A stretch of DNA of 49,430 nucleotides from an uncultured Clostridia bacterium (lineage in GTDB: Bacteria; Bacillota; Clostridia; Christensenellales; Borkfalkiaceae). Made by a program: the position numbers and the translations under genes. The DNA is taken from contig CANQNO010000011.1 in NCBI GenBank assembly GCA_947625245.1, forward strand, positions 1-49,430, given 5' to 3'. Position 1 is the first letter of the stretch; each line of letters opens with the position of its first letter. Shown here one piece after another: positions 1-49,430 of this stretch. Under the pieces are notes generated by a model that saw only the letters and a list, made by a program, of their open reading frames with translations, ran no database searches and was not told the origin of the DNA.

Positions 1-78
1 AAGGCGTTGCCCTTACGCCTTTTGAGAACTCTCGGTCAATCGCCCGCTTCGCGGGTCTCATATCCCTCGAAATGACAT
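1..78 (-). repeat. Dispersed repeat R1, partial copy at window edge
   Basis: This stretch reads, on the minus strand, as a palindrome-rich unit containing GTCATTTCGAGGGATATGAG followed by a short inverted repeat (CCCGCgaaGCGGG) and an AAGGCGTAAGGGCAACGCCTT hairpin. Near-identical units occur on the plus strand at 29763-29872 and 29919-30040. The copy is cut by the window start. Confidence 0.8.
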
Positions 79-108
79 CGCTCGTAATGGGCGCAGTAAT
101 TATTATAG

Positions 109-230
109 AAACCGCGGAGAAGCGAGCAAGACAAGGAGCCTGCGGATTTTGCGAAGGGAGCGTACAAAGAAGTACGTGACCAAGCAAAAACGTAAAGGCG
201 ACACAGTATTGCGACGCTTATACGCGGTTT
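109..230 (+). repeat. Dispersed repeat R2, about 122 bp, inverted termini
   Basis: The unit begins AAACCGCGGAGAAGCGAG and ends CGACGCTTATACGCGGTTT, so its ends are imperfect inverted repeats (AAACCGCG-N3-AAGCG). A closely related unit is at 7721-7841, a partial copy at 7879-7976, and a longer element with the same ends in reverse orientation at 29305-29760. It stops 7 bp short of the lysS stop codon. No target-site duplication is obvious. Confidence 0.8.
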
Positions 231-237
231 GCGGCAG

Positions 238-1752
238 TCATTTTTTGGGCTTCATAGTGGGAAACAACAACACATCCCTAATAGTGGGGCTGTCGGTTAA
301 CAGCATGACGAGCCTGTCGACCCCGAAACCCAAACCGCCCGTGGGGGGCATGCCGTATTCGAGCGCGGTGACAAAATCTTCGTCCACCTGCGCGTTGCAG
401 CCCGGTTCCTGACGGCGCTTTTCTTCGACCTGCTTAACAAAACGCTGTTTTTGGTCGATGGGGTCGTTGAGTTCGGAAAAGGCGTTGCCGAATTCGTGCC
501 CGCAGATAAAGTATTCGAAGCGTTGCGTGAACAGCGGTTCGTCCTCTTTGCGCTTTGCGAGCGGGGAATTTTCCACGGGATAATCGTATATGAACGTGGG
601 CTGGACAAGCTTATCTTCGACAAACTCGTCGAACAGCGCCAAAAGCACGTGTCCGCGGGTTGCGGCGTCGCCCTCTTTAACTTCCACGTTAAGGGCTTTG
701 GCGCAGGCGCGCGCGTCCGCGTCGCTCTGCCACAAGTCATAGTCCGCGCCGCAATATTTTTTTACGGCTTGTTTCATGGTAAGCCTTTCCCACTTTGAAA
801 AGTCTATTTCGGCGCCCTGGTAAACTATCTTTTCGCCGCCGCATACGTTGCGGGCAACCGTCTTATACATATCCTCGACAAGGTCCATCATGTCGAAATA
901 GTCGGAATAGGACTGATAGACTTCTATGGTGGTGAATTCGGGGTTGTGGAAGGCGTCCATGCCCTCGTTCCTGAAAATCCTGCCCACTTCGTAAACCCTT
1001 TCAAGACCGCCGACTATGCAGCGTTTGAGATACAGTTCTGTCTCTATTCTGAGGTACATGTCTATATCGAGGGCGTTATGGTGGGTTTTGAACGGCCGCG
1101 CCGCCGCGCCGATCTCAAGGGTGTTGAGGACGGGCGTATCCACTTCGAGGAAGCCGCGTCCGTCGAGAAAGGCGCGCAGCTCGCGAATAATGCGCGAACG
1201 CTTTATAAAGGTGCTCTTCACCTCGGGGTTGACTATAAGGTCGAGGTCGCGGCGGCGGTAACGGATGTCGGGGTTGGTGAGACCGTGCTGTTTTTCGGGC
1301 AAAGGCAAGAGGCATTTGGAGAGCATTTCGATATGGTTGCAATGCACCGAAATTTCGCCCGTCTGTGTTTTGAAAACATAGCCTTTAACGCCCACTATGT
1401 CGCCCAGATCGTAATCCTTTTTAAAGGACGCGTACTCTTCCTCGCCCACGTCGTCGCGGCGGACGTAAATCTGGATGAGCCCCGCGCCGTCGCGTAGATG
1501 CGAAAAGGACGCCTTGCCCATTATCCTGCGGGACATTAGCCTGCCCGCTATTGAAACTTCCTTGCCTTCGAGCGAAGAAAAGTTTTCAAAAATTTCGGCG
1601 GAACGGTGGGTCACGCCGTATTTAACTTTGACAAAGGGATTTTTGCCCTCTTCGGCAAGTTTATTTAATTTTTCGCGGCGGATAGCCGCCTGTTCGGCTA
1701 ACTGTTCGGCTTCTTCCGCTTCGGTGAGCGGGATTTGGTTGGTGTCGTTCAT
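238..1752 (-). CDS. lysS: Lysyl-tRNA synthetase, class II
   Basis: Charges tRNA-Lys with lysine in the cytoplasm using ATP. The 504-residue length is normal. An N-terminal OB-fold anticodon-binding domain (about residues 60-150) precedes the class II catalytic core, in which motif 2 is visible at 260-274 (FRNEGMDAFHNPEFT) and motif 3 near 472 (GGLGFGVDRL). The ATG at 1752 is chosen because homologs begin shortly before the helical extension seen here; an in-frame extension upstream would overlap the greA end. It lies 11 nt after greA with no strong Shine-Dalgarno sequence, suggesting translational coupling in a greA-lysS operon. Repeat R2 lies immediately downstream. Confidence 0.97.
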   Translation of the reverse strand: MNDTNQIPLTEAEEAEQLAEQAAIRREKLNKLAEEGKNPFVKVKYGVTHRSAEIFENFSSLEGKEVSIAGRLMSRRIMGKASFSHLRDGAGLIQIYVRRDDVGEEEYASFKKDYDLGDIVGVKGYVFKTQTGEISVHCNHIEMLSKCLLPLPEKQHGLTNPDIRYRRRDLDLIVNPEVKSTFIKRSRIIRELRAFLDGRGFLEVDTPVLNTLEIGAAARPFKTHHNALDIDMYLRIETELYLKRCIVGGLERVYEVGRIFRNEGMDAFHNPEFTTIEVYQSYSDYFDMMDLVEDMYKTVARNVCGGEKIVYQGAEIDFSKWERLTMKQAVKKYCGADYDLWQSDADARACAKALNVEVKEGDAATRGHVLLALFDEFVEDKLVQPTFIYDYPVENSPLAKRKEDEPLFTQRFEYFICGHEFGNAFSELNDPIDQKQRFVKQVEEKRRQEPGCNAQVDEDFVTALEYGMPPTGGLGFGVDRLVMLLTDSPTIRDVLLFPTMKPKK

Positions 1753-1763
1753 ATCTTGCACAC

Positions 1764-2234
1764 TCAATTGATTTTTTTGATTTTTAAGAAATAACTGCTG
1801 CCGTCGGGGCATTTAACTTCCACCCGCGCGCCCTCTTTTTTGTGCAAAAGGGCTCCGCCGACGGGCGATTCCACCGAAATTTTATTGTTTATGGCGTCCA
1901 CTTCGGTAACCGAAGTTATGGTGTACACTTCCTCTTCGCCCAGATCCTCGTCAAAGACGGTAACAACGCTCCCGAGGTGCACATAGCTCGAATCGGAAAC
2001 CTCTTCGCGCACGTCGGCGTTCTTTATCCTGTATTCGAGTTCGGCTATTTTGCCCTCGTTGGAACGCTGTTCTTCGCGCGCGGCGTCGTATTCGGCGTTT
2101 TCGGAAAGGTCGCCGTGGCTGCGCGCTTCTGCTATTCTCTCCACTATTTCATGGCGCTTGACCTTTACGAGATAGTCGAGCTCCTTTTTCAAATCCTCGT
2201 AATTTTTTTTGGTCATTACAATCAGTTCGGACAT
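1764..2234 (-). CDS. greA: Transcription elongation factor GreA
   Basis: Binds the RNA polymerase secondary channel and stimulates cleavage of backtracked RNA. At 156 residues it has the usual length: an N-terminal coiled coil containing the conserved GDLSENAEYDAAREEQ segment with its acidic tip, then an FKBP-like C-terminal domain (GSVVTV...ISVESPVGGALL...). The ATG at 2234 has an AGAGGT ribosome-binding site 8 nt upstream, while a longer in-frame start would run back into a hairpin. It is the first gene of a greA-lysS operon. A consensus sigma-A promoter (2312-2340) is separated from the gene by a terminator-like hairpin (2265-2302), so its expression may be set by leader termination. Confidence 0.97.
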   Translation of the reverse strand: MSELIVMTKKNYEDLKKELDYLVKVKRHEIVERIAEARSHGDLSENAEYDAAREEQRSNEGKIAELEYRIKNADVREEVSDSSYVHLGSVVTVFDEDLGEEEVYTITSVTEVDAINNKISVESPVGGALLHKKEGARVEVKCPDGSSYFLKIKKIN

Positions 2235-2264
2235 TTTAATACCTCTAATCGTGTTCTGGATAAA

Positions 2265-2302
2265 CAAAAGTGATTCCGGCAGCGACGGAATCACGCTTTT
2301 GT
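2265..2302 (-). terminator. Intrinsic terminator-like hairpin in the greA leader
   Basis: On the minus strand a 9-bp stem (GTGATTCCG with CGGAATCAC) has a 7-nt loop, is extended by A/T pairs, and is followed by TTTTGTTT. It would terminate the aspartate-aminotransferase transcript. It also lies between the greA promoter (2312-2340) and the greA start, so every greA transcript from that promoter must cross it. Confidence 0.75.
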
Positions 2303-2311
2303 TTCTGCTAT

Positions 2312-2340
2312 ATTATATAATCCGCCTTCAGCTTTGTCAA
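2312..2340 (-). promoter_or_regulatory. Consensus sigma-A promoter of greA-lysS
   Basis: The minus strand shows TTGACA, a 17-nt spacer, then TATAAT, an exact consensus match. The predicted start near 2305 is only a few nucleotides before the hairpin at 2302-2265. Confidence 0.85.
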
Positions 2341-2364
2341 GGAAAAACGGACAATAAACGATTT

Positions 2365-3534
2365 TTAAGACCGTTCGCCGAGAAAGCTTTCTATTCTCGA
2401 AACGGCTTCTATAAGCTGGTTCATGGAAGTTGCGTAACTGCAACGGATAAAGTTTTTGCCCGCCTTGCCGAACGCGCTCCCCGGCACTACGGCGAGCTTT
2501 TGCTTTTCGAGCAGGGCGTTTGCGAAAGTTTCGCCGTCCATGCCCGTGCTCTCCACCGAAGCAAAGATATAAAACGCACCTTTGGGCATAAAGCATTTCA
2601 GCCCCATGGAATTGAGGGAATTGGCGAGGAATTTGCCCCGTCTTTCGTACTCGTCGCGCATCTCCGCAACCGTGGAAAAGCCGTCCTCGAAGCCCTGTTT
2701 AAGGGCAGCCACAGCCGCGCGCTGGCTGACGTTGGGCGCGCAGAGTATGGTGTATTGGTGGATTTTGAACATAGCCTCGTCAATCTCTTTGGGCGCGCAC
2801 ACAAACCCAACGCGCCAGCCCGTCATGGCAAACGCCTTTGAAAATCCGTTGATGTACACCGTCCTCTCCGCCATACCGGGCAGAGCGGCTATCGAAAAGT
2901 GCTTTGCGCCGTAGGTGAGCTCGGCATAAATTTCGTCCGAAATGACCAAAAGGTCGTGCTTTTTTATGACGGGGACTATGGCTTCGAGCTGTTCTTTTGT
3001 CATAACCGCGCCCGTGGGGTTGTTGGGGAAAGGCAAAATAAGCGCCTTAGTGCGGGGGGTTATGCGCTTTTCGAGCATTTCGGGGGTGAGTATAAAGTCG
3101 TTTTCGTCGGTACACTCAACCGCCACGGGGTTGCCGCCCGAAAGCCAAACCGCGGGGGAATAAGAGACGTACGAAGGCTCCGGCACGAGTATTTCGTCGC
3201 CTATCTCGCAGATGGCGCGGAGAACAAGATCTATCGCCTCGCTCGCGCCTACGGTTATAAGTATGCGTTCGGGCGGGCATTCCACGCCGAAACGCTCCTT
3301 TATATAGCGCGAAGTGAGCGACCGCAGTTCGTCAAGTCCCCTGTTGCCGGTGTACTGCGTATAGCCGAGCTGTATGGAGTGAACGGCGGCTTCGCGCACG
3401 GTCCACGGGGTTATAAAGTCGGGCTCGCCCACACCCAAAGATATCGCGCCCTCCATTTTGTTTACGATATCAAAAAATTTACGTATGCCGCTGGGCTGCA
3501 AAGAACCCGCACGGGTGTTAACAAAATTCCTCAT
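2365..3534 (-). CDS. PLP-dependent class I aminotransferase, aspartate aminotransferase-like
   Basis: A 389-residue fold-type I aminotransferase, probably acting on aspartate, aromatic or branched amino acids. Diagnostic motifs are GVGEPDF (34-40), FPNNPTG (169-175), SDEIYAEL (199-206) and the Schiff-base lysine in FSKAFAMTGWRVG (Lys233); the C-terminal substrate-carboxylate arginine lies in NFIRCSYA. The ATG at 3534 follows CAGGTAA. It sits 30 nt downstream of an Lrp/AsnC regulator on the same strand, a common pairing in Clostridia that suggests amino-acid-responsive control. Exact substrate cannot be read from sequence. Confidence 0.92.
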   Translation of the reverse strand: MRNFVNTRAGSLQPSGIRKFFDIVNKMEGAISLGVGEPDFITPWTVREAAVHSIQLGYTQYTGNRGLDELRSLTSRYIKERFGVECPPERILITVGASEAIDLVLRAICEIGDEILVPEPSYVSYSPAVWLSGGNPVAVECTDENDFILTPEMLEKRITPRTKALILPFPNNPTGAVMTKEQLEAIVPVIKKHDLLVISDEIYAELTYGAKHFSIAALPGMAERTVYINGFSKAFAMTGWRVGFVCAPKEIDEAMFKIHQYTILCAPNVSQRAAVAALKQGFEDGFSTVAEMRDEYERRGKFLANSLNSMGLKCFMPKGAFYIFASVESTGMDGETFANALLEKQKLAVVPGSAFGKAGKNFIRCSYATSMNQLIEAVSRIESFLGERS

Positions 3535-3564
3535 AATAGTTACCTGTATTGCGGTTTGCGGGGG

Positions 3565-4056
3565 TCAAGCGTGTATGCTCACCCTGTCGTCTCCCTCGCC
3601 CGGCTTTATTTCGGCGCCCTCTACCTTGTACTTTCTCAAAATAAAGTGCGTGGATGTGGAAATTACCGTATCGCACGTGCAAATTTTTTCGGATACGAAC
3701 CTCGAAACGTTGCGCATGGAACTGCCGCGGACTATAACCACAAGGTCGTACCCGCCGCTTACGAGATAGAGGTTTTTGACCTCTTCGTACGCCACTATTT
3801 CGCGCGCGAGCTTTTCATAGCCGCGTCCGCGCTGTAAGTCCACCTTTACCTCTATGAACGCCTCCACCGCGTTTTCGTCGAATTCTTCGTCGTTTACTAT
3901 AGCTTTATAGCGCACGATTATGCCGCTCTTTTCAAGCGCGGAGATGCGCTCTTTCGCCTCGTCCTCGGTTATGCCCACGGCGGCGGCGATTTTTTTGGGG
4001 GTCAAACGCGAATCTTCCTGTAAAAGTCTGACTATTTCCCTGTCGGTTTTCTGCAT
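3565..4056 (-). CDS. Lrp/AsnC-family transcriptional regulator
   Basis: A 163-residue protein with an N-terminal winged helix-turn-helix (MQKTDREIVRLLQEDSRLTP, then KIAAAVGITEDEAKERISALEKSG) and a C-terminal RAM domain with the YDLVVIVRG strand typical of effector-binding octameric Lrp proteins. The ATG at 4056 is chosen over an upstream in-frame start because AAGGAAG lies just before it and the family starts here. It probably controls the adjacent aminotransferase in response to an amino acid. The opposite-strand gene at 4190 diverges from it. Confidence 0.92.
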   Translation of the reverse strand: MQKTDREIVRLLQEDSRLTPKKIAAAVGITEDEAKERISALEKSGIIVRYKAIVNDEEFDENAVEAFIEVKVDLQRGRGYEKLAREIVAYEEVKNLYLVSGGYDLVVIVRGSSMRNVSRFVSEKICTCDTVISTSTHFILRKYKVEGAEIKPGEGDDRVSIHA

Positions 4057-4154
4057 AAAAATTCTTCCTTTGAACGGGCGGCGGATTTTTTTCCGTCCGT
4101 TCTTAAATATTCTAACTTTTTTTCGGCGGATTGTCAACGGAATTGAAAAAACGA

Positions 4155-4183
4155 TTGCAACTTTGTGTGAATTTTTGTATAAT
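4155..4183 (+). promoter_or_regulatory. Promoter placing the transcript start at the ATG of the 4190 gene
   Basis: TTGCAA, 17 nt, TATAAT. The -10 box ends 6 nt before the ATG at 4190, so the predicted +1 is the A of the start codon and the mRNA would be leaderless. Confidence 0.75.
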
Positions 4184-4189
4184 CTTAAT

Positions 4190-4450
4190 ATGTTTAAAAT
4201 TTGGGCTAAAATTATAAAGGGCGAAAAAATAATTTCCCAGCTCGTTTACGAAAGGAACGAAAAATTTACCTACTCGCAGTTCTTCAACTATCTTTCGGAC
4301 ATTTGCGAGGGGCTGGATATCGCCACGCCCGTGCTCTTGAAAACCCATATTTTCAACTACGCCAAATTCGGCACGGTAAAATTTTTGCCGCGCGACTTTA
4401 CGGAGCCGCCCTCCTTCGACAAACTGGTCATCGAAAACATAAGGCGCTGA
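4190..4450 (+). CDS. Small conserved-looking protein of unknown function
   Basis: An 86-residue protein beginning MFKIWAKIIKGEKI and ending FDKLVIENIRR. It has no signal peptide or membrane segment and is a mixture of aromatic and charged residues, with a NYAKFGTVKFLPRDF motif towards the C-terminus. I recall similar short proteins in uncultured Clostridia but no function. The start is supported by a strong promoter (4155-4183) placed so close that no leader or Shine-Dalgarno is possible. Codon use matches neighbouring core genes. It diverges from the Lrp-type regulator. Confidence 0.7.
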   Translation: MFKIWAKIIKGEKIISQLVYERNEKFTYSQFFNYLSDICEGLDIATPVLLKTHIFNYAKFGTVKFLPRDFTEPPSFDKLVIENIRR

Positions 4451-4478
4451 ACGCTGTCTGCCGGCATATAAAAGCTAA

Positions 4479-4509
4479 GAAAGTCTCATACTGCACGTAT
4501 GAGACTTTC
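4479..4509 (+). other. Perfect 13-bp hairpin burying a start codon
   Basis: GAAAGTCTCATAC (4479-4491) pairs with GTATGAGACTTTC (4497-4509) around the loop TGCAC. The ATG of the downstream membrane protein (4499-4501) lies inside the 3' arm. No U-tract follows, so it is not a classical terminator. Confidence 0.7.
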
Positions 4510-4708
4510 GTGTATATTATGCGTTCTTATCCTCGTTGCCATAGGCATATGCGGGGGGATATACGCCTTTTCGGGCTTTGATTTACTGCTGTTTTTAAGC
4601 TTTTTCAACCGCACCGTCTACCGCAGCATACTCGCTACGGGGTTCGTAGCCGCGCTGTTCACCGTATACGCCCTTTTGGCTTTCAGACCCTTTAAGGGGC
4701 TTAAATAG
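4499..4708 (+). CDS. Small two-helix membrane protein, DUF378-like
   Basis: A 69-residue hydrophobic protein with two predicted membrane helices (about residues 4-26 and 44-62) separated by a short loop containing FDLLLFLSFFNRTVYRSILATG. The helix-GFDL-helix layout resembles DUF378 (YuzA) proteins, which have no known function. The only in-frame ATG is inside the 3' arm of a 13-bp hairpin and has no Shine-Dalgarno sequence, so translation may be conditional, perhaps opened by a ribosome or RNA polymerase context. It may be co-transcribed with the gene ending at 4450. Family assignment is tentative. Confidence 0.6.
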   Translation: MRLSCILCVLILVAIGICGGIYAFSGFDLLLFLSFFNRTVYRSILATGFVAALFTVYALLAFRPFKGLK

Positions 4709-4724
4709 CCTCAACTTTTAAAAA

Positions 4725-5663
4725 TCACACCGCCGAAACAAAGGAGTTCGCGCCCGTGTCCGCGTCCTGGTACATTATCCAAAATCCCTCGCCCAGCCTT
4801 GTCTTTGCGGGGAAAAAGGACGCCATCGAGCGCATGCTTTCGGGCGGTTCCGAAGGATTGTCCGAAGGTACGCCGTAACAGATATACCGCGGCGAATTTT
4901 CAAAATATATTACGCCGAAAACATAGAATTTGCCGTCGCCGTAACCTATTTCCACCCACCTCGAGCCGCTTATGGCGTTTTCGAGCGCGGTGCAGGCGGG
5001 ATACGCCGACAACAGCCCCTCTATTTCGGCTTTCATTTTTTCATAGAAATTTCCTCCGGCGAGCCCGTTTTTTTCGACAGCGCCAAAACTCTCTTCATTT
5101 TGGAAAAATCCCTGCCCGTCTTCTTTTTTTTCTTCATTTTCGCATACAGGCACACCGCCCTCATCAGTTTGGGCGAATTCATAATAATTGACCTCCGAAA
5201 TGGCTTCATCTTCGTACTTTGCCGCGGACGCGTCGCCCGTCTTTACGGCGGGAGGGGGTTCGGGCGGCTGTTTTGGGTTTAAGCTTTCCTCTTTGGTTTT
5301 TTCAAGGCGCTCTATTTCGGCTTTCAGCCCGAAAACTTCGGCTTGAAAATTTCCGCACACCGCCGAAGCCAAAAGCTGCACTCCGCCGTTTACATAGCAG
5401 ATTACCGCGGCAAACCCCGCGCTTGTGTCGAGGGACGACTTCCCCTCGAAAATACAGTTCTCCACCACCACCGTGTTTACGCCGTCGCCCACCGCGGCAA
5501 CGTATCTGCCCTCCGAAAGGGGGGCAAAATTTATGAGGTTTATCTCCACTTTGAGATTGGAAGAATACTTTTCGGCTTTCACAAGCCCCGAAAGCGCTCC
5601 CCCGTCGGCGGAAAAACCGTCCTTTATTCCCTTTATCACGGCTATATTTTTCGTGTAACTCAT
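4725..5663 (-). CDS. Hypothetical protein with acidic/proline linker
   Basis: A 312-residue soluble protein of unknown function. The N-terminal part (about 1-115) is a compact alpha/beta-looking region (SYTKNIAVIKGIKDGFS...VAAVGDGVNTVVVENC). It is followed by a short coiled coil (VFGLKAEIERLEKTKEES), a low-complexity acidic/proline linker (about 130-205), and a C-terminal domain (about 210-312) with WVEIGYGDGKFYVFGVIYF and ICYGVPSDNPSEPPES. No signal peptide or membrane segment is evident. The start lacks a Shine-Dalgarno and is preceded by very AT-rich sequence with TATGAT, so promoter and start are nearly fused. It converges with the DUF378-like gene and diverges from pckG. Confidence 0.75.
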   Translation of the reverse strand: MSYTKNIAVIKGIKDGFSADGGALSGLVKAEKYSSNLKVEINLINFAPLSEGRYVAAVGDGVNTVVVENCIFEGKSSLDTSAGFAAVICYVNGGVQLLASAVCGNFQAEVFGLKAEIERLEKTKEESLNPKQPPEPPPAVKTGDASAAKYEDEAISEVNYYEFAQTDEGGVPVCENEEKKEDGQGFFQNEESFGAVEKNGLAGGNFYEKMKAEIEGLLSAYPACTALENAISGSRWVEIGYGDGKFYVFGVIYFENSPRYICYGVPSDNPSEPPESMRSMASFFPAKTRLGEGFWIMYQDADTGANSFVSAV

Positions 5664-5767
5664 ATCGGTTATATCATATAATATTTTTTTTAATAATATA
5701 TGACCGTATTTGCCGTTTTGCGGGATTTTTTGACGATTTTATCCCCGCACAATTTACCGCTTTTGGG

Positions 5768-5796
5768 TTGCTTTTTTATAAGGCGTTTAGTATAAT
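5768..5796 (+). promoter_or_regulatory. Sigma-A promoter of pckG
   Basis: TTGCTT, 17 nt, TATAAT, followed by a short leader with AAAAAGGAG before the ATG at 5827. Confidence 0.75.
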
Positions 5797-5826
5797 GTAT
5801 TTGTATAAATAAAAAGGAGATTATTT

Positions 5827-7635
5827 ATGTCGCTTACCGAAAACAAAAAAGTACTTGAATTCGTGGAACAGAGCGCCGAACTCGCCCAACCCGAAGAAAT
5901 TGTGTGGATAGACGGCAGCAAAGCGCAGATAGAAAAACTCAAAGCGCAGGCGGTTAAGAGCGGGGAGCTGATTAAGCTCAACCAAAAACTTTTGCCCGAC
6001 TGCTATCTTCACCGCACCAAAGTCAACGATGTTGCCCGCGTTGAGGACAGAACCTTTATCTGTACCAAAAAGAGAGAGGACGCGGGTCCCGTAAACTACT
6101 GGATGGATCCCAAACAGGCGTACGAGCTTGCGGGGGAAATAGCCCGCGGCAGGATGAAAGGCAAAACAATGTACGTAATTCCCTATTCCATGGGCGTTGT
6201 GGGCAGCGACTTTGCCAAAATCGGCGTGGAAGTGACCGACTCCATTTACGTAGTGCTGAATATGTGCATAATGACCCGCGTGGGAAAAATGTGCCTCGAC
6301 TCGCTGGGCAAGAACGGCGATTTTATAAAGGGCTTCCATGCAAGCTGCGATATAGACGCCGAAAAGAGATATATAATGCACTTTCCCGAAGACAACACAA
6401 TAATTTCGGTCAACTCGGCATACGGCGGCAACGTGCTTTTGGGCAAAAAGTGCTTTGCTTTGAGAATTGCCTCCTATCTCGGCAAAACCGAAGGCTGGAT
6501 GGCGGAACACATGCTTATTTTGGGCGTGACCTTCCCCGACGGCGAAAAGAAGTACGTTGCGGCGGCTTTCCCTTCGGCTTGCGGAAAGACCAACCTCGCA
6601 ATGCTGATACCCCCCGAACATTACACGAAGAAGGGATTTAAAGTGGAGTGCGTGGGCGACGATATCGCCTGGATACGCGTAGGCGAGGACGGCAGGCTTT
6701 GGGCGGTCAACCCCGAAAACGGATTCTTCGGCGTTGCGCCCGGCACGAACGAACACTCCAACTTCAACGCGCTGGCTTCCACTAAGCAAGGCACGATATT
6801 CACAAACGTTGCGCTTAACACCGACGATAAGACGGTCTGGTGGGAAGGGCTTACAAAGGAACTCCCCCGCCATGTTATAGACTGGACGGGCAAGCCGTGG
6901 GATCCCGATAAGTTCGACAAAAAGGACAAGAGCACCTGCGCCGCACATCCCAACAGCCGTTTCACCGCACCCGCGCAAAACTGCCCCTGCGTTTCGCCCG
7001 AATTCAACTCCAAAAAAGGCGTACCCCTTTCCGCTATAATCTTCGGCGGAAGAAGAGCTTCCACCACCCCCCTCGTATATCAGTCGAGGGACTGGAACCA
7101 CGGCGTGTTTGTGGGCTCTGCGATGTCGTCCGAAACCACCGCCGCGGCGGCGGGCGCGACGGGCGTTTTGCGCCACGACCCCATGGCAATGAAACCCTTT
7201 GCGGGATACCATATGGGCGATTACTTTGCGCATTGGATAGAAATGGGCAAAAAAGTCAAAAACCCGCCCAAAATCTTTAACGTCAACTGGTTCAGGCAGG
7301 ATAAGGACGGCAACTTTATGTGGCCGGGCTTCGGCGACAATATGCGCGTTCTGGAATGGATATTAAAGAGATGCGACGGGAAAGTCGGCGCCGACGAAAC
7401 GCCTATAGGCTTTGTACCCCGCGCAGAGGATATCGATCTTACGGGGCTTGACTACGAGATTTCGGCAGGCAGACCTTTTGGCGTGGAAGATTTGAGAGAG
7501 ATACTTAAAATCGACAAAAAACTTTGGGCGAAAGAAGCCGAAGAAATAGAGGGATATTACAAGGGCACCATAAAAGACCGCATCCCCGAAGAATTGTGGG
7601 AGTGTCTGGAAACCCTTAAAAAGAATTGCAGGTAA
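5827..7635 (+). CDS. pckG: Phosphoenolpyruvate carboxykinase, GTP-type
   Basis: Interconverts oxaloacetate + GTP and PEP + GDP + CO2, linking the C4 acid pool to glycolysis or gluconeogenesis; in anaerobes it often runs towards oxaloacetate. The 602 residues match the GTP family. The phosphate loop FPSACGKTNLAM carries the catalytic Cys252, the metal-binding VGDDIAW segment follows, then GFFGVAPGT and the GRRASTTPLVYQSRDW region. The start is fixed by AAGGAG. The gene is monocistronic, with its own promoter (5768-5796) and a strong terminator (7650-7680). Confidence 0.97.
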   Translation: MSLTENKKVLEFVEQSAELAQPEEIVWIDGSKAQIEKLKAQAVKSGELIKLNQKLLPDCYLHRTKVNDVARVEDRTFICTKKREDAGPVNYWMDPKQAYELAGEIARGRMKGKTMYVIPYSMGVVGSDFAKIGVEVTDSIYVVLNMCIMTRVGKMCLDSLGKNGDFIKGFHASCDIDAEKRYIMHFPEDNTIISVNSAYGGNVLLGKKCFALRIASYLGKTEGWMAEHMLILGVTFPDGEKKYVAAAFPSACGKTNLAMLIPPEHYTKKGFKVECVGDDIAWIRVGEDGRLWAVNPENGFFGVAPGTNEHSNFNALASTKQGTIFTNVALNTDDKTVWWEGLTKELPRHVIDWTGKPWDPDKFDKKDKSTCAAHPNSRFTAPAQNCPCVSPEFNSKKGVPLSAIIFGGRRASTTPLVYQSRDWNHGVFVGSAMSSETTAAAAGATGVLRHDPMAMKPFAGYHMGDYFAHWIEMGKKVKNPPKIFNVNWFRQDKDGNFMWPGFGDNMRVLEWILKRCDGKVGADETPIGFVPRAEDIDLTGLDYEISAGRPFGVEDLREILKIDKKLWAKEAEEIEGYYKGTIKDRIPEELWECLETLKKNCR

Positions 7636-7649
7636 AAATATTTAATTAT

Positions 7650-7680
7650 AAAACAGTCGGCATTTTCTGCCGACTGTTTT
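7650..7680 (+). terminator. Intrinsic terminator after pckG
   Basis: AAACAGTCGGCA and TGCCGACTGTTTT form a 12-bp stem with a short T-rich loop, 15 nt after the pckG stop codon. Confidence 0.85.
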
Positions 7681-7720
7681 AAATTGAAAACTGTTTTCTG
7701 TATTTATCTAAAAAAGTAGA

Positions 7721-7841
7721 AAACCGCGGAGAAGCGAGCAAGACAAGGAGGGCGCGTAAACGACGAAGGGAGCGTACAAATTAGTACGTGACCGAGGAGT
7801 GCGTAAGCCCGACGCCGTATTGCGACGCTTATACGCGGTTT
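7721..7841 (+). repeat. Dispersed repeat R2, about 121 bp
   Basis: Same ends as the unit at 109-230 (AAACCGCGGAGAAGCGAG to GACGCTTATACGCGGTTT), with a diverged middle. Its 3' half begins a 98-bp tandem duplication that continues to about 7976. Confidence 0.8.
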
Positions 7842-7976
7842 ACGGGAGTTGCGGGAGCTAACCCAACCACGGCAAAAATTAGTACGTGACCGAGGAGTGC
7901 GTAAGCCCGACACAGTATTGCGACGCTTATACGCGGTTTACGGGAGTTGCGGGAGCTAACCCAGCCACGGCAACAT
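7781..7976 (+). repeat. 98-bp tandem duplication from R2
   Basis: Two nearly identical 98-bp units start with TTAGTACGTGACCGAGGAGT at 7781 and 7879 and differ at only a few positions. Each ends with CGGGAGTTGCGGGAGCTAAC and CCACGGCAA. The second unit overlaps the 3' end of the transporter gene at 7927-8472. Confidence 0.85.
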
Positions 7977-8472
7977 ACAGCGGAATTCCCAGCCCGTACA
8001 CCCACAGCGCCTGCGTTGCGCACAGCGACGCAAAATACGCCCAATACGCCGCGCTTGCGGAATTAAATCCCTGAGAACCGTCCGGGCACAAAAATACAAT
8101 TATTACGGGCACGAGAAAGGCATTTACCAATACGGGGAAAATTCCGCCCAAACCCATCCTCAGCACGTGATTTTTTATCAAACGCCCTATAATATAGGTC
8201 AACAACGCCGCAATGAGGGTCGCCGCGCCGCCTATAGGCACGTCGTACATAATAAAGGGCGAACCCAAATTGGCGAGCATGCAGCCTATCCAGAGCGCGG
8301 GCACCGCTTCGGGGAAAAACAGCGGCAATACGGTGAGCGCTTCGGCGGGACGGATTTCCAAAAATCCGCTGTAGGCGATTGCGCCGAAAGCGTAAGTAAG
8401 TGCGACGTACAGCGCGGCGATAACGCCCGCGCGGCACAGCCGCTTTGTGGTGAACAGTTCTTTGAATTTCAT
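7927..8472 (-). CDS. queT: QueT-like ECF transporter substrate-binding (S) subunit
   Basis: A membrane protein of 181 residues with about five helices, probably the specificity subunit for a queuosine precursor in an energy-coupling factor transporter. Family features are the early FLEIRPAEALTVLPLFFPEA stretch (cf. isEALTvLPff), LGCMLANLG-like packing, a DVPIGGAATLIAALLTYIIG segment and a PVLVNAFLVPVI helix. The ATG at 8472 is chosen because the upstream in-frame residues are non-conserved and cross a terminator. The last residues (AVAGLAPATPVNRV) are encoded by repeat R2, so the native C-terminus has been replaced or extended. No preQ1 riboswitch signature was seen upstream. Confidence 0.8.
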   Translation of the reverse strand: MKFKELFTTKRLCRAGVIAALYVALTYAFGAIAYSGFLEIRPAEALTVLPLFFPEAVPALWIGCMLANLGSPFIMYDVPIGGAATLIAALLTYIIGRLIKNHVLRMGLGGIFPVLVNAFLVPVIIVFLCPDGSQGFNSASAAYWAYFASLCATQALWVYGLGIPLYVAVAGLAPATPVNRV

Positions 8473-8529
8473 ATATTCTCTTTGCGCCGCTACCATATAA
8501 AACGCGATACAGGTACTTGTTTCAATTAA

Positions 8530-8557
8530 AAAACCCTCTCGCCGTGGAGAGGGTTTT
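8530..8557 (-). terminator. Terminator of the rpmH-jag operon
   Basis: AAAACCCTCTC and GAGAGGGTTTT form an 11-bp stem with a 6-nt loop. The minus strand continues in T residues, about 85 nt after the jag stop codon. Confidence 0.8.
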
Positions 8558-8640
8558 ATTGGTGCGTTGCGCATACTCCTCGGTTTTTTTATCGATGTGT
8601 TTATCCGAAAACCATCTTGTTTTTAAGTTTTTAAAATATG

Positions 8641-9471
8641 TTATTCTTCCTTGCCGGCGTCTCCGCTGTTGCCCAGATACGTGCCGAAGCGGATTTCCTT
8701 TTTGGCGCGCTTTTCGCCCGAAGCGGGCTTTGACCTGCGGTCGTTTTTGCGGAAAGGTTTGGAACCGCGCTTGCCGTTCCCGTTGCCGCCCGCATGGCCG
8801 CCCTGACCGCGCCCGCGCTTTTCGGTTGCGCCGAATTTGATAGGTCTTGCGTTTTCGTCGACGTTTTCGGGAATTATTTCCACATAGCGCATGGGCTCTT
8901 TGCCCGCCGAAAGGGTTTTTACACCGCTACCGCCGAGCGTAGAGTGGATAATGCGCCTTTCGTAGGGATTCATAGGGTTAAGCATAACTTTTCTGCCCGT
9001 TTCCATGGCTTTTTTTGCCGCCCTGTGCGCGAGATCCGCCAAAGCTTCGTCGCGCTGTTTGCGGTAATTGCGGCAGTCGGCGGAAACTTTTACGTACTTA
9101 TCCCTGCCGATATTGGCTACCGCGCCCGCTAAGCATTGGATGGCTTCGAGCACTTCGCCGTGCTTGCCTATCACGCGTTTGCTGTCCTCCGCGTCGATCA
9201 GGAGTTTTATCAAATCCTCCTCCTCTTCGGCAGTGCACTCCGCCTTTACGCCCATCACGTTCAACAGCCCCTCAACGTACCGCGCGGCGCGGACGCCGTC
9301 GGACACCTTGCGGGTTGCCCTTATTTTCCATTTTACAGAACCGAAAAGTTTTTTCTTGCCCTCTTCCAAAACTTCTGTTTCCAGCTCCTCGCGCGTGAGT
9401 CCCAGCGCGAGGCAGGCGTTATTTTCCGCTTCCTCGCGGGTCTTGCCTGTAAAAACGTTATTTTCTTCCAT
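8641..9471 (-). CDS. jag: Jag/KhpB RNA-binding protein
   Basis: A cytoplasmic RNA-binding protein of 276 residues, part of the KhpA/KhpB (EloR) system that controls envelope synthesis and division in Gram-positives. It has an N-terminal Jag domain (1-50, with the LFGSVKWKIRA motif), a KH domain (about 75-135, IGKHGEVLEAIQ) and an R3H domain (about 140-207, NPMNPYERRIIHSTL). A Gly/Arg/Lys-rich tail of about 65 residues follows R3H and is longer than usual, perhaps adding nonspecific RNA affinity. Its ATG overlaps the yidC stop codon (TAATG), indicating translational coupling. Confidence 0.95.
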   Translation of the reverse strand: MEENNVFTGKTREEAENNACLALGLTREELETEVLEEGKKKLFGSVKWKIRATRKVSDGVRAARYVEGLLNVMGVKAECTAEEEEDLIKLLIDAEDSKRVIGKHGEVLEAIQCLAGAVANIGRDKYVKVSADCRNYRKQRDEALADLAHRAAKKAMETGRKVMLNPMNPYERRIIHSTLGGSGVKTLSAGKEPMRYVEIIPENVDENARPIKFGATEKRGRGQGGHAGGNGNGKRGSKPFRKNDRRSKPASGEKRAKKEIRFGTYLGNSGDAGKEE

Positions 9472-10823
9472 TATTTTGACCTCTTTCCGGCGCGTTTAGA
9501 AGCCCTTTCCATAGCTTTTTTGTCGTTATCGTTTTTAAACCGCACCGTTACTGCTTTATTGATTATCAATGTTGAAATTAAACTGTATGTAGTGTTCACT
9601 ATCATATACAGCGAGAACGCGGCGCTGTACAGGAAGGAAACTATACCGAAGATTATGGGCATTATTACCATCATCATCTTGTTGGTGGTTGCCGCCTGCC
9701 CGTCCACAGTGCTCAGCTCGTTGGCGGCTTTTTGCGAGCGCATCATTATAAACTGCTGCAAAAACATAAGACCTATTGCAAGGATTATCAAAACGAAATA
9801 CCCGTTGGGCCGGTCCTTTTCGGCTTGCAGGTCAAACGTCACTTCGTTATAACTCTCTTCATAGTTCACGTCTATGGACGAACCCACTGCGCGGGAAATA
9901 GTGGAGCGGAAATCGGCGAAAGAGGGTATTTCTTTTTTGAAATACGAATCGGGATACCACACGTTGCCTATCCACCAGTCCGAAGCGGGGAAAGACGTTT
10001 CGGGGCTGTGCTCATGGTAATAAGCCGCAGCCGCCGCCCGCGCGGGTATGCGGACGTAGTTTTTTACCACTTCGTTCTTTTCCACTTCGCTCATGCCCGC
10101 CCACACGGCGTCCCAATCTTCGGGCAATTCTTCCGCCCTGTCCTCTGCCGTCTTATAGTAGCTGCCGAATTTGTCGTAATCCACCGCATAGCCGTAAATT
10201 TCCACGGCAACACCGTTTTCGTCGGTGAAATTGCCGTCCGCCGCCCGCTTTATGTCGCGCTTTTCCACGGGGTTGTTCAACCCGTCCTCAACGGCGGCTA
10301 TCAAAAAGTATTTATCTTCGCTGTCGGAAGAATCGGCGGTAACCACATAGTTTTGCACCGCACGGCTGTATTCTTTTGCCATTTCGTTGTACGAAGTGAG
10401 GTTGGCGTATTGCGAATACTGCGAGAACGACGAGAACACGAACATGAACACTACAAGCGAAATTATTGTGGGAAGACAAGCGCCCAAAGGATTGTAGCCG
10501 TTTGCGCGCTGCAACTCCAACACTTTTTGGTTGTACATGTTTTTGTCGTTCGCGTACTGTTTTTTTAATTTTTCCATGTCGCCGCGCATGCTCTCCATTA
10601 ACAGCGACTGCTTTCTCATTTTTATGCGCGAGAACACGTCGATAGGCAGGACAAGCGTTTTGAGCATTATCGTAAACAGGATAGTGCCCAGAGCTATTGC
10701 GCCGGGCATGCCGCTGAACAAATCGAATATCCACTTAATAACGTAGCCTATCCATTTCAGCTCTATGGTGCTTATCCCTTCCACGGCGACGTCTATGAAG
10801 TTTGAAGAGAGCAAATTAAACAT
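9471..10823 (-). CDS. yidC: Membrane protein insertase YidC/SpoIIIJ type, with large insertion
   Basis: Inserts and folds membrane proteins with or without Sec. At 450 residues it is much longer than typical Gram-positive YidC (about 260-290). The N-terminal helix, the GTILFTIMLKTLVLPIDVFSRIKMRK segment with the groove arginine, and the cytoplasmic helical hairpin (about 70-115) are conserved, as are the last helices (QQFIMMRSQKA...IMPIIFGIVSFLYSAAFSLYMIVNTTYS). Between them, after FSSFSQYSQYAN, a hydrophilic insertion of roughly 190 residues should face outside. No lipobox cysteine is present near the N-terminus. It is co-transcribed with rpmH-rnpA-yidD and jag. Confidence 0.95.
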   Translation of the reverse strand: MFNLLSSNFIDVAVEGISTIELKWIGYVIKWIFDLFSGMPGAIALGTILFTIMLKTLVLPIDVFSRIKMRKQSLLMESMRGDMEKLKKQYANDKNMYNQKVLELQRANGYNPLGACLPTIISLVVFMFVFSSFSQYSQYANLTSYNEMAKEYSRAVQNYVVTADSSDSEDKYFLIAAVEDGLNNPVEKRDIKRAADGNFTDENGVAVEIYGYAVDYDKFGSYYKTAEDRAEELPEDWDAVWAGMSEVEKNEVVKNYVRIPARAAAAAYYHEHSPETSFPASDWWIGNVWYPDSYFKKEIPSFADFRSTISRAVGSSIDVNYEESYNEVTFDLQAEKDRPNGYFVLIILAIGLMFLQQFIMMRSQKAANELSTVDGQAATTNKMMMVIMPIIFGIVSFLYSAAFSLYMIVNTTYSLISTLIINKAVTVRFKNDNDKKAMERASKRAGKRSK

Positions 10824-10851
10824 ACGGTATCGGGAGGGGCGTTATAAATTT

Positions 10852-11136
10852 TTATAACGTCCATTTTGTCTTGAATTTTTCGGGCGGGGGATCGTATCCG
10901 CCCGCGCAAAAGGGATTGCAGCGGATTATCCGCCAAATGCCCGCAAGAATTCCCAAAATCACGCCGCGATTGTTTATCGCCTGCAAGGCGTATTCCGAAC
11001 AGGTGGGATAATACATGCAGGTGTGGCGGGAAATGTGTTTTTGGTAAAATACTATCATGCGCATGGCGCAGATCTTAAACACGGGCTTTAAAAATTTTCT
11101 TTTGAACGCTTTCAGCTTTTTTTTGAATTTTCGCAT
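10852..11136 (-). CDS. yidD: Membrane protein insertion efficiency factor YidD
   Basis: A 94-residue basic amphipathic protein that assists YidC-dependent insertion. The family signature is complete: [20 protein letters not shown] with its conserved cysteines, then the short hydrophobic [26 protein letters not shown]. The N-terminal 18 residues are strongly basic. Its start overlaps the end of rnpA by 25 nt, the arrangement seen in many Bacillota, and it lies 28 nt upstream of yidC. Confidence 0.95.
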
Positions 11137-11450
11137 AAATTTACCTTTTTAAAGCAGGAAATCATGCTCTTTTCAAATTCTTTATAGCTGTACTCTTCCG
11201 CCGCTTTGGGCATCACTATATATGAGCGGGGTCTTTCCGCCAGATACAGGTTTTTGTTGAAAACTTCCCTTATAAGTCTCTTTATGCGGTTGCGCGTAAC
11301 GGCTTTGCCGTGCTTTTTGGAGAGAGCTATGCCCATGCGGGTAGTGCCTGAGGGAAAATATATCAACGTAAGAGCCGGGGAAAAAACTCTTTTCCCCTTT
11401 TTGAACAGTTTTGAAAATTCTTCGCTTTTTTTAATTCTTAAATAATTCAA
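11112..11450 (-). CDS. rnpA: Ribonuclease P protein component
   Basis: The protein subunit that binds RNase P RNA and pre-tRNA 5' leaders. The 112-residue length is normal. Visible features are the N-terminal [10 protein letters not shown] and the RNR signature [16 protein letters not shown] (about residues 49-64). It starts 2 nt after the rpmH stop codon, so its ribosome-binding site lies within rpmH, and its end overlaps yidD. Confidence 0.97.
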
Positions 11451-11452
11451 AT

Positions 11453-11587
11453 TTAAGCCGTGAGCTTCTTTCTGCCCTTATTTCTTCTTCTCTTTAAAAC
11501 TTTTCTTCCCGCAGTCGACGCCATTCTCTTTCTGAATCCGTGAACTTTGCTTCTCTGTCTCTTTTTGGGCTGGTAAGTTCTTTTCAT
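11453..11587 (-). CDS. rpmH: Ribosomal protein bL34
   Basis: A 44-residue, very basic 50S subunit protein, [20 protein letters not shown] at the N-terminus and [12 protein letters not shown] at the C-terminus, matching bL34 end to end. GGAGTAAAAT precedes the ATG. It is the first gene of the rpmH-rnpA-yidD-yidC-jag operon, transcribed from the promoter at 11628-11657. Confidence 0.98.
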
Positions 11588-11627
11588 ATTTTACTCCTTT
11601 TACGCCTTTTCGGGGGCGGGTTTAAAC

Positions 11628-11657
11628 ATTATAAATACAAACGCTTATAAAAGTCAA
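11628..11657 (-). promoter_or_regulatory. Promoter of the rpmH operon
   Basis: The minus strand shows TTGACT, 18 nt, TATAAT. The -35 box overlaps the dnaN stop codon. Confidence 0.75.
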
Positions 11658-12760
11658 GCGTTATTGGAGGTGCGTACGGGCAAAATAAGATATAAACAGT
11701 CTTTATTTTTTACGCCCGTGCATATAAAGGGCTGTATCTGGTTGTTGAAAGACAGCTGTATTTCCTCTTCTCCCAGCGCGTTTACCGCCTCTATTATGAA
11801 CTTAGAGTTCATTGCTATGCGCACGTCTTTGCCGTCTGTTTTGGCTTTTACGGGTTCCTGTACGCTGCCTATTTCGGACGCCGACGAAACTTCTATCTTG
11901 TCACCCGAAATGTCGAAGATTATAAGGCTGTTCTTATCGCCGCGCACCAAAATAGCCGCGCGCTCTATCGAGGCTTTAAGCTTTTCCTTGTCCACCGTAA
12001 CTTCGGTTATAAAGGTTTTGGGGATTATGTTTTCCTTTTTTATGAAATCCCCGCCGTACAGCCGCGAAGTGAGTATTGTGTTTTCGGAAGAAGCCAAAAT
12101 CATCCCCTTCTGCACAAAAATTTCGGTCTCTTCCACGCTGTCGGGAAGCATTTTATCTATTTCGTTGAGGGTTCTTGCGGGACACACTATCTCCATGTTT
12201 CCCGTTGCCGACAAAACTTTGCCGCTTACCGTTGCAAGGCGGAAACCGTCGAGGGCGGTTACGCAGATATCGTTGCCCGTTATTACGAACTGGCAGCCCT
12301 TTAAAATAGGTCTGCTATCGTCCGTCGCGCAGCAAAAAGAAGTGGCGGCTATAAATTTCTTTAAATCGGCTGTCTTTAATTTAAAGCTGTTTTCCGAAAT
12401 TTCGGTATCTATTTTGGGAAAATCGTCGGCGGAAAGCACCTGCATGCTCGTCTGGCTGTCGGCATACACGATGTCCATCTTTTTCCCGTCGGACGCGAGT
12501 ATTATCTGCACATCCTCGAGCTTCTTTATAAAATCGCTGAAATATTTACCGGGCACACATATCTCGCCCTCTTCGTAAACTTCGGAAGGAATCGTCTTTA
12601 TAATGGAAATTTCCCCGTCCGTGGCGGAAAGGGTAAGCCCGTCGTTTTTTGCGGAAAGTTTGATACATTCGAGAACGGGAACGGTTGTTCTTGCGGAGCA
12701 GGCTTTAACTACTTTTAAGACGGCGTCCGACAGATTTATTCCCTCGCATAAACACTTCAT
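11654..12760 (-). CDS. dnaN: DNA polymerase III beta subunit (sliding clamp)
   Basis: Forms the ring-shaped dimer that tethers DNA polymerase to DNA. The 368 residues divide into three clamp folds; VPVLECIKLSAKNDGLTLSATDGE, KGCQFVITGNDICVTALDGFRLA and the C-terminal YLILPVRT are characteristic. The start is preceded by an AGGGATAT site. In most Bacillota dnaN follows dnaA and reads away from rpmH; here it reads towards rpmH with no dnaA between. The upstream 380 bp contains degenerate DnaA boxes, so it may still be origin-linked. Confidence 0.97.
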   Translation of the reverse strand: MKCLCEGINLSDAVLKVVKACSARTTVPVLECIKLSAKNDGLTLSATDGEISIIKTIPSEVYEEGEICVPGKYFSDFIKKLEDVQIILASDGKKMDIVYADSQTSMQVLSADDFPKIDTEISENSFKLKTADLKKFIAATSFCCATDDSRPILKGCQFVITGNDICVTALDGFRLATVSGKVLSATGNMEIVCPARTLNEIDKMLPDSVEETEIFVQKGMILASSENTILTSRLYGGDFIKKENIIPKTFITEVTVDKEKLKASIERAAILVRGDKNSLIIFDISGDKIEVSSASEIGSVQEPVKAKTDGKDVRIAMNSKFIIEAVNALGEEEIQLSFNNQIQPFICTGVKNKDCLYLILPVRTSNNA

Positions 12761-13140
12761 AAAAATATCCCTGTTACTTTGTTTTGATTTTATTTATTAT
12801 AAAATTATATAGTGGTATTATTAATAAGAGCGGTGGATTTGTAGATAACTTTTACAAAACCGCCCGATACCTTATATATAATAACAAAAACCAAACAAAA
12901 TAGCAAACGAATTACCGAGGTATTAATTCACAAAAAAGTTAAAAATTTTGTGGAGAGGTTGTAGATAAATAGGGGAAATGTGGAATTTGGTTTAAGGCTT
13001 TACTTTATGCGGTGAATTTTAATAAGAAAAAAATTTATAAAATAAAAAAGTTATTCAAAAAAAATTTTATCCACCGCGCGATTGTAGATTGTGGATTTTT
13101 AAAAGTTGATATTGTTGAAAAAGTTTGGTATAATTTGGTT
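12761..13140. other. AT-rich dnaN-rsmG intergenic region with degenerate DnaA boxes
   Basis: These 380 bp hold no gene. Relative to TTATCCACA there are TGTAGATAA (12840-12848 and 12960-12968, reverse orientation), TAATTCACA (12924-12932) and TTATCCACC (13067-13075), all one mismatch away, plus TGTGGATTT (13090-13098, two mismatches). The dnaN and rsmG promoters diverge from here. It could be a secondary origin element or a DnaA-responsive promoter region. Confidence 0.5.
13106..13134 (+). promoter_or_regulatory. Promoter of rsmG, leaderless geometry
   Basis: TTGATA, 17 nt, TATAAT. The -10 box ends 6 nt before the ATG at 13141, exactly as in the gene at 4190. No Shine-Dalgarno sequence precedes the ATG. 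Confidence 0.7.
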
Positions 13141-13818
13141 ATGGACGTAATGCGGTTAAAGGCGCTGATAGCCGAAAAGGGCGAAAAATTTAAAATTTTT
13201 GCTGAAATGCTTAAAAATTACAATAAAATGTACAACCTCACCGCCATTTCAGACGACGAGGGCATTTATTACAAGCACTTTTTGGACAGCGTAGCAGGCG
13301 AAGAATTTTTCGGTTACGGCGCCGAAACGGCTGAAATAGGTTCGGGGGGCGGGTTCCCCTCCCTGCCGCTTAAAATCATCCGCCCCGATTTGAAGTTCAC
13401 TTTAATAGAGAGCACGGGAAAAAAGTGCGAATTTTTAAGGGCTGTTGTGGATAAGTTGGGTCTCGAAGGAGTGAATATTTTGAATATACGCGCTGAGGAC
13501 GGCGCGCGAGACCCCCTGTTGAGAGAAAAATTCGATGTGTGCTGCGCCCGTGCCGTAGCGGCTTTGAACACCCTTTCGGAATACTGCCTGCCGTATGTGA
13601 AAAAGGGCGGGATTTTTATAGCCTATAAGGGGGATTGCGGCGACGAGCTGGACAAGGCGAAAAGGGCTGTTAAAATTTTGGGCGGAGAAATAGCGCAAAT
13701 AAATAAATTTACCCTTGAAAATTGCGGCAACCGCACTATAATAACTGTAAAAAAAGTTTGCGCCACCCCCGCAAACTATCCCCGCGGGCAGGGCAAAGAG
13801 AAAAAACAACCGCTTTGA
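13141..13818 (+). CDS. rsmG: 16S rRNA (guanine-527 N7) methyltransferase
   Basis: Methylates N7 of G527 in 16S rRNA using SAM. The 225 residues include the family's N-terminal helix pair (MLKNYNKMYNLTAISDDEGIYYKHFLDS), the SAM loop AEIGSGGGFPSLPLKIIRPD (about 61-80), LIESTGKKCEFL, and the conserved CARAVAALNTL. The ATG at 13141 is chosen because homologs start here; an earlier in-frame ATG would add an AT-rich, non-conserved stretch. The promoter places +1 at the ATG. ypsA follows 17 nt downstream. Confidence 0.95.
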   Translation: MDVMRLKALIAEKGEKFKIFAEMLKNYNKMYNLTAISDDEGIYYKHFLDSVAGEEFFGYGAETAEIGSGGGFPSLPLKIIRPDLKFTLIESTGKKCEFLRAVVDKLGLEGVNILNIRAEDGARDPLLREKFDVCCARAVAALNTLSEYCLPYVKKGGIFIAYKGDCGDELDKAKRAVKILGGEIAQINKFTLENCGNRTIITVKKVCATPANYPRGQGKEKKQPL

Positions 13819-13835
13819 AGGAGCGGAAATAATTT

Positions 13836-14282
13836 ATGGATTCCTGTACTTTCACCGGACACCGGCAAATTAAAGATCTGGACTACGCGCTTTTGGACAG
13901 AGTAATTTTAAACCTTGTAAAGAGCGGGTGCGCCCGCTTTTTGTGCGGTATGGCAAAGGGCTTTGACCTTGCCGCCGCCGAGAGCGTATTGGGCGTTAAA
14001 AAACAGGGGTACTCCGCCGAACTTGTGGCTTGTATCCCCTGCGAAACCCAATCTGAGAGCTATTCCTCCGCCGACAGGGCAAGATATGAAAGAATTCTTG
14101 ATAATTGTTCCGAAGTTGTAGTCCTCTCCGAAAACTATTACAACGGCTGCATGCACGTGCGCGACAGGTTTATGGTGGACAATTCCGACGTAGTGCTATG
14201 CTATCTGAGGGAGAAGTCCGGCGGCACTTTTTACACCGTGAACTACGCCTCAAAACTCGGCAAAAAAATTATAGAGCTGTAA
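13836..14282 (+). CDS. ypsA: YpsA-like SLOG-family protein (DUF1273)
   Basis: A 148-residue Rossmann-like protein of the SLOG superfamily, in which members bind nucleotide-derived ligands; YpsA homologs affect cell division in some Bacillota. The N-terminal CTFTGHRQIKD, LCGMAKGFDLAAAE, the YSSADRARYERIL segment, and the late SGGTFYTVNYASKLGKKI are family hallmarks. GAAGGAG precedes the ATG with a longish 12-nt spacing. It is probably co-transcribed with rsmG and ends at a strong terminator (14313-14341). Confidence 0.9.
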   Translation: MDSCTFTGHRQIKDLDYALLDRVILNLVKSGCARFLCGMAKGFDLAAAESVLGVKKQGYSAELVACIPCETQSESYSSADRARYERILDNCSEVVVLSENYYNGCMHVRDRFMVDNSDVVLCYLREKSGGTFYTVNYASKLGKKIIEL

Positions 14283-14312
14283 ACTTGAATTTAAAGCTAA
14301 AATAAAAAAACC

Positions 14313-14341
14313 AACGGCGCAGGATTTTCCTGCGCCGTTTT
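14313..14341 (+). terminator. Terminator after ypsA
   Basis: AACGGCGCAGGA and TCCTGCGCCGTT form a GC-rich stem with a TTT loop, followed by a T-rich stretch. Confidence 0.85.
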
Positions 14342-14467
14342 CATTTTACCTTGTCATTTGGGGAGAGCTTTGCCCGACGCCCTGCCGCAGGCGAGAACGA
14401 AGCCGAAGAATCCCCCCGAAGAAAGAGCGGCAGTAAATTAAAAAGTTTTTTACCCGCGCCCGTCATG

Positions 14468-14830
14468 CTATTGTTTTACAAATTTAACTTTTGAATATTC
14501 GGAAAGTTTAAGCTCCATTTCCCCGTTGCCGATACTTCCGCTTGCCAATATCATTTCACCCCGCGAATCGGCATAAAGCGTTATTTTTCCATTGGAAATT
14601 TCGCATTTACCGGAAAAGCCGTTTTCGTCTTTCCATTTTCCATTGTCCAGCGTAAAAAATACATTTTCGTCTACGCTGTTTCCTATAACTTTATAATAAG
14701 TGCCATAGACGCTTGAATTTCCAAAACACGATTTAAATGGGTTAATACAGCCTATTATGCCCGATGCGATTGCAAGACATATAATACAATATAAGACATA
14801 AAGGACAATTGTGCTTTTGGATTTTTTCAT
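14468..14830 (-). CDS. Hypothetical secreted/lipoprotein-like protein
   Basis: A 120-residue protein with an N-terminal lysine-rich segment and a hydrophobic helix (VLYVLYCIICLAIASGIIGC) ending in a possible lipobox cysteine (residue 28). The rest is a small beta-rich domain (YGTYYKVIGNSVDENVFFTL...) resembling small extracytoplasmic beta proteins, but no family is recognised. AAGGAG precedes the ATG. It lies downstream of the hypothetical membrane protein at 14874-15311 on the same strand. Confidence 0.7.
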   Translation of the reverse strand: MKKSKSTIVLYVLYCIICLAIASGIIGCINPFKSCFGNSSVYGTYYKVIGNSVDENVFFTLDNGKWKDENGFSGKCEISNGKITLYADSRGEMILASGSIGNGEMELKLSEYSKVKFVKQ

Positions 14831-14873
14831 ATTTTTCTCCTTTTTTAAATAATTTTTTGCGCAATGATATTTC

Positions 14874-15311
14874 TTAAATAAAGTTTGAAATAAGAAGAGA
14901 GAGGATAATTCCTAAAAACCCCAAAAGCAACGGTGCTCCTATTAATCCGTCTTTATCCATAACCGTAGTAACAGACCATTTTTCCATAAAAGAAGGTTCC
15001 CGAAAATAAAATTTGACTTTTCCCCCGTTGAGCGAAATTCTGTATCCGGTTAAGCTGAGAGCTTTATTTACTTTACCAGCTACATCTACTTTTTCCAGCG
15101 GTCCGTATATGCTCCAATCCTCGGTATTTTCATCGAATTTAAAAATCGTAAATCGCGTAGGTTGATTTTCGCTGTCCAAAACCGTATTTATATATTTTTT
15201 CTTTTCAGTAACAAAAAAATATGCTTTATCCCCTATCATAAAGCTATTATCTTTAAACTCCAACTCCCTGTTGTTGGTTTTACAGTCCCGTAAAAATTCA
15301 ATAAAATCCAT
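14874..15311 (-). CDS. Hypothetical protein with C-terminal membrane helix
   Basis: A 145-residue protein of unknown function: a predicted cytosolic alpha/beta domain (MDFIEFLRDCKTNNRELEFK... VNKALSLTGYRISLNGGKVKFYF) followed by one C-terminal hydrophobic helix (GLIGAPLLLGFLGIILSLLI), i.e. a tail-anchored layout. The ATG at 15311 is preferred because GAGGGG lies just before it. It diverges from the XRE regulator at 15427, sharing an AT-rich intergenic region with repeated TTGCA motifs, so it may be that regulator's target. Confidence 0.65.
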   Translation of the reverse strand: MDFIEFLRDCKTNNRELEFKDNSFMIGDKAYFFVTEKKKYINTVLDSENQPTRFTIFKFDENTEDWSIYGPLEKVDVAGKVNKALSLTGYRISLNGGKVKFYFREPSFMEKWSVTTVMDKDGLIGAPLLLGFLGIILSLLISNFI

Positions 15312-15426
15312 ATTTCCCCTCATCCGGTCAAAAAATATTGCATTTGTAATAGTATTATAAATTGCGGTTGCGATATTGTCAAGCAAATTATTGCAAACGT
15401 GATAAAATTTATTGCATTAAAGGTTG

Positions 15427-15783
15427 ATGATGAGCATTTGCAATACATTAAAGACATTGCGCAAAGAACGCGGTTTAACGCAAAGCGAACTTGCGGAAAA
15501 GTTAAAAATAGGTCAAGCAACCATTGCCTGTTACGAAAACGGGCGCAGGGAACCTACAATAACCAATCTTATTGCGTATGCCGACTTTTTTGAATGTACT
15601 CTCGATTTTATTGTCGGAAGAGCGGACGATTTGGGTAACGTTACGGTGCGCGCATCCAAAACGGAGCACGGCACAGACACGCTTACCGCAGGCGAAGCGG
15701 AATTGCTGCAAAAGTACAGGGCTCTGAAATCGGGGGATAAATTAAAACTCGAAGGTTATCTCGACGGAATTATCGGCAAATAA
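15427..15783 (+). CDS. XRE-family transcriptional regulator
   Basis: A 118-residue regulator with an N-terminal Cro/CI helix-turn-helix (LRKERGLTQSELAEKLKIGQ, then ATIACYENGRREP, about residues 10-45) and a short C-terminal region ending in LLQKYRALKSGDKLKLEGYL. Two consecutive ATGs (15427, 15430) follow AAAGG; either may be used. It diverges from two small hypothetical genes and probably controls them and itself. A long perfect-stem terminator follows. Confidence 0.88.
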   Translation: MMSICNTLKTLRKERGLTQSELAEKLKIGQATIACYENGRREPTITNLIAYADFFECTLDFIVGRADDLGNVTVRASKTEHGTDTLTAGEAELLQKYRALKSGDKLKLEGYLDGIIGK

Positions 15784-15803
15784 TTATTTAAATACCAAAA
15801 TAT

Positions 15804-15834
15804 AATGCGCCCGCGCGTAAAGCGCGGGCGCATT
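15804..15834 (+). terminator. Terminator after the XRE gene
   Basis: AATGCGCCCGCGC and GCGCGGGCGCATT form a 13-bp stem around GTAAA, followed by TATTATT. Confidence 0.85.
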
Positions 15835-15922
15835 TATTATTAAAACTATTTTACAGTACAATTTGTGCGGCGTTGCCTGCAGCGCCAAACGCTCAGCGCT
15901 ACGCCAATTACCGCGGCAAAAA

Positions 15923-16246
15923 TCATAGAACTTTAAAGCTCTCTTCCCACTTCTCCATGGCGTCGAGTATGGGTTTTAACGACTTCCCCAGTGCGGACAG
16001 GGAATATTCCACGCGCGGCGGCACTTCCGCAAACACTTCCCTCTCCACAAGCCCGTCCTCTTCCAGTGCGCGCAAATTGTCCGTCAAAACTTTTTTGCTT
16101 ATCGACGGTATGGATTTTAAAAAATCGGTAAAACGCTGCTTTCCGTCGTATAGCAGATTGCGGATGATCAATAACTTCCACTTATTGCCTATTAAATGCA
16201 CCGTCGTTGCAACCGGGCAATCGGGCAACTCGTCTTTTGTCAACAT
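15923..16246 (-). CDS. HxlR-family winged-helix regulator
   Basis: A 107-residue HxlR/YodB-type DNA-binding protein. CPVATTVHLIGNKWKLLIIR carries the conserved N-terminal cysteine (about residue 10) often used for redox or electrophile sensing; the wing region follows (FTDFLKSIPSISKKVLTDNLRALEEDGLV...PPRVEYSLSALGKSL). It diverges from a cupin gene, and a perfect 7-5-7 palindrome (16303-16321) lies between them, a likely operator. Such pairs typically respond to quinones, aldehydes or similar stress, but the inducer is unknown. Confidence 0.9.
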   Translation of the reverse strand: MLTKDELPDCPVATTVHLIGNKWKLLIIRNLLYDGKQRFTDFLKSIPSISKKVLTDNLRALEEDGLVEREVFAEVPPRVEYSLSALGKSLKPILDAMEKWEESFKVL

Positions 16247-16302
16247 GGTTTAACCTGCCTTGCCTTTTTTTAAATTATACAACGCCTTCAGCCGCCCGTC
16301 AA

Positions 16303-16321
16303 TAGTTTAAAAAATAAACTA
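16303..16321. promoter_or_regulatory. Candidate HxlR operator palindrome
   Basis: TAGTTTA-AAAAA-TAAACTA, a perfect 7-bp inverted repeat in the 189-bp divergent region between the HxlR gene and the cupin gene, about 40 bp upstream of the cupin promoter. Confidence 0.55.
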
Positions 16322-16361
16322 AGTATCCAAATTATTATCCTGTAACAGATTTGTAACTTTT

Positions 16362-16390
16362 TTGCAATTATTTTTGGTTATAATTATACT
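16362..16390 (+). promoter_or_regulatory. Promoter of the cupin gene
   Basis: TTGCAA, 17 nt, TATACT, followed by a leader with GAGGTG before the ATG at 16436. Confidence 0.6.
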
Positions 16391-16435
16391 TAAAACAGCA
16401 ATCGGAAATTGCAAATAAATTTATAGAGGTGTATC

Positions 16436-16792
16436 ATGGCAAAAAATTTTGACAAAATCAGTTTAAAAGACGCGCCGCGCAGCGAACTGCACGACGCATT
16501 GAAACTTACGGGCGCGGAAGTGAGCATTAACGTACTGCCGCAAGGCGCAAGCGTACCCTTTGTGCACTCCCACCGCAAAAACGAGGAAATTTACGGAATC
16601 CTCGAAGGAAAGGGCTATGCGCTTATAGACGGTGAAAAAATTCAACTTGCCGCGGGCGATTGGTTGCGCATCTCCCCCGCCGGCGCGCGCAGGTTTTTTG
16701 CGGCGGACGACAGCGCCGTTAAATATGTGTGCATACAGGTCAAAGCAGGCTCCCTCGAAGGCTATACCGCGGACGACGCCGAAATAAAATAA
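16436..16792 (+). CDS. Single-domain cupin protein
   Basis: A 118-residue cupin. Motif 1 is HSHRKNEEIYGILEGKG (metal-ligand histidines and glutamate) and motif 2 is GDWLRISPAGARRFFA, in which the usual second histidine is replaced, so metal binding may be altered. GAGGTG precedes the ATG. Divergent pairing with an HxlR regulator suggests an inducible stress or detoxification role. Substrate is unknown. Confidence 0.85.
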   Translation: MAKNFDKISLKDAPRSELHDALKLTGAEVSINVLPQGASVPFVHSHRKNEEIYGILEGKGYALIDGEKIQLAAGDWLRISPAGARRFFAADDSAVKYVCIQVKAGSLEGYTADDAEIK

Positions 16793-16842
16793 GGCGCAAA
16801 GTATTAAGCTTAATTTTAAGGGGCGTAAATTAAAAAATTAAG

Positions 16843-16875
16843 GGCGGGCGCATACCTTTTGGGTATGCGCCCGCC
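16843..16875. terminator. Bidirectional terminator between cupin and yyaC
   Basis: GGCGGGCGCATACC and GGTATGCGCCCGCC form a perfect 14-bp stem with a TTTTG loop. T-rich on the plus side (CTCTTTTTTAT), it serves the cupin gene and probably the convergent yyaC. Confidence 0.8.
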
Positions 16876-16881
16876 TCTTTT

Positions 16882-17424
16882 TTATACTGCTTTTAAAGAA
16901 TTTAAAATGTAATTTGACACTCCCTCTGCAATTATGTCCGACATTTTATATATAATATTAAGGCGTGTTGACGAAAACAGCGCATAGTTGAACATGGACT
17001 TTTCGGCAACTATTCCCATAATCGAAATATCGCCCACTTTTGAAAGCTTTTTGTTGGCGCCGCTGCCTGGTTTTATGGATTTTTTTGCAACTTTTATAAG
17101 CCCGATATCCCCCGCAAGCCCCACCGCCGCGTCCACCGCAATTATGGGACTTTCGGGATGGGTTGATTTTAAAAAGTCGTTCATATACTTTACCTCGTGC
17201 GCCGTAATAGGCTTTGACAGAGTTCCGTAAACATAGCAATTCAACCCCGAAAGCTTTTCCTTTATCTTGGTACCCGTCACAGGACCCAAACTGTCGCCTA
17301 TCGACAAATCGCTCCCTATGCAAAGTATTACGGGCGTGAGGCGTGTTTCGGGTAAAATCCTCTTTAAAGAAATGCAAACGCCGTCCGCCGCCATGGAGTT
17401 GTACAGATTAAATGAAAAGTCCAT
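16882..17424 (-). CDS. yyaC: Spore protein YyaC (DUF1256)
   Basis: A 180-residue member of the spore YyaC family, related in fold to hydrogenase-maturation and germination proteases (GPR-like). Conserved blocks are VILCIGSDLSIGDSLGPVTG (about 32-51), VYGTLSKPITAHEV and PIIAVDAAVGLAGDIGLIKV with the conserved aspartates, then SIMGIVAEKS. GAGGTTT precedes the ATG. Its presence indicates a sporulating organism; the gene is commonly near parA/parB in Bacillus, as here. The origin-like region lies just upstream. Confidence 0.92.
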   Translation of the reverse strand: MDFSFNLYNSMAADGVCISLKRILPETRLTPVILCIGSDLSIGDSLGPVTGTKIKEKLSGLNCYVYGTLSKPITAHEVKYMNDFLKSTHPESPIIAVDAAVGLAGDIGLIKVAKKSIKPGSGANKKLSKVGDISIMGIVAEKSMFNYALFSSTRLNIIYKMSDIIAEGVSNYILNSLKAV

Positions 17425-17726
17425 TTTTAAACCTCGCGAAAGGTATTGACAGATTGTGAATATTTAAACATAGCCTTTTATGTAATAAGTCATTGTACCC
17501 AAAATGCAAAACTTAAGCGCGTTTGCCGTTTTGTTGCCGATTGCGTATGATTATTATGCAATTAATGTGCCTGTGCATTTTTTCGGCAAATTTTGCGCTC
17601 AAACGGTCTAAGCATTAAATTTTGGCGGTGCGCACATAAATTTATTCGGCGCAAAAGACTGCGGCGCGCGTCAGGCTTTTGTGCGCAGTGTAATGAACGC
17701 GCTTTCGTACGCGTGTTGGTAAGGCT

Positions 17727-17980
17727 TTATTCACATTTATCCAAAAATTATCAACAATGTATCCACAATTCAACAACGTAAAAATTTATAACTTAAACAG
17801 AAAGTGCGGGCGGAGGGCTGTTTTTGCTGAATTTTATCCACATAAATACACAAAATATATCGTAACGGCTTATTTGAGACGATTTTAAACGATTTTAAAG
17901 CTGTTTTATCCACAAAACCACAATAGATTTCCCGTTTTTCCACATTAATTGTGGATAAATTTGCCAAAAAATTATCCACA
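17727..17980. other. Candidate oriC: DnaA-box cluster
   Basis: Within 254 bp there are six matches to TTWTNCACA: 17727-17735 (TTATTCACA), 17834-17842, 17906-17914 and 17972-17980 (TTATCCACA), 17936-17944 (TTTTCCACA) and 17950-17958 (reverse TGTGGATAA). Three single-mismatch boxes lie at 17737-17745, 17748-17756 and 17759-17767. A very AT-rich stretch (18030-18200) that could serve as the unwinding element follows, along with a parS-like site. The whole 17425-18275 region has no gene. Confidence 0.85.
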
Positions 17981-18012
17981 AATACCGCAAAGGGCTATAA
18001 AATCGCGCTTTA

Positions 18013-18028
18013 CGTTTCACGTGGAACA
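18013..18028. promoter_or_regulatory. parS site, 15 of 16 bases
   Basis: CGTTTCACGTGGAACA differs from the Bacillus parS (TGTTTCACGTGGAACA) only at the first base. parA and parB are encoded 2.6 kb away. Confidence 0.85.
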
Positions 18029-18055
18029 AAAATAAGTTTAAAAAATTTGGGAGAA

Positions 18056-18071
18056 AGTTTCACGTTAAACA
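18056..18071. promoter_or_regulatory. Degenerate parS-like site
   Basis: AGTTTCACGTTAAACA matches the parS consensus at 14 of 16 positions, 43 bp from the better site. Confidence 0.45.
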
Positions 18072-18204
18072 TTTTTTCGTAAAAAAATTATATAGCGCAA
18101 GGCAATATTTAAGGCAAATTTGCTTTAAATGGTGCAAATTTGAACACAAAAGTGAACAAATGATAAAAAATCGGTGATAATGCAAATTTTATGCGTTCAA
18201 ACAC

Positions 18205-18233
18205 TTGAAATGCGCATTAGTTTGTGGTAAAAT
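18205..18233 (+). promoter_or_regulatory. Promoter of ftsH
   Basis: TTGAAA, 17 nt, TAAAAT, about 40 nt before the start codon. Confidence 0.65.
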
Positions 18234-18275
18234 CTGTTAAGATACATTTAACAATACATTATAAGGAGTTATGAT

Positions 18276-20453
18276 TTGAGTAAAAAAGGCAAAATTTTTA
18301 TGTGGCTCATCATAATGGCGCTAATCATTGCCGTGGTAGTGATACTGGTTTTGAACATGGTGCCGCGGGCGCAGGAAGTCAGCTATGATGAGTTTGTCGG
18401 TTACGTGACTAACGCCCGTTACTACGAATACGACGCCGACGGCAACAGGGGGGATCCTAAACTCTGGTACGGCGAACAGGGCGAGGGCATTTCACCCGAC
18501 AGCTATAAGCTGAGCGAAGACGGCAAAAAGTGGGTGAGAGCCGACGGTAAAGAAGGCGAGTTGGTTGTCATAGACAAAATTATATTTAACGCCTACGAAT
18601 ATACCGGCTACGTGCGTTCGGGCAACGATTACAGGGCGGCGTATAAATGTTACGGCATTTCGCGCTTCTCGGCGGAGAGCGACGCTACAATCAACGAGTG
18701 GATGAGCTACGGAGTTTCGGTGGAGTTTGAAAATCCCAACTCGGGGAACTGGTGGTCGACGGCGTTTACCATAGGTTCGCTCATACTGGTATGCGTAGTG
18801 TTCTTTTTGATAATCCGCTCCACGATGGGTGGCGGCGGCAAGATAATGAGCTTTGCCAAAACCAAAGCGCGCGTATCCACAAACCTGCGTGTGCGCTTTA
18901 CCGACGTTGCGGGCGCGGAGGAAGAAAAGGTGGAGCTTGCCGAAATAGTGGAGTTCTTGCGTCAGCCCAAAAAGTTTGCGGATTTGGGTGCGCGCATACC
19001 CAAAGGCGTTTTGCTTGTAGGCCCTCCCGGAACGGGTAAAACCCTGTTCGCAAAAGCCGTTGCGGGCGAGGCGGGGGTTCCGTTCTTCTCGGTTTCGGGT
19101 TCGGATTTCGTTGAAATGTACGTGGGCGTGGGCGCTTCGCGCGTACGCGACCTATTTGATATGGCTAAGAAAAACCAGCCTTGCATAATTTTTATTGACG
19201 AAATCGACGCTGTAGGGCGTCACCGCGGTGCGGGGCTCGGCGGCGGCAACGACGAGAGGGAGCAGACCTTAAACCAGATTCTGGTGCAGATGGACGGCTT
19301 TGAAAGCAACGAGGGCGTAATAGTAATGGCTGCCACCAACCGTGCCGATATTCTCGACCCCGCCCTGATGAGACCGGGCAGGTTTGACAGACAGATATAC
19401 GTAAATCTTCCCGACGTAAAGGGTAGGGAACAGATATTAAAGGTACACGCGCGCAACAAGCCTTTGGCTCCCGACGTAAATTTCAAGACAATAGCGAGGA
19501 TCACCGCGGGCTTTTCGGGTGCGGACCTTGCAAATCTTTTGAACGAAGCGGCAATTCTTGCCGCGAGGGCGGGCAAAAAGTTTATAGGCAACGGCGAACT
19601 GTACGAAGGCGTGAACAAGGTAATTATGGGTCCGCAGAAGAAGAGCCGCGTGGTTACGGAGAGCGACAAGAGGATAACAGCCTACCACGAAGCCGGGCAT
19701 GCCATAATCGCAAAGCTTTGCCCCGAGTGCGACCCCGTGCAGGAAGTTTCAATTATTCCTCGCGGCAATGCGGCGGGCTATACCATGACACGGCCCGACA
19801 ACGACGATTCGCACATGACCAAAAACAAGATTTTGGATTTTGTTTGTATGGCGCTGGGCGGCAGGGTTGCCGAAGAGCTGGTTATCAAGGACATAACTAC
19901 GGGCGCGTCCAACGATCTGGAGCGCGTGACCGAAATGGTTAAGCGCATGGTGACCGAATGGGGCATGAGCGAGAAGTTGGGGCTTGTGACCTACGGTTCG
20001 AATTCCCAAACGGTATTCCTCGGCAAAGACATGGAAACGCATAACGCGTATTCCGAAGAGACCGCAAAGGCGATCGACGAGGAAATGCACTCCATTATAG
20101 AGAGCGCGCACTCCCGCGCGACCAAACTTTTAACCGAAAACAGAAGCGTTTTGGACAATATGGCAAGGGTTCTTATAGAACGCGAGACCATTTATACCGA
20201 GGAAGTGGATCTCTTGATGGACGGCAAAACCTATTCTGAAGTGATCTCCTATATGGACGAACAGGACAGCAAACACCGCGAAAACCCGTTTGTAAAATAC
20301 CAGCCCGAAAGCCACTCCCCCAATGACGGTTCTTTTAAAGCCACGCCCGAAGGCGGCAATGCAGCCGGCGGCGAAGCCAATGAAAAGAGCGAGCCTTCCA
20401 AAGAGGAGGAGCGGCAAAATTCCGAAAACGGTTCCGGCGAAGATAAAAGTTAA
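18276..20453 (+). CDS. ftsH: ATP-dependent zinc metalloprotease FtsH
   Basis: A membrane-anchored hexameric AAA+ protease that degrades damaged membrane proteins and selected regulators. The 725 residues contain a first membrane helix (about 9-30), an extracytoplasmic segment (about 31-160), a second helix (about 165-185), Walker A GPPGTGKT near 248, Walker [10 protein letters not shown] near 305, the arginine-finger region RPGRFDR, and the zinc site HEAGH near 470. A hydrophilic, acidic C-terminal tail of about 60 residues is species-specific. The start is TTG, supported by AAGGAG 7 nt upstream; an ATG 5 nt earlier encodes only two residues before TGA. Confidence 0.97.
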
Positions 20454-20616
20454 AGTAAAGTTTTATAGGCACTAAAATTTTGCGTATTTAACGCCGCAAA
20501 TTTATGCAGGTGCGTTAAATGTGTGTAAGCGTTGACGTTGCGGGCGTACTTCTGTGCGCAGAGGCGCCCGTAGCGTTGCACGTTAAAATAAAATCGGTCC
20601 AGAGGCATACAAAATA

Positions 20617-20632
20617 TGTTTCCCGTGAAACT
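20617..20632. promoter_or_regulatory. Degenerate parS-like site upstream of parA
   Basis: TGTTTCCCGTGAAACT matches the parS consensus at 14 of 16 positions and ends 13 nt before the parA ATG, so ParB binding here could also control parAB. Confidence 0.5.
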
Positions 20633-20645
20633 TAAAGGATAAATT

Positions 20646-21410
20646 ATGGGTAAAATAATTGCTTTTACTAACAAAAAGGGCGGCGTAGGCAAAACGACGA
20701 CCGCCGTGAACATGGCGGCTTACTGTGCGGATTTGGGCAAAAAAGTGCTGCTTGTAGATATTGACTCGCAGGGGAACGCCACAACCGGGCTGGGATTTTC
20801 CAAATCCGCGCTTAAAAAGTCGGTGTACAACGTTCTCGTAGAGGACGAAACGGTAGCCCAAAACACCATGCCCACGCAAATCGCGCTTTTGGACATACTG
20901 CCCGCAAACGTCGATTTGACGGGGGCGGAAGTGGATCTTGTGTACAAGCACAACCGCGAGCGGATTTTAAAGGACGCGTTAAGCAAGGTTCGCGACAAGT
21001 ACGACTACATATTTATCGATTGCCCGCCTTCTTTGGGGCTGCTTACCATCAATGCGTGGGTCGCGTCGGATTCGATAATAATCCCCCTGCAATCGGAATA
21101 TTACGCTTTGGAAGGGGTTAGCCAGCTTATGAATACCATTGCAATGGTAAAACAGCATCTCAATCCCAACCTGCAGATAGAGGGGGTTGTTATAACCATG
21201 TACGACGGCAGGGCGATAATTTCCAAACAGATAACTGCAGAAATTAAAAAGTTTTTCAAGTCCAAGTTGTACGAAATAATAATTCCGCGCAACATCCGCC
21301 TTGCCGAAGCTCCGTCGCACGGGTTGCCAGTAATGCTTTACGACCCCAAATGCGTAGGTGCGCGCGCGTACAGGGCGCTCACGGAAGAATTTTTATCCAA
21401 ACAGAGATAA
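20646..21410 (+). CDS. parA: Chromosome-partitioning ATPase ParA/Soj
   Basis: A deviant-Walker ATPase that, with ParB-parS, moves and separates replicated origins and, in Bacillus (Soj), also regulates DnaA. The 254 residues contain the deviant Walker A KGGVGKTT (11-18), Walker A' VDIDSQGNAT, Walker B YIFIDCPPSLG, and the DNA-binding arginine region near the C-terminus. AAGGATAAATT precedes the ATG. parB follows 26 nt downstream, forming the usual operon near the origin. Confidence 0.96.
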   Translation: MGKIIAFTNKKGGVGKTTTAVNMAAYCADLGKKVLLVDIDSQGNATTGLGFSKSALKKSVYNVLVEDETVAQNTMPTQIALLDILPANVDLTGAEVDLVYKHNRERILKDALSKVRDKYDYIFIDCPPSLGLLTINAWVASDSIIIPLQSEYYALEGVSQLMNTIAMVKQHLNPNLQIEGVVITMYDGRAIISKQITAEIKKFFKSKLYEIIIPRNIRLAEAPSHGLPVMLYDPKCVGARAYRALTEEFLSKQR

Positions 21411-21436
21411 CAAAATAAATATACGAGGTGTAAAAG

Positions 21437-22351
21437 ATGGCAAAAGGTTTAGGCAAAGGCTTTGACGCATTGCTGGAAGATACCGGCGCGGCGTACGAAG
21501 AGATGTACAAAACGCACAGGAGCGCGTTCAGATATACCGAAGAAGAGAGAAAAAACGCCGAAGATCTGGACATAGAAAAAATTGTTCCCAATCCCAACCA
21601 GCCCAGAAAGAATTTTGACGAGCAGGCATTGGGCGAACTTGCCGATTCCATAAAAAAACACGGCGTGATTATGCCCATAGTCGTAAACGACAACGGCGAC
21701 GGAACGTATATGGTAATAGCGGGGGAGAGACGTTTCCGCGCGAGCAAGCTTGCGGGTAAACGCACCATACCCGTAGTTATAAGGCAATACTCCGACAGGG
21801 AAATCAAGGAAATTTCCCTTATAGAGAACCTGCAACGCGAGGATCTGAACCCCATAGAGGCGGCGACGGCAATGAAGCAGCTGATGACCGACTACAAGCT
21901 GACGCAGGACGAGCTGGCAGAACGCATAGGCAAGTCGCGCCCCGCCGTGGCTAACACGCTAAGGCTTTTAAACCTCTGCCCCGACGTAATGGGGATGGTG
22001 TCCGAGGGCAAGCTTTCGGCTGGACATGCCAGAACGCTTGTGCCTCTTCCCGCTGCAGACCAGTACCAGTTTGCGCAGGAAGCGGTAAAAAACCAGTGCT
22101 CCGTGCGCGAACTCGAAAAGAAGGTGCGCGCCTATAATATCCCGCCCGAAATTCTTGAAGAGCGCAAAAAGAAAAAGCGCGCGCTCGCGTCGATAGAGCT
22201 CAAACAGCTTATCGACAGGATGCGCTTTACTTTCCGTACCAAAGTCAGCCTTATCGGCAACGACAAAAAGGGGAGAATTTATATAGACTATTATTCCCCC
22301 GACGATCTGGAAAGGATATACGAGATCCTCGACATTATCGACAAGCAGTGA
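21437..22351 (+). CDS. parB: Chromosome-partitioning protein ParB/Spo0J
   Basis: A parS-binding CTPase clamp of 304 residues that spreads along DNA and loads condensin. The N-terminal MAKGLGKGFDALL segment (ParA-stimulating), IVPNPNQPRKNFDEQALGELADSI, the CTP-binding AGERRFRASKLAG near 95, ENLQREDLNPIEAA, and a helix-turn-helix (TQDELAERIGKSRPAVANTLRLLNL) are all present, followed by a C-terminal dimerisation region. GAGGTG precedes the ATG. Candidate parS sites lie at 18013, 18056 and 20617. Confidence 0.96.
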   Translation: MAKGLGKGFDALLEDTGAAYEEMYKTHRSAFRYTEEERKNAEDLDIEKIVPNPNQPRKNFDEQALGELADSIKKHGVIMPIVVNDNGDGTYMVIAGERRFRASKLAGKRTIPVVIRQYSDREIKEISLIENLQREDLNPIEAATAMKQLMTDYKLTQDELAERIGKSRPAVANTLRLLNLCPDVMGMVSEGKLSAGHARTLVPLPAADQYQFAQEAVKNQCSVRELEKKVRAYNIPPEILEERKKKKRALASIELKQLIDRMRFTFRTKVSLIGNDKKGRIYIDYYSPDDLERIYEILDIIDKQ

Positions 22352-22392
22352 CGCGGGATATTTTGAGTTTTAAATAAAAATAAGTCTGTCTT

Positions 22393-22425
22393 ACGGGCGG
22401 CGCGGAAAAAATCCGCGCCGCCCGT
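22393..22425 (+). terminator. Terminator after parB
   Basis: ACGGGCGGCGCGGA and TCCGCGCCGCCCGT form a 14-bp stem with an A-rich loop, followed by ATTTTTT. Confidence 0.88.
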
Positions 22426-22497
22426 ATTTTTTATGCGCCATGCAAAATTTTATTTAATATTTTTATGCGCCAACTTCCGCAAAGCTTGCCGAGGATT

Positions 22498-23166
22498 TCA
22501 GTAATCGGATTTGACGTCTGCGGATATCCCGCGGGTGCGCGTGGTGACAATATGGTATTTGTTTTGCGGGCATATTTCAAACAGGGTTATATCCTGCACC
22601 GAGGTCGCTATTGCGCCCGAAACGTCGGCAAAGCAAGCCGTCCGCCCGGCGCACATCACAACGGGCACCCCGTATAAATAGGAATAGGCGCGTATCAAAA
22701 GAGGGGGAATACCGTCTTTTATCTCTTCCATAATAACTATCACTGCGTTGCAGCCGCATAGGGACAGGGCTTTAAAAGTGTCGGGGAACAGCAAGTCGTT
22801 TTCGATGCACAGCCCTATCTTGCAGCCGCCCACGCGGTAAAATCCCAATCCCACGCCGCTTTTAAACTGTTCGCCGTCCAAAACGTGGTTCATGTCCGAT
22901 ATGCCCATAAGCTTTCCGCGGTCGGCTACGGCAACCGATTTGCGCACAAGCCCACGGCTCACGGTATTGCAACCGCACACTATCCCGCAGCCGAGTTTTT
23001 GCGAAATGCGCGCCGCTTCTTCAAACTTGTCGCTTTCGCCTTTCAGCTCTTTTTCAAAATCCACTTCCCCCAGCCCGTTGAAGCCGAACACGGCTATGTC
23101 GCATTCGGGCAGCTCCACTTTGCCGGGCGCGCCCTTGTTGACAACGCAAAATACCATATTGTACAT
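22498..23166 (-). CDS. Carbon-nitrogen hydrolase (nitrilase) superfamily protein, possibly degenerate
   Basis: About 220 residues with the nitrilase fold pattern: an early acidic segment (NGLGEVDFEKELKGE), CGIVCGCNTVSRGLV, then KIGLCIENDLLFPDTFKALSLCGCNAVIV, which aligns with the catalytic-cysteine block, and YSYLYGVPVVMCAGR. The block normally carrying the catalytic lysine (Gk...yrKxHL) reads GKLMGISDMNHVLD with no lysine in the expected place, so activity is doubtful. The start is uncertain: ATG 23166 or ATG 23157. The latter lies 7 nt after a TAAAAT box. It converges with parB. Confidence 0.7.
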   Translation of the reverse strand: MYNMVFCVVNKGAPGKVELPECDIAVFGFNGLGEVDFEKELKGESDKFEEAARISQKLGCGIVCGCNTVSRGLVRKSVAVADRGKLMGISDMNHVLDGEQFKSGVGLGFYRVGGCKIGLCIENDLLFPDTFKALSLCGCNAVIVIMEEIKDGIPPLLIRAYSYLYGVPVVMCAGRTACFADVSGAIATSVQDITLFEICPQNKYHIVTTRTRGISADVKSDY

Positions 23167-23252
23167 TTTATTTCGGCGGCGCAAAATATGTTAAAAAAAT
23201 TTGTCTTATGCGCGGCGGACGGGGCATACAATATTCCTGTACGAGGTGTTTT

Positions 23253-24707
23253 GTGAAAAAATTTGCAGTTTTGATTATTATTTTTGCGCTCTGTATTTCG
23301 GCAACGGCATTTACCGCCTGCAAGCCCAAAAACAGCGAGCCGCTTACATCCTATAACCTTACCGCCGTTTACGACGAAGAGACGCGCACCCTTACGGGCA
23401 CCGCCGACGTGGATTTTTACAATGCCGCGGATAACGAAATATGCGACCTCAAATTCAATCTTTACGGCAACGCGTTCAGGGAAAATTCCGCGTTCCCGCC
23501 CGTTTCGGGCACGTACGAAAACCGCGCCTATTACGACGGCAAGAATTACGGCGCAATGGAAATTTCGGGCGTGGAGGGGTGCGCCGGCTGGAACGTGACG
23601 GGCGAAGACGAAAACGTGCTTTGCGTAAATCTTCCCCAACCCGTATATCCCGGGCAGCGCGCTCAGGTTACGGTAAGCTATACCCTGCGCCTTGCAAAAA
23701 TCAACCACCGCACGGGCGTTACCGAAAACTGCGTAAATTTGGGCAATTTTTATCCCGTGCTCTGCGCATACAGCCCCGAAGGGTTTGTGGAGTGCCCCTA
23801 CTATTCCTGCGGCGACCCGTTTTTGTCGGAAACCGCCGACTACACGGTGGACCTCGACGTGCCCGAAGGCTACACGGCGGCGGCAAGCGGGCTTAAAATT
23901 TCGGAAAGCTCGGTGGATGGACGGCTCAAAACGCGATACAGGTTGCAAAAAGCGCGCGATTTCGCCATAGTTCTTTCAAAAAATTTCAAAACGCTCAAAA
24001 GGGAAGTTAACGGCGCGGAAGTGTGCTATTACTACACTTCGGACGCCGCCGCGGAAGCCTCTCTCGACGCCGCCTGCAAGAGCTTTGCCTATTTTTGCGA
24101 CACGTTCGGCGGATACGCCTATCCCACGCTTTCGGTGGTGCAGACGGGCTTTTGCTACGGCGGTATGGAATACCCCGCGCTCACTATGATATCGGAAGGG
24201 CTTTCCGCGGACGACAATATCTATACGATAGTGCACGAAAACGCCCATCAGTGGTGGTACGCCATGGTGGGGAGCAACCAGCTCACCTGCGCCTGGCAGG
24301 ACGAAGGGCTTGCGGAATATTCTTCGCTGATGTTCTTTGAAAGCGAGCCGGGCTACGGCTATACCCGCGCGGGGCTTGTGGGCGAAGCCACCCGTTCTTA
24401 CAGGGCTTACTTTTCGGTGTTCAACCAGCTTAACGGCAACGCCGACACCACGATGACCCGAAACCTTTCCTCATTTTCAAGCGATTTCGAGTATACCAAC
24501 ATCACCTATAACAAGGGGCTTTTGCTGTTCGATTATCTGCGCAACGCGCTCGGCGACAAAAAATTCAAAGACTGCCTTAAACAGTATTGCGGGCAATTCA
24601 CGGGCAAAATAGCCACCGAAGAGGACATGGTCGCGCTGTTTTGCGAGAGTTTCAAAGACGCCGAAGGCATATTTTCGGCTTTCACGGAGGGAAAAATTCT
24701 TATCTAA
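23253..24707 (+). CDS. Secreted M1-family metallopeptidase, probable lipoprotein
   Basis: A gluzincin aminopeptidase-like protein of 484 residues, presumably trimming extracellular peptides. It starts at GTG (GAGGTG 5 nt upstream). The signal peptide KKFAVLIIIFALCISATAFTAC ends at a likely lipid-modified cysteine. An N-terminal beta-sheet domain (about 35-235) precedes the catalytic domain with GGMEYP near 303, the zinc motif HENAH (328-332) and the third ligand Glu351 in WQDEGLAEY, an exact HExxH-X18-E spacing. It lacks the long C-terminal helical domain of classic APN. An upstream in-frame ATG would not leave a signal peptide at the N-terminus. Confidence 0.92.
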   Translation: MKKFAVLIIIFALCISATAFTACKPKNSEPLTSYNLTAVYDEETRTLTGTADVDFYNAADNEICDLKFNLYGNAFRENSAFPPVSGTYENRAYYDGKNYGAMEISGVEGCAGWNVTGEDENVLCVNLPQPVYPGQRAQVTVSYTLRLAKINHRTGVTENCVNLGNFYPVLCAYSPEGFVECPYYSCGDPFLSETADYTVDLDVPEGYTAAASGLKISESSVDGRLKTRYRLQKARDFAIVLSKNFKTLKREVNGAEVCYYYTSDAAAEASLDAACKSFAYFCDTFGGYAYPTLSVVQTGFCYGGMEYPALTMISEGLSADDNIYTIVHENAHQWWYAMVGSNQLTCAWQDEGLAEYSSLMFFESEPGYGYTRAGLVGEATRSYRAYFSVFNQLNGNADTTMTRNLSSFSSDFEYTNITYNKGLLLFDYLRNALGDKKFKDCLKQYCGQFTGKIATEEDMVALFCESFKDAEGIFSAFTEGKILI

Positions 24708-24724
24708 ATAGTTTGTCAAAAAAC

Positions 24725-24753
24725 TTGCAATCCCGAATATTATAAGGTATAAT
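24725..24753 (+). promoter_or_regulatory. Promoter of the corA leader
   Basis: TTGCAA, 17 nt, TATAAT, with a predicted transcript start near 24760. The corA start codon lies about 170 nt further on, leaving room for the attenuator. Confidence 0.8.
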
Positions 24754-24783
24754 TGTATCGCATTTAATTTTTCGGAAATAATT

Positions 24784-24828
24784 ATGGAAGACCCAAATCA
24801 CAGTAAAACTGAAAATTCTGAAGATTAA
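24784..24828 (+). CDS. 14-residue acidic/proline leader peptide upstream of corA
   Basis: MEDPNHSKTENSED, then TAA. A weak GGAA site lies 6-7 nt before the ATG. The first codons encode E-D-P and the C-terminus is acidic (E-N-S-E-D); acidic plus proline nascent chains destabilise ribosomes when Mg2+ is low, as in the MgtL leader of enteric mgtA. There is no run of a single amino acid, so ordinary amino-acid attenuation is not favoured. The GAT and TAA codons (24823-24828) form part of the 5' arm of the antiterminator described below. Expression is inferred from its placement, not observed. Confidence 0.65.
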   Translation: MEDPNHSKTENSED

Positions 24829-24886
24829 TCCGTACAAAAGCTTACCATGCCCCGATTTTTGCACGGATTAATTCCGTGCATTTTTT
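24823..24886 (+). promoter_or_regulatory. Antiterminator/terminator switch in the corA leader
   Basis: Arm 1 (24824-24839, ATTAATCCGTaCAAAA) pairs with arm 2 (24857-24872, TTTTGcACGGATTAAT): 10 bp, one A-C mismatch, 5 bp, with G-T wobbles at both ends. Arm 2 contains TGCACGGA (24860-24867), which alternatively pairs with TCCGTGCA (24873-24880) to form a terminator hairpin followed by T6 (24881-24886). The two structures are mutually exclusive. A ribosome at the leader-peptide stop codon (24826-24828) would cover arm 1 and favour termination. Confidence 0.8.
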
Positions 24887-24929
24887 ATGCGGCGGAAAAC
24901 CCGCATAAAGGGGTCGGGAGAGGTGAACA

Positions 24930-25928
24930 ATGGTAAATTTTTACGTAACGGGCACAGAGGGCAAGCTTGAAAAAGCGCCCGCATACCGCCGCGGCTGTTG
25001 GGTGGATATGGTAAACCCCACGGACGACGAGTGCGAAGAGATAGTCGCATCGAGCGGGATAGCCGAGGACATGCTTAAAGCCGCCCTCGACGAAGAGGAG
25101 CGCGCCCGCGCGGAATTCGACAACGGTTGCAGCATGTTTATAGTCGACTGCCCTGTTATAGAAGAGGGGAGCGGCGGCGACAGCTACACCACTTTGCCTC
25201 TGGCGGTAATCTACAACAGGGATTGCGTCGTCACTGTATGCCTTAAAGGAAACACCGTTTTAAAGGACTTTATTACGGGCAGGGAAAGGGTTTCCTGCGA
25301 AAACGCCGTAAACTTTGTGCTCACTTTCATGCTCTGCAATTCCACCCGCTTTTTGTATTGCCTTAAACAGATAGACCGCAAAACCCGCCGCATACAGACG
25401 GAAATGGAAAAGACGATGCGCAATTCCGAAATTATCCAGCTTTTGGACTTGCAGAATTCGCTCGTTTATTTTTCCACTTCGCTCGCGGCGAACGACCGCG
25501 TCCACACCAAGCTCTCTAAGGCGGAGGCGGTGGCGCTCCACGAAGAACTGCAGGATCTGAGCGACGACGTGCAGATAGAGACCCGTCAGGCTATAGAGAC
25601 CTGCGACATTTACAAAAATATTCTCAGCGTTACCATGGACGCATACGGTTCGGTAATTTCCAACAATTCCAACAATTCCATGCGTCTGCTCACAATAATA
25701 ACCATTTTGCTGGCGGTGCCCACCATGATAGCGGGCTTTTGGGGAATGAATATGCCCGTTCCCTTCCAAAAGGGAGTTACTTTTGGCGAAACGGGATGGT
25801 TTTGGCTCGTTATGCTCGGCGCACTGCTTTTGACTATGGTAATTGCCGTTTTGCTTGTAAAAATCCCCGGCATCGGGCGGACGCCCCGCGCAAAAAAGAA
25901 CCGCAAAAACAAAAAGGACAGAAGGTAA
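24930..25928 (+). CDS. corA: CorA-family magnesium/divalent cation transporter
   Basis: A pentameric Mg2+ channel subunit of 332 residues. The long cytoplasmic N-terminal domain (about 1-245) contains the helical bundle region (RKTRRIQTEMEKTMRNSE...); two membrane helices follow, the first ending in the diagnostic GMN motif (FWGMNMPVP, near 273), the second at about 290-311, then a basic tail (RAKKNRKNKKDRR). GGAGAGGTG precedes the ATG. Transcription starts about 170 nt upstream and must pass an attenuator containing a leader peptide. fmdB-like zinc-ribbon gene follows 3 nt downstream. Confidence 0.94.
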   Translation: MVNFYVTGTEGKLEKAPAYRRGCWVDMVNPTDDECEEIVASSGIAEDMLKAALDEEERARAEFDNGCSMFIVDCPVIEEGSGGDSYTTLPLAVIYNRDCVVTVCLKGNTVLKDFITGRERVSCENAVNFVLTFMLCNSTRFLYCLKQIDRKTRRIQTEMEKTMRNSEIIQLLDLQNSLVYFSTSLAANDRVHTKLSKAEAVALHEELQDLSDDVQIETRQAIETCDIYKNILSVTMDAYGSVISNNSNNSMRLLTIITILLAVPTMIAGFWGMNMPVPFQKGVTFGETGWFWLVMLGALLLTMVIAVLLVKIPGIGRTPRAKKNRKNKKDRR

Positions 25929-25931
25929 AAT

Positions 25932-26138
25932 ATGCCTGTTTTGCAATACAGGTGCGCATTTTGCGGGTTTGAGTTTGACGAACTTGTAAAAGACCACACC
26001 CAAAAGGTTTATTGCCCGGAGTGCAAAAAAGAGGCGGAAAGGCTGTGGAGCGGCAAGGTATACTCCGCCTTGGGCAAGCCCTGTAAAAGTTGCGGCGGCA
26101 ATTGCTCAAACTGCAAGGGCTGCCGCGGACGCGGCTGA
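25932..26138 (+). CDS. FmdB-type zinc-ribbon protein
   Basis: A 68-residue protein: MPVLQYRCAFCGFEFDEL with a CxxC, then VYCPECKKEAERLW with a second CxxC, i.e. the FmdB/CxxC regulatory zinc ribbon. The C-terminus adds a short Cys-rich tail (PCKSCGGNCSNCKGCRGRG) that could bind a second metal. GAAGG precedes the ATG. It starts 3 nt after corA and is probably co-transcribed. Members of this family are small regulators of uncertain target. Confidence 0.88.
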   Translation: MPVLQYRCAFCGFEFDELVKDHTQKVYCPECKKEAERLWSGKVYSALGKPCKSCGGNCSNCKGCRGRG

Positions 26139-26193
26139 ACAGTGCAAAAATGGGCGTTTTTTCGGTTATTTTGAAAAAAATTTTACAATTCGC

Positions 26194-26222
26194 TTGATTT
26201 TAAGAATATTTTGTTATACAAT
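26194..26222 (+). promoter_or_regulatory. Promoter of the DUF2188-like gene
   Basis: TTGATT, 17 nt, TACAAT, 27 nt before the ATG at 26250. Confidence 0.65.
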
Positions 26223-26249
26223 CAATATATAAAATTGAGAGGTGGATTT

Positions 26250-27008
26250 ATGGAAAAAATCAAAGCATGGCTTACCGACCAACCCGCAGTGCTTCCCAAC
26301 TGGGCGTGGGTGGCGATTGCGCTTGTCGCCGTAATTCTGTTGATAGCCATACTCGTCGTTACACTTAAAGGCAAAAAGTCCGCAAAGGATAAAGCCGAAC
26401 AGAACGGCGCCGCAAACGAACCCGCAAACATTGAGCCCGAAAAGCAGCCCGTAAAAGAGGAAAAACCCGCGGAAGCGCCCGCAAAAGAAGAGAGAATAGT
26501 TGCGGAAGAGCCTGTAAAAGAGGAAAAACCCGCCGAGCCCGTAAAGGAAGAACCTAAGAAAGAAGAGCCCAAAAAAGAAGAACCCGTAAGCGCGGCGGCT
26601 AAGAAAGAGGAAACCGTTTCGGAACCCGCTAAAACCGGCGGAAACGCAAAGCCCGCACAGCCTGCCGCCAAAAAGCCCGCGCAGACCGCGGCTAAAAAGC
26701 CCGCTGCGGCTAAACCCGCAACCGCCAAAAAGCCCGCGCCTGCGGCTAAACCCGCAGAAAAGAAAGAGGAAGCGGCTGCCGCCGACGCCGAAACAAAAAC
26801 CGACGCAAAGACGGCAAAGACCTATCACATTTCCCTCAGAAAGAACGACGGCAAATGGCAGATCAAGTTGGGCGGCGGAGAAAGGGCTATAAAGCTCTTC
26901 GATACCCAGAACGACGCCATAGCGTACGCAAAGGGACTTGCGGAAAACCAGGACGCGAATATAGTTATTCACAAAAAGGACGGAACTTTCCGCAAACTTA
27001 CATACTGA
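26250..27008 (+). CDS. Membrane-anchored protein with Lys/Glu/Pro/Ala linker and DUF2188-like domain
   Basis: A 252-residue protein. An N-terminal helix (about 17-40, WVAIALVAVILLIAILVV) anchors it. Residues 45-195 are low-complexity, first repeats such as VKEEKPAE and KKEEP, then Ala/Lys/Pro repeats (AAKKPA). The C-terminal 55 residues (TYHISLRKNDGKWQIKLGGG...ERAIKLFDTQNDAIAYAKGLAENQ, IVIHKKDGTFRKLTY) match the DUF2188 pattern. The ATG at 26250 has GAGAGGTGG. The repeats suggest a flexible spacer across the envelope or cytoplasm. A GC-rich hairpin follows. Confidence 0.85.
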   Translation: MEKIKAWLTDQPAVLPNWAWVAIALVAVILLIAILVVTLKGKKSAKDKAEQNGAANEPANIEPEKQPVKEEKPAEAPAKEERIVAEEPVKEEKPAEPVKEEPKKEEPKKEEPVSAAAKKEETVSEPAKTGGNAKPAQPAAKKPAQTAAKKPAAAKPATAKKPAPAAKPAEKKEEAAAADAETKTDAKTAKTYHISLRKNDGKWQIKLGGGERAIKLFDTQNDAIAYAKGLAENQDANIVIHKKDGTFRKLTY

Positions 27009-27028
27009 TAAACTTAAATTCATTACAA

Positions 27029-27058
27029 GCGCCCGCGCGGATACAGCCGCGCGGGCGC
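27029..27058 (+). terminator. Hairpin after the DUF2188-like gene
   Basis: GCGCCCGCGCGG and CCGCGCGGGCGC form a perfect 12-bp stem; the following T-tract is weak. Confidence 0.6.
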
Positions 27059-27130
27059 GCTCTGTTTCCGCCTTTAAAAAAAGGTTTAAGGCTGTTTGGT
27101 TTTATTTTTATGGTATTTACGGCTCAATGG

Positions 27131-27159
27131 TTGACCGCCCGCAAAAAAGGGTATAAAAT
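27131..27159 (+). promoter_or_regulatory. Promoter of the COG0523 GTPase genes
   Basis: TTGACC, 17 nt, TAAAAT, 30 nt before the ATG at 27190. Confidence 0.6.
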
Positions 27160-27189
27160 AACTGTAATTCAAATGAACGAGGTGTTATT

Positions 27190-28275
27190 ATGACTAAAAT
27201 AGATATCTTTTCGGGGTTTTTGGGCGCGGGTAAAACCACGCTTATCAAAAAGCTGATAAACGAAGCCTACAAGGGCGAAAAAATCGTGCTTATCGAAAAC
27301 GAATTCGGCGAAATTGGCGTGGACGGCGGGTTTCTCGCCGACGCGGGCATAAAGATAAACGAGCTGAATTCGGGCTGCATATGCTGTTCGCTCGTGGGCG
27401 ACTTTTCAAAGGCGCTTAAAAAAGTCTGCAAGGAATACGATCCCGACCGCATCCTGATCGAGCCGTCGGGCGTGGGCAAACTCTCCGACGTGATCCGCGC
27501 CGTCGCCGAAGCGGGCCTCGAAAACTGCAAAATCAATACCTTTTCGGCGGTCGTCGACGCGAACAAGTGCAAGATGTACATGAAGAATTTCGGCGAATTT
27601 TTCAACGACCAGATAGAGACGGCGGCATGTATAATCTTCTCGCATACCGACGTCGCTTCGCCCGAAAAACTCAATACCGCATGCGAGCTCGTCCGCGCCC
27701 ATAATCCCGGCGCGACCATCGTCACCACTCCCTACGACAAGCTTACGGGCAAGGACCTGCTTGCCGCAATGGAGCACTCCGACACCCTCGAAAGCGAGCT
27801 TGACCGCCTCATGCGCGAACACGGCCACGACCACGACGATGACGACGAAGAAGAGGAAGAGCACGAACACGGTCATTGCTGCCACCATGACCATGACCAC
27901 GATGAAGAAGAGCACGAACACGGTCATTGTTGCCACCATGACCATGACGAAGAGGAAGAGCACGAACACGGTCATTGCCATCACCATCACCATCACGCGG
28001 ACGAAGTATTCAAGAGCTGGGGCGTGGAGACAAGCAAGAAGTTTGACCGCGCAAAGCTCGAAGAGGAGCTGGGTGCGCTTACGGATGCGGTGCGGTTCGG
28101 CACTGTTCTGCGCGCTAAGGGCATAGTGGAGTGCGATTGCGGCAAATGGCTGCATTTCGACTATGTACCGGGCGAAATAAACGTGCGCGAGGGCGCGCCT
28201 TCTTACACGGGCAGGCTGTGCGTAATCGGTTCGGGGCTTGACGAGGAAGAACTCAAAGAGTTATTCGAAGTATAA
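27190..28275 (+). CDS. COG0523 (CobW/ZNG-type) metal-chaperone GTPase with His-rich insertion
   Basis: A G3E-family GTPase of 361 residues that probably delivers or stores Zn2+ or another metal. Walker A GFLGAGKT (9-16), the metal-binding GCICC (62-66) and the ENEFGEIG switch region are present; the C-terminal CobW_C domain follows (about 290-361). Between them (about 211-268) lies a His/Asp/Glu-rich segment of three imperfect repeats of EEEHEHGHCCHHDHD, ending in HCHHHHHH. AGGTG precedes the ATG. A second COG0523-type gene follows 75 nt downstream, so the two are probably co-expressed for metal homeostasis. Confidence 0.93.
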   Translation: MTKIDIFSGFLGAGKTTLIKKLINEAYKGEKIVLIENEFGEIGVDGGFLADAGIKINELNSGCICCSLVGDFSKALKKVCKEYDPDRILIEPSGVGKLSDVIRAVAEAGLENCKINTFSAVVDANKCKMYMKNFGEFFNDQIETAACIIFSHTDVASPEKLNTACELVRAHNPGATIVTTPYDKLTGKDLLAAMEHSDTLESELDRLMREHGHDHDDDDEEEEEHEHGHCCHHDHDHDEEEHEHGHCCHHDHDEEEEHEHGHCHHHHHHADEVFKSWGVETSKKFDRAKLEEELGALTDAVRFGTVLRAKGIVECDCGKWLHFDYVPGEINVREGAPSYTGRLCVIGSGLDEEELKELFEV

Positions 28276-28349
28276 AAGCGTTTAAAATATAAAAATTGCG
28301 CGGCGCGCGGCGCGGCGTTAAAAATAATTTGCCGCAGGCAGGTGAGGCT

Positions 28350-29300
28350 ATGCAGGAAGAAGTATCGGTATATCTGTTTCTCGGATTTCTGGAATCGGGA
28401 AAGACCAAATTCATACAGGAAACGCTCGAAGACCCGCGCATGGAAAACGGCGAGCGCACAATGCTTTTGGTATGCGAGGAGGGCGAAGAGGAGTACGACC
28501 CGCATTTGTTCAAGGTAAAGAACGTTGCGGTAGTCACTTTGGAGAGCGCCGAAGAGCTTACCCTCGAAAATCTTGAAGCGCTTACCGCCAAGCACCGCGT
28601 CCAAAGGGTAGTTGTGGAATACAACGGCGCCTGGCTCTTACAGCGGTTTTTCGACGCCATGCCCGAAAGTTGGGTTATTAACCAGATGATGACTTTCTTC
28701 GACGCCGGCACGTTTTTAAACTACAATAAAAATATGCGGCAGTTGGTTTTCGATAAAATCCAAATGACGCAGATGGTGGTTTTCAACCGCTTTAAGCCCG
28801 ATATGGACAAGATGGAGTTTCATAAAGCGGTGCGGGGCATTTCAAGGCGACCCGACATAGTGTACGAATATACGGGCGGCAAAGCCGAATTCGACGAGAT
28901 AGAGGATCCTTTGCCCTTCGACAAAAACGCAAAAATAGTGGAAATTGCCGACAAGGACTTTGCCTGGTTTTACCGCGACATGGCGGAAAACACTTCGGAA
29001 TATATAGGCAAGACGGTAAAATTCAAGGGCATGGCGGCTGTCTCCAAAAAGGTGCCCGAAGGTTATATAGTTTTGGGCAGGCATATTATGACCTGCTGCG
29101 AGGCGGATATTGCGTACGACGGTTTTGCCGTTAAACTCAACGGCAAAATAGACGGGGTAAAAACGCGGGAGTGGCTTATAATAACCGCAAAAATTTTGTA
29201 CGAATACAATTCCGTCTACCGTTCCAAAGGTCCCGTGCTCGTCGCCGAAAAGGCGGAGAGGTGTGGGGCACCGGAGCAGGTTGTCGCAACATACTACTAA
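28350..29300 (+). CDS. Second COG0523-like GTPase fused to a YcgQ/DUF1980-like C-terminal domain
   Basis: A 316-residue protein. The N-terminal half resembles a G3E GTPase with P-loop GFLESGKT (12-19) but lacks the CxCC metal motif. The C-terminal part (about 205-316) has FAWFYRDMAENTSEYIGKTVKFKG, then VLGRHIMTCCEADIAYDGFAVKL, the pattern of DUF1980/YcgQ-type domains associated with a zinc-linked permease. The start ATG follows GGTGAGG; a longer in-frame start lacks a site. The permease partner (DUF318) is not in this window. The stop codon is 4 bp before an R2-like repeat. Confidence 0.8.
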   Translation: MQEEVSVYLFLGFLESGKTKFIQETLEDPRMENGERTMLLVCEEGEEEYDPHLFKVKNVAVVTLESAEELTLENLEALTAKHRVQRVVVEYNGAWLLQRFFDAMPESWVINQMMTFFDAGTFLNYNKNMRQLVFDKIQMTQMVVFNRFKPDMDKMEFHKAVRGISRRPDIVYEYTGGKAEFDEIEDPLPFDKNAKIVEIADKDFAWFYRDMAENTSEYIGKTVKFKGMAAVSKKVPEGYIVLGRHIMTCCEADIAYDGFAVKLNGKIDGVKTREWLIITAKILYEYNSVYRSKGPVLVAEKAERCGAPEQVVATYY

Positions 29301-29304
29301 CCGT

Positions 29305-29760
29305 AAACCGCGTATAAGCGTCGCGATGCAAGTTCACAAAAATCTCGGCAAGCCGTGCCTGCGATTTTTCGTGATTTTAGGCGGCTCTGCCGCCCTTTGC
29401 GCCATTTTAAGCGCCCACGAATAATATAATCGCGGGCAATTCACCTCGCTCAGGCGCAGGTATGCGCAAATTTCGTTTTCCTTGTAAAATCCGTTGACTT
29501 TCGCAATTTTTCGTGTTAAAATACCTATACGAAACGCAAGAAGCCGTAAAGGCGGACATTGCGAGAGGGTAATGCCTCTTGTGGATGCGTTTCTTTTTTT
29601 ATGCTTATTTTTTCGGGTACTTCCACGGCAACGGTTTTTCTTCGAAATTGTCTTTTTTGTCGTGTCGCACACGTTTTGCTATACCCATGTGTGCGCCGGC
29701 GCAAAATGGCGATTTTGCTTGCGCCGTTAATAATTTTAAAAACTCGCTTCTCCGCGGTTT
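29305..29760 (-). repeat. R2-type long element, 456 bp, with R2 termini
   Basis: It begins AAACCGCGTATAAGCGTCGC and ends CTCGCTTCTCCGCGGTTT, the same inverted ends as the short R2 units but in the opposite orientation and with unrelated interior sequence. No convincing coding sequence is inside. It starts 4 bp after the second COG0523-type gene. Confidence 0.65.
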
Positions 29761-29762
29761 CC

Positions 29763-29872
29763 AAAATAATTACATAGTAATTTACGAGTATGTCATTTCG
29801 AGGGATATGAGACCCGCCGAAGGCGCGCGACCGAGCGAGAGTTCTCAAAAGGCGTAAGGGCAACGCCTTTTT
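29763..29872 (+). repeat. Dispersed repeat R1, copy A
   Basis: Contains AATTTACGAGTATGTCATTT, CGAGGGATATGAGACCCGCC and the AAGGCGTAAGGGCAACGCCTT hairpin. It is repeated 156 bp later. Confidence 0.8.
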
Positions 29873-29918
29873 CGGTAAGGCATAAAGCCTTCGGTACGAC
29901 ACCGCTCGCGCAATTTTT

Positions 29919-30040
29919 AAAATAATTACGTAGTAATTTACGAGTATGTCATTTCGAGGGATATGAGACCCGCGAAGCGGGCGATTGACCGAGATTTCTC
30001 AAAAGGCGTAAGGGCAACGCCTTTTTCGGGCACCGCTCGC
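29919..30040 (+). repeat. Dispersed repeat R1, copy B
   Basis: Same unit as copy A, starting AAAATAATTACGTAGTAATT. The central hairpin is CCCGCgaaGCGGG and is identical to that in the copy at the window's left edge. Confidence 0.8.
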
Positions 30041-30132
30041 GCTTTCATATGCGCTCGCTCATCTCGCGCGGCAAAACAGCGCACTGTGCTGTTTTGAGAA
30101 ATCCGCGCTCGTCCCATGGTGGTCTGCTCGTG

Positions 30133-30242
30133 GTAATTACGAAGAGGGGTATATCAAAGCCCGTGCCACCGTTCAACTTCGTGGGGATTCTTCGGCTACG
30201 CCTCAGAATGACAGAGAAGAGTGGGTTTAACTTCGTAATTAC
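30133..30242. repeat. Short element with 12-bp perfect inverted ends
   Basis: GTAATTACGAAG (30133-30144) and CTTCGTAATTAC (30231-30242) bracket about 86 bp containing CTCAGAATGACAGAG, a motif common in dispersed bacterial repeats. The whole 29301-30311 stretch carries no gene; it is filled with repeats and hairpins (also AAAACAGC...GCTGTTTT near 30075-30095). Confidence 0.6.
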
Positions 30243-30248
30243 AGTAAT

Positions 30249-30278
30249 GCGCCCGCGCGGGTTTTCCCGCGCGGGCGC
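30249..30278 (-). terminator. Terminator of the sleB-ypeB operon
   Basis: GCGCCCGCGCGGG and CCCGCGCGGGCGC form a 13-bp stem with a TTTT loop, about 35 nt after the ypeB stop codon. Confidence 0.7.
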
Positions 30279-30311
30279 TGTTTGTAAACAATTATTTTTA
30301 AGCCATAGGCG

Positions 30312-32237
30312 TTACATAAGCGCTCTGCCCTGAGCCGTGCCTACTACCGTAAACATCTCTATTTCCTGCCCGTTCTGTGCGTCGACGTAGATAAAGTAAT
30401 CGTTGTCGCCGTAAACTCCGTAGAATTCCCAGGCAAGTCTTTCGTTTCCGCCGTCGGTGGGGATAAGGGCGAGACGCGAAGTTTTAACTTCCAGATCGGT
30501 GTGCAGTTGTTCTCTCGCTTCGCCTTTCGTGAGCGCGGCTTCGGCAATGTCTCTTTCCGTGTGGTTTAATACATAACCCAACGCTTCCATGCCGGTTACG
30601 ATTCCGCGCTGTTCGCAGACTTTAAGCTTTATCATATCGGGGTAGATTATTACGCCGCTGTCTACGTAGGCAAAGTTGAGGTTGCAAACCGTGCCGTTTT
30701 CGCTTGTCCATACGGCTTTCATGCCCTCAATTCCCAAATCGGAGAGGAAGTCCTCCGCAATGGCGATACATCTTTCCACCGAGAAGTTTTTGTCGGAGCA
30801 ATCCTTGTAGCTGTTGAACTCAACCACTTTGCCGCCCGCTTTCGAAAGCTGTGCCCACATATCCCCGTCGTCGGTGGATATGGTCACGTTATAGCAGCTG
30901 AGCATATCCGTAACCACTTCGCCCGTGCAGTTTGCGCCCGTGACGTTGTAGTCCTTAAAATAAGCCTGTGCAAGCTCTTCGGCGCGCGCCGCAGTAATTT
31001 CTTCCAGACCGTTCAGGTTTTTCGCGCTTACCTTGTCGGTATTTTCCGCAAAAGGTCCGTCGTGGATCTCTTTGGGCACTTCTACGGGTGTGTTCTCTAT
31101 ATTGCCCAAAGCCGTATACATCATGCCGTCGGTCTTGCCTCTGAGCATTTCCATAATGTCCGCTTCTGTTGCCTTTGCGGTGAGCTCGTTTACCGCGGAC
31201 TTAAGCTGTTTGTTCGTGTAGTACATATATCCCAACGAAGCTATCTGGCTGTCCGAAAGCTTTTTGCCGCTTGCAAGCGTACGGAGCATGGACTGCGCGC
31301 TGTCGCCCATCTTGTTCACGAACGAAGTCATGTTTTGGGTCATTTCGGATTCCACGGGCAGTCTTTCCAGCACTGTTTCCGCCATTTCGCTCTGCACCGC
31401 TATGTCGCTCAAAATTCCTATCTGTTCGCCCGCGGTGTTCGCCACTCTCGCCTTTGCGAGGTTTGCGTCGAGGTTGTCCACTATGGAGTTGAGTTCGTAA
31501 AGGCTTTCGGTGTGTATGGAAGCCATATTCGCCTGTACACCGTCCATATACAGCCAGCCGAAGGTCAGCATTGTGCCGAGAGCAAGGGTTATCACGCCTA
31601 AGCTTATAACCGCGGCAAGCCAGCCGCCGAAGCCCGGCGCATGCCTTTTTTCCTGCCTTTCTGCGCGCTTTTCGGCGCGCACTTTAAGGCGGTGTTCGCG
31701 CTTAGCCTGTCTTTCTGCAACCGCGGCTTCGCGCTTAGCCACGCGCGCTTCCGTCTTTGCCTGCTTTTCGCTTCTCTTGCGCTCTATGCGGGCTTCTTTG
31801 GTCTCGTGTTTAATAATGTCGCGTCTTTCCCTGCGGGCTTCCCTGCGGTCCTCGCGCGCCTTTTTAAACGCCGCTATGCGGTCTGCGCGTCTTTGCTTGG
31901 CTTCAAGCTTCTTTTCCAGCTTTTTCTGCTTTCTTCCGGCGCGTATTTCGGCGGCTTTAAGCTTCTTTTCGTCGTGCGCCTGTTTGCGCTGCGCGCGCTT
32001 TTCCGAAACGGCGCGCCCTTCGGCTTTTTTGCTTTGTTTTTGCGACCTGTGTTGCGTTTTGGTCTTGTTTTCGCCGCTTGTCTTAACGGCGGTAGTCTTC
32101 TTTTTTGCCGCGGTCACGGATTTTGTCGTGCCGCTCTTTTTCTTAGCCGCGGGTTTTTTTGCGGTTTTTTTGTCGGTATTATTGCGCGTAAGCTCTTCTG
32201 CCTTTTCCGCGCCGCTTGAAATTTCTTTATTACTCAT
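30312..32237 (-). CDS. ypeB: Germination protein YpeB with a long basic N-terminal extension
   Basis: YpeB is an inner-spore-membrane protein needed for stability and function of SleB during germination. The region from about residue 203 matches it: a membrane helix (203-225), the helical domain (DGVQANMASIHTESLYELNSIV...), and C-terminal PepSY-like repeats ending FIYVDAQNGQEIEMF. Homologs are near 450 residues, but here residues 1-199 are an Ala/Lys/Arg-rich, highly charged segment (repeats like AKTEARVAKREAAVAERQAKR) predicted to face the spore core. The AGGGGG site and stop-to-start spacing of 11 nt to sleB support the start and operon. Confidence 0.93.
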   Translation of the reverse strand: MSNKEISSGAEKAEELTRNNTDKKTAKKPAAKKKSGTTKSVTAAKKKTTAVKTSGENKTKTQHRSQKQSKKAEGRAVSEKRAQRKQAHDEKKLKAAEIRAGRKQKKLEKKLEAKQRRADRIAAFKKAREDRREARRERRDIIKHETKEARIERKRSEKQAKTEARVAKREAAVAERQAKREHRLKVRAEKRAERQEKRHAPGFGGWLAAVISLGVITLALGTMLTFGWLYMDGVQANMASIHTESLYELNSIVDNLDANLAKARVANTAGEQIGILSDIAVQSEMAETVLERLPVESEMTQNMTSFVNKMGDSAQSMLRTLASGKKLSDSQIASLGYMYYTNKQLKSAVNELTAKATEADIMEMLRGKTDGMMYTALGNIENTPVEVPKEIHDGPFAENTDKVSAKNLNGLEEITAARAEELAQAYFKDYNVTGANCTGEVVTDMLSCYNVTISTDDGDMWAQLSKAGGKVVEFNSYKDCSDKNFSVERCIAIAEDFLSDLGIEGMKAVWTSENGTVCNLNFAYVDSGVIIYPDMIKLKVCEQRGIVTGMEALGYVLNHTERDIAEAALTKGEAREQLHTDLEVKTSRLALIPTDGGNERLAWEFYGVYGDNDYFIYVDAQNGQEIEMFTVVGTAQGRALM

Positions 32238-32248
32238 TTATATCCCCC

Positions 32249-32980
32249 TTAAATTGCGAATACGTGTTTACCTATTGTGGTAACAACGGGTCTTGAATAA
32301 ATCCACGAGCTGGTTGCCACCGCGGGATTGTAATAATAAATAGCCCCGTAAGTGGGATCCCAGCCGTTAATAGCGTCCTGCGCGGCGTTCAAAGCCGTTT
32401 TGTCGGGGGCGAGATTGATTTGCCCGTCGGCAACCGAAGTAAAGGCGTTGGACTGATATATTACGCCCGAAACCGTGTTGGGGAATTTGGGAGAGCGGAC
32501 GCGGTTCAGTATTACCGCGCCTACCGCAACCTGCCCCACATAGGATTCGCCCCTCGCTTCCGCATAAATACATTTTGCAAGAAGATAGGTGTCCGAGCTC
32601 GTGTAGTTCGCGTTGCCCGAAGAGGAGTTGCCGCCCGAAAGGGCTTTTGCCGATTCGTTCATGCCCAAAGCTTCAAACGTGGCTTTGCCCGCTATGCCGT
32701 CGGGGGTAAGCCCGTTTTTGCGCTGGAAATATTTAACGGCTTCCACCGTGGCTTTACCGTAAATGCCGTCCACGGCGCCCTTGTAATATCCCCATTCTTT
32801 CAAACGCCTTTGCAATTCTTTTACTTCGCCGCCGCTTGCACCCTGCTTTAAAACCGCAGTCTGAACGTAGGGAGCCGCGGCAAGTTTATCGCTTGTTTGT
32901 CCCAGATTGAATACGGCGGCTGCCCCCGCGACTGTTGCAACGGCAAGAGCGGCAACGCCGATTCTGATTGCTTTTTTCAT
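32249..32980 (-). CDS. sleB: Spore cortex-lytic enzyme SleB
   Basis: A lytic transglycosylase that degrades the spore cortex at germination. At 243 residues it has a signal peptide (KKAIRIGVAALAVATVAGAAA), a peptidoglycan-binding domain (about 43-107: LKQGASGGEVKELQRRLKEWGYY, DGIYGKATVEAVKYFQRKNGL), a Ser/Gly linker, and a Hydrolase_2/SleB catalytic domain (about 130-243) with CIYAEARGESYVGQVAVGAV containing the catalytic glutamate. GGAGG precedes the ATG. It is followed directly by ypeB, its usual partner. Confidence 0.96.
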   Translation of the reverse strand: MKKAIRIGVAALAVATVAGAAAVFNLGQTSDKLAAAPYVQTAVLKQGASGGEVKELQRRLKEWGYYKGAVDGIYGKATVEAVKYFQRKNGLTPDGIAGKATFEALGMNESAKALSGGNSSSGNANYTSSDTYLLAKCIYAEARGESYVGQVAVGAVILNRVRSPKFPNTVSGVIYQSNAFTSVADGQINLAPDKTALNAAQDAINGWDPTYGAIYYYNPAVATSSWIYSRPVVTTIGKHVFAI

Positions 32981-33028
32981 TTTTCCTCCTTGCCCGCAAA
33001 CGGCGAGCGCATTTAATATAGGTATACG

Positions 33029-33556
33029 TCAGTTCTTTTTGAACCTCCGCACTATGTCGAGAATAGCCGAACGGTATTTCACGTCGGCGGAGGACGAGGT
33101 GAAGCATAAAGGGGGATAGATGACGCACCACCAATTGTCGCCCTTGCCCGTGCCCAGCTCTATGATAAGAGCGTCGTACAAGCCCGCTTCAAGCGTAAGG
33201 TCCCCGTAAACGCGGGTGGGGAATTCTTCCGCCCTCACCCCGGCTTTAGAGCCGTACCCGAAGCCGTTTTCACGCAGCACACGGTTGCACACTTCTTCTA
33301 TTTCGCGCGTTTTGGAAGCGATAATTTCAATCGCCTTCTGTTTGTCCGTGCACTCTGCCGCGTAAGGGGTCAAAAATTTAACCACTTCGTCCTTGACTTT
33401 ATATTTTACCTGTTGGTCGGCGGCGGCGTTCGAGTTGGCGCGTACGTGTATACGCAGATAGTCTGTTTCCGCCCGTTTATCGGGGAAACCCATAACGCAA
33501 ACCGCCGTTGCAATTATTATGATTAATACAAAAAAAGTTATGCAAAAGTTTTTCAT
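33029..33556 (-). CDS. spoIIR: Stage II sporulation protein R
   Basis: A secreted forespore signalling protein of 175 residues that triggers SpoIIGA to process pro-sigma-E in the mother cell. An N-terminal hydrophobic helix (ITFFVLIIIIATAVCVMGF) is followed by the family signature LRIHVRANSNAAADQQVKYKVKDEVVKFLTP and ending with GDNWWCVIYPPLCF. GGGAG precedes the ATG. A sigma-F-like promoter is found upstream (33583-33612), consistent with its regulation in Bacillus. Confidence 0.95.
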   Translation of the reverse strand: MKNFCITFFVLIIIIATAVCVMGFPDKRAETDYLRIHVRANSNAAADQQVKYKVKDEVVKFLTPYAAECTDKQKAIEIIASKTREIEEVCNRVLRENGFGYGSKAGVRAEEFPTRVYGDLTLEAGLYDALIIELGTGKGDNWWCVIYPPLCFTSSSADVKYRSAILDIVRRFKKN

Positions 33557-33582
33557 GGCAAATCTCCCAAAGTTTACGCAAG

Positions 33583-33612
33583 GTTTATTGCCCGCGGTGA
33601 AATAATTTATAC
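33583..33612 (-). promoter_or_regulatory. Candidate sigma-F promoter of spoIIR
   Basis: On the minus strand GTATA, 15 nt, GGCAATAAAC agrees with the sigma-F consensus (GYWTA, then GGNNANAHTR) except at the last two positions. It lies 27-56 nt upstream of the spoIIR start codon. Confidence 0.6.
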
Positions 33613-33646
33613 GTTAACGCACAACTTTTTTGCGGCATAAAAAAAA

Positions 33647-33667
33647 CCGCACGGAATTTCCGTGCGG
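33647..33667 (-). terminator. Terminator of the PH-domain-like gene
   Basis: CCGCACGGAA and TTCCGTGCGG form a 10-bp stem; the minus strand continues with eight T residues. Confidence 0.85.
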
Positions 33668-33686
33668 AAAGGAAATGAAGCCGGTT

Positions 33687-34208
33687 TTAAGCGGCTTGTT
33701 TGTGGTCGAGAATTATCGCGCCTATGGTTTCGCAAATCTCGTTTGCGGTATTGAAATCAATTTTAATTTTAGACTTATTCTTGTTTTTCTTGAATTTTGA
33801 TAACAGCCAGCTGAAAAATCCTTGACCTTTATTCTTGATTGCGCCTATTACCAAGGATGTTCCTTCCGCGCCATGCGTGTTGATACATACCAAAAAATCA
33901 CCCTGGTTCAGCAATTTTACGCAATGAACTATAAGAAATATGCCCACTATTACTATTAACAGGGGTATGCCTATGATTATCCCCAAAATAGGCAAAAAGT
34001 TGCTTTTTCTAAATTGTTCGCACTCAATGGATTTTACATTATCCAAAGGTATTTCGCTATATTCGGTGGAACGCTTAGTAGAAATAAGGGAAACAATTCT
34101 CTTTGAGGTGACTGTAAGGTTAGCTTCATATTTAACCTTGTTGTCCTTGCCCTTTGCATAGTCCCAACTTTTAACCAAATGCTCGTTGTTGCTTAGCTTA
34201 ATATTCAT
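33687..34208 (-). CDS. Membrane protein with bacterial PH-like domain
   Basis: A 173-residue protein of unknown function. The N-terminal segment (LSNNEHLVKSWDYAKGKDN... LTVTSKRIVSLISTKRSTEYSEIPLDNVKSIE) has the strand order of a bacterial PH/bPH2 domain. A hairpin of two hydrophobic helices follows (FLPILGIIIGIPLLIVIVGIFLIVHCV), then a basic C-terminal tail. The ATG at 34208 is preferred since GGAGAAGG precedes it. It diverges from an XRE regulator, with an operator palindrome sitting in its promoter spacer. Confidence 0.75.
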   Translation of the reverse strand: MNIKLSNNEHLVKSWDYAKGKDNKVKYEANLTVTSKRIVSLISTKRSTEYSEIPLDNVKSIECEQFRKSNFLPILGIIIGIPLLIVIVGIFLIVHCVKLLNQGDFLVCINTHGAEGTSLVIGAIKNKGQGFFSWLLSKFKKNKNKSKIKIDFNTANEICETIGAIILDHKQAA

Positions 34209-34236
34209 TTGCCTTCTCCTTGCTAATTGTACCCTT

Positions 34237-34265
34237 ATTATAATCTTACAAAAGTAAGAAGTCAA
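34237..34265 (-). promoter_or_regulatory. Promoter of the PH-like gene with embedded operator
   Basis: On the minus strand TTGACT, 17 nt, TATAAT. The spacer holds the palindrome TCTTACaaaaGTAAGA (34244-34259), so a repressor bound here would block the polymerase. Confidence 0.75.
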
Positions 34266-34270
34266 GTATT

Positions 34271-34290
34271 TTTCTTACAAATGTGAGAAA
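34271..34290. promoter_or_regulatory. Second operator palindrome of the XRE regulator
   Basis: TTTCTTACAaaTGTGAGAAA, an inverted repeat with one mismatch, 29 bp centre-to-centre from the first operator and just upstream of the XRE ATG, suggesting autoregulation. Confidence 0.6.
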
Positions 34291-34298
34291 ATATTTTT

Positions 34299-34502
34299 AT
34301 GAAGAACAACTTCGCCGAAAACTTAAAAAGCCTGCGGCAGGAGAGGGGGATAGGTCAGGTGGAGCTTGCCAAAAAAATAAACGTGAGCAGGGGGATAATA
34401 AGTTTATGGGAAAACAACCTGCGGGAGCCGGGTATGTACAACCTGATCGCTCTTGCGGATTATTTCGGCGTAACGGTGGATTATCTTATAGGAAGGGATT
34501 AA
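34299..34502 (+). CDS. Small XRE-family repressor
   Basis: A 67-residue protein that is essentially only a Cro/CI helix-turn-helix: NLKSLRQERGIGQVELAKKI, then NVSRGIISLWENNLREPGM and a short final helix (LADYFGVTVDYLIGRD). It has only a weak ribosome-binding site. Two palindromic operators lie in the 90-bp region shared with the divergent PH-like gene, so it probably represses both. Confidence 0.85.
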   Translation: MKNNFAENLKSLRQERGIGQVELAKKINVSRGIISLWENNLREPGMYNLIALADYFGVTVDYLIGRD

Positions 34503-34603
34503 CAATTTTCCGCTTTTTAAAATACAATATTTAGTGGTATAAAAATTTACAAACACAAGGTTTTAAAATTTTTTTAAAATTTGAAAATTTTAAGATAAAT
34601 CGC

Positions 34604-34632
34604 TTGCATTTTGCGTTTTAATTTGTTATATT
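34604..34632 (+). promoter_or_regulatory. Promoter of the tRNA cluster
   Basis: TTGCAT, 17 nt, TATATT, ending 12 nt before the first tRNA. Confidence 0.65.
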
Positions 34633-34644
34633 AATTAAGCGTTT

Positions 34645-34720
34645 GGGAGCTTAGCTCAGTTGGGAGAGCAACTGCCCTACAAGCAGTGGGTCACAGGTTC
34701 GAGCCCTGTAGCTCCCACCA
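34645..34720 (+). tRNA. tRNA-Val (UAC), with C33
   Basis: The 76-nt cloverleaf is complete: acceptor GGGAGCT/AGCTCCC, D arm GCTC/GAGC, anticodon stem ACTGC/GCAGT, T stem ACAGG/CCTGT, and encoded CCA. The anticodon loop is CCTACAA, giving anticodon TAC (Val). Position 33 is C rather than the near-universal T. Confidence 0.9.
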
Positions 34721-34741
34721 AACCAACAGTGCGGCAGATAT

Positions 34742-34816
34742 GCGGGAGTGGCTCAGTGGTAGAGCGTCACCTTGCCAAGGTGAATGTCGCGGGTTCGAAT
34801 CTCGTCTCCCGCTCCA
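34742..34816 (+). tRNA. tRNA-Gly (GCC)
   Basis: A 75-nt cloverleaf with acceptor GCGGGAG/CTCCCGC, anticodon loop TTGCCAA (GCC, Gly), stem TCACC/GGTGA and encoded CCA. Confidence 0.95.
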
Positions 34817-34843
34817 AAATCAAGCCGCGCTGTTTTTTATTAA

Positions 34844-34918
34844 GGCGTCATAGCCAAGTGGTAAGGCAAGGGTCTGCAAAACCCTGACTCCCCGGTTCAA
34901 ATCCGGGTGGCGCCTCCA
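34844..34918 (+). tRNA. tRNA-Cys (GCA), integration site
   Basis: A 75-nt cloverleaf with acceptor GGCGTCA/TGGCGCC, anticodon loop CTGCAAA (GCA, Cys), T stem CCCGG/CCGGG and encoded CCA. Its 3' 25 nt and the next base recur at 49405-49430, marking the tRNA as an element's attachment site. Confidence 0.95.
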
Positions 34919-34919
34919 A
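34894..34919 (+). repeat. attL: 26-bp direct repeat in the tRNA-Cys 3' end
   Basis: The 3' part of tRNA-Cys (from GGTTCAAATCCGGG through CCTCCAA) is identical to 49405-49430 over all 26 bases visible. The integrase gene lies 0.3 kb inside. Confidence 0.9.
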
Positions 34920-34942
34920 AAACACAATATATTGTGTTGATT

Positions 34943-34979
34943 TCAACCCTGTATCTACAAGATATGGGGTTGATTTTTT
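34943..34979 (+). terminator. Terminator after the tRNA cluster
   Basis: TCAACCC and GGGTTGA, with an inner ATCT/AGAT stem, are followed by T6. It lies just inside the element, so it now terminates the tRNA transcript. Confidence 0.7.
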
Positions 34980-35004
34980 GTTTTTTACTCAAAAACCTCA
35001 CCGT

Positions 35005-35025
35005 TTGGGGAGTGTTTTGGGGAGT
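35005..35025 (+). promoter_or_regulatory. Candidate integrase arm sites, left end
   Basis: TTGGGGAGT occurs twice (35005-35013 and 35017-35025), 12 bp apart. The same pair recurs at the right end (49252-49271). Repeats at both ends of an integrative element are typical arm-type recombinase sites. Confidence 0.55.
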
Positions 35026-35039
35026 AAAATGCCACTCGT

Positions 35040-35073
35040 GCAATTTATTTTCAAGCCGTTGAAAATAAATTGC
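35040..35073. repeat. Perfect 15-bp inverted repeat near attL
   Basis: GCAATTTATTTTCAA (35040-35054) and its exact reverse complement (35059-35073) flank GCCG. It lies between the arm sites and the integrase end. It may be a terminator-like hairpin or a directionality-factor site. Confidence 0.6.
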
Positions 35074-35230
35074 TACGATTTCAGGGCGTTGCCCTCTTTG
35101 CAAAATAAATAAGTGCCCACAATTAAGAAATTTTGCAAATTCACCTACTGAGGCGATAAATCGCAAATTGGGTCGCGCTGGCGCAGGGAAACCCTGCTTG
35201 CGCCGTTGAATATTTTAAAATATCGTTTAT

Positions 35231-35860
35231 TTATGCTACTACAAAGTTGACTTTGTCCATTTCCTGCCGCATAAAATCGTCGCTGTAATGCACATAGGTT
35301 TTGCCTACAAGCCGTTCGGGGCTGTCGCCCATCCAAAGCTCTACGACTTCTCTTTTCACCTTTTCATCGCAGACAGAGGCAAAAGTTTGGCGGAGTTGGT
35401 AGGGAATAGCCCCTTCTGGCAACGCCTTTTTCATAATATCGAGCGTTCTGTCGTATGAAAGCGGGGATTTAAGGGGCGAATCAAAATCAAATAATTTTTC
35501 CGCTTGACGGGGAATAGGTATCTTTTTGTATGCCTTTTTCCCGTTTTTTCTCTTTCTGTTCCTGCAAATCAAGAAGCCGTTTTCAAAGTGCGCCTCGTCG
35601 TCTATCTCGCACGGGCGAAGCCCGAAGAAGTACATGGCGTAAGCAAAATTCCTTGTTTTATCGAAGAACGGAGTTTGCAGGTTGGCAAGAAAAATTTTAA
35701 TCTGTTCGTCGGTCAGCCTATCCCTGTTTTCACGCTCTGCGCGCTTGAAAGGTATCATATCGACGGGGTTGTATGTAACAATGCTGCTCGCCTTTGCATA
35801 CTTGAAAATGCTGTTGAATACCGTCCGCATGTCCTCGTACTTGCGCGGAGTGATTGTCAT
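35231..35860 (-). CDS. Short tyrosine recombinase (integrase)
   Basis: Catalyses site-specific recombination of the element. Visible catalytic features: Arg in YFFGLRPCEIDD, the beta-hairpin lysines (RKRKNGKKAYKKIPIP), Y-x-L-R (YQLRQTFASVC, where many enzymes have HxLR), and the nucleophile tyrosine in VGKTYVHYSD. At 209 residues it lacks the N-terminal arm-binding domain and part of the core-binding domain usual in 350-400-residue integrases. Yet AAGGAGGT precedes its ATG, so the short form seems deliberately translated. It sits beside attL, as expected. Confidence 0.85.
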   Translation of the reverse strand: MTITPRKYEDMRTVFNSIFKYAKASSIVTYNPVDMIPFKRAERENRDRLTDEQIKIFLANLQTPFFDKTRNFAYAMYFFGLRPCEIDDEAHFENGFLICRNRKRKNGKKAYKKIPIPRQAEKLFDFDSPLKSPLSYDRTLDIMKKALPEGAIPYQLRQTFASVCDEKVKREVVELWMGDSPERLVGKTYVHYSDDFMRQEMDKVNFVVA

Positions 35861-35892
35861 TGTTTACCTCCTTAAAAAAATAATCATATGCA

Positions 35893-35927
35893 AAGAAGGC
35901 TCACAGCAATGCGCTATGAGCCTTCTT
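35893..35927. terminator. Bidirectional hairpin between integrase and transporter genes
   Basis: AAGAAGGCTCA and TGAGCCTTCTT form an 11-bp stem, flanked by T-rich sequence. It ends the transporter transcript read from 37275. Confidence 0.7.
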
Positions 35928-35964
35928 ATTTAAATTATTGATTTTTATTAAGTTGCGTTATCGT

Positions 35965-37275
35965 TTATAATGCGTTCTGTTTTTGGTTTTTCAACTCCCG
36001 TTTGCGGAAGAAAAGTTGTTCCTCTGTAACGGAAACAATTAAGTGTACCACCATGCCGAACCCGAACATTAAAATAATAACGTCCATTGTGAAGGTGATT
36101 GCATTTGTTAAGTACAAAATAAAGAATATTCCGTAATACACAAGGTTTATTATCAGCGAGTTGATAGCATTGTATATTGTATGCCCCGTACCGATAAAGT
36201 AGTTATCTATAATTGCGCAACCAGCATAAGCGATATAAAACGGAGCAAGTTTTATGGTAATTAAGAAAATCTCGTGCGCATTTTCAAGCCCTTCGGCATA
36301 GCGGTAAAACGGAGTCCACAATGGAACTGAAATTGCCCACAATAAAACTACGCAAGCCGCAATAAAATAGTAATTGAATTGTTTTAAGGCAAGATAGCCG
36401 TCTTTACAATCATGCCGTATAACTTCGCTTAGAGCAGTCACGGGAATGAGCAGCCAACCCCATATAAAGTTGTTTGCTATCCAATAATTGCCCTGTTCGG
36501 CTACCATATTTACCATTTTGCCTATCATTACGGCATAAATTAAATTATCGATAAACTGTTGCACTCCGGAAAATATGCCTACCTTGCACCACTCTTTTAA
36601 AGTCTGCAAGTCGCTCTTGTGGTACCAGGCAGGTCTGATAAGCCTTTGCAAAAATAATACCAAAAATCCTGCCACGGCAAGCAAAGCGTTTATTATAATA
36701 TTTGAAGCCGCTATTCCGTAAACGCCCATCGACGGAATCAGCAAAAAATCGGCAATGACAGACAATACGGTTTGAACTGCCAAAAATATGTACACGTTTT
36801 TGTCTTTACCGACCACGACGAAAACCACGTTAAAAAAGCTCGGCAAAATCCCCACCATAAAAGCTACGGTTTCAAGTTGTAAATAATGATTGGTTACGGA
36901 AAGATCGACTTCCGCAGGATTCATCGCGGAAACCAACACAGAGCCGTAAATCAAAACGCCGACTGAAAATAATATGTATAGGGCAAAAGCGATTACGCCA
37001 ACCTTGAAGGCATGATTTGCAAAGTTTTCTTCATCGTGTTTCAATAATTTATTTAAAACCAAATAGAGCGGAATAATTAAAAATGCCCGAAGAGTTTCGT
37101 CAATTAAATCGAACCACTCCATTTGTCCAATGATATCGAACACACTGCTATCACTGTTAGATGAAATAATAAAAGTTCTCACCGTTTGATATATAGCCGG
37201 AATGAGAGCAAGAGCGCAAAGCGATATAAACAGTCGCCAATTAAAGCTTTTTAAATTTTTAAACTTTTCTTTCAT
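35965..37275 (-). CDS. MATE-like multidrug/Na+-driven efflux transporter
   Basis: A 436-residue polytopic membrane protein with about 12 helices, arranged as two similar halves typical of the MATE/MOP fold. Recognisable pieces are VGILPSFFNVVFVVVGKDKN, FSGVQQFIDNLIYAVMIGKMV and LAPFYIAYAGCAIIDNYFIGTG. No catalytic motif exists, so substrate is unknown; export of the island's own product is possible. AAAGGATT precedes the ATG. It is cargo of the tRNA-Cys element and diverges from the gene at 37515. Confidence 0.8.
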   Translation of the reverse strand: MKEKFKNLKSFNWRLFISLCALALIPAIYQTVRTFIISSNSDSSVFDIIGQMEWFDLIDETLRAFLIIPLYLVLNKLLKHDEENFANHAFKVGVIAFALYILFSVGVLIYGSVLVSAMNPAEVDLSVTNHYLQLETVAFMVGILPSFFNVVFVVVGKDKNVYIFLAVQTVLSVIADFLLIPSMGVYGIAASNIIINALLAVAGFLVLFLQRLIRPAWYHKSDLQTLKEWCKVGIFSGVQQFIDNLIYAVMIGKMVNMVAEQGNYWIANNFIWGWLLIPVTALSEVIRHDCKDGYLALKQFNYYFIAACVVLLWAISVPLWTPFYRYAEGLENAHEIFLITIKLAPFYIAYAGCAIIDNYFIGTGHTIYNAINSLIINLVYYGIFFILYLTNAITFTMDVIILMFGFGMVVHLIVSVTEEQLFFRKRELKNQKQNAL

Positions 37276-37514
37276 ATTCTAATCCTTTGTGATTTTCCTT
37301 ATTTGTCATAAACAGATTATAGCACAAAAACGCGCCAAATTCATCTGTTTAATATAAAATATCCGTAATGCTTTGGGACATAATTTCACCCCTCAGATAA
37401 GTAGATATTCTTTTTGCCGAAAATTTAAGGAATTTTATAAATATTTAAAATTTTTTAATTATGACTAAACCTGTCCTGTTTTCTCTGTTATACTTTCCAA
37501 CGTAAAGGCAAAGT

Positions 37515-38585
37515 ATGGAAAGTTATAACACCGTGGAGGAGCGCGTTGTCGGCGGTAAAAAACAAAAAATCACCGTGTGCCGGTCGCGCAAAAAGTTCGT
37601 TGAAGTCCCCATCGAACAATGGAAGCAGTTGCACTATTTCGATTTGAAAGATTACGAAACGGCGCGCGACGAGTACGAGGGAACAGAGTACGACGTCCAC
37701 AAAAACGACAGGTATTACAACGTCTTTGACTTTATGTTACAGCAGTGGGACAACCACAATCACGAGCAGTTTTGGATAAACGCAATGGACTTGGAGCGGG
37801 TGCTGAACAGTCTTTCCGACGAGGACTTGGACATCTATCTCTACGCCAAAGAAAAGCACTTAAAGCAGAAACAAATTGCTGGCATTATCGGCAAGTCCGA
37901 AAGTTACATAACGCGCAGAATGAAGTTTATCGAGGACAAAATAGAGCGCGACATGATAGACGACGGCGAGCTTACGCACAAAGAAATTTTTGCCGAGCTT
38001 GAATACCGCAAGTACGCGAGGACGGGCAAGACGGAAACTTTTGCCGACGTGTTGGTCTATGACTACCTCACGAGCCTGCCGCAGGAAATGGTTTTGAGGT
38101 ATTTGTTTTTATTCCGCGGACAGCAAAATCTTATTCGTTTTATCTTCAAGTGGCTTGTTATGTATGACGGCAAACCTGTCCACACAAAGGACGAAATGAG
38201 CAAGTACGGCGCACAGCTCTACAAAAAGTACGCCGTAAAAATGAAAAGCTGGGCAAAACAGCTTTTTATTGTGTTGGAAATTGAGCTTGACAGGCTTGTG
38301 AAGCGATACGGCATTAAGGACAGTCGTCCGAATGAGAAGTTTATAAAGACCGTACAAAAAGCGGCGGCAGCCAAAGGAATGACCGTCGCCCAATACCGTG
38401 ATAAAATTCTGTTCCCCCACGGCAAGGAACGTGTTATTGCACGCTATAAAAAGTTTGTAAAGCAACACCTCGAAGCAAAGGGAATGCCGAAGCCGCCGGC
38501 GAAAGACAACCGCTCTGCGCTTCTGACAAGGAACTTTGTAAGTAGAAAAGTAAAGAATGAAACATTTAATATCACAAGTCCGTAA
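37515..38585 (+). CDS. Element-encoded protein with sigma-region-4-like HTH
   Basis: A 356-residue protein not assigned to a known family. The middle part (LSDEDLDIYLYAKEKHLKQKQIAGIIGKSESYITRRMKFIEDKI, about 103-146) has the helix-turn-helix pattern of sigma factor region 4, suggesting a DNA-binding regulator or replication-like protein. The long C-terminal half is helical and basic (about 160-340; VKRYGIKDSRPNEKFIKTVQK). AAAGG precedes the ATG. It stands alone between the transporter and the four-gene operon, and its composition is nearer to host genes than the AT-rich cargo. Confidence 0.65.
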   Translation: MESYNTVEERVVGGKKQKITVCRSRKKFVEVPIEQWKQLHYFDLKDYETARDEYEGTEYDVHKNDRYYNVFDFMLQQWDNHNHEQFWINAMDLERVLNSLSDEDLDIYLYAKEKHLKQKQIAGIIGKSESYITRRMKFIEDKIERDMIDDGELTHKEIFAELEYRKYARTGKTETFADVLVYDYLTSLPQEMVLRYLFLFRGQQNLIRFIFKWLVMYDGKPVHTKDEMSKYGAQLYKKYAVKMKSWAKQLFIVLEIELDRLVKRYGIKDSRPNEKFIKTVQKAAAAKGMTVAQYRDKILFPHGKERVIARYKKFVKQHLEAKGMPKPPAKDNRSALLTRNFVSRKVKNETFNITSP

Positions 38586-38649
38586 ATCCTGAAAGTTGAT
38601 TTTAATGTCGAAGTTTTTGGGAATATAGAGCTTTCTGCCGTTTGAACGA

Positions 38650-38678
38650 TTGCCTTGGGGGGAGATTTGTGTTATAAT
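38650..38678 (+). promoter_or_regulatory. Promoter of the four-gene operon
   Basis: TTGCCT, 17 nt, TATAAT, then AAGGAG before the ATG at 38696. Confidence 0.75.
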
Positions 38679-38695
38679 TGTTACAAGGAGTAATT

Positions 38696-39316
38696 ATGTG
38701 TTCATTATTGTTAAATTCTACATCAACACAAGGCATATTTGATCCAGACTGGTCTCAGTTCGTTCCTTCTATCATTGCAACAATAGTAGGCTTCTTTTTG
38801 GCTTTGGTTTTTCAACAGTTTTTGTACGAGAAAATAAAGGAAGGAAGTCAAAATAGAAAAAAAGCCAAAGCTCAAATTGATAAAATAAAGAACGAACTGT
38901 TGGGCGTTATAAATGAGATTGAAAAAATAGTTGAAGCAGAACAAGAAAGGCAAACAACTTTAGCTTATATAGATCCCATTAAAACTCCAGTGTGGGATGC
39001 GGTCTTGAACACAAATGAATTGCAATTGATTTCTGATTATTTGTATAAGTCTCGGAAAAAAATTTCCGATAAGAACAACGGCGATTTGTTAACGCAAATT
39101 TTTAGTTTATATGGGCTGATTTCGGAATATAACAAGTGGCATAATTTATATTCTGAAAATCGTGCTGCCGGCAGAAAAAAGGAGGATTTACTTCAAATTC
39201 ATCAAAGCCTAGAAGAAACCCAAAAAGAGATTATGGACGAAGCCAATAAGATAGTTGGTTTACTTACCGATATTGTAAATCGAAGAAAATCGGAGGACAA
39301 GCCCAATGCAAGTTAA
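38696..39316 (+). CDS. Unknown membrane-anchored helical protein (operon gene 1)
   Basis: A 206-residue protein with one N-terminal membrane helix (about 21-40, IIATIVGFFLALVFQQFLY) and a long charged helical, probably coiled-coil, region (KKAKAQIDKIKNELLGVINEIEKIVEAEQERQ). No family is recognised. The ATG at 38696 is chosen because AAGGAG lies 5 nt before it. Its end overlaps the next gene by 11 nt, indicating coupled translation. Cargo of the tRNA-Cys element. Confidence 0.65.
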   Translation: MCSLLLNSTSTQGIFDPDWSQFVPSIIATIVGFFLALVFQQFLYEKIKEGSQNRKKAKAQIDKIKNELLGVINEIEKIVEAEQERQTTLAYIDPIKTPVWDAVLNTNELQLISDYLYKSRKKISDKNNGDLLTQIFSLYGLISEYNKWHNLYSENRAAGRKKEDLLQIHQSLEETQKEIMDEANKIVGLLTDIVNRRKSEDKPNAS

Positions 39317-40400
39317 TTTTGACGATTATGCGGACGACCTTACGCAAGAGCAAAAGGATTCGCTAATTAATAAAATAAAAACTATTATCAGAAAGCATAC
39401 TTTGTGCGCACCGGATTGGACGGAGGCCATTTCTGCACAGAATTTTTTAGTTGAACTATCTCTAATCCTTGGGATGGCAGGGGAAGACTCTTTCATAGAG
39501 TTATTGAATGTATTTCTTTCGAGTTTCTCTCCGCAATTTTATGGAGGATATAAAGTTAATGAAAGGAATATTCTTATAATTCCTGACGAAAATCAAAAAC
39601 TTATAAATTGCATGATAAAGGAAGATGAAACCGATACATTTTATCATGGAGCTTTATCCGCAACAGAAATAAAAAATCCAGATAGAATCTATAAAAATTA
39701 TCTTTATGGAACAATGGTTAATATCGCTATTTCGGCGAACAACAACCAACTTAATGATGTTTCTAAATATTGCATCAATGAACTTTTAAGTCCAGAAGCT
39801 ATGGATTCGAAAAGAGGTGGATGGTATCACTACCGCCTGCCTTGGATAACGGCAAGAATTTTATTGAGCATCCATAATATTTTGAACAATAACCATCTTG
39901 CCTTTTATTTAAGTATGAGTGAAATTGAAAAGGCTGACAAAAAAGGATTAGATTCTTTGATCGAGAGAATTTATGATGAAAAATACTGGAGAAGTGGCGC
40001 GGGAAGTTGGGTTTCAATGTGGGAATCAACGGGATTGTGTTTGGAGGCCTTTATTACGTCTAGTTCTGCTTTGCAAAATCGCTATTACGTAGAAAAAATC
40101 GATAAAGTAATAGCATATTTATTTCAAGATGATGTAATTAATCAATGGCTACCAGAAGATGTCGATTTTAGTACCGAAGATAGTGCGAATACGGTCTTAG
40201 CTCAAATTGTCCTTTGTTCGGTTCTTTATCGTTATATCCACTTAAGTGAATGGACGCGATATGCCACTTATGGCAGGAGAATCGGAGAACTGTTTGCAAA
40301 AGTCATTGACATCTTTACTAACTCAGATAAAATAAACGCTCGACAGTTCTGCACGGCTCCTCAAATCCTGTTATATATCGCCAAAGCATTAAAAAAATAG
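39306..40400 (+). CDS. Unknown protein, helical barrel-like (operon gene 2)
   Basis: A 364-residue soluble protein, mostly alpha-helical, with repeated aromatic-rich turns such as RGGWYHYRLPWITARILLSI and WRSGAGSWVSMWESTGLCLEAF. The spacing resembles alpha/alpha-toroid enzymes, but no catalytic motif can be named. GGAGGA precedes the ATG, which overlaps gene 1. It is followed by a SAM methyltransferase 9 nt downstream. Function unknown. Confidence 0.6.
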   Translation: MQVNFDDYADDLTQEQKDSLINKIKTIIRKHTLCAPDWTEAISAQNFLVELSLILGMAGEDSFIELLNVFLSSFSPQFYGGYKVNERNILIIPDENQKLINCMIKEDETDTFYHGALSATEIKNPDRIYKNYLYGTMVNIAISANNNQLNDVSKYCINELLSPEAMDSKRGGWYHYRLPWITARILLSIHNILNNNHLAFYLSMSEIEKADKKGLDSLIERIYDEKYWRSGAGSWVSMWESTGLCLEAFITSSSALQNRYYVEKIDKVIAYLFQDDVINQWLPEDVDFSTEDSANTVLAQIVLCSVLYRYIHLSEWTRYATYGRRIGELFAKVIDIFTNSDKINARQFCTAPQILLYIAKALKK

Positions 40401-40409
40401 GAGAACTTT

Positions 40410-41264
40410 ATGTCACACGGTTGGAATGGTCAATTGGCTCGTATTTGGACAAAAATGGTTGGACCTTCGCGTCCTACCATTTCGGAACTGTCTATTTTTG
40501 ATAAATACGCTAAAGCTCTGCAAAGCAAAAATAAGCACAGATTAAAGTTGCTCGTAATGGGATCCACTCCGGAGTTTCGCGATTGGGGATATGAAAATAA
40601 TTTTGAAATTTCGGTTATGGATTGCAATCCCGATTATCACGATGAAATTTTCCGAGAGATTCGTCATAAATGTATAGAGGAAAAATATTTGTGCTCCCGT
40701 TGGCAAGATTTAATGGCTGAAAACGAATATGATATAATTATTGGCGATTTGGTGATAGGAAATATTGCCCCCGATGAGTTAGACGATTTTATATTTCGAG
40801 TGTCTAAAGCACTGAGCCCTTGCGGACTATTTTTAGGGAAAAGCTTCTATCGAAGAAAAAACTACATCCCTCCAACCCCCGAAGAGCTCATCCGCCAATA
40901 TTATGAGGGTAGCCCGTGGCATCCATATTCTGCTTTGTCTTATGATTTGACAATAAATTGTTTGGATGAAAACAATATGCTTTCGTTCCCCAAACAATAT
41001 GCGGTTCTTCAACGTTTAAACGAGCGTGGTATATTAAGTGACGAAACATTTTCGTATTTTCAAGGAGTTGGTTGGGACAATGATATGAAATTTCTTTTTC
41101 ATGTCCCGATTTTAGAAGAATATGAAAAACTTCTTGAAAAATATTTACACATATACAAGATTGAATATGGAAATGAAGTTTACTCACCAAATTTCCCACT
41201 TCATATAGTTGGGAAAAAGGATAACAAAATTTTATCAGAAATCTTAAAAGAGGAGATTATATAG
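40410..41264 (+). CDS. Class I SAM-dependent methyltransferase (operon gene 3)
   Basis: A 284-residue protein with a Rossmann-type methyltransferase core: KLLVMGSTPEFRDWGYENNF (motif I region), ISVMDCNPDYHDEI (acidic residue after beta2), YDIIIGDLVIGNI (motif II) and LSPCGLFLGKSFY. The N-terminal GWNGQLARIWTKMVGPSRPT and a C-terminal helical cap (about 185-284) may bind substrate. Substrate is unknown. GGAG precedes the ATG. It lies between the helical unknown and the alpha/beta hydrolase, so it is probably a tailoring enzyme in the same pathway. Confidence 0.75.
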   Translation: MSHGWNGQLARIWTKMVGPSRPTISELSIFDKYAKALQSKNKHRLKLLVMGSTPEFRDWGYENNFEISVMDCNPDYHDEIFREIRHKCIEEKYLCSRWQDLMAENEYDIIIGDLVIGNIAPDELDDFIFRVSKALSPCGLFLGKSFYRRKNYIPPTPEELIRQYYEGSPWHPYSALSYDLTINCLDENNMLSFPKQYAVLQRLNERGILSDETFSYFQGVGWDNDMKFLFHVPILEEYEKLLEKYLHIYKIEYGNEVYSPNFPLHIVGKKDNKILSEILKEEII

Positions 41265-41266
41265 AA

Positions 41267-41830
41267 ATGAAAGTAGTAATTGCTCATGGCTCGTTTGGAA
41301 AGCCGCATGAAAATTGGATTCCGTGGTTAGAGGATGAACTCGACAGGCTTAATATTGAATACTTGACACCGACTTTTCCAACTCCCAATCATCAAAACTA
41401 CAACGATTGGGAACGGGTTTTAAATTTATATCGTGACTTTGGCTGCTTCGATTCAGACACAATATTTGTCGGGCATAGCTGCGGCGCGATTTTTTTGGTG
41501 AAATACATCATTGAAAATCATATAAACTGCAAAGCTATAATTGCGGCATCGGGATATAATAATTTCTTAAACAACGATGAGTTGATGGATTCACTGAATG
41601 CGCCTTTCTATATACCCGTCGAACATATAAAAAAGATTGTTCAATTAGCAAAAAATCGGTTGGCAATACATTCCGATAATGATCCGTTTATTCCCCAAGA
41701 AAAACTAAAAGAATTTGCAAAATTAATTGAGGCAAAAGAAATAGTTGTCCATAATGGAGGGCATTTAAACAAAGCGGCTGGATTGACAGAGTTTCCTATA
41801 TTGCTTGAAGAACTTTTAAAAGTGAAATAG
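41267..41830 (+). CDS. RBBP9/YdeN-like alpha/beta hydrolase (operon gene 4)
   Basis: A 187-residue minimal serine hydrolase. The nucleophile elbow is GHSCGA, the acid is in HSDNDPFIP and the histidine in NGGHLNK, forming a complete triad in RBBP9/YdeN order. The early HGSFGKPHENWIPWLEDEL carries the oxyanion-hole region. GAGGAG precedes the ATG, 2 nt after the methyltransferase stop codon. It ends the operon at a terminator (41855-41887). Substrate is unknown; ester or amide cleavage is likely. Confidence 0.8.
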   Translation: MKVVIAHGSFGKPHENWIPWLEDELDRLNIEYLTPTFPTPNHQNYNDWERVLNLYRDFGCFDSDTIFVGHSCGAIFLVKYIIENHINCKAIIAASGYNNFLNNDELMDSLNAPFYIPVEHIKKIVQLAKNRLAIHSDNDPFIPQEKLKEFAKLIEAKEIVVHNGGHLNKAAGLTEFPILLEELLKVK

Positions 41831-41854
41831 AAGCTGTATTCATTTGATTAAAAA

Positions 41855-41887
41855 GGAGCTAACCGAAAAGATTAGCTTCTTTTTTTA
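41855..41887 (+). terminator. Terminator of the four-gene operon
   Basis: GGAGCTAA and TTAGCTTC form an 8-bp stem with one wobble, extended by A/T pairs and followed by a T-rich tract. Confidence 0.75.
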
Positions 41888-41992
41888 CATTGAATTAGAC
41901 CGCTTTGATTCTTGATTTTATTTGTGTCCATTTAAATGCTCAAACCCGACGAAAAGTTGCGTTGAACGCAACTTCCCAGGGTAAAGATGGTT

Positions 41993-42322
41993 TTATTCGG
42001 ATAAGATAGCTTTCAAAGTAGGCAAATCGTCTTTAACGGTGTCATAAATAATCCCCAAATCAACTTTGCCGTAGTCGTGCACAATTCTGTTCCGCAAACC
42101 GTTTATGGCTTGCCAATCTATGTTTTTATGGCGGATTTTAAATTCCTGCGTCAACCTCGAAGCGTTTTCGGCAATCTGAACGAGCCTGAACATAACGCAA
42201 TCCTGCAAAACTTCATCTTCGGTCAATTGCTGTTTAGTGATTGTCTTTGTATGCTCAATTAAAAAGCTAATGTCTGTCAGAATTTTGTTCACATAATATC
42301 TATCGTCTTTGACGTTATTCAT
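41993..42322 (-). CDS. HEPN-family toxin (HepT-like, DUF86)
   Basis: A 109-residue helical protein with the HEPN active-site motif RNRIVHDY (Rx4-6H). HepT toxins are RNases or are AMPylated by their partner. GGGGAT precedes the ATG, which overlaps the MNT gene end by 8 nt. It forms a classic HEPN/MNT toxin-antitoxin pair with the gene at 42315-42785 and may stabilise the island or defend against phage. Confidence 0.88.
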   Translation of the reverse strand: MNNVKDDRYYVNKILTDISFLIEHTKTITKQQLTEDEVLQDCVMFRLVQIAENASRLTQEFKIRHKNIDWQAINGLRNRIVHDYGKVDLGIIYDTVKDDLPTLKAILSE

Positions 42323-42785
42323 AAATCTTTATCCCCTCTTTCAAAATTTCCTGCGTTAAAGCAAAATTATCTTTTATCTGCGCTTGGTTTAAGACGTCAA
42401 CCTTTTTGCCCAACGCCTCGCGCAATGCCTCAACCAGCCCATAGAAAGCCAAACCCGTTGTTTCGGTATTGACCAGCAAATCTATGTCGCTTTCGGTGGT
42501 GGCTTTACCCTTTGCGTATGAACCGAACAAATAGCAGTATTCTATTGCATAATTCGCAAATACTTCGGCGCAAATTTTTTTGATGGTCTCCACAGGCAAA
42601 ACACCGTGAGTTTCGTCAAACTTGCCCAATGCGGTCAATTTGGATATTATATATTCTTTTTTGACCGAGGGGATTGCCGTTTCATCGCTCTCATAACGCT
42701 TATACGAACGTAGCGGAATCCCCAGATATTTTGCACATTCGACCTGCGACAAACCGTTGGCTTTTCTTAAATCCCTTATCTTCAT
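42315..42785 (-). CDS. HTH-fused minimal nucleotidyltransferase antitoxin (MNT)
   Basis: A 156-residue fusion. The N-terminal Cro/CI helix-turn-helix (KIRDLRKANGLSQVECAKYL, then SYKRYESDE) is joined to an MNT domain with the GSx10DxD active-site motif (FGSYAKGKATTESDIDLLV), used to modify HepT by AMPylation. The ATG at 42785 is preferred; an upstream in-frame start would run through its promoter. Two palindromic operators lie upstream, indicating autoregulation. It overlaps hepT by 8 nt. Confidence 0.88.
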   Translation of the reverse strand: MKIRDLRKANGLSQVECAKYLGIPLRSYKRYESDETAIPSVKKEYIISKLTALGKFDETHGVLPVETIKKICAEVFANYAIEYCYLFGSYAKGKATTESDIDLLVNTETTGLAFYGLVEALREALGKKVDVLNQAQIKDNFALTQEILKEGIKIYE

Positions 42786-42800
42786 ACATTCACCAAGGTA

Positions 42801-42829
42801 ATTATACCCTGTTTGCGCCGCTTTTGCAA
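42801..42829 (-). promoter_or_regulatory. Promoter of the MNT-HEPN pair
   Basis: On the minus strand TTGCAA, 17 nt, TATAAT, just upstream of the 42785 ATG. Confidence 0.75.
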
Positions 42830-42837
42830 GCAAAATT

Positions 42838-42882
42838 AGTGCCAAAATGGCACTTTTATAAAATTAGCGCCACTTTGGCACT
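42838..42882. promoter_or_regulatory. Two operator palindromes upstream of the MNT gene
   Basis: AGTGCCA-AAA-TGGCACT (42838-42854) and AGCGCCA-CTT-TGGCACT (42866-42882), 28 bp apart, upstream of the -35 box. The fused HTH of the MNT protein is the natural candidate to bind them. Confidence 0.7.
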
Positions 42883-43053
42883 TGCTGTGAATTATTCCAC
42901 GCGCCGCAAAATAAAAATACGGCAAATTTTACACGCCGAAAGCTCACTTAAAGCATTAACCATGCAGAAACCGAAAGCTATCACTTTCGACTTTTTAAAA
43001 AAGTTCAAAAATTGACAAAAAAGAAGTACTTTAACAACTATATGCCCTTCGTA

Positions 43054-43926
43054 CTATAATTTTCTAGCCACGTAAATATATCTCGTTTCAGAATAATAAA
43101 AATCATCTTTTAAAATTAATTCTTTCATTTTATCAAGAGCATTATCCAAATTTTGAGCCGTTATATCATTATCGGCTAATTCCTGTTCGGACACACAGTC
43201 ATAACTGGAATATCTATGTGAAAAGGTTATATCGAATAATTTCCTTCGGTCCTGTACAGATTTATTCAAATTGTCAATTGTATTATATATACACTCAATA
43301 TTTTTAAATCCAGCATTCGACAACATGGTTGGTATTTTTTTCGCAAAGAATCTATCTTCAATCCAAGGCAAGCTATCAAAGCAATCTATGATTGTTCTTA
43401 ACGTTTCTTCATACGGATAACATATCTTTCCTGAATCATCCGGTTCTTGAAAAAGTAGATATCCACCATTTTTAGTTAATTCATAAAGACTTTCTATTAA
43501 TTTTTCAGGATAATTTAGATGGATTAGAATATAGGCGCCAAAAATAATACTAAAATGCGTTGAATTATACTTTTTTAATATAGATTTTAATTGAGTTTTG
43601 GAGTAGGCAGTATCTAAATCTATACAATAAAAATCAAATTTTGATGAACCTATATAAGTGTTTTTAGCAATTTCAATTTTCTCGTTTGATGAGTCTATGC
43701 CAATAACAACTTCTACTTTATCTAAATATTTTTTAAATCTTTTTATAGTTGAACTTCCATCCCCACAGCGTAAATCAAGTATAATTATTTTCCCGGCCTG
43801 TTCAAGTGAAGGCCAGTTCAAACTATCTAATGCAACATTATCATGCAAATAATTTGAATTCCCTTGCTTATGGGTTCTAATAAGTTCAATGCCTGCATCG
43901 GCGTATCTTTTTTCGTCTATTTCCAT
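43054..43926 (-). CDS. SAM-dependent methyltransferase (operon gene 4)
   Basis: A 290-residue class I methyltransferase: IIILDLRCGDGSSTIKRF (motif I), VVIGIDSSNEKIEIAK, FDFYCIDLDTA, FSIIFGAYILIHL and GGYLLFQEPDDSGKICYPYEE. The long C-terminal part may form a substrate cap. The start has no clear ribosome-binding site and lies 8 nt after the radical SAM gene, implying coupled translation. It closes the minus-strand operon. Substrate is unknown. Confidence 0.78.
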   Translation of the reverse strand: MEIDEKRYADAGIELIRTHKQGNSNYLHDNVALDSLNWPSLEQAGKIIILDLRCGDGSSTIKRFKKYLDKVEVVIGIDSSNEKIEIAKNTYIGSSKFDFYCIDLDTAYSKTQLKSILKKYNSTHFSIIFGAYILIHLNYPEKLIESLYELTKNGGYLLFQEPDDSGKICYPYEETLRTIIDCFDSLPWIEDRFFAKKIPTMLSNAGFKNIECIYNTIDNLNKSVQDRRKLFDITFSHRYSSYDCVSEQELADNDITAQNLDNALDKMKELILKDDFYYSETRYIYVARKL

Positions 43927-43934
43927 ATTCAGCG

Positions 43935-46523
43935 TTAATGCGACTTAAAATCAATTAGCCTAATAATGGTATCAGGTTGTCCATGTACGAGGTTAGCTTT
44001 TCTGTAAGAAATAATACCGCCTAAAGATCCGTATGGTCCATAAAAATAGCTGTATTTCGTATTTTGATTTTCCGCCTTAGCAATTGTGCCCGTCTCTTCA
44101 TAATATGATAATATTTCTTTTTTGCCTTTACTTTCAGCTTGAAGAACCCACGGCCTGCTGTTATTTTTGTAATCCAAAACTTTTTCTTTTAAAAGTTCCG
44201 AAAGTTTCTCTCTGCCAATTTTCTCAATTGAAGTTACCGAACGACTGCCCCAATTTACAGAGCCATCCGTTCCCGCATACTTTAAATAATATTTACGTTG
44301 GCTTTGCGGTAACGCCGCAAATTCATCAATCGTCATTATTTCGCCGGATTCAAGTCTGATACTATCATCAACAAGAGGAACAGTATATGATAAAATATCA
44401 CGAATCCCTTCACTAAAATACTGTTTGGTTTTATTCCAAAAAGGCAATGCAAGAATGGCTTTTTGGTCAAAAAGCGACATGGGCGGCAAATCATAGCAGT
44501 TTTCTCGCTTATCTATGAAAACACGACGGTTAAAGTCGCACTCTCCAAATAACTCAAGATAATAATGCGTCCTGACGAAATCAGAATCTATAGCCTTTAA
44601 CTGTTTTGTTACTTGTTGACCATTTTCATCTTTCGTTTCAATTGCCGGGTATTTATCGATACCCCAATATTTAATCGGCGGCGTAGTCATGCGCGTTTGG
44701 GATATAAAATACCGTACGCCGACAGGTATAGAAGCATTGTCCGTCAGATAGTAAACTAACGGGGACTTCCATTTTTTAAGATTAAGATACTTAACAAGCT
44801 GATCTGTAAACTCTTGTGCCGGCTGATTGATATGTATTTCAAATCCCGTTTTTTTATAAAAATTGTACAACAATTCCAGTTCGCCCCAAGAGGACCCCGG
44901 ACATTGTATTTCAAGAATTTTGCCTAATGCCGATTCATCGGTACGGAAAAATACGGGCGGCTTCCAAAAAGTATCGGGTAACTTTCGAAGATAAGTTTCG
45001 CCCATACTTTCCGGGGTATCATTGATAAGCCATTGCAAAATTTCTTTATTGTTTTCAAGAAGAGCTTTTTTTAATAATTGCAAGCAGGTGTTTTGAAATT
45101 CACGAATAATGGTATTCCTTCTTTGTATTGAATTGCGTGTAGGCAATAACAACGGCTTACATGCAATAGATTGGGTAAAGCCCAACCCGGACAAATCAGA
45201 TTCATTAAATTCGCTATTCAGCCATTCATTATATTTTTCTTTTGGTAAAATTTTATTTTGCGCACCACTTGCTATCAGAGTCTTAATTTTAATTTCAATA
45301 CCTTCTGTTTTGGAACGTTGTGGCTTATAAGTTGATATCGCCGACCCGACTTTTTCTAATTGCTCATCAATTCTTTCTTTTAAGGGCTTTTCAATGATTT
45401 TACATTCTTTTTGCCAAGTGCTATAACATCTTTCGCACTGTGACAAGTTTTCCAAATATGTTATATCGTGAGTTTTATTAAAATCTATTATTGCTTGGAT
45501 AACATCATCGTTGCAATCAGTTTCAAGTGTTGTTTCTAGACAATAATTATGAGCAAAAGTTGTTGGTAATGGATAAAATCCAATTCCTCCTATGCCAAAA
45601 TCTACAACGCCCAATTTTGAACATTGTTTTGCAATTTCTACTACTGACCAAAGCCAAGGAACTTTATATAAACCATTTTGAAAAAGAGCGTCTACCAAAG
45701 AATAGGCATGTATACTCATTGGCTCAAAACTAATACGTTTAAATCCTATGTCGGTTGCAAATTGAGCAGTCGAGATAGCTTCTATAATTGCCTCGCGTTC
45801 AGTTAAAAACGGCGGCTTCACGATTATGTATGCAAGCGGCAAAATGTTATTATTGTTGAGCAGTTTGACCGCTTTTTCAAAAACTTCTCTTGTATCCCCC
45901 TTATTAATACAAACATTTCTAACAACATCATTAACAGCTTCTACGCCCATACCGATTTCCAATTCCACATTGGAATCTTTAAATACATTGCTTAACATTT
46001 CAACCGAACTATTTGTAATGTATTGAGGACGAGATTCTATCGTTATGCGCTTAATTCCTTGAATATGAGTTGCCATCCTTAAAATAGTCTCTTGCGCGGA
46101 CAAATTCATTTCATCAATATTAGTAAAATTGCCTTCCTGAAAAATTCTTAGCCAAGTAATAGGGCACTTTTCTTTTTTTGCTGTTTCCCATATTTCAGGA
46201 TTCGAAATTGCACTTGCAAATTGCGCAATATGAAATTGCGCATTTTTTAAAATTTTGGGACGACGGTCTGCCCCTTCGAATTCACCACACATCGTACATC
46301 CGCCTTTACGTGCCCATTGACAGCCTACAGGGGAAAGAGTGATTGTCAAAGCTAAAGACTTTTTACCATTTAAATAGGAGTATTTCATATGCCATTCGGC
46401 GGCGTCTTTCCAATCAGTCTGTTGATTCTCTTTTTTTAAACGCAAGGCTGTTGCAAGCCGTATAATCTCTTTATGTTCGGTTGAATACTCTTTTATGTCT
46501 CCAAAATCGTTTACATTTATCAT
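43935..46523 (-). CDS. Radical SAM / ATP-grasp-like fusion protein
   Basis: An 862-residue protein. The N-terminal half (about 1-390) has a CX7CX2C cluster motif (Cys68, 76, 79 in GCQWARKGGCTMC) and a TIM-barrel-like radical SAM domain (SPVGCQ..., ITIESRPQYI, EIGMGVEAVNDVVRN) resembling TIGR01210/Elp3-type proteins, with later cysteines (CERCYSTWQKEC). The C-terminal half resembles a permuted ATP-grasp ligase (YYLKYAGTDGSVNWGSRSV near 745, SRPWVLQ, ending GGIISYRKANLVHGQPDTIIRL). GGAAGTGA precedes the ATG. It suggests radical chemistry plus ATP-dependent ligation; product unknown. Confidence 0.72.
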   Translation of the reverse strand: MINVNDFGDIKEYSTEHKEIIRLATALRLKKENQQTDWKDAAEWHMKYSYLNGKKSLALTITLSPVGCQWARKGGCTMCGEFEGADRRPKILKNAQFHIAQFASAISNPEIWETAKKEKCPITWLRIFQEGNFTNIDEMNLSAQETILRMATHIQGIKRITIESRPQYITNSSVEMLSNVFKDSNVELEIGMGVEAVNDVVRNVCINKGDTREVFEKAVKLLNNNNILPLAYIIVKPPFLTEREAIIEAISTAQFATDIGFKRISFEPMSIHAYSLVDALFQNGLYKVPWLWSVVEIAKQCSKLGVVDFGIGGIGFYPLPTTFAHNYCLETTLETDCNDDVIQAIIDFNKTHDITYLENLSQCERCYSTWQKECKIIEKPLKERIDEQLEKVGSAISTYKPQRSKTEGIEIKIKTLIASGAQNKILPKEKYNEWLNSEFNESDLSGLGFTQSIACKPLLLPTRNSIQRRNTIIREFQNTCLQLLKKALLENNKEILQWLINDTPESMGETYLRKLPDTFWKPPVFFRTDESALGKILEIQCPGSSWGELELLYNFYKKTGFEIHINQPAQEFTDQLVKYLNLKKWKSPLVYYLTDNASIPVGVRYFISQTRMTTPPIKYWGIDKYPAIETKDENGQQVTKQLKAIDSDFVRTHYYLELFGECDFNRRVFIDKRENCYDLPPMSLFDQKAILALPFWNKTKQYFSEGIRDILSYTVPLVDDSIRLESGEIMTIDEFAALPQSQRKYYLKYAGTDGSVNWGSRSVTSIEKIGREKLSELLKEKVLDYKNNSRPWVLQAESKGKKEILSYYEETGTIAKAENQNTKYSYFYGPYGSLGGIISYRKANLVHGQPDTIIRLIDFKSH

Positions 46524-46576
46524 AAGTCACTTCCTTTTTTGTTCGAAATACTTGGTGTGCTAAGACTTTTAATAAA

Positions 46577-48049
46577 TTATTTCACGATAATTCCTGTGGG
46601 TAAATTTGTCGGAGCTTTTAATGTGCTATTTTCAATTGCTGCAACAGCATACACGCAGTAATCCACTGCGAAATAGCCACTCGGTCTATAATTGCCACTA
46701 TTTTTTATACCGCCAAAAGGTGCCATGCCGCTCGCACCGGTAAGTTGCTGATTCCAATTTATCAACCCGGCTTTAACTCTTTTATAGACCTCTTTATACA
46801 AATTTTCGTCATCTGTAAAAATACCTGCAGCAAGACCATACTCCGTATTGTTAGCCTCTTCTATAGCTTCGTCGAAACTATCAGCCATATAAATCCGTAT
46901 AAAAGGTCCTACAACTTCTTTATTTTTATATTTACCCTTTATAGGCGTTACATCAATAAGTCCCGGCGTTACAAAGCATTCGCCAAGTGCAGAACGCTCA
47001 CATTTTATTAATGATCTTGCCCCCAAACCTAACAGCTCGTCTTGATATTCAAATACTGCATTTGCAAGTTTTTTATCCCTCATTGGTCCAATATAAGGTT
47101 GCGGCTCATCGAAAGGCTTTCCAACTTGGATCCCTTGAACATATTCTATCAATCTCTTTACATACTTGTTCCCATCAAGATCATTCTTAATTATAATTCT
47201 TCGTGCAGAAGAACATCTTTGACCAGCAGTAATAAAGGACGATTGAATTGTTCCAATAACGGCAGCTTCAATATCTTTAACATCCCATATTATTAACGGA
47301 CTATCGCCACCCATTTCCAATGCGCACATTTTAGTTGTATCGCACATTCTACGTATTTTATCTCCTATGGGATAACTACCGGTAAAGAATATGCCATTAA
47401 TATGCTCGTTTTTGCAGAAATACTCGCCAACTGCCCCATTGCCTTGAACCATATTGATTACACCGTTAGGCAAACCAACTTCATTCCATATTTCCATAAC
47501 CTTTTCAGCAACCATAGGACATTTTTCACTCGGTTTCCAAATCACACAGTTTCCGCAAACCAGAGCTGCAATTATATGTCCATTTGCCATGTGCGCTGGG
47601 AAATTATAAGGGCTTATGGTTGCTATAATACCCAGCGGCTTAAATGTGGTCCTACTAACAGCGCCATTAGCCATTGGCCTCAATAATTCCTTATTCCTAT
47701 ATTCATACGCATCTATAGTAGGCTCAACTTTCCCAGCCAAAGCATTGGCTTCGGTTTTTGCTTCCCAAAATGGTTTACCGACTTCCTCTGAAATTAACTT
47801 GGCTATGTCGTCTATTCTTGCTTTAACTAATGTGGCAAATTTTCGAACATACTCATAGCGCTTTTCAATTGGCGTATTTTCCCATTGCTCTTTAACAACA
47901 AGAGCTGCTTTTAAGCATTCGTCCATATCAGCAGTCGTTGAACCATAACCTTCCCATATTACCGAGGAATCGATGGGGGAATAAGAATAAAACTTATCGC
48001 CATGACCAATATGCCACTCGCCATTAAAATAATTACCTTTTGAAATCAT
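46577..48049 (-). CDS. AstD-like NAD(P)-dependent aldehyde dehydrogenase
   Basis: A 490-residue aldehyde dehydrogenase closest in layout to succinylglutamate-semialdehyde dehydrogenases: GKPFWEAKTEANAL, PLGIIATISPYNFPAHMANG, IWKPSEKCP, TGSYPIGDKI, the general base in CALEMGGDSP, and the nucleophile Cys in AGQRCSSAR. ATG at 48049 follows GGAGG; an upstream TTG start is rejected for that reason. It sits 53 nt upstream of the radical SAM gene, so it may oxidise an aldehyde made or used in that pathway. Confidence 0.85.
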   Translation of the reverse strand: MISKGNYFNGEWHIGHGDKFYSYSPIDSSVIWEGYGSTTADMDECLKAALVVKEQWENTPIEKRYEYVRKFATLVKARIDDIAKLISEEVGKPFWEAKTEANALAGKVEPTIDAYEYRNKELLRPMANGAVSRTTFKPLGIIATISPYNFPAHMANGHIIAALVCGNCVIWKPSEKCPMVAEKVMEIWNEVGLPNGVINMVQGNGAVGEYFCKNEHINGIFFTGSYPIGDKIRRMCDTTKMCALEMGGDSPLIIWDVKDIEAAVIGTIQSSFITAGQRCSSARRIIIKNDLDGNKYVKRLIEYVQGIQVGKPFDEPQPYIGPMRDKKLANAVFEYQDELLGLGARSLIKCERSALGECFVTPGLIDVTPIKGKYKNKEVVGPFIRIYMADSFDEAIEEANNTEYGLAAGIFTDDENLYKEVYKRVKAGLINWNQQLTGASGMAPFGGIKNSGNYRPSGYFAVDYCVYAVAAIENSTLKAPTNLPTGIIVK

Positions 48050-48069
48050 AAAAGCCTCCAAAAATATTT

Positions 48070-48996
48070 TTATATTTTAAAATTTGCAATTGCTAAAAAC
48101 ATAATAGACAAAAACATAAAAATTATTGCTATAATCATTGCTATAACAGCAAATCTGATTATTTTTTCACTTCGAATATTATTTTTTCCCATACCTAAGC
48201 ATTGATAAGCTGTCAACCTTAGTCTATCTATGGGTTTCAACTGTTTTATATTGTCAAAATAATGGCTACTCGCTGAATAAAAGGCGCTGTTGTCTTCTTT
48301 TTGACCTAATATTTTTTGTAAAGATACATATCTTTTAAAGCCAATTAATGTTCGCAAGTTATCTTCATTCCCGCCAACTTTGCTGTTTAATTTTGGAATA
48401 CAGTGAATTAGGCTAATAAGCATACTTACTAATAACATAGAAAACGCAATAGCCATACAAACAATGGCAGGAACGGTAAATGTTAAATTTGATAAAAATT
48501 GTAGCGCAAACAAAATTCCGGCAGAAACGGCACTTCCTATAGTCAGTAAGTTTTGAATTTTTGAGTCATTCCAATTGTAAGATCTATATTGTCTATCATT
48601 TATTTGTTCTGTAAAGTTATAAATATCTTCTATCGTTTTGTCATCTATCTTCACATCATCAATTATCAATATTGGTATGGCAATTTTTGATAAGAAAAAC
48701 ATATTAGTATTAACATCATATATTAAAATACCTAAATTACAAAATTTCCTCAAAATTCTATTTAACTTTTTTATTAAAAAAAATTTTTTTATTTTATGCC
48801 CATTACGTCCTTTATTTTTTGCCGATTTTCCCTCAATAAAAAAATCCAAATCACAAAAGACTATACTAATTATATCAGCATATGAATGTTTTGTAAGTTT
48901 AACTATATCATCATATGAATTTATTTTATCTTTATTTTTTTTATATTCACCTATAAAATAATTTACAATTCTTTGTGCGATTTCAGATTTTGTCAT
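48070..48996 (-). CDS. Membrane protein with Pycsar-effector-like two-helix region
   Basis: A 308-residue protein. The N-terminal 110 residues look like a winged-helix or adaptor domain (MTKSEIAQRIVNYFIGEYKK...). Then NWNDSKIQNLLTIGSAVSAGILFALQF starts a pair of membrane helices (about 155-210), a cytosolic loop (FKRYVSLQKILGQKEDNSAFY..., LRLTAYQCLGMGKN) and two final helices (about 280-305). This order resembles PycTM/DUF5706 membrane effectors of cyclic-nucleotide defence, but no cyclase partner is seen. AGAGGA precedes the ATG. It is the first gene of the ALDH-radical SAM operon. Confidence 0.55.
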   Translation of the reverse strand: MTKSEIAQRIVNYFIGEYKKNKDKINSYDDIVKLTKHSYADIISIVFCDLDFFIEGKSAKNKGRNGHKIKKFFLIKKLNRILRKFCNLGILIYDVNTNMFFLSKIAIPILIIDDVKIDDKTIEDIYNFTEQINDRQYRSYNWNDSKIQNLLTIGSAVSAGILFALQFLSNLTFTVPAIVCMAIAFSMLLVSMLISLIHCIPKLNSKVGGNEDNLRTLIGFKRYVSLQKILGQKEDNSAFYSASSHYFDNIKQLKPIDRLRLTAYQCLGMGKNNIRSEKIIRFAVIAMIIAIIFMFLSIMFLAIANFKI

Positions 48997-49022
48997 AAGA
49001 TTATCCTCTTCTATTAAATGTT

Positions 49023-49051
49023 ATTATAACATGAAAGAATCTATATTTCAA
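49023..49051 (-). promoter_or_regulatory. Promoter of the ALDH-radical SAM operon
   Basis: On the minus strand TTGAAA, 17 nt, TATAAT, 27 nt before the ATG at 48996. Confidence 0.75.
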
Positions 49052-49187
49052 CAGAAATCTATTTTTTTAGTGCTCGTTTTAAAAAATTTAAAACTGTACC
49101 CAAAACTTTTATGTATCTGGTTATCACTACAAAAAATTCTTTCAATATTCCGCTTTAAAAAATACAATTGATTATCGGCCACAAAAC

Positions 49188-49222
49188 GCAAAAAACCGAA
49201 AGAAGGACTTTCGGTTTTTTGC
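49188..49222. terminator. Strong bidirectional hairpin near the right end
   Basis: GCAAAAAACCGAAAG and its complement CTTTCGGTTTTTTGC flank AAGGA. It can terminate transcription on either strand and insulates the element's right end. The 49019-49404 region carries no gene. Confidence 0.8.
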
Positions 49223-49251
49223 TTAACATCATCGGCAAATTGGGTTTTATT

Positions 49252-49271
49252 TTGGGGAGTAATTGGGGAGT
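49252..49271 (+). promoter_or_regulatory. Candidate integrase arm sites, right end
   Basis: TTGGGGAGT occurs at 49252-49260 and 49263-49271, 11 bp apart, the counterpart of the pair at 35005-35025 near the left end. Confidence 0.55.
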
Positions 49272-49404
49272 AAAAATTTTTGCTAAAAATGCTTGTCGCA
49301 CCGAAGGCGTAAGCCTTACGTAAAATAGCGGTTTTTATATAATAAATAGGCTATATTTGCTCAAAAACGGCACTTTGGCAAGGCGAATTTTCGGCACGCC
49401 ACTT

Positions 49405-49430
49405 GGTTCAAATCCGGGTGGCGCCTCCAA
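49405..49430 (+). repeat. attR: tRNA-Cys 3'-end fragment
   Basis: Twenty-six bases identical to 34894-34919, with no tRNA body upstream. The repeat continues to the window edge, so its true length is unknown. Confidence 0.9.

Follow-up and report, generated by a model that had tools for sequence, protein, structure and literature searches.

Leader peptides ahead of magnesium transporter genes

Ribosome destabilization as a gauge of Mg2+ is described, in the literature covered, for enterobacteria only, and leaders of this kind are unreported for Clostridia; most subscription papers and preprints lay outside that coverage, so that this absence is unproven. The mgtA gene, which encodes a P-type ATPase, is preceded by the short frame mgtL and by alternative RNA structures. 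The early acidic and proline residues of MgtL render its translation inefficient in low Mg2+, which raises mgtA expression (PMC11552253). In E. coli, where the N-terminus of the peptide reads MEPDPTPLP, Glu2 and Asp4 matter, and EttA stabilizes the ribosome on the EPDP motif and relieves pausing at early acidic residues (PMC11282234). The output of MgtL is described as Rho-dependent in Salmonella, and the same paper notes no evidence of Rho at E. coli mgtA (PMC11552253). CorL, ahead of corA in enterobacteria, involves Rho-dependent termination and a three-way junction (PMC11552253), and the corA RNA motif is confined to Gammaproteobacteria (PMC6429828). In the Salmonella mgtC-mgtB intergenic region, the early acidic residues of MgtQ (Asp2, Pro4, Glu5) impede translation and switch hairpins; Asp2 and Glu5 matter for mgtB, Pro4 acts only through base pairing, and the switch works by freeing the mgtB ribosome-binding site, not by termination (PMC8092293). 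The same source describes the Salmonella mgtM and mgtP frames as responsive to ATP and to charged tRNA-Pro.

The locus considered here lies in the window, i.e., the whole 49,430-nucleotide stretch that was analyzed, from an uncultured bacterium of the Clostridia (Borkfalkiaceae). Its corA gene, like mgtA, follows a short frame and alternative RNA structures, and the leader carries an acid/proline segment comparable to that of MgtL. The clostridial leaders are milder than the EPDPTP of MgtL, with only one or two acidic residues among the first seven in 133 of 137. They also differ in their target, which is corA in another phylum, in the presence of an intrinsic terminator and, within the genus, in the rare codons that encode the conserved Pro and Ser. 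From these comparisons, the switch can be classed as an MgtL/CorL-type leader with an intrinsic terminator as its likely output. It is set apart within this type because the intrinsic terminator stands where Rho-dependent termination is described for corA.

Attenuators of the trp type also couple a leader peptide to alternative 2:3 and 3:4 hairpins with an intrinsic terminator, as is predicted here. They rely on a run of regulatory codons and on tRNA charging, whereas the proposed sensor of the clostridial leader is destabilization by the nascent chain, and no run of codons for one regulated amino acid, the hallmark of classical attenuators, was found by eye in the leader list. The M-box riboswitch (RF00380) provides Mg2+-responsive control of transporters through an RNA aptamer.

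Anatomy of the corA 5′ region in the window

The original prediction placed a Mg2+-sensing leader-peptide attenuator upstream of a corA gene. The identity of the gene is confirmed: its product (24930-25928, on the forward strand, as are the leader elements described below) matches the CorA-family divalent cation channels of Pfam PF01544 at 169 bits for a cut-off of 27, scores 93.6 bits with TIGR00383, below the equivalog cut-off of 200.75, and contains GMN, the CorA-family signature. The promoter proposed for the leader transcript, TTGCAA-17-TATAAT at 24725-24753, matches the consensus at 10 of 12 letters. The sequence match itself stands, but taken alone it is weak, because scanning 24300-26200 returns seven such promoter-like sites for 1.9 expected.

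Downstream of this site, a weak Shine-Dalgarno (SD) sequence, GGA (24774-24776), precedes the 14-codon frame that had been predicted, which is present at 24784-24828 and reads MEDPNHSKTENSED followed by a stop codon. The stop codon is overlapped by arm 2 (24823-24839), the 5′ arm of a putative antiterminator, whose predicted pairing with arm 3 (24857-24873) amounts to -15.3 kcal/mol with a single A.C mismatch (24834 with 24862); the ends fall within a base or two of those first proposed. From 24860, arm 3 may pair instead with arm 4 to form the predicted intrinsic terminator at 24860-24886, TGCACGGA-TTAAT-TCCGTGCA followed by T6, at -13.7 kcal/mol. The SD of corA is GAGGTG (24920-24925). Within 24842-24929, the predicted fold has the leader closed by a second hairpin, ATGCGG...CCGCAT, and by pairing between the pre-terminator stretch and the region around the corA SD. 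Downstream of corA lie two neighboring CobW-type proteins (27190-28275 and 28296-29300), the first with His/Asp/Glu-rich stretches, which are possibly metal chaperones.

The region as a whole (24760-24930) folds with a z of -4.0, and none of 200 shuffles was equally stable. Such a fold would suit a riboswitch in which Mg2+ is sensed by the RNA itself and the frame plays no part. We regard this reading as highly improbable: an Rfam search of the window leader gave no match, and the conservation described below operates at the protein level, with third codon positions mostly free and with start codons that vary in a frame that is kept.

Conservation of the leader peptide

The upstream regions of 177 corA genes were compared, comprising 72 loci of the genus, 23 of the family, 54 of the order and 28 of the class. 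The genus set represents 72 of 74 genomes with a match (30 + 42 loci; the fragmentary G079 and G085 were left out), and the family set leaves out one weak match (G207). The order set combines 14 loci, from which the weak matches G037, G045 and G046 were left out, with 40 loci chosen by hand so as to sample each genus roughly once; these were taken from 147 genomes with a match, among which nine belong to the family. The class set was drawn from 106 genomes with a match.

A strict rule, which asks for a start codon with an SD and for a peptide of 7-45 residues beginning M[DE]x(0-3)P, at most 330 nt upstream, finds a leader in 59/72 genus, 21/23 family, 36/54 order and 8/28 class loci. The reverse strand yields 0, 1, 1 and 0 matches, respectively, and dinucleotide shuffles yield means of 0.85, 0.9, 1.25 and 0.65. 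With a looser rule, in which the SD counts from three letters upward, and after six additions and one removal made by hand, an M-[D/E] leader frame is present at 137 of the 177 loci (66/72 genus, 22/23 family, 40/54 order and 9/28 class), spread over 22 families according to the taxonomic labels of the search tool, and shuffles give about one to three such frames per set on average. The leader that was dropped, that of L202 (MDYIDVV..., SD of 3), had passed the loose rule. The six additions are genus leaders that lack an SD, and they were included on account of the short distance from TATAAT to their ATG, which is 6 nt in five loci and 10 nt in L096. In these loci (L009, L010, L014, L096, L101 and L102), the position of the ATG relative to the -10 hexamer suggests that the peptide may start a leaderless mRNA. 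More generally, 64 of 66 genus leaders have a TATAAT at a distance of 1-126 nt ahead of their start.

The conservation in relatives of the MEDP-like peptide, a test set by the original prediction, is evident from these counts. They also bear on the least probable of the readings considered, a constitutive terminator next to a chance frame: promoter- and terminator-like matches are indeed common in this stretch, but chance would hardly place the same peptide start at 137 of 177 loci when shuffles yield so few per set.

An accepted leader is absent from 40 of the 177 loci, 19 of them in the class set. The only family locus without one (L137) has just 125 bases upstream, and the six genus loci without one (L012, L023, L099, L104, L110 and L116) have instead TATAAT or TATACT 7-40 nt before the corA start. 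The distant canonical CorA genes of the class were dropped as a wider source of leaders, with 0 of 29 under the strict rule and 2 of 29 under the loose rule.

The conserved start is mostly M-[D/E], a Pro within six residues and then a Ser. Examples are MEDPNHS, MDVPDSC, MDPYYSC and MDANPSF in the genus, MDAVPDNRC and MDAGPNNRC in the family, MDADPLSSNKN, MDTDPLSRTVSQTK and MDPDPYSRNCLG in the order, and MDCDPDSNYHIRN, MDSDPGGSRD and MDADPRACMK in the class. Residue 2 is acidic in all 137 leaders, as the selection rule itself dictates, and is Asp in 117 and Glu in 20. Pro occurs within the first six residues in 125 leaders and is absent there in 12. The start codon is ATG in 118, GTG in 16 and TTG in three, and the leaders range from 10 to 36 residues, with tails that differ among relatives. 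In four gap-free sub-groups, the codons of the conserved D, P and V are invariant at positions 1 and 2 and mostly vary at position 3, which indicates selection on the protein; exceptions are Asp2, encoded by GAC throughout in two sub-groups, and Pro, encoded by CCA in 19 of 20 leaders in one. Since the N-terminus is kept and the tails vary, it is the N-terminus of the nascent chain that is conserved, not the finished peptide.

Codon usage at the start of the leader

In the genus, the first Pro (residues 2-6) is CCA in 48 of 60 leaders and the first Ser (residues 4-8) is AGT in 56 of 63, each the rarest codon for its residue. The codon-usage reference, drawn from corA at 30 genus loci, has CCA for 4 of its 272 Pro codons and AGT for 17 of its 526 Ser codons; because only genus corA genes contribute to it, the rarity of these codons is well established within the genus and less so outside it. 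Codons 3-6 of the genus leaders have mean log2 relative usage values of -1.60, -0.83, -1.50 and -1.77, compared with -0.24 in the tail; at the start of the corA gene, the values lie between -0.15 and 0.64. Taking all 137 leaders together, AGT encodes the first Ser in 95 of 108, and CGA encodes Arg, where it falls within residues 1-9, in 39 of 57. The thirteen leaders beginning with M[DE]VPD use CCA for Pro only once, and their Ser, if present, is always AGT. The near-strict Ser and the rare codons exceed a plain acid/proline rule. The frame upstream of E. coli corA, annotated ysgD (L323 719-775, K-12) and taken as corL from its position, starts with TTG and reads MDTPSRYWLTILSSRINS (MDTPSRYW); it has D2, Pro and Ser in common with the clostridial leaders, and its first Ser is likewise AGT.

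These rare codons may be read as a built-in hesitation that would lengthen the time the ribosome spends at an unstable segment. Alternatively, the conserved codons may reflect a need for a certain nucleotide sequence. The bias would also be expected of a tRNA-starvation or slow-codon attenuator, in which a ribosome stalled on rare Pro (CCA), Ser (AGT) or Arg (CGA) codons would report the supply or modification of aminoacyl-tRNA. The arm geometry described below suits stalling as well as drop-off, and a precedent exists in the Salmonella mgtM and mgtP frames, described as sensing ATP and charged tRNA-Pro (PMC8092293). We nevertheless hold such an attenuator to be unlikely: the leaders have no single-codon run of the classical kind, some lack Pro in the first six residues, Asp and Glu replace each other at residue 2, and the target genes encode Mg2+ transporters instead of biosynthetic enzymes. 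Early loss of the ribosome remains the preferred reading.

Alternative hairpins downstream of the leader

A terminator is found downstream of the leader in 62 of 66 genus loci (2-6 in each of five shuffles) and in 22 of 22 family loci (0-3), and, given these intrinsic terminators, an output other than Rho-dependent termination is likely. The count for the order, 13 of 40 (five shuffles: 1-4), may be low because AT-rich hairpins, one of which is visible by eye in L153, fall short of the three G-C pairs that the rule requires. By this rule, 27 of 40 order leaders and all nine class leaders have no terminator. The four genus leaders in the same situation (L017, L022, L109 and L112) read MDANPSFK...LSA.

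In 58 of 62 genus loci, the best-pairing arm 2 starts close to where the stop codon ends, from 3 nt ahead of that point to 14 nt past it; in 15 of 22 family loci and in 8 of 13 order loci, its start lies further back, within the frame. When arms were swapped between loci, own pairs of arm 2 and arm 3 outperformed swapped ones, and no permutation out of 2000 was as good in the genus, in the order or in a set of 44 distinct arms, with 3 of 2000 in the family; the arm pairing proposed for the window is therefore conserved in relatives with co-variation. Compared with shuffles, the arm following the stop codon pairs better (p ≤ 0.05) in 43 of 62 genus loci with a terminator, 18 of 37 order loci and 2 of 6 class loci, but in just 3 of 22 family loci and in none of the four genus loci without a terminator. 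CCGTAC after the stop codon and GCACGG in arm 3 recur in 36 of 62 genus loci, so that one A.C mismatch of the antiterminator seems to be conserved.

Equilibrium folding agrees with the switch logic first proposed for the window. The predicted probability of the terminator is 0.16 when arm 2 is free and 0.97 when it is masked, as by a ribosome at the stop codon; likewise, the transcript up to 24887 is predicted to adopt the antiterminator with arm 2 unmasked, and the terminator alone if the bases up to about 24841 are omitted. In relatives, mean values for arm 2 free, masked and scrambled are 0.60, 0.94 and 0.92 in the genus (61 loci, L111 having been left out), 0.65, 0.92 and 0.76 in the family (22 loci), and 0.41, 0.96 and 0.90 in the order (13 loci). 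With arm 2 free, the terminator reaches at least 0.5 in 37 of these loci in the genus, 16 in the family and 6 in the order, and stays below 0.5 in the other 24, 6 and 7, respectively. Since the terminator wins at equilibrium in many relatives, either co-transcriptional folding would be needed there or the switch would be partial. Computed in this way, the two RNA structures are predicted to be mutually exclusive and tied to the leader, clearly in the window and more weakly in the family. Altogether, the anatomy of peptide, stop codon and terminator, and their coupling, appear well supported by the comparison of sequences.

Arm 2 starts at least 15 nt past the first base of codon 5 in 61 of 62 loci of the genus, so that a stalled ribosome and a lost one alike would leave it free. 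Sequestration of the corA SD was tried as an output where the terminator is absent and was rejected: in 24 order loci its value, 0.66, equals that of shuffles (0.66). In nine class loci it is 0.92 for 0.66 in shuffles, which is suggestive only.

Evidence bearing on the signal

Of 31 corA-leader loci that were scanned, five have an M-box upstream of both leader and gene, and 26 have none. The five (L158 of genome G057, L197, L198, L203 and L213) all come from one scan of 16 loci, which L158 entered with its M-box already known, and another scan of 15 loci found none. A tandem of M-box, acid/Pro leader and corA would put a single 5′ region under two distinct Mg2+ gates. Among 19 corA loci without an accepted leader, three have an M-box upstream, including L215, in which a frame MDTDPDTNYY lacks an SD. 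Under strict filters, no M-box was found in the window, its genome or 52 of the 60 other genomes searched, and an Rfam search of 20 order-level corA loci, 15 of them with a leader, gave no match.

Leaders of the same kind also precede mgtE. In a set of 49 loci, of which 155 genomes with a match yielded just 30 and from which L250, below the cut-off, was left out, 16 have such a frame by the loose rule (with an SD of at least four letters) and 12 by the strict rule, for none on the reverse strand; a few of the 16 (L235, L295 and L301) look like chance matches. Examples are MDPEPLSGYFDEK, MDPVPLPVNFGK and MDSGPLPGYGYF. MgtL-like starts, such as MDPEPLSG, MDPVPLP and MDSGPLP, occur before mgtE in other Clostridia (L302, L303, L310, L315, L319 and others). 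An M-box precedes mgtE in none of 20 loci (15 with a leader) in one scan and in 2 of 4 in another. MgtE was searched for in the genome of the window and not found. Six genus genomes lack this corA, of which G014, G017 and G035 carry MgtE and G009, G025 and G036 show neither; G006, G007 and G032 show both.

Mg2+ is proposed as the signal because CorA belongs to a Mg2+ channel family, M-boxes lie upstream of some leaders, similar leaders precede mgtE, and the leaders resemble E. coli MgtL, the frame ahead of E. coli corA and Salmonella MgtQ. On these grounds, we favor an explanation in which early ribosome loss would serve to sense Mg2+. The nascent chain could alternatively read the level of ATP, the activity of an ABC-F (EttA-like) protein, polyamines or another ligand through stalling at acidic and Pro residues. 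EttA does relieve early acidic pausing, on MgtL included (PMC11282234), and the conserved Ser after Pro suggests a specific sequence; the co-location with M-boxes at some loci and the leaders before mgtE point to Mg2+ instead, and we give a different ligand a low probability, slightly below that of a slow-codon attenuator.

A model for corA attenuation

These comparisons support the interpretation given in the original prediction and lead to a model, which we consider probable, in which trouble of the ribosome on the leader in low Mg2+ allows corA to be transcribed. From the frame, its protein-level conservation, the hairpins, their geometry and the target gene, we infer translation of the leader, drop-off, a Mg2+ signal and the sign of the response. 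The leader would be translated as soon as it is transcribed, and its first residues, M-[D/E], Pro and then Ser, on codons that are largely rare in the genus, would destabilize or slow the ribosome early in elongation. When Mg2+ is sufficient, the ribosome would reach the stop codon and cover arm 2; arm 3 would then pair with arm 4 as the terminator, and corA would be off. In a shortage of Mg2+, drop-off, or stalling, of the ribosome near codons 3-7 would leave arm 2 free to pair with arm 3, which would prevent the terminator and let corA be transcribed.

Wider implications

The rare codons, the leaders before mgtE, the tandem M-boxes and the spread beyond the genus extend what was originally proposed. 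They raise the prospect, to which we give about even chances, of a class-wide and perhaps cross-phylum family of Mg2+ leader peptides, in which a sensor M-D-x-(D)-P-x-S, slowed by the rarest Pro and Ser codons, is attached to varied outputs and transporters and shares its core with CorL. If so, one sensor would be joined to an intrinsic terminator, possibly to translation control, or to a second gate following an M-box; the same sensor would serve CorA and MgtE, with core residues and an AGT serine codon shared with enterobacterial CorL; and the ribosome would be made, by the design of the rare codons, to linger at its least stable point. An intrinsic terminator is a simpler output that could be assayed in a purified transcription-translation system. 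With 137 natural variants to show which residues and codons are important, the way in which a nascent chain of five to seven residues reports Mg2+ becomes directly testable. The comparative evidence suggests that the same idea recurs across Clostridia, ahead of two unrelated Mg2+ transporters.
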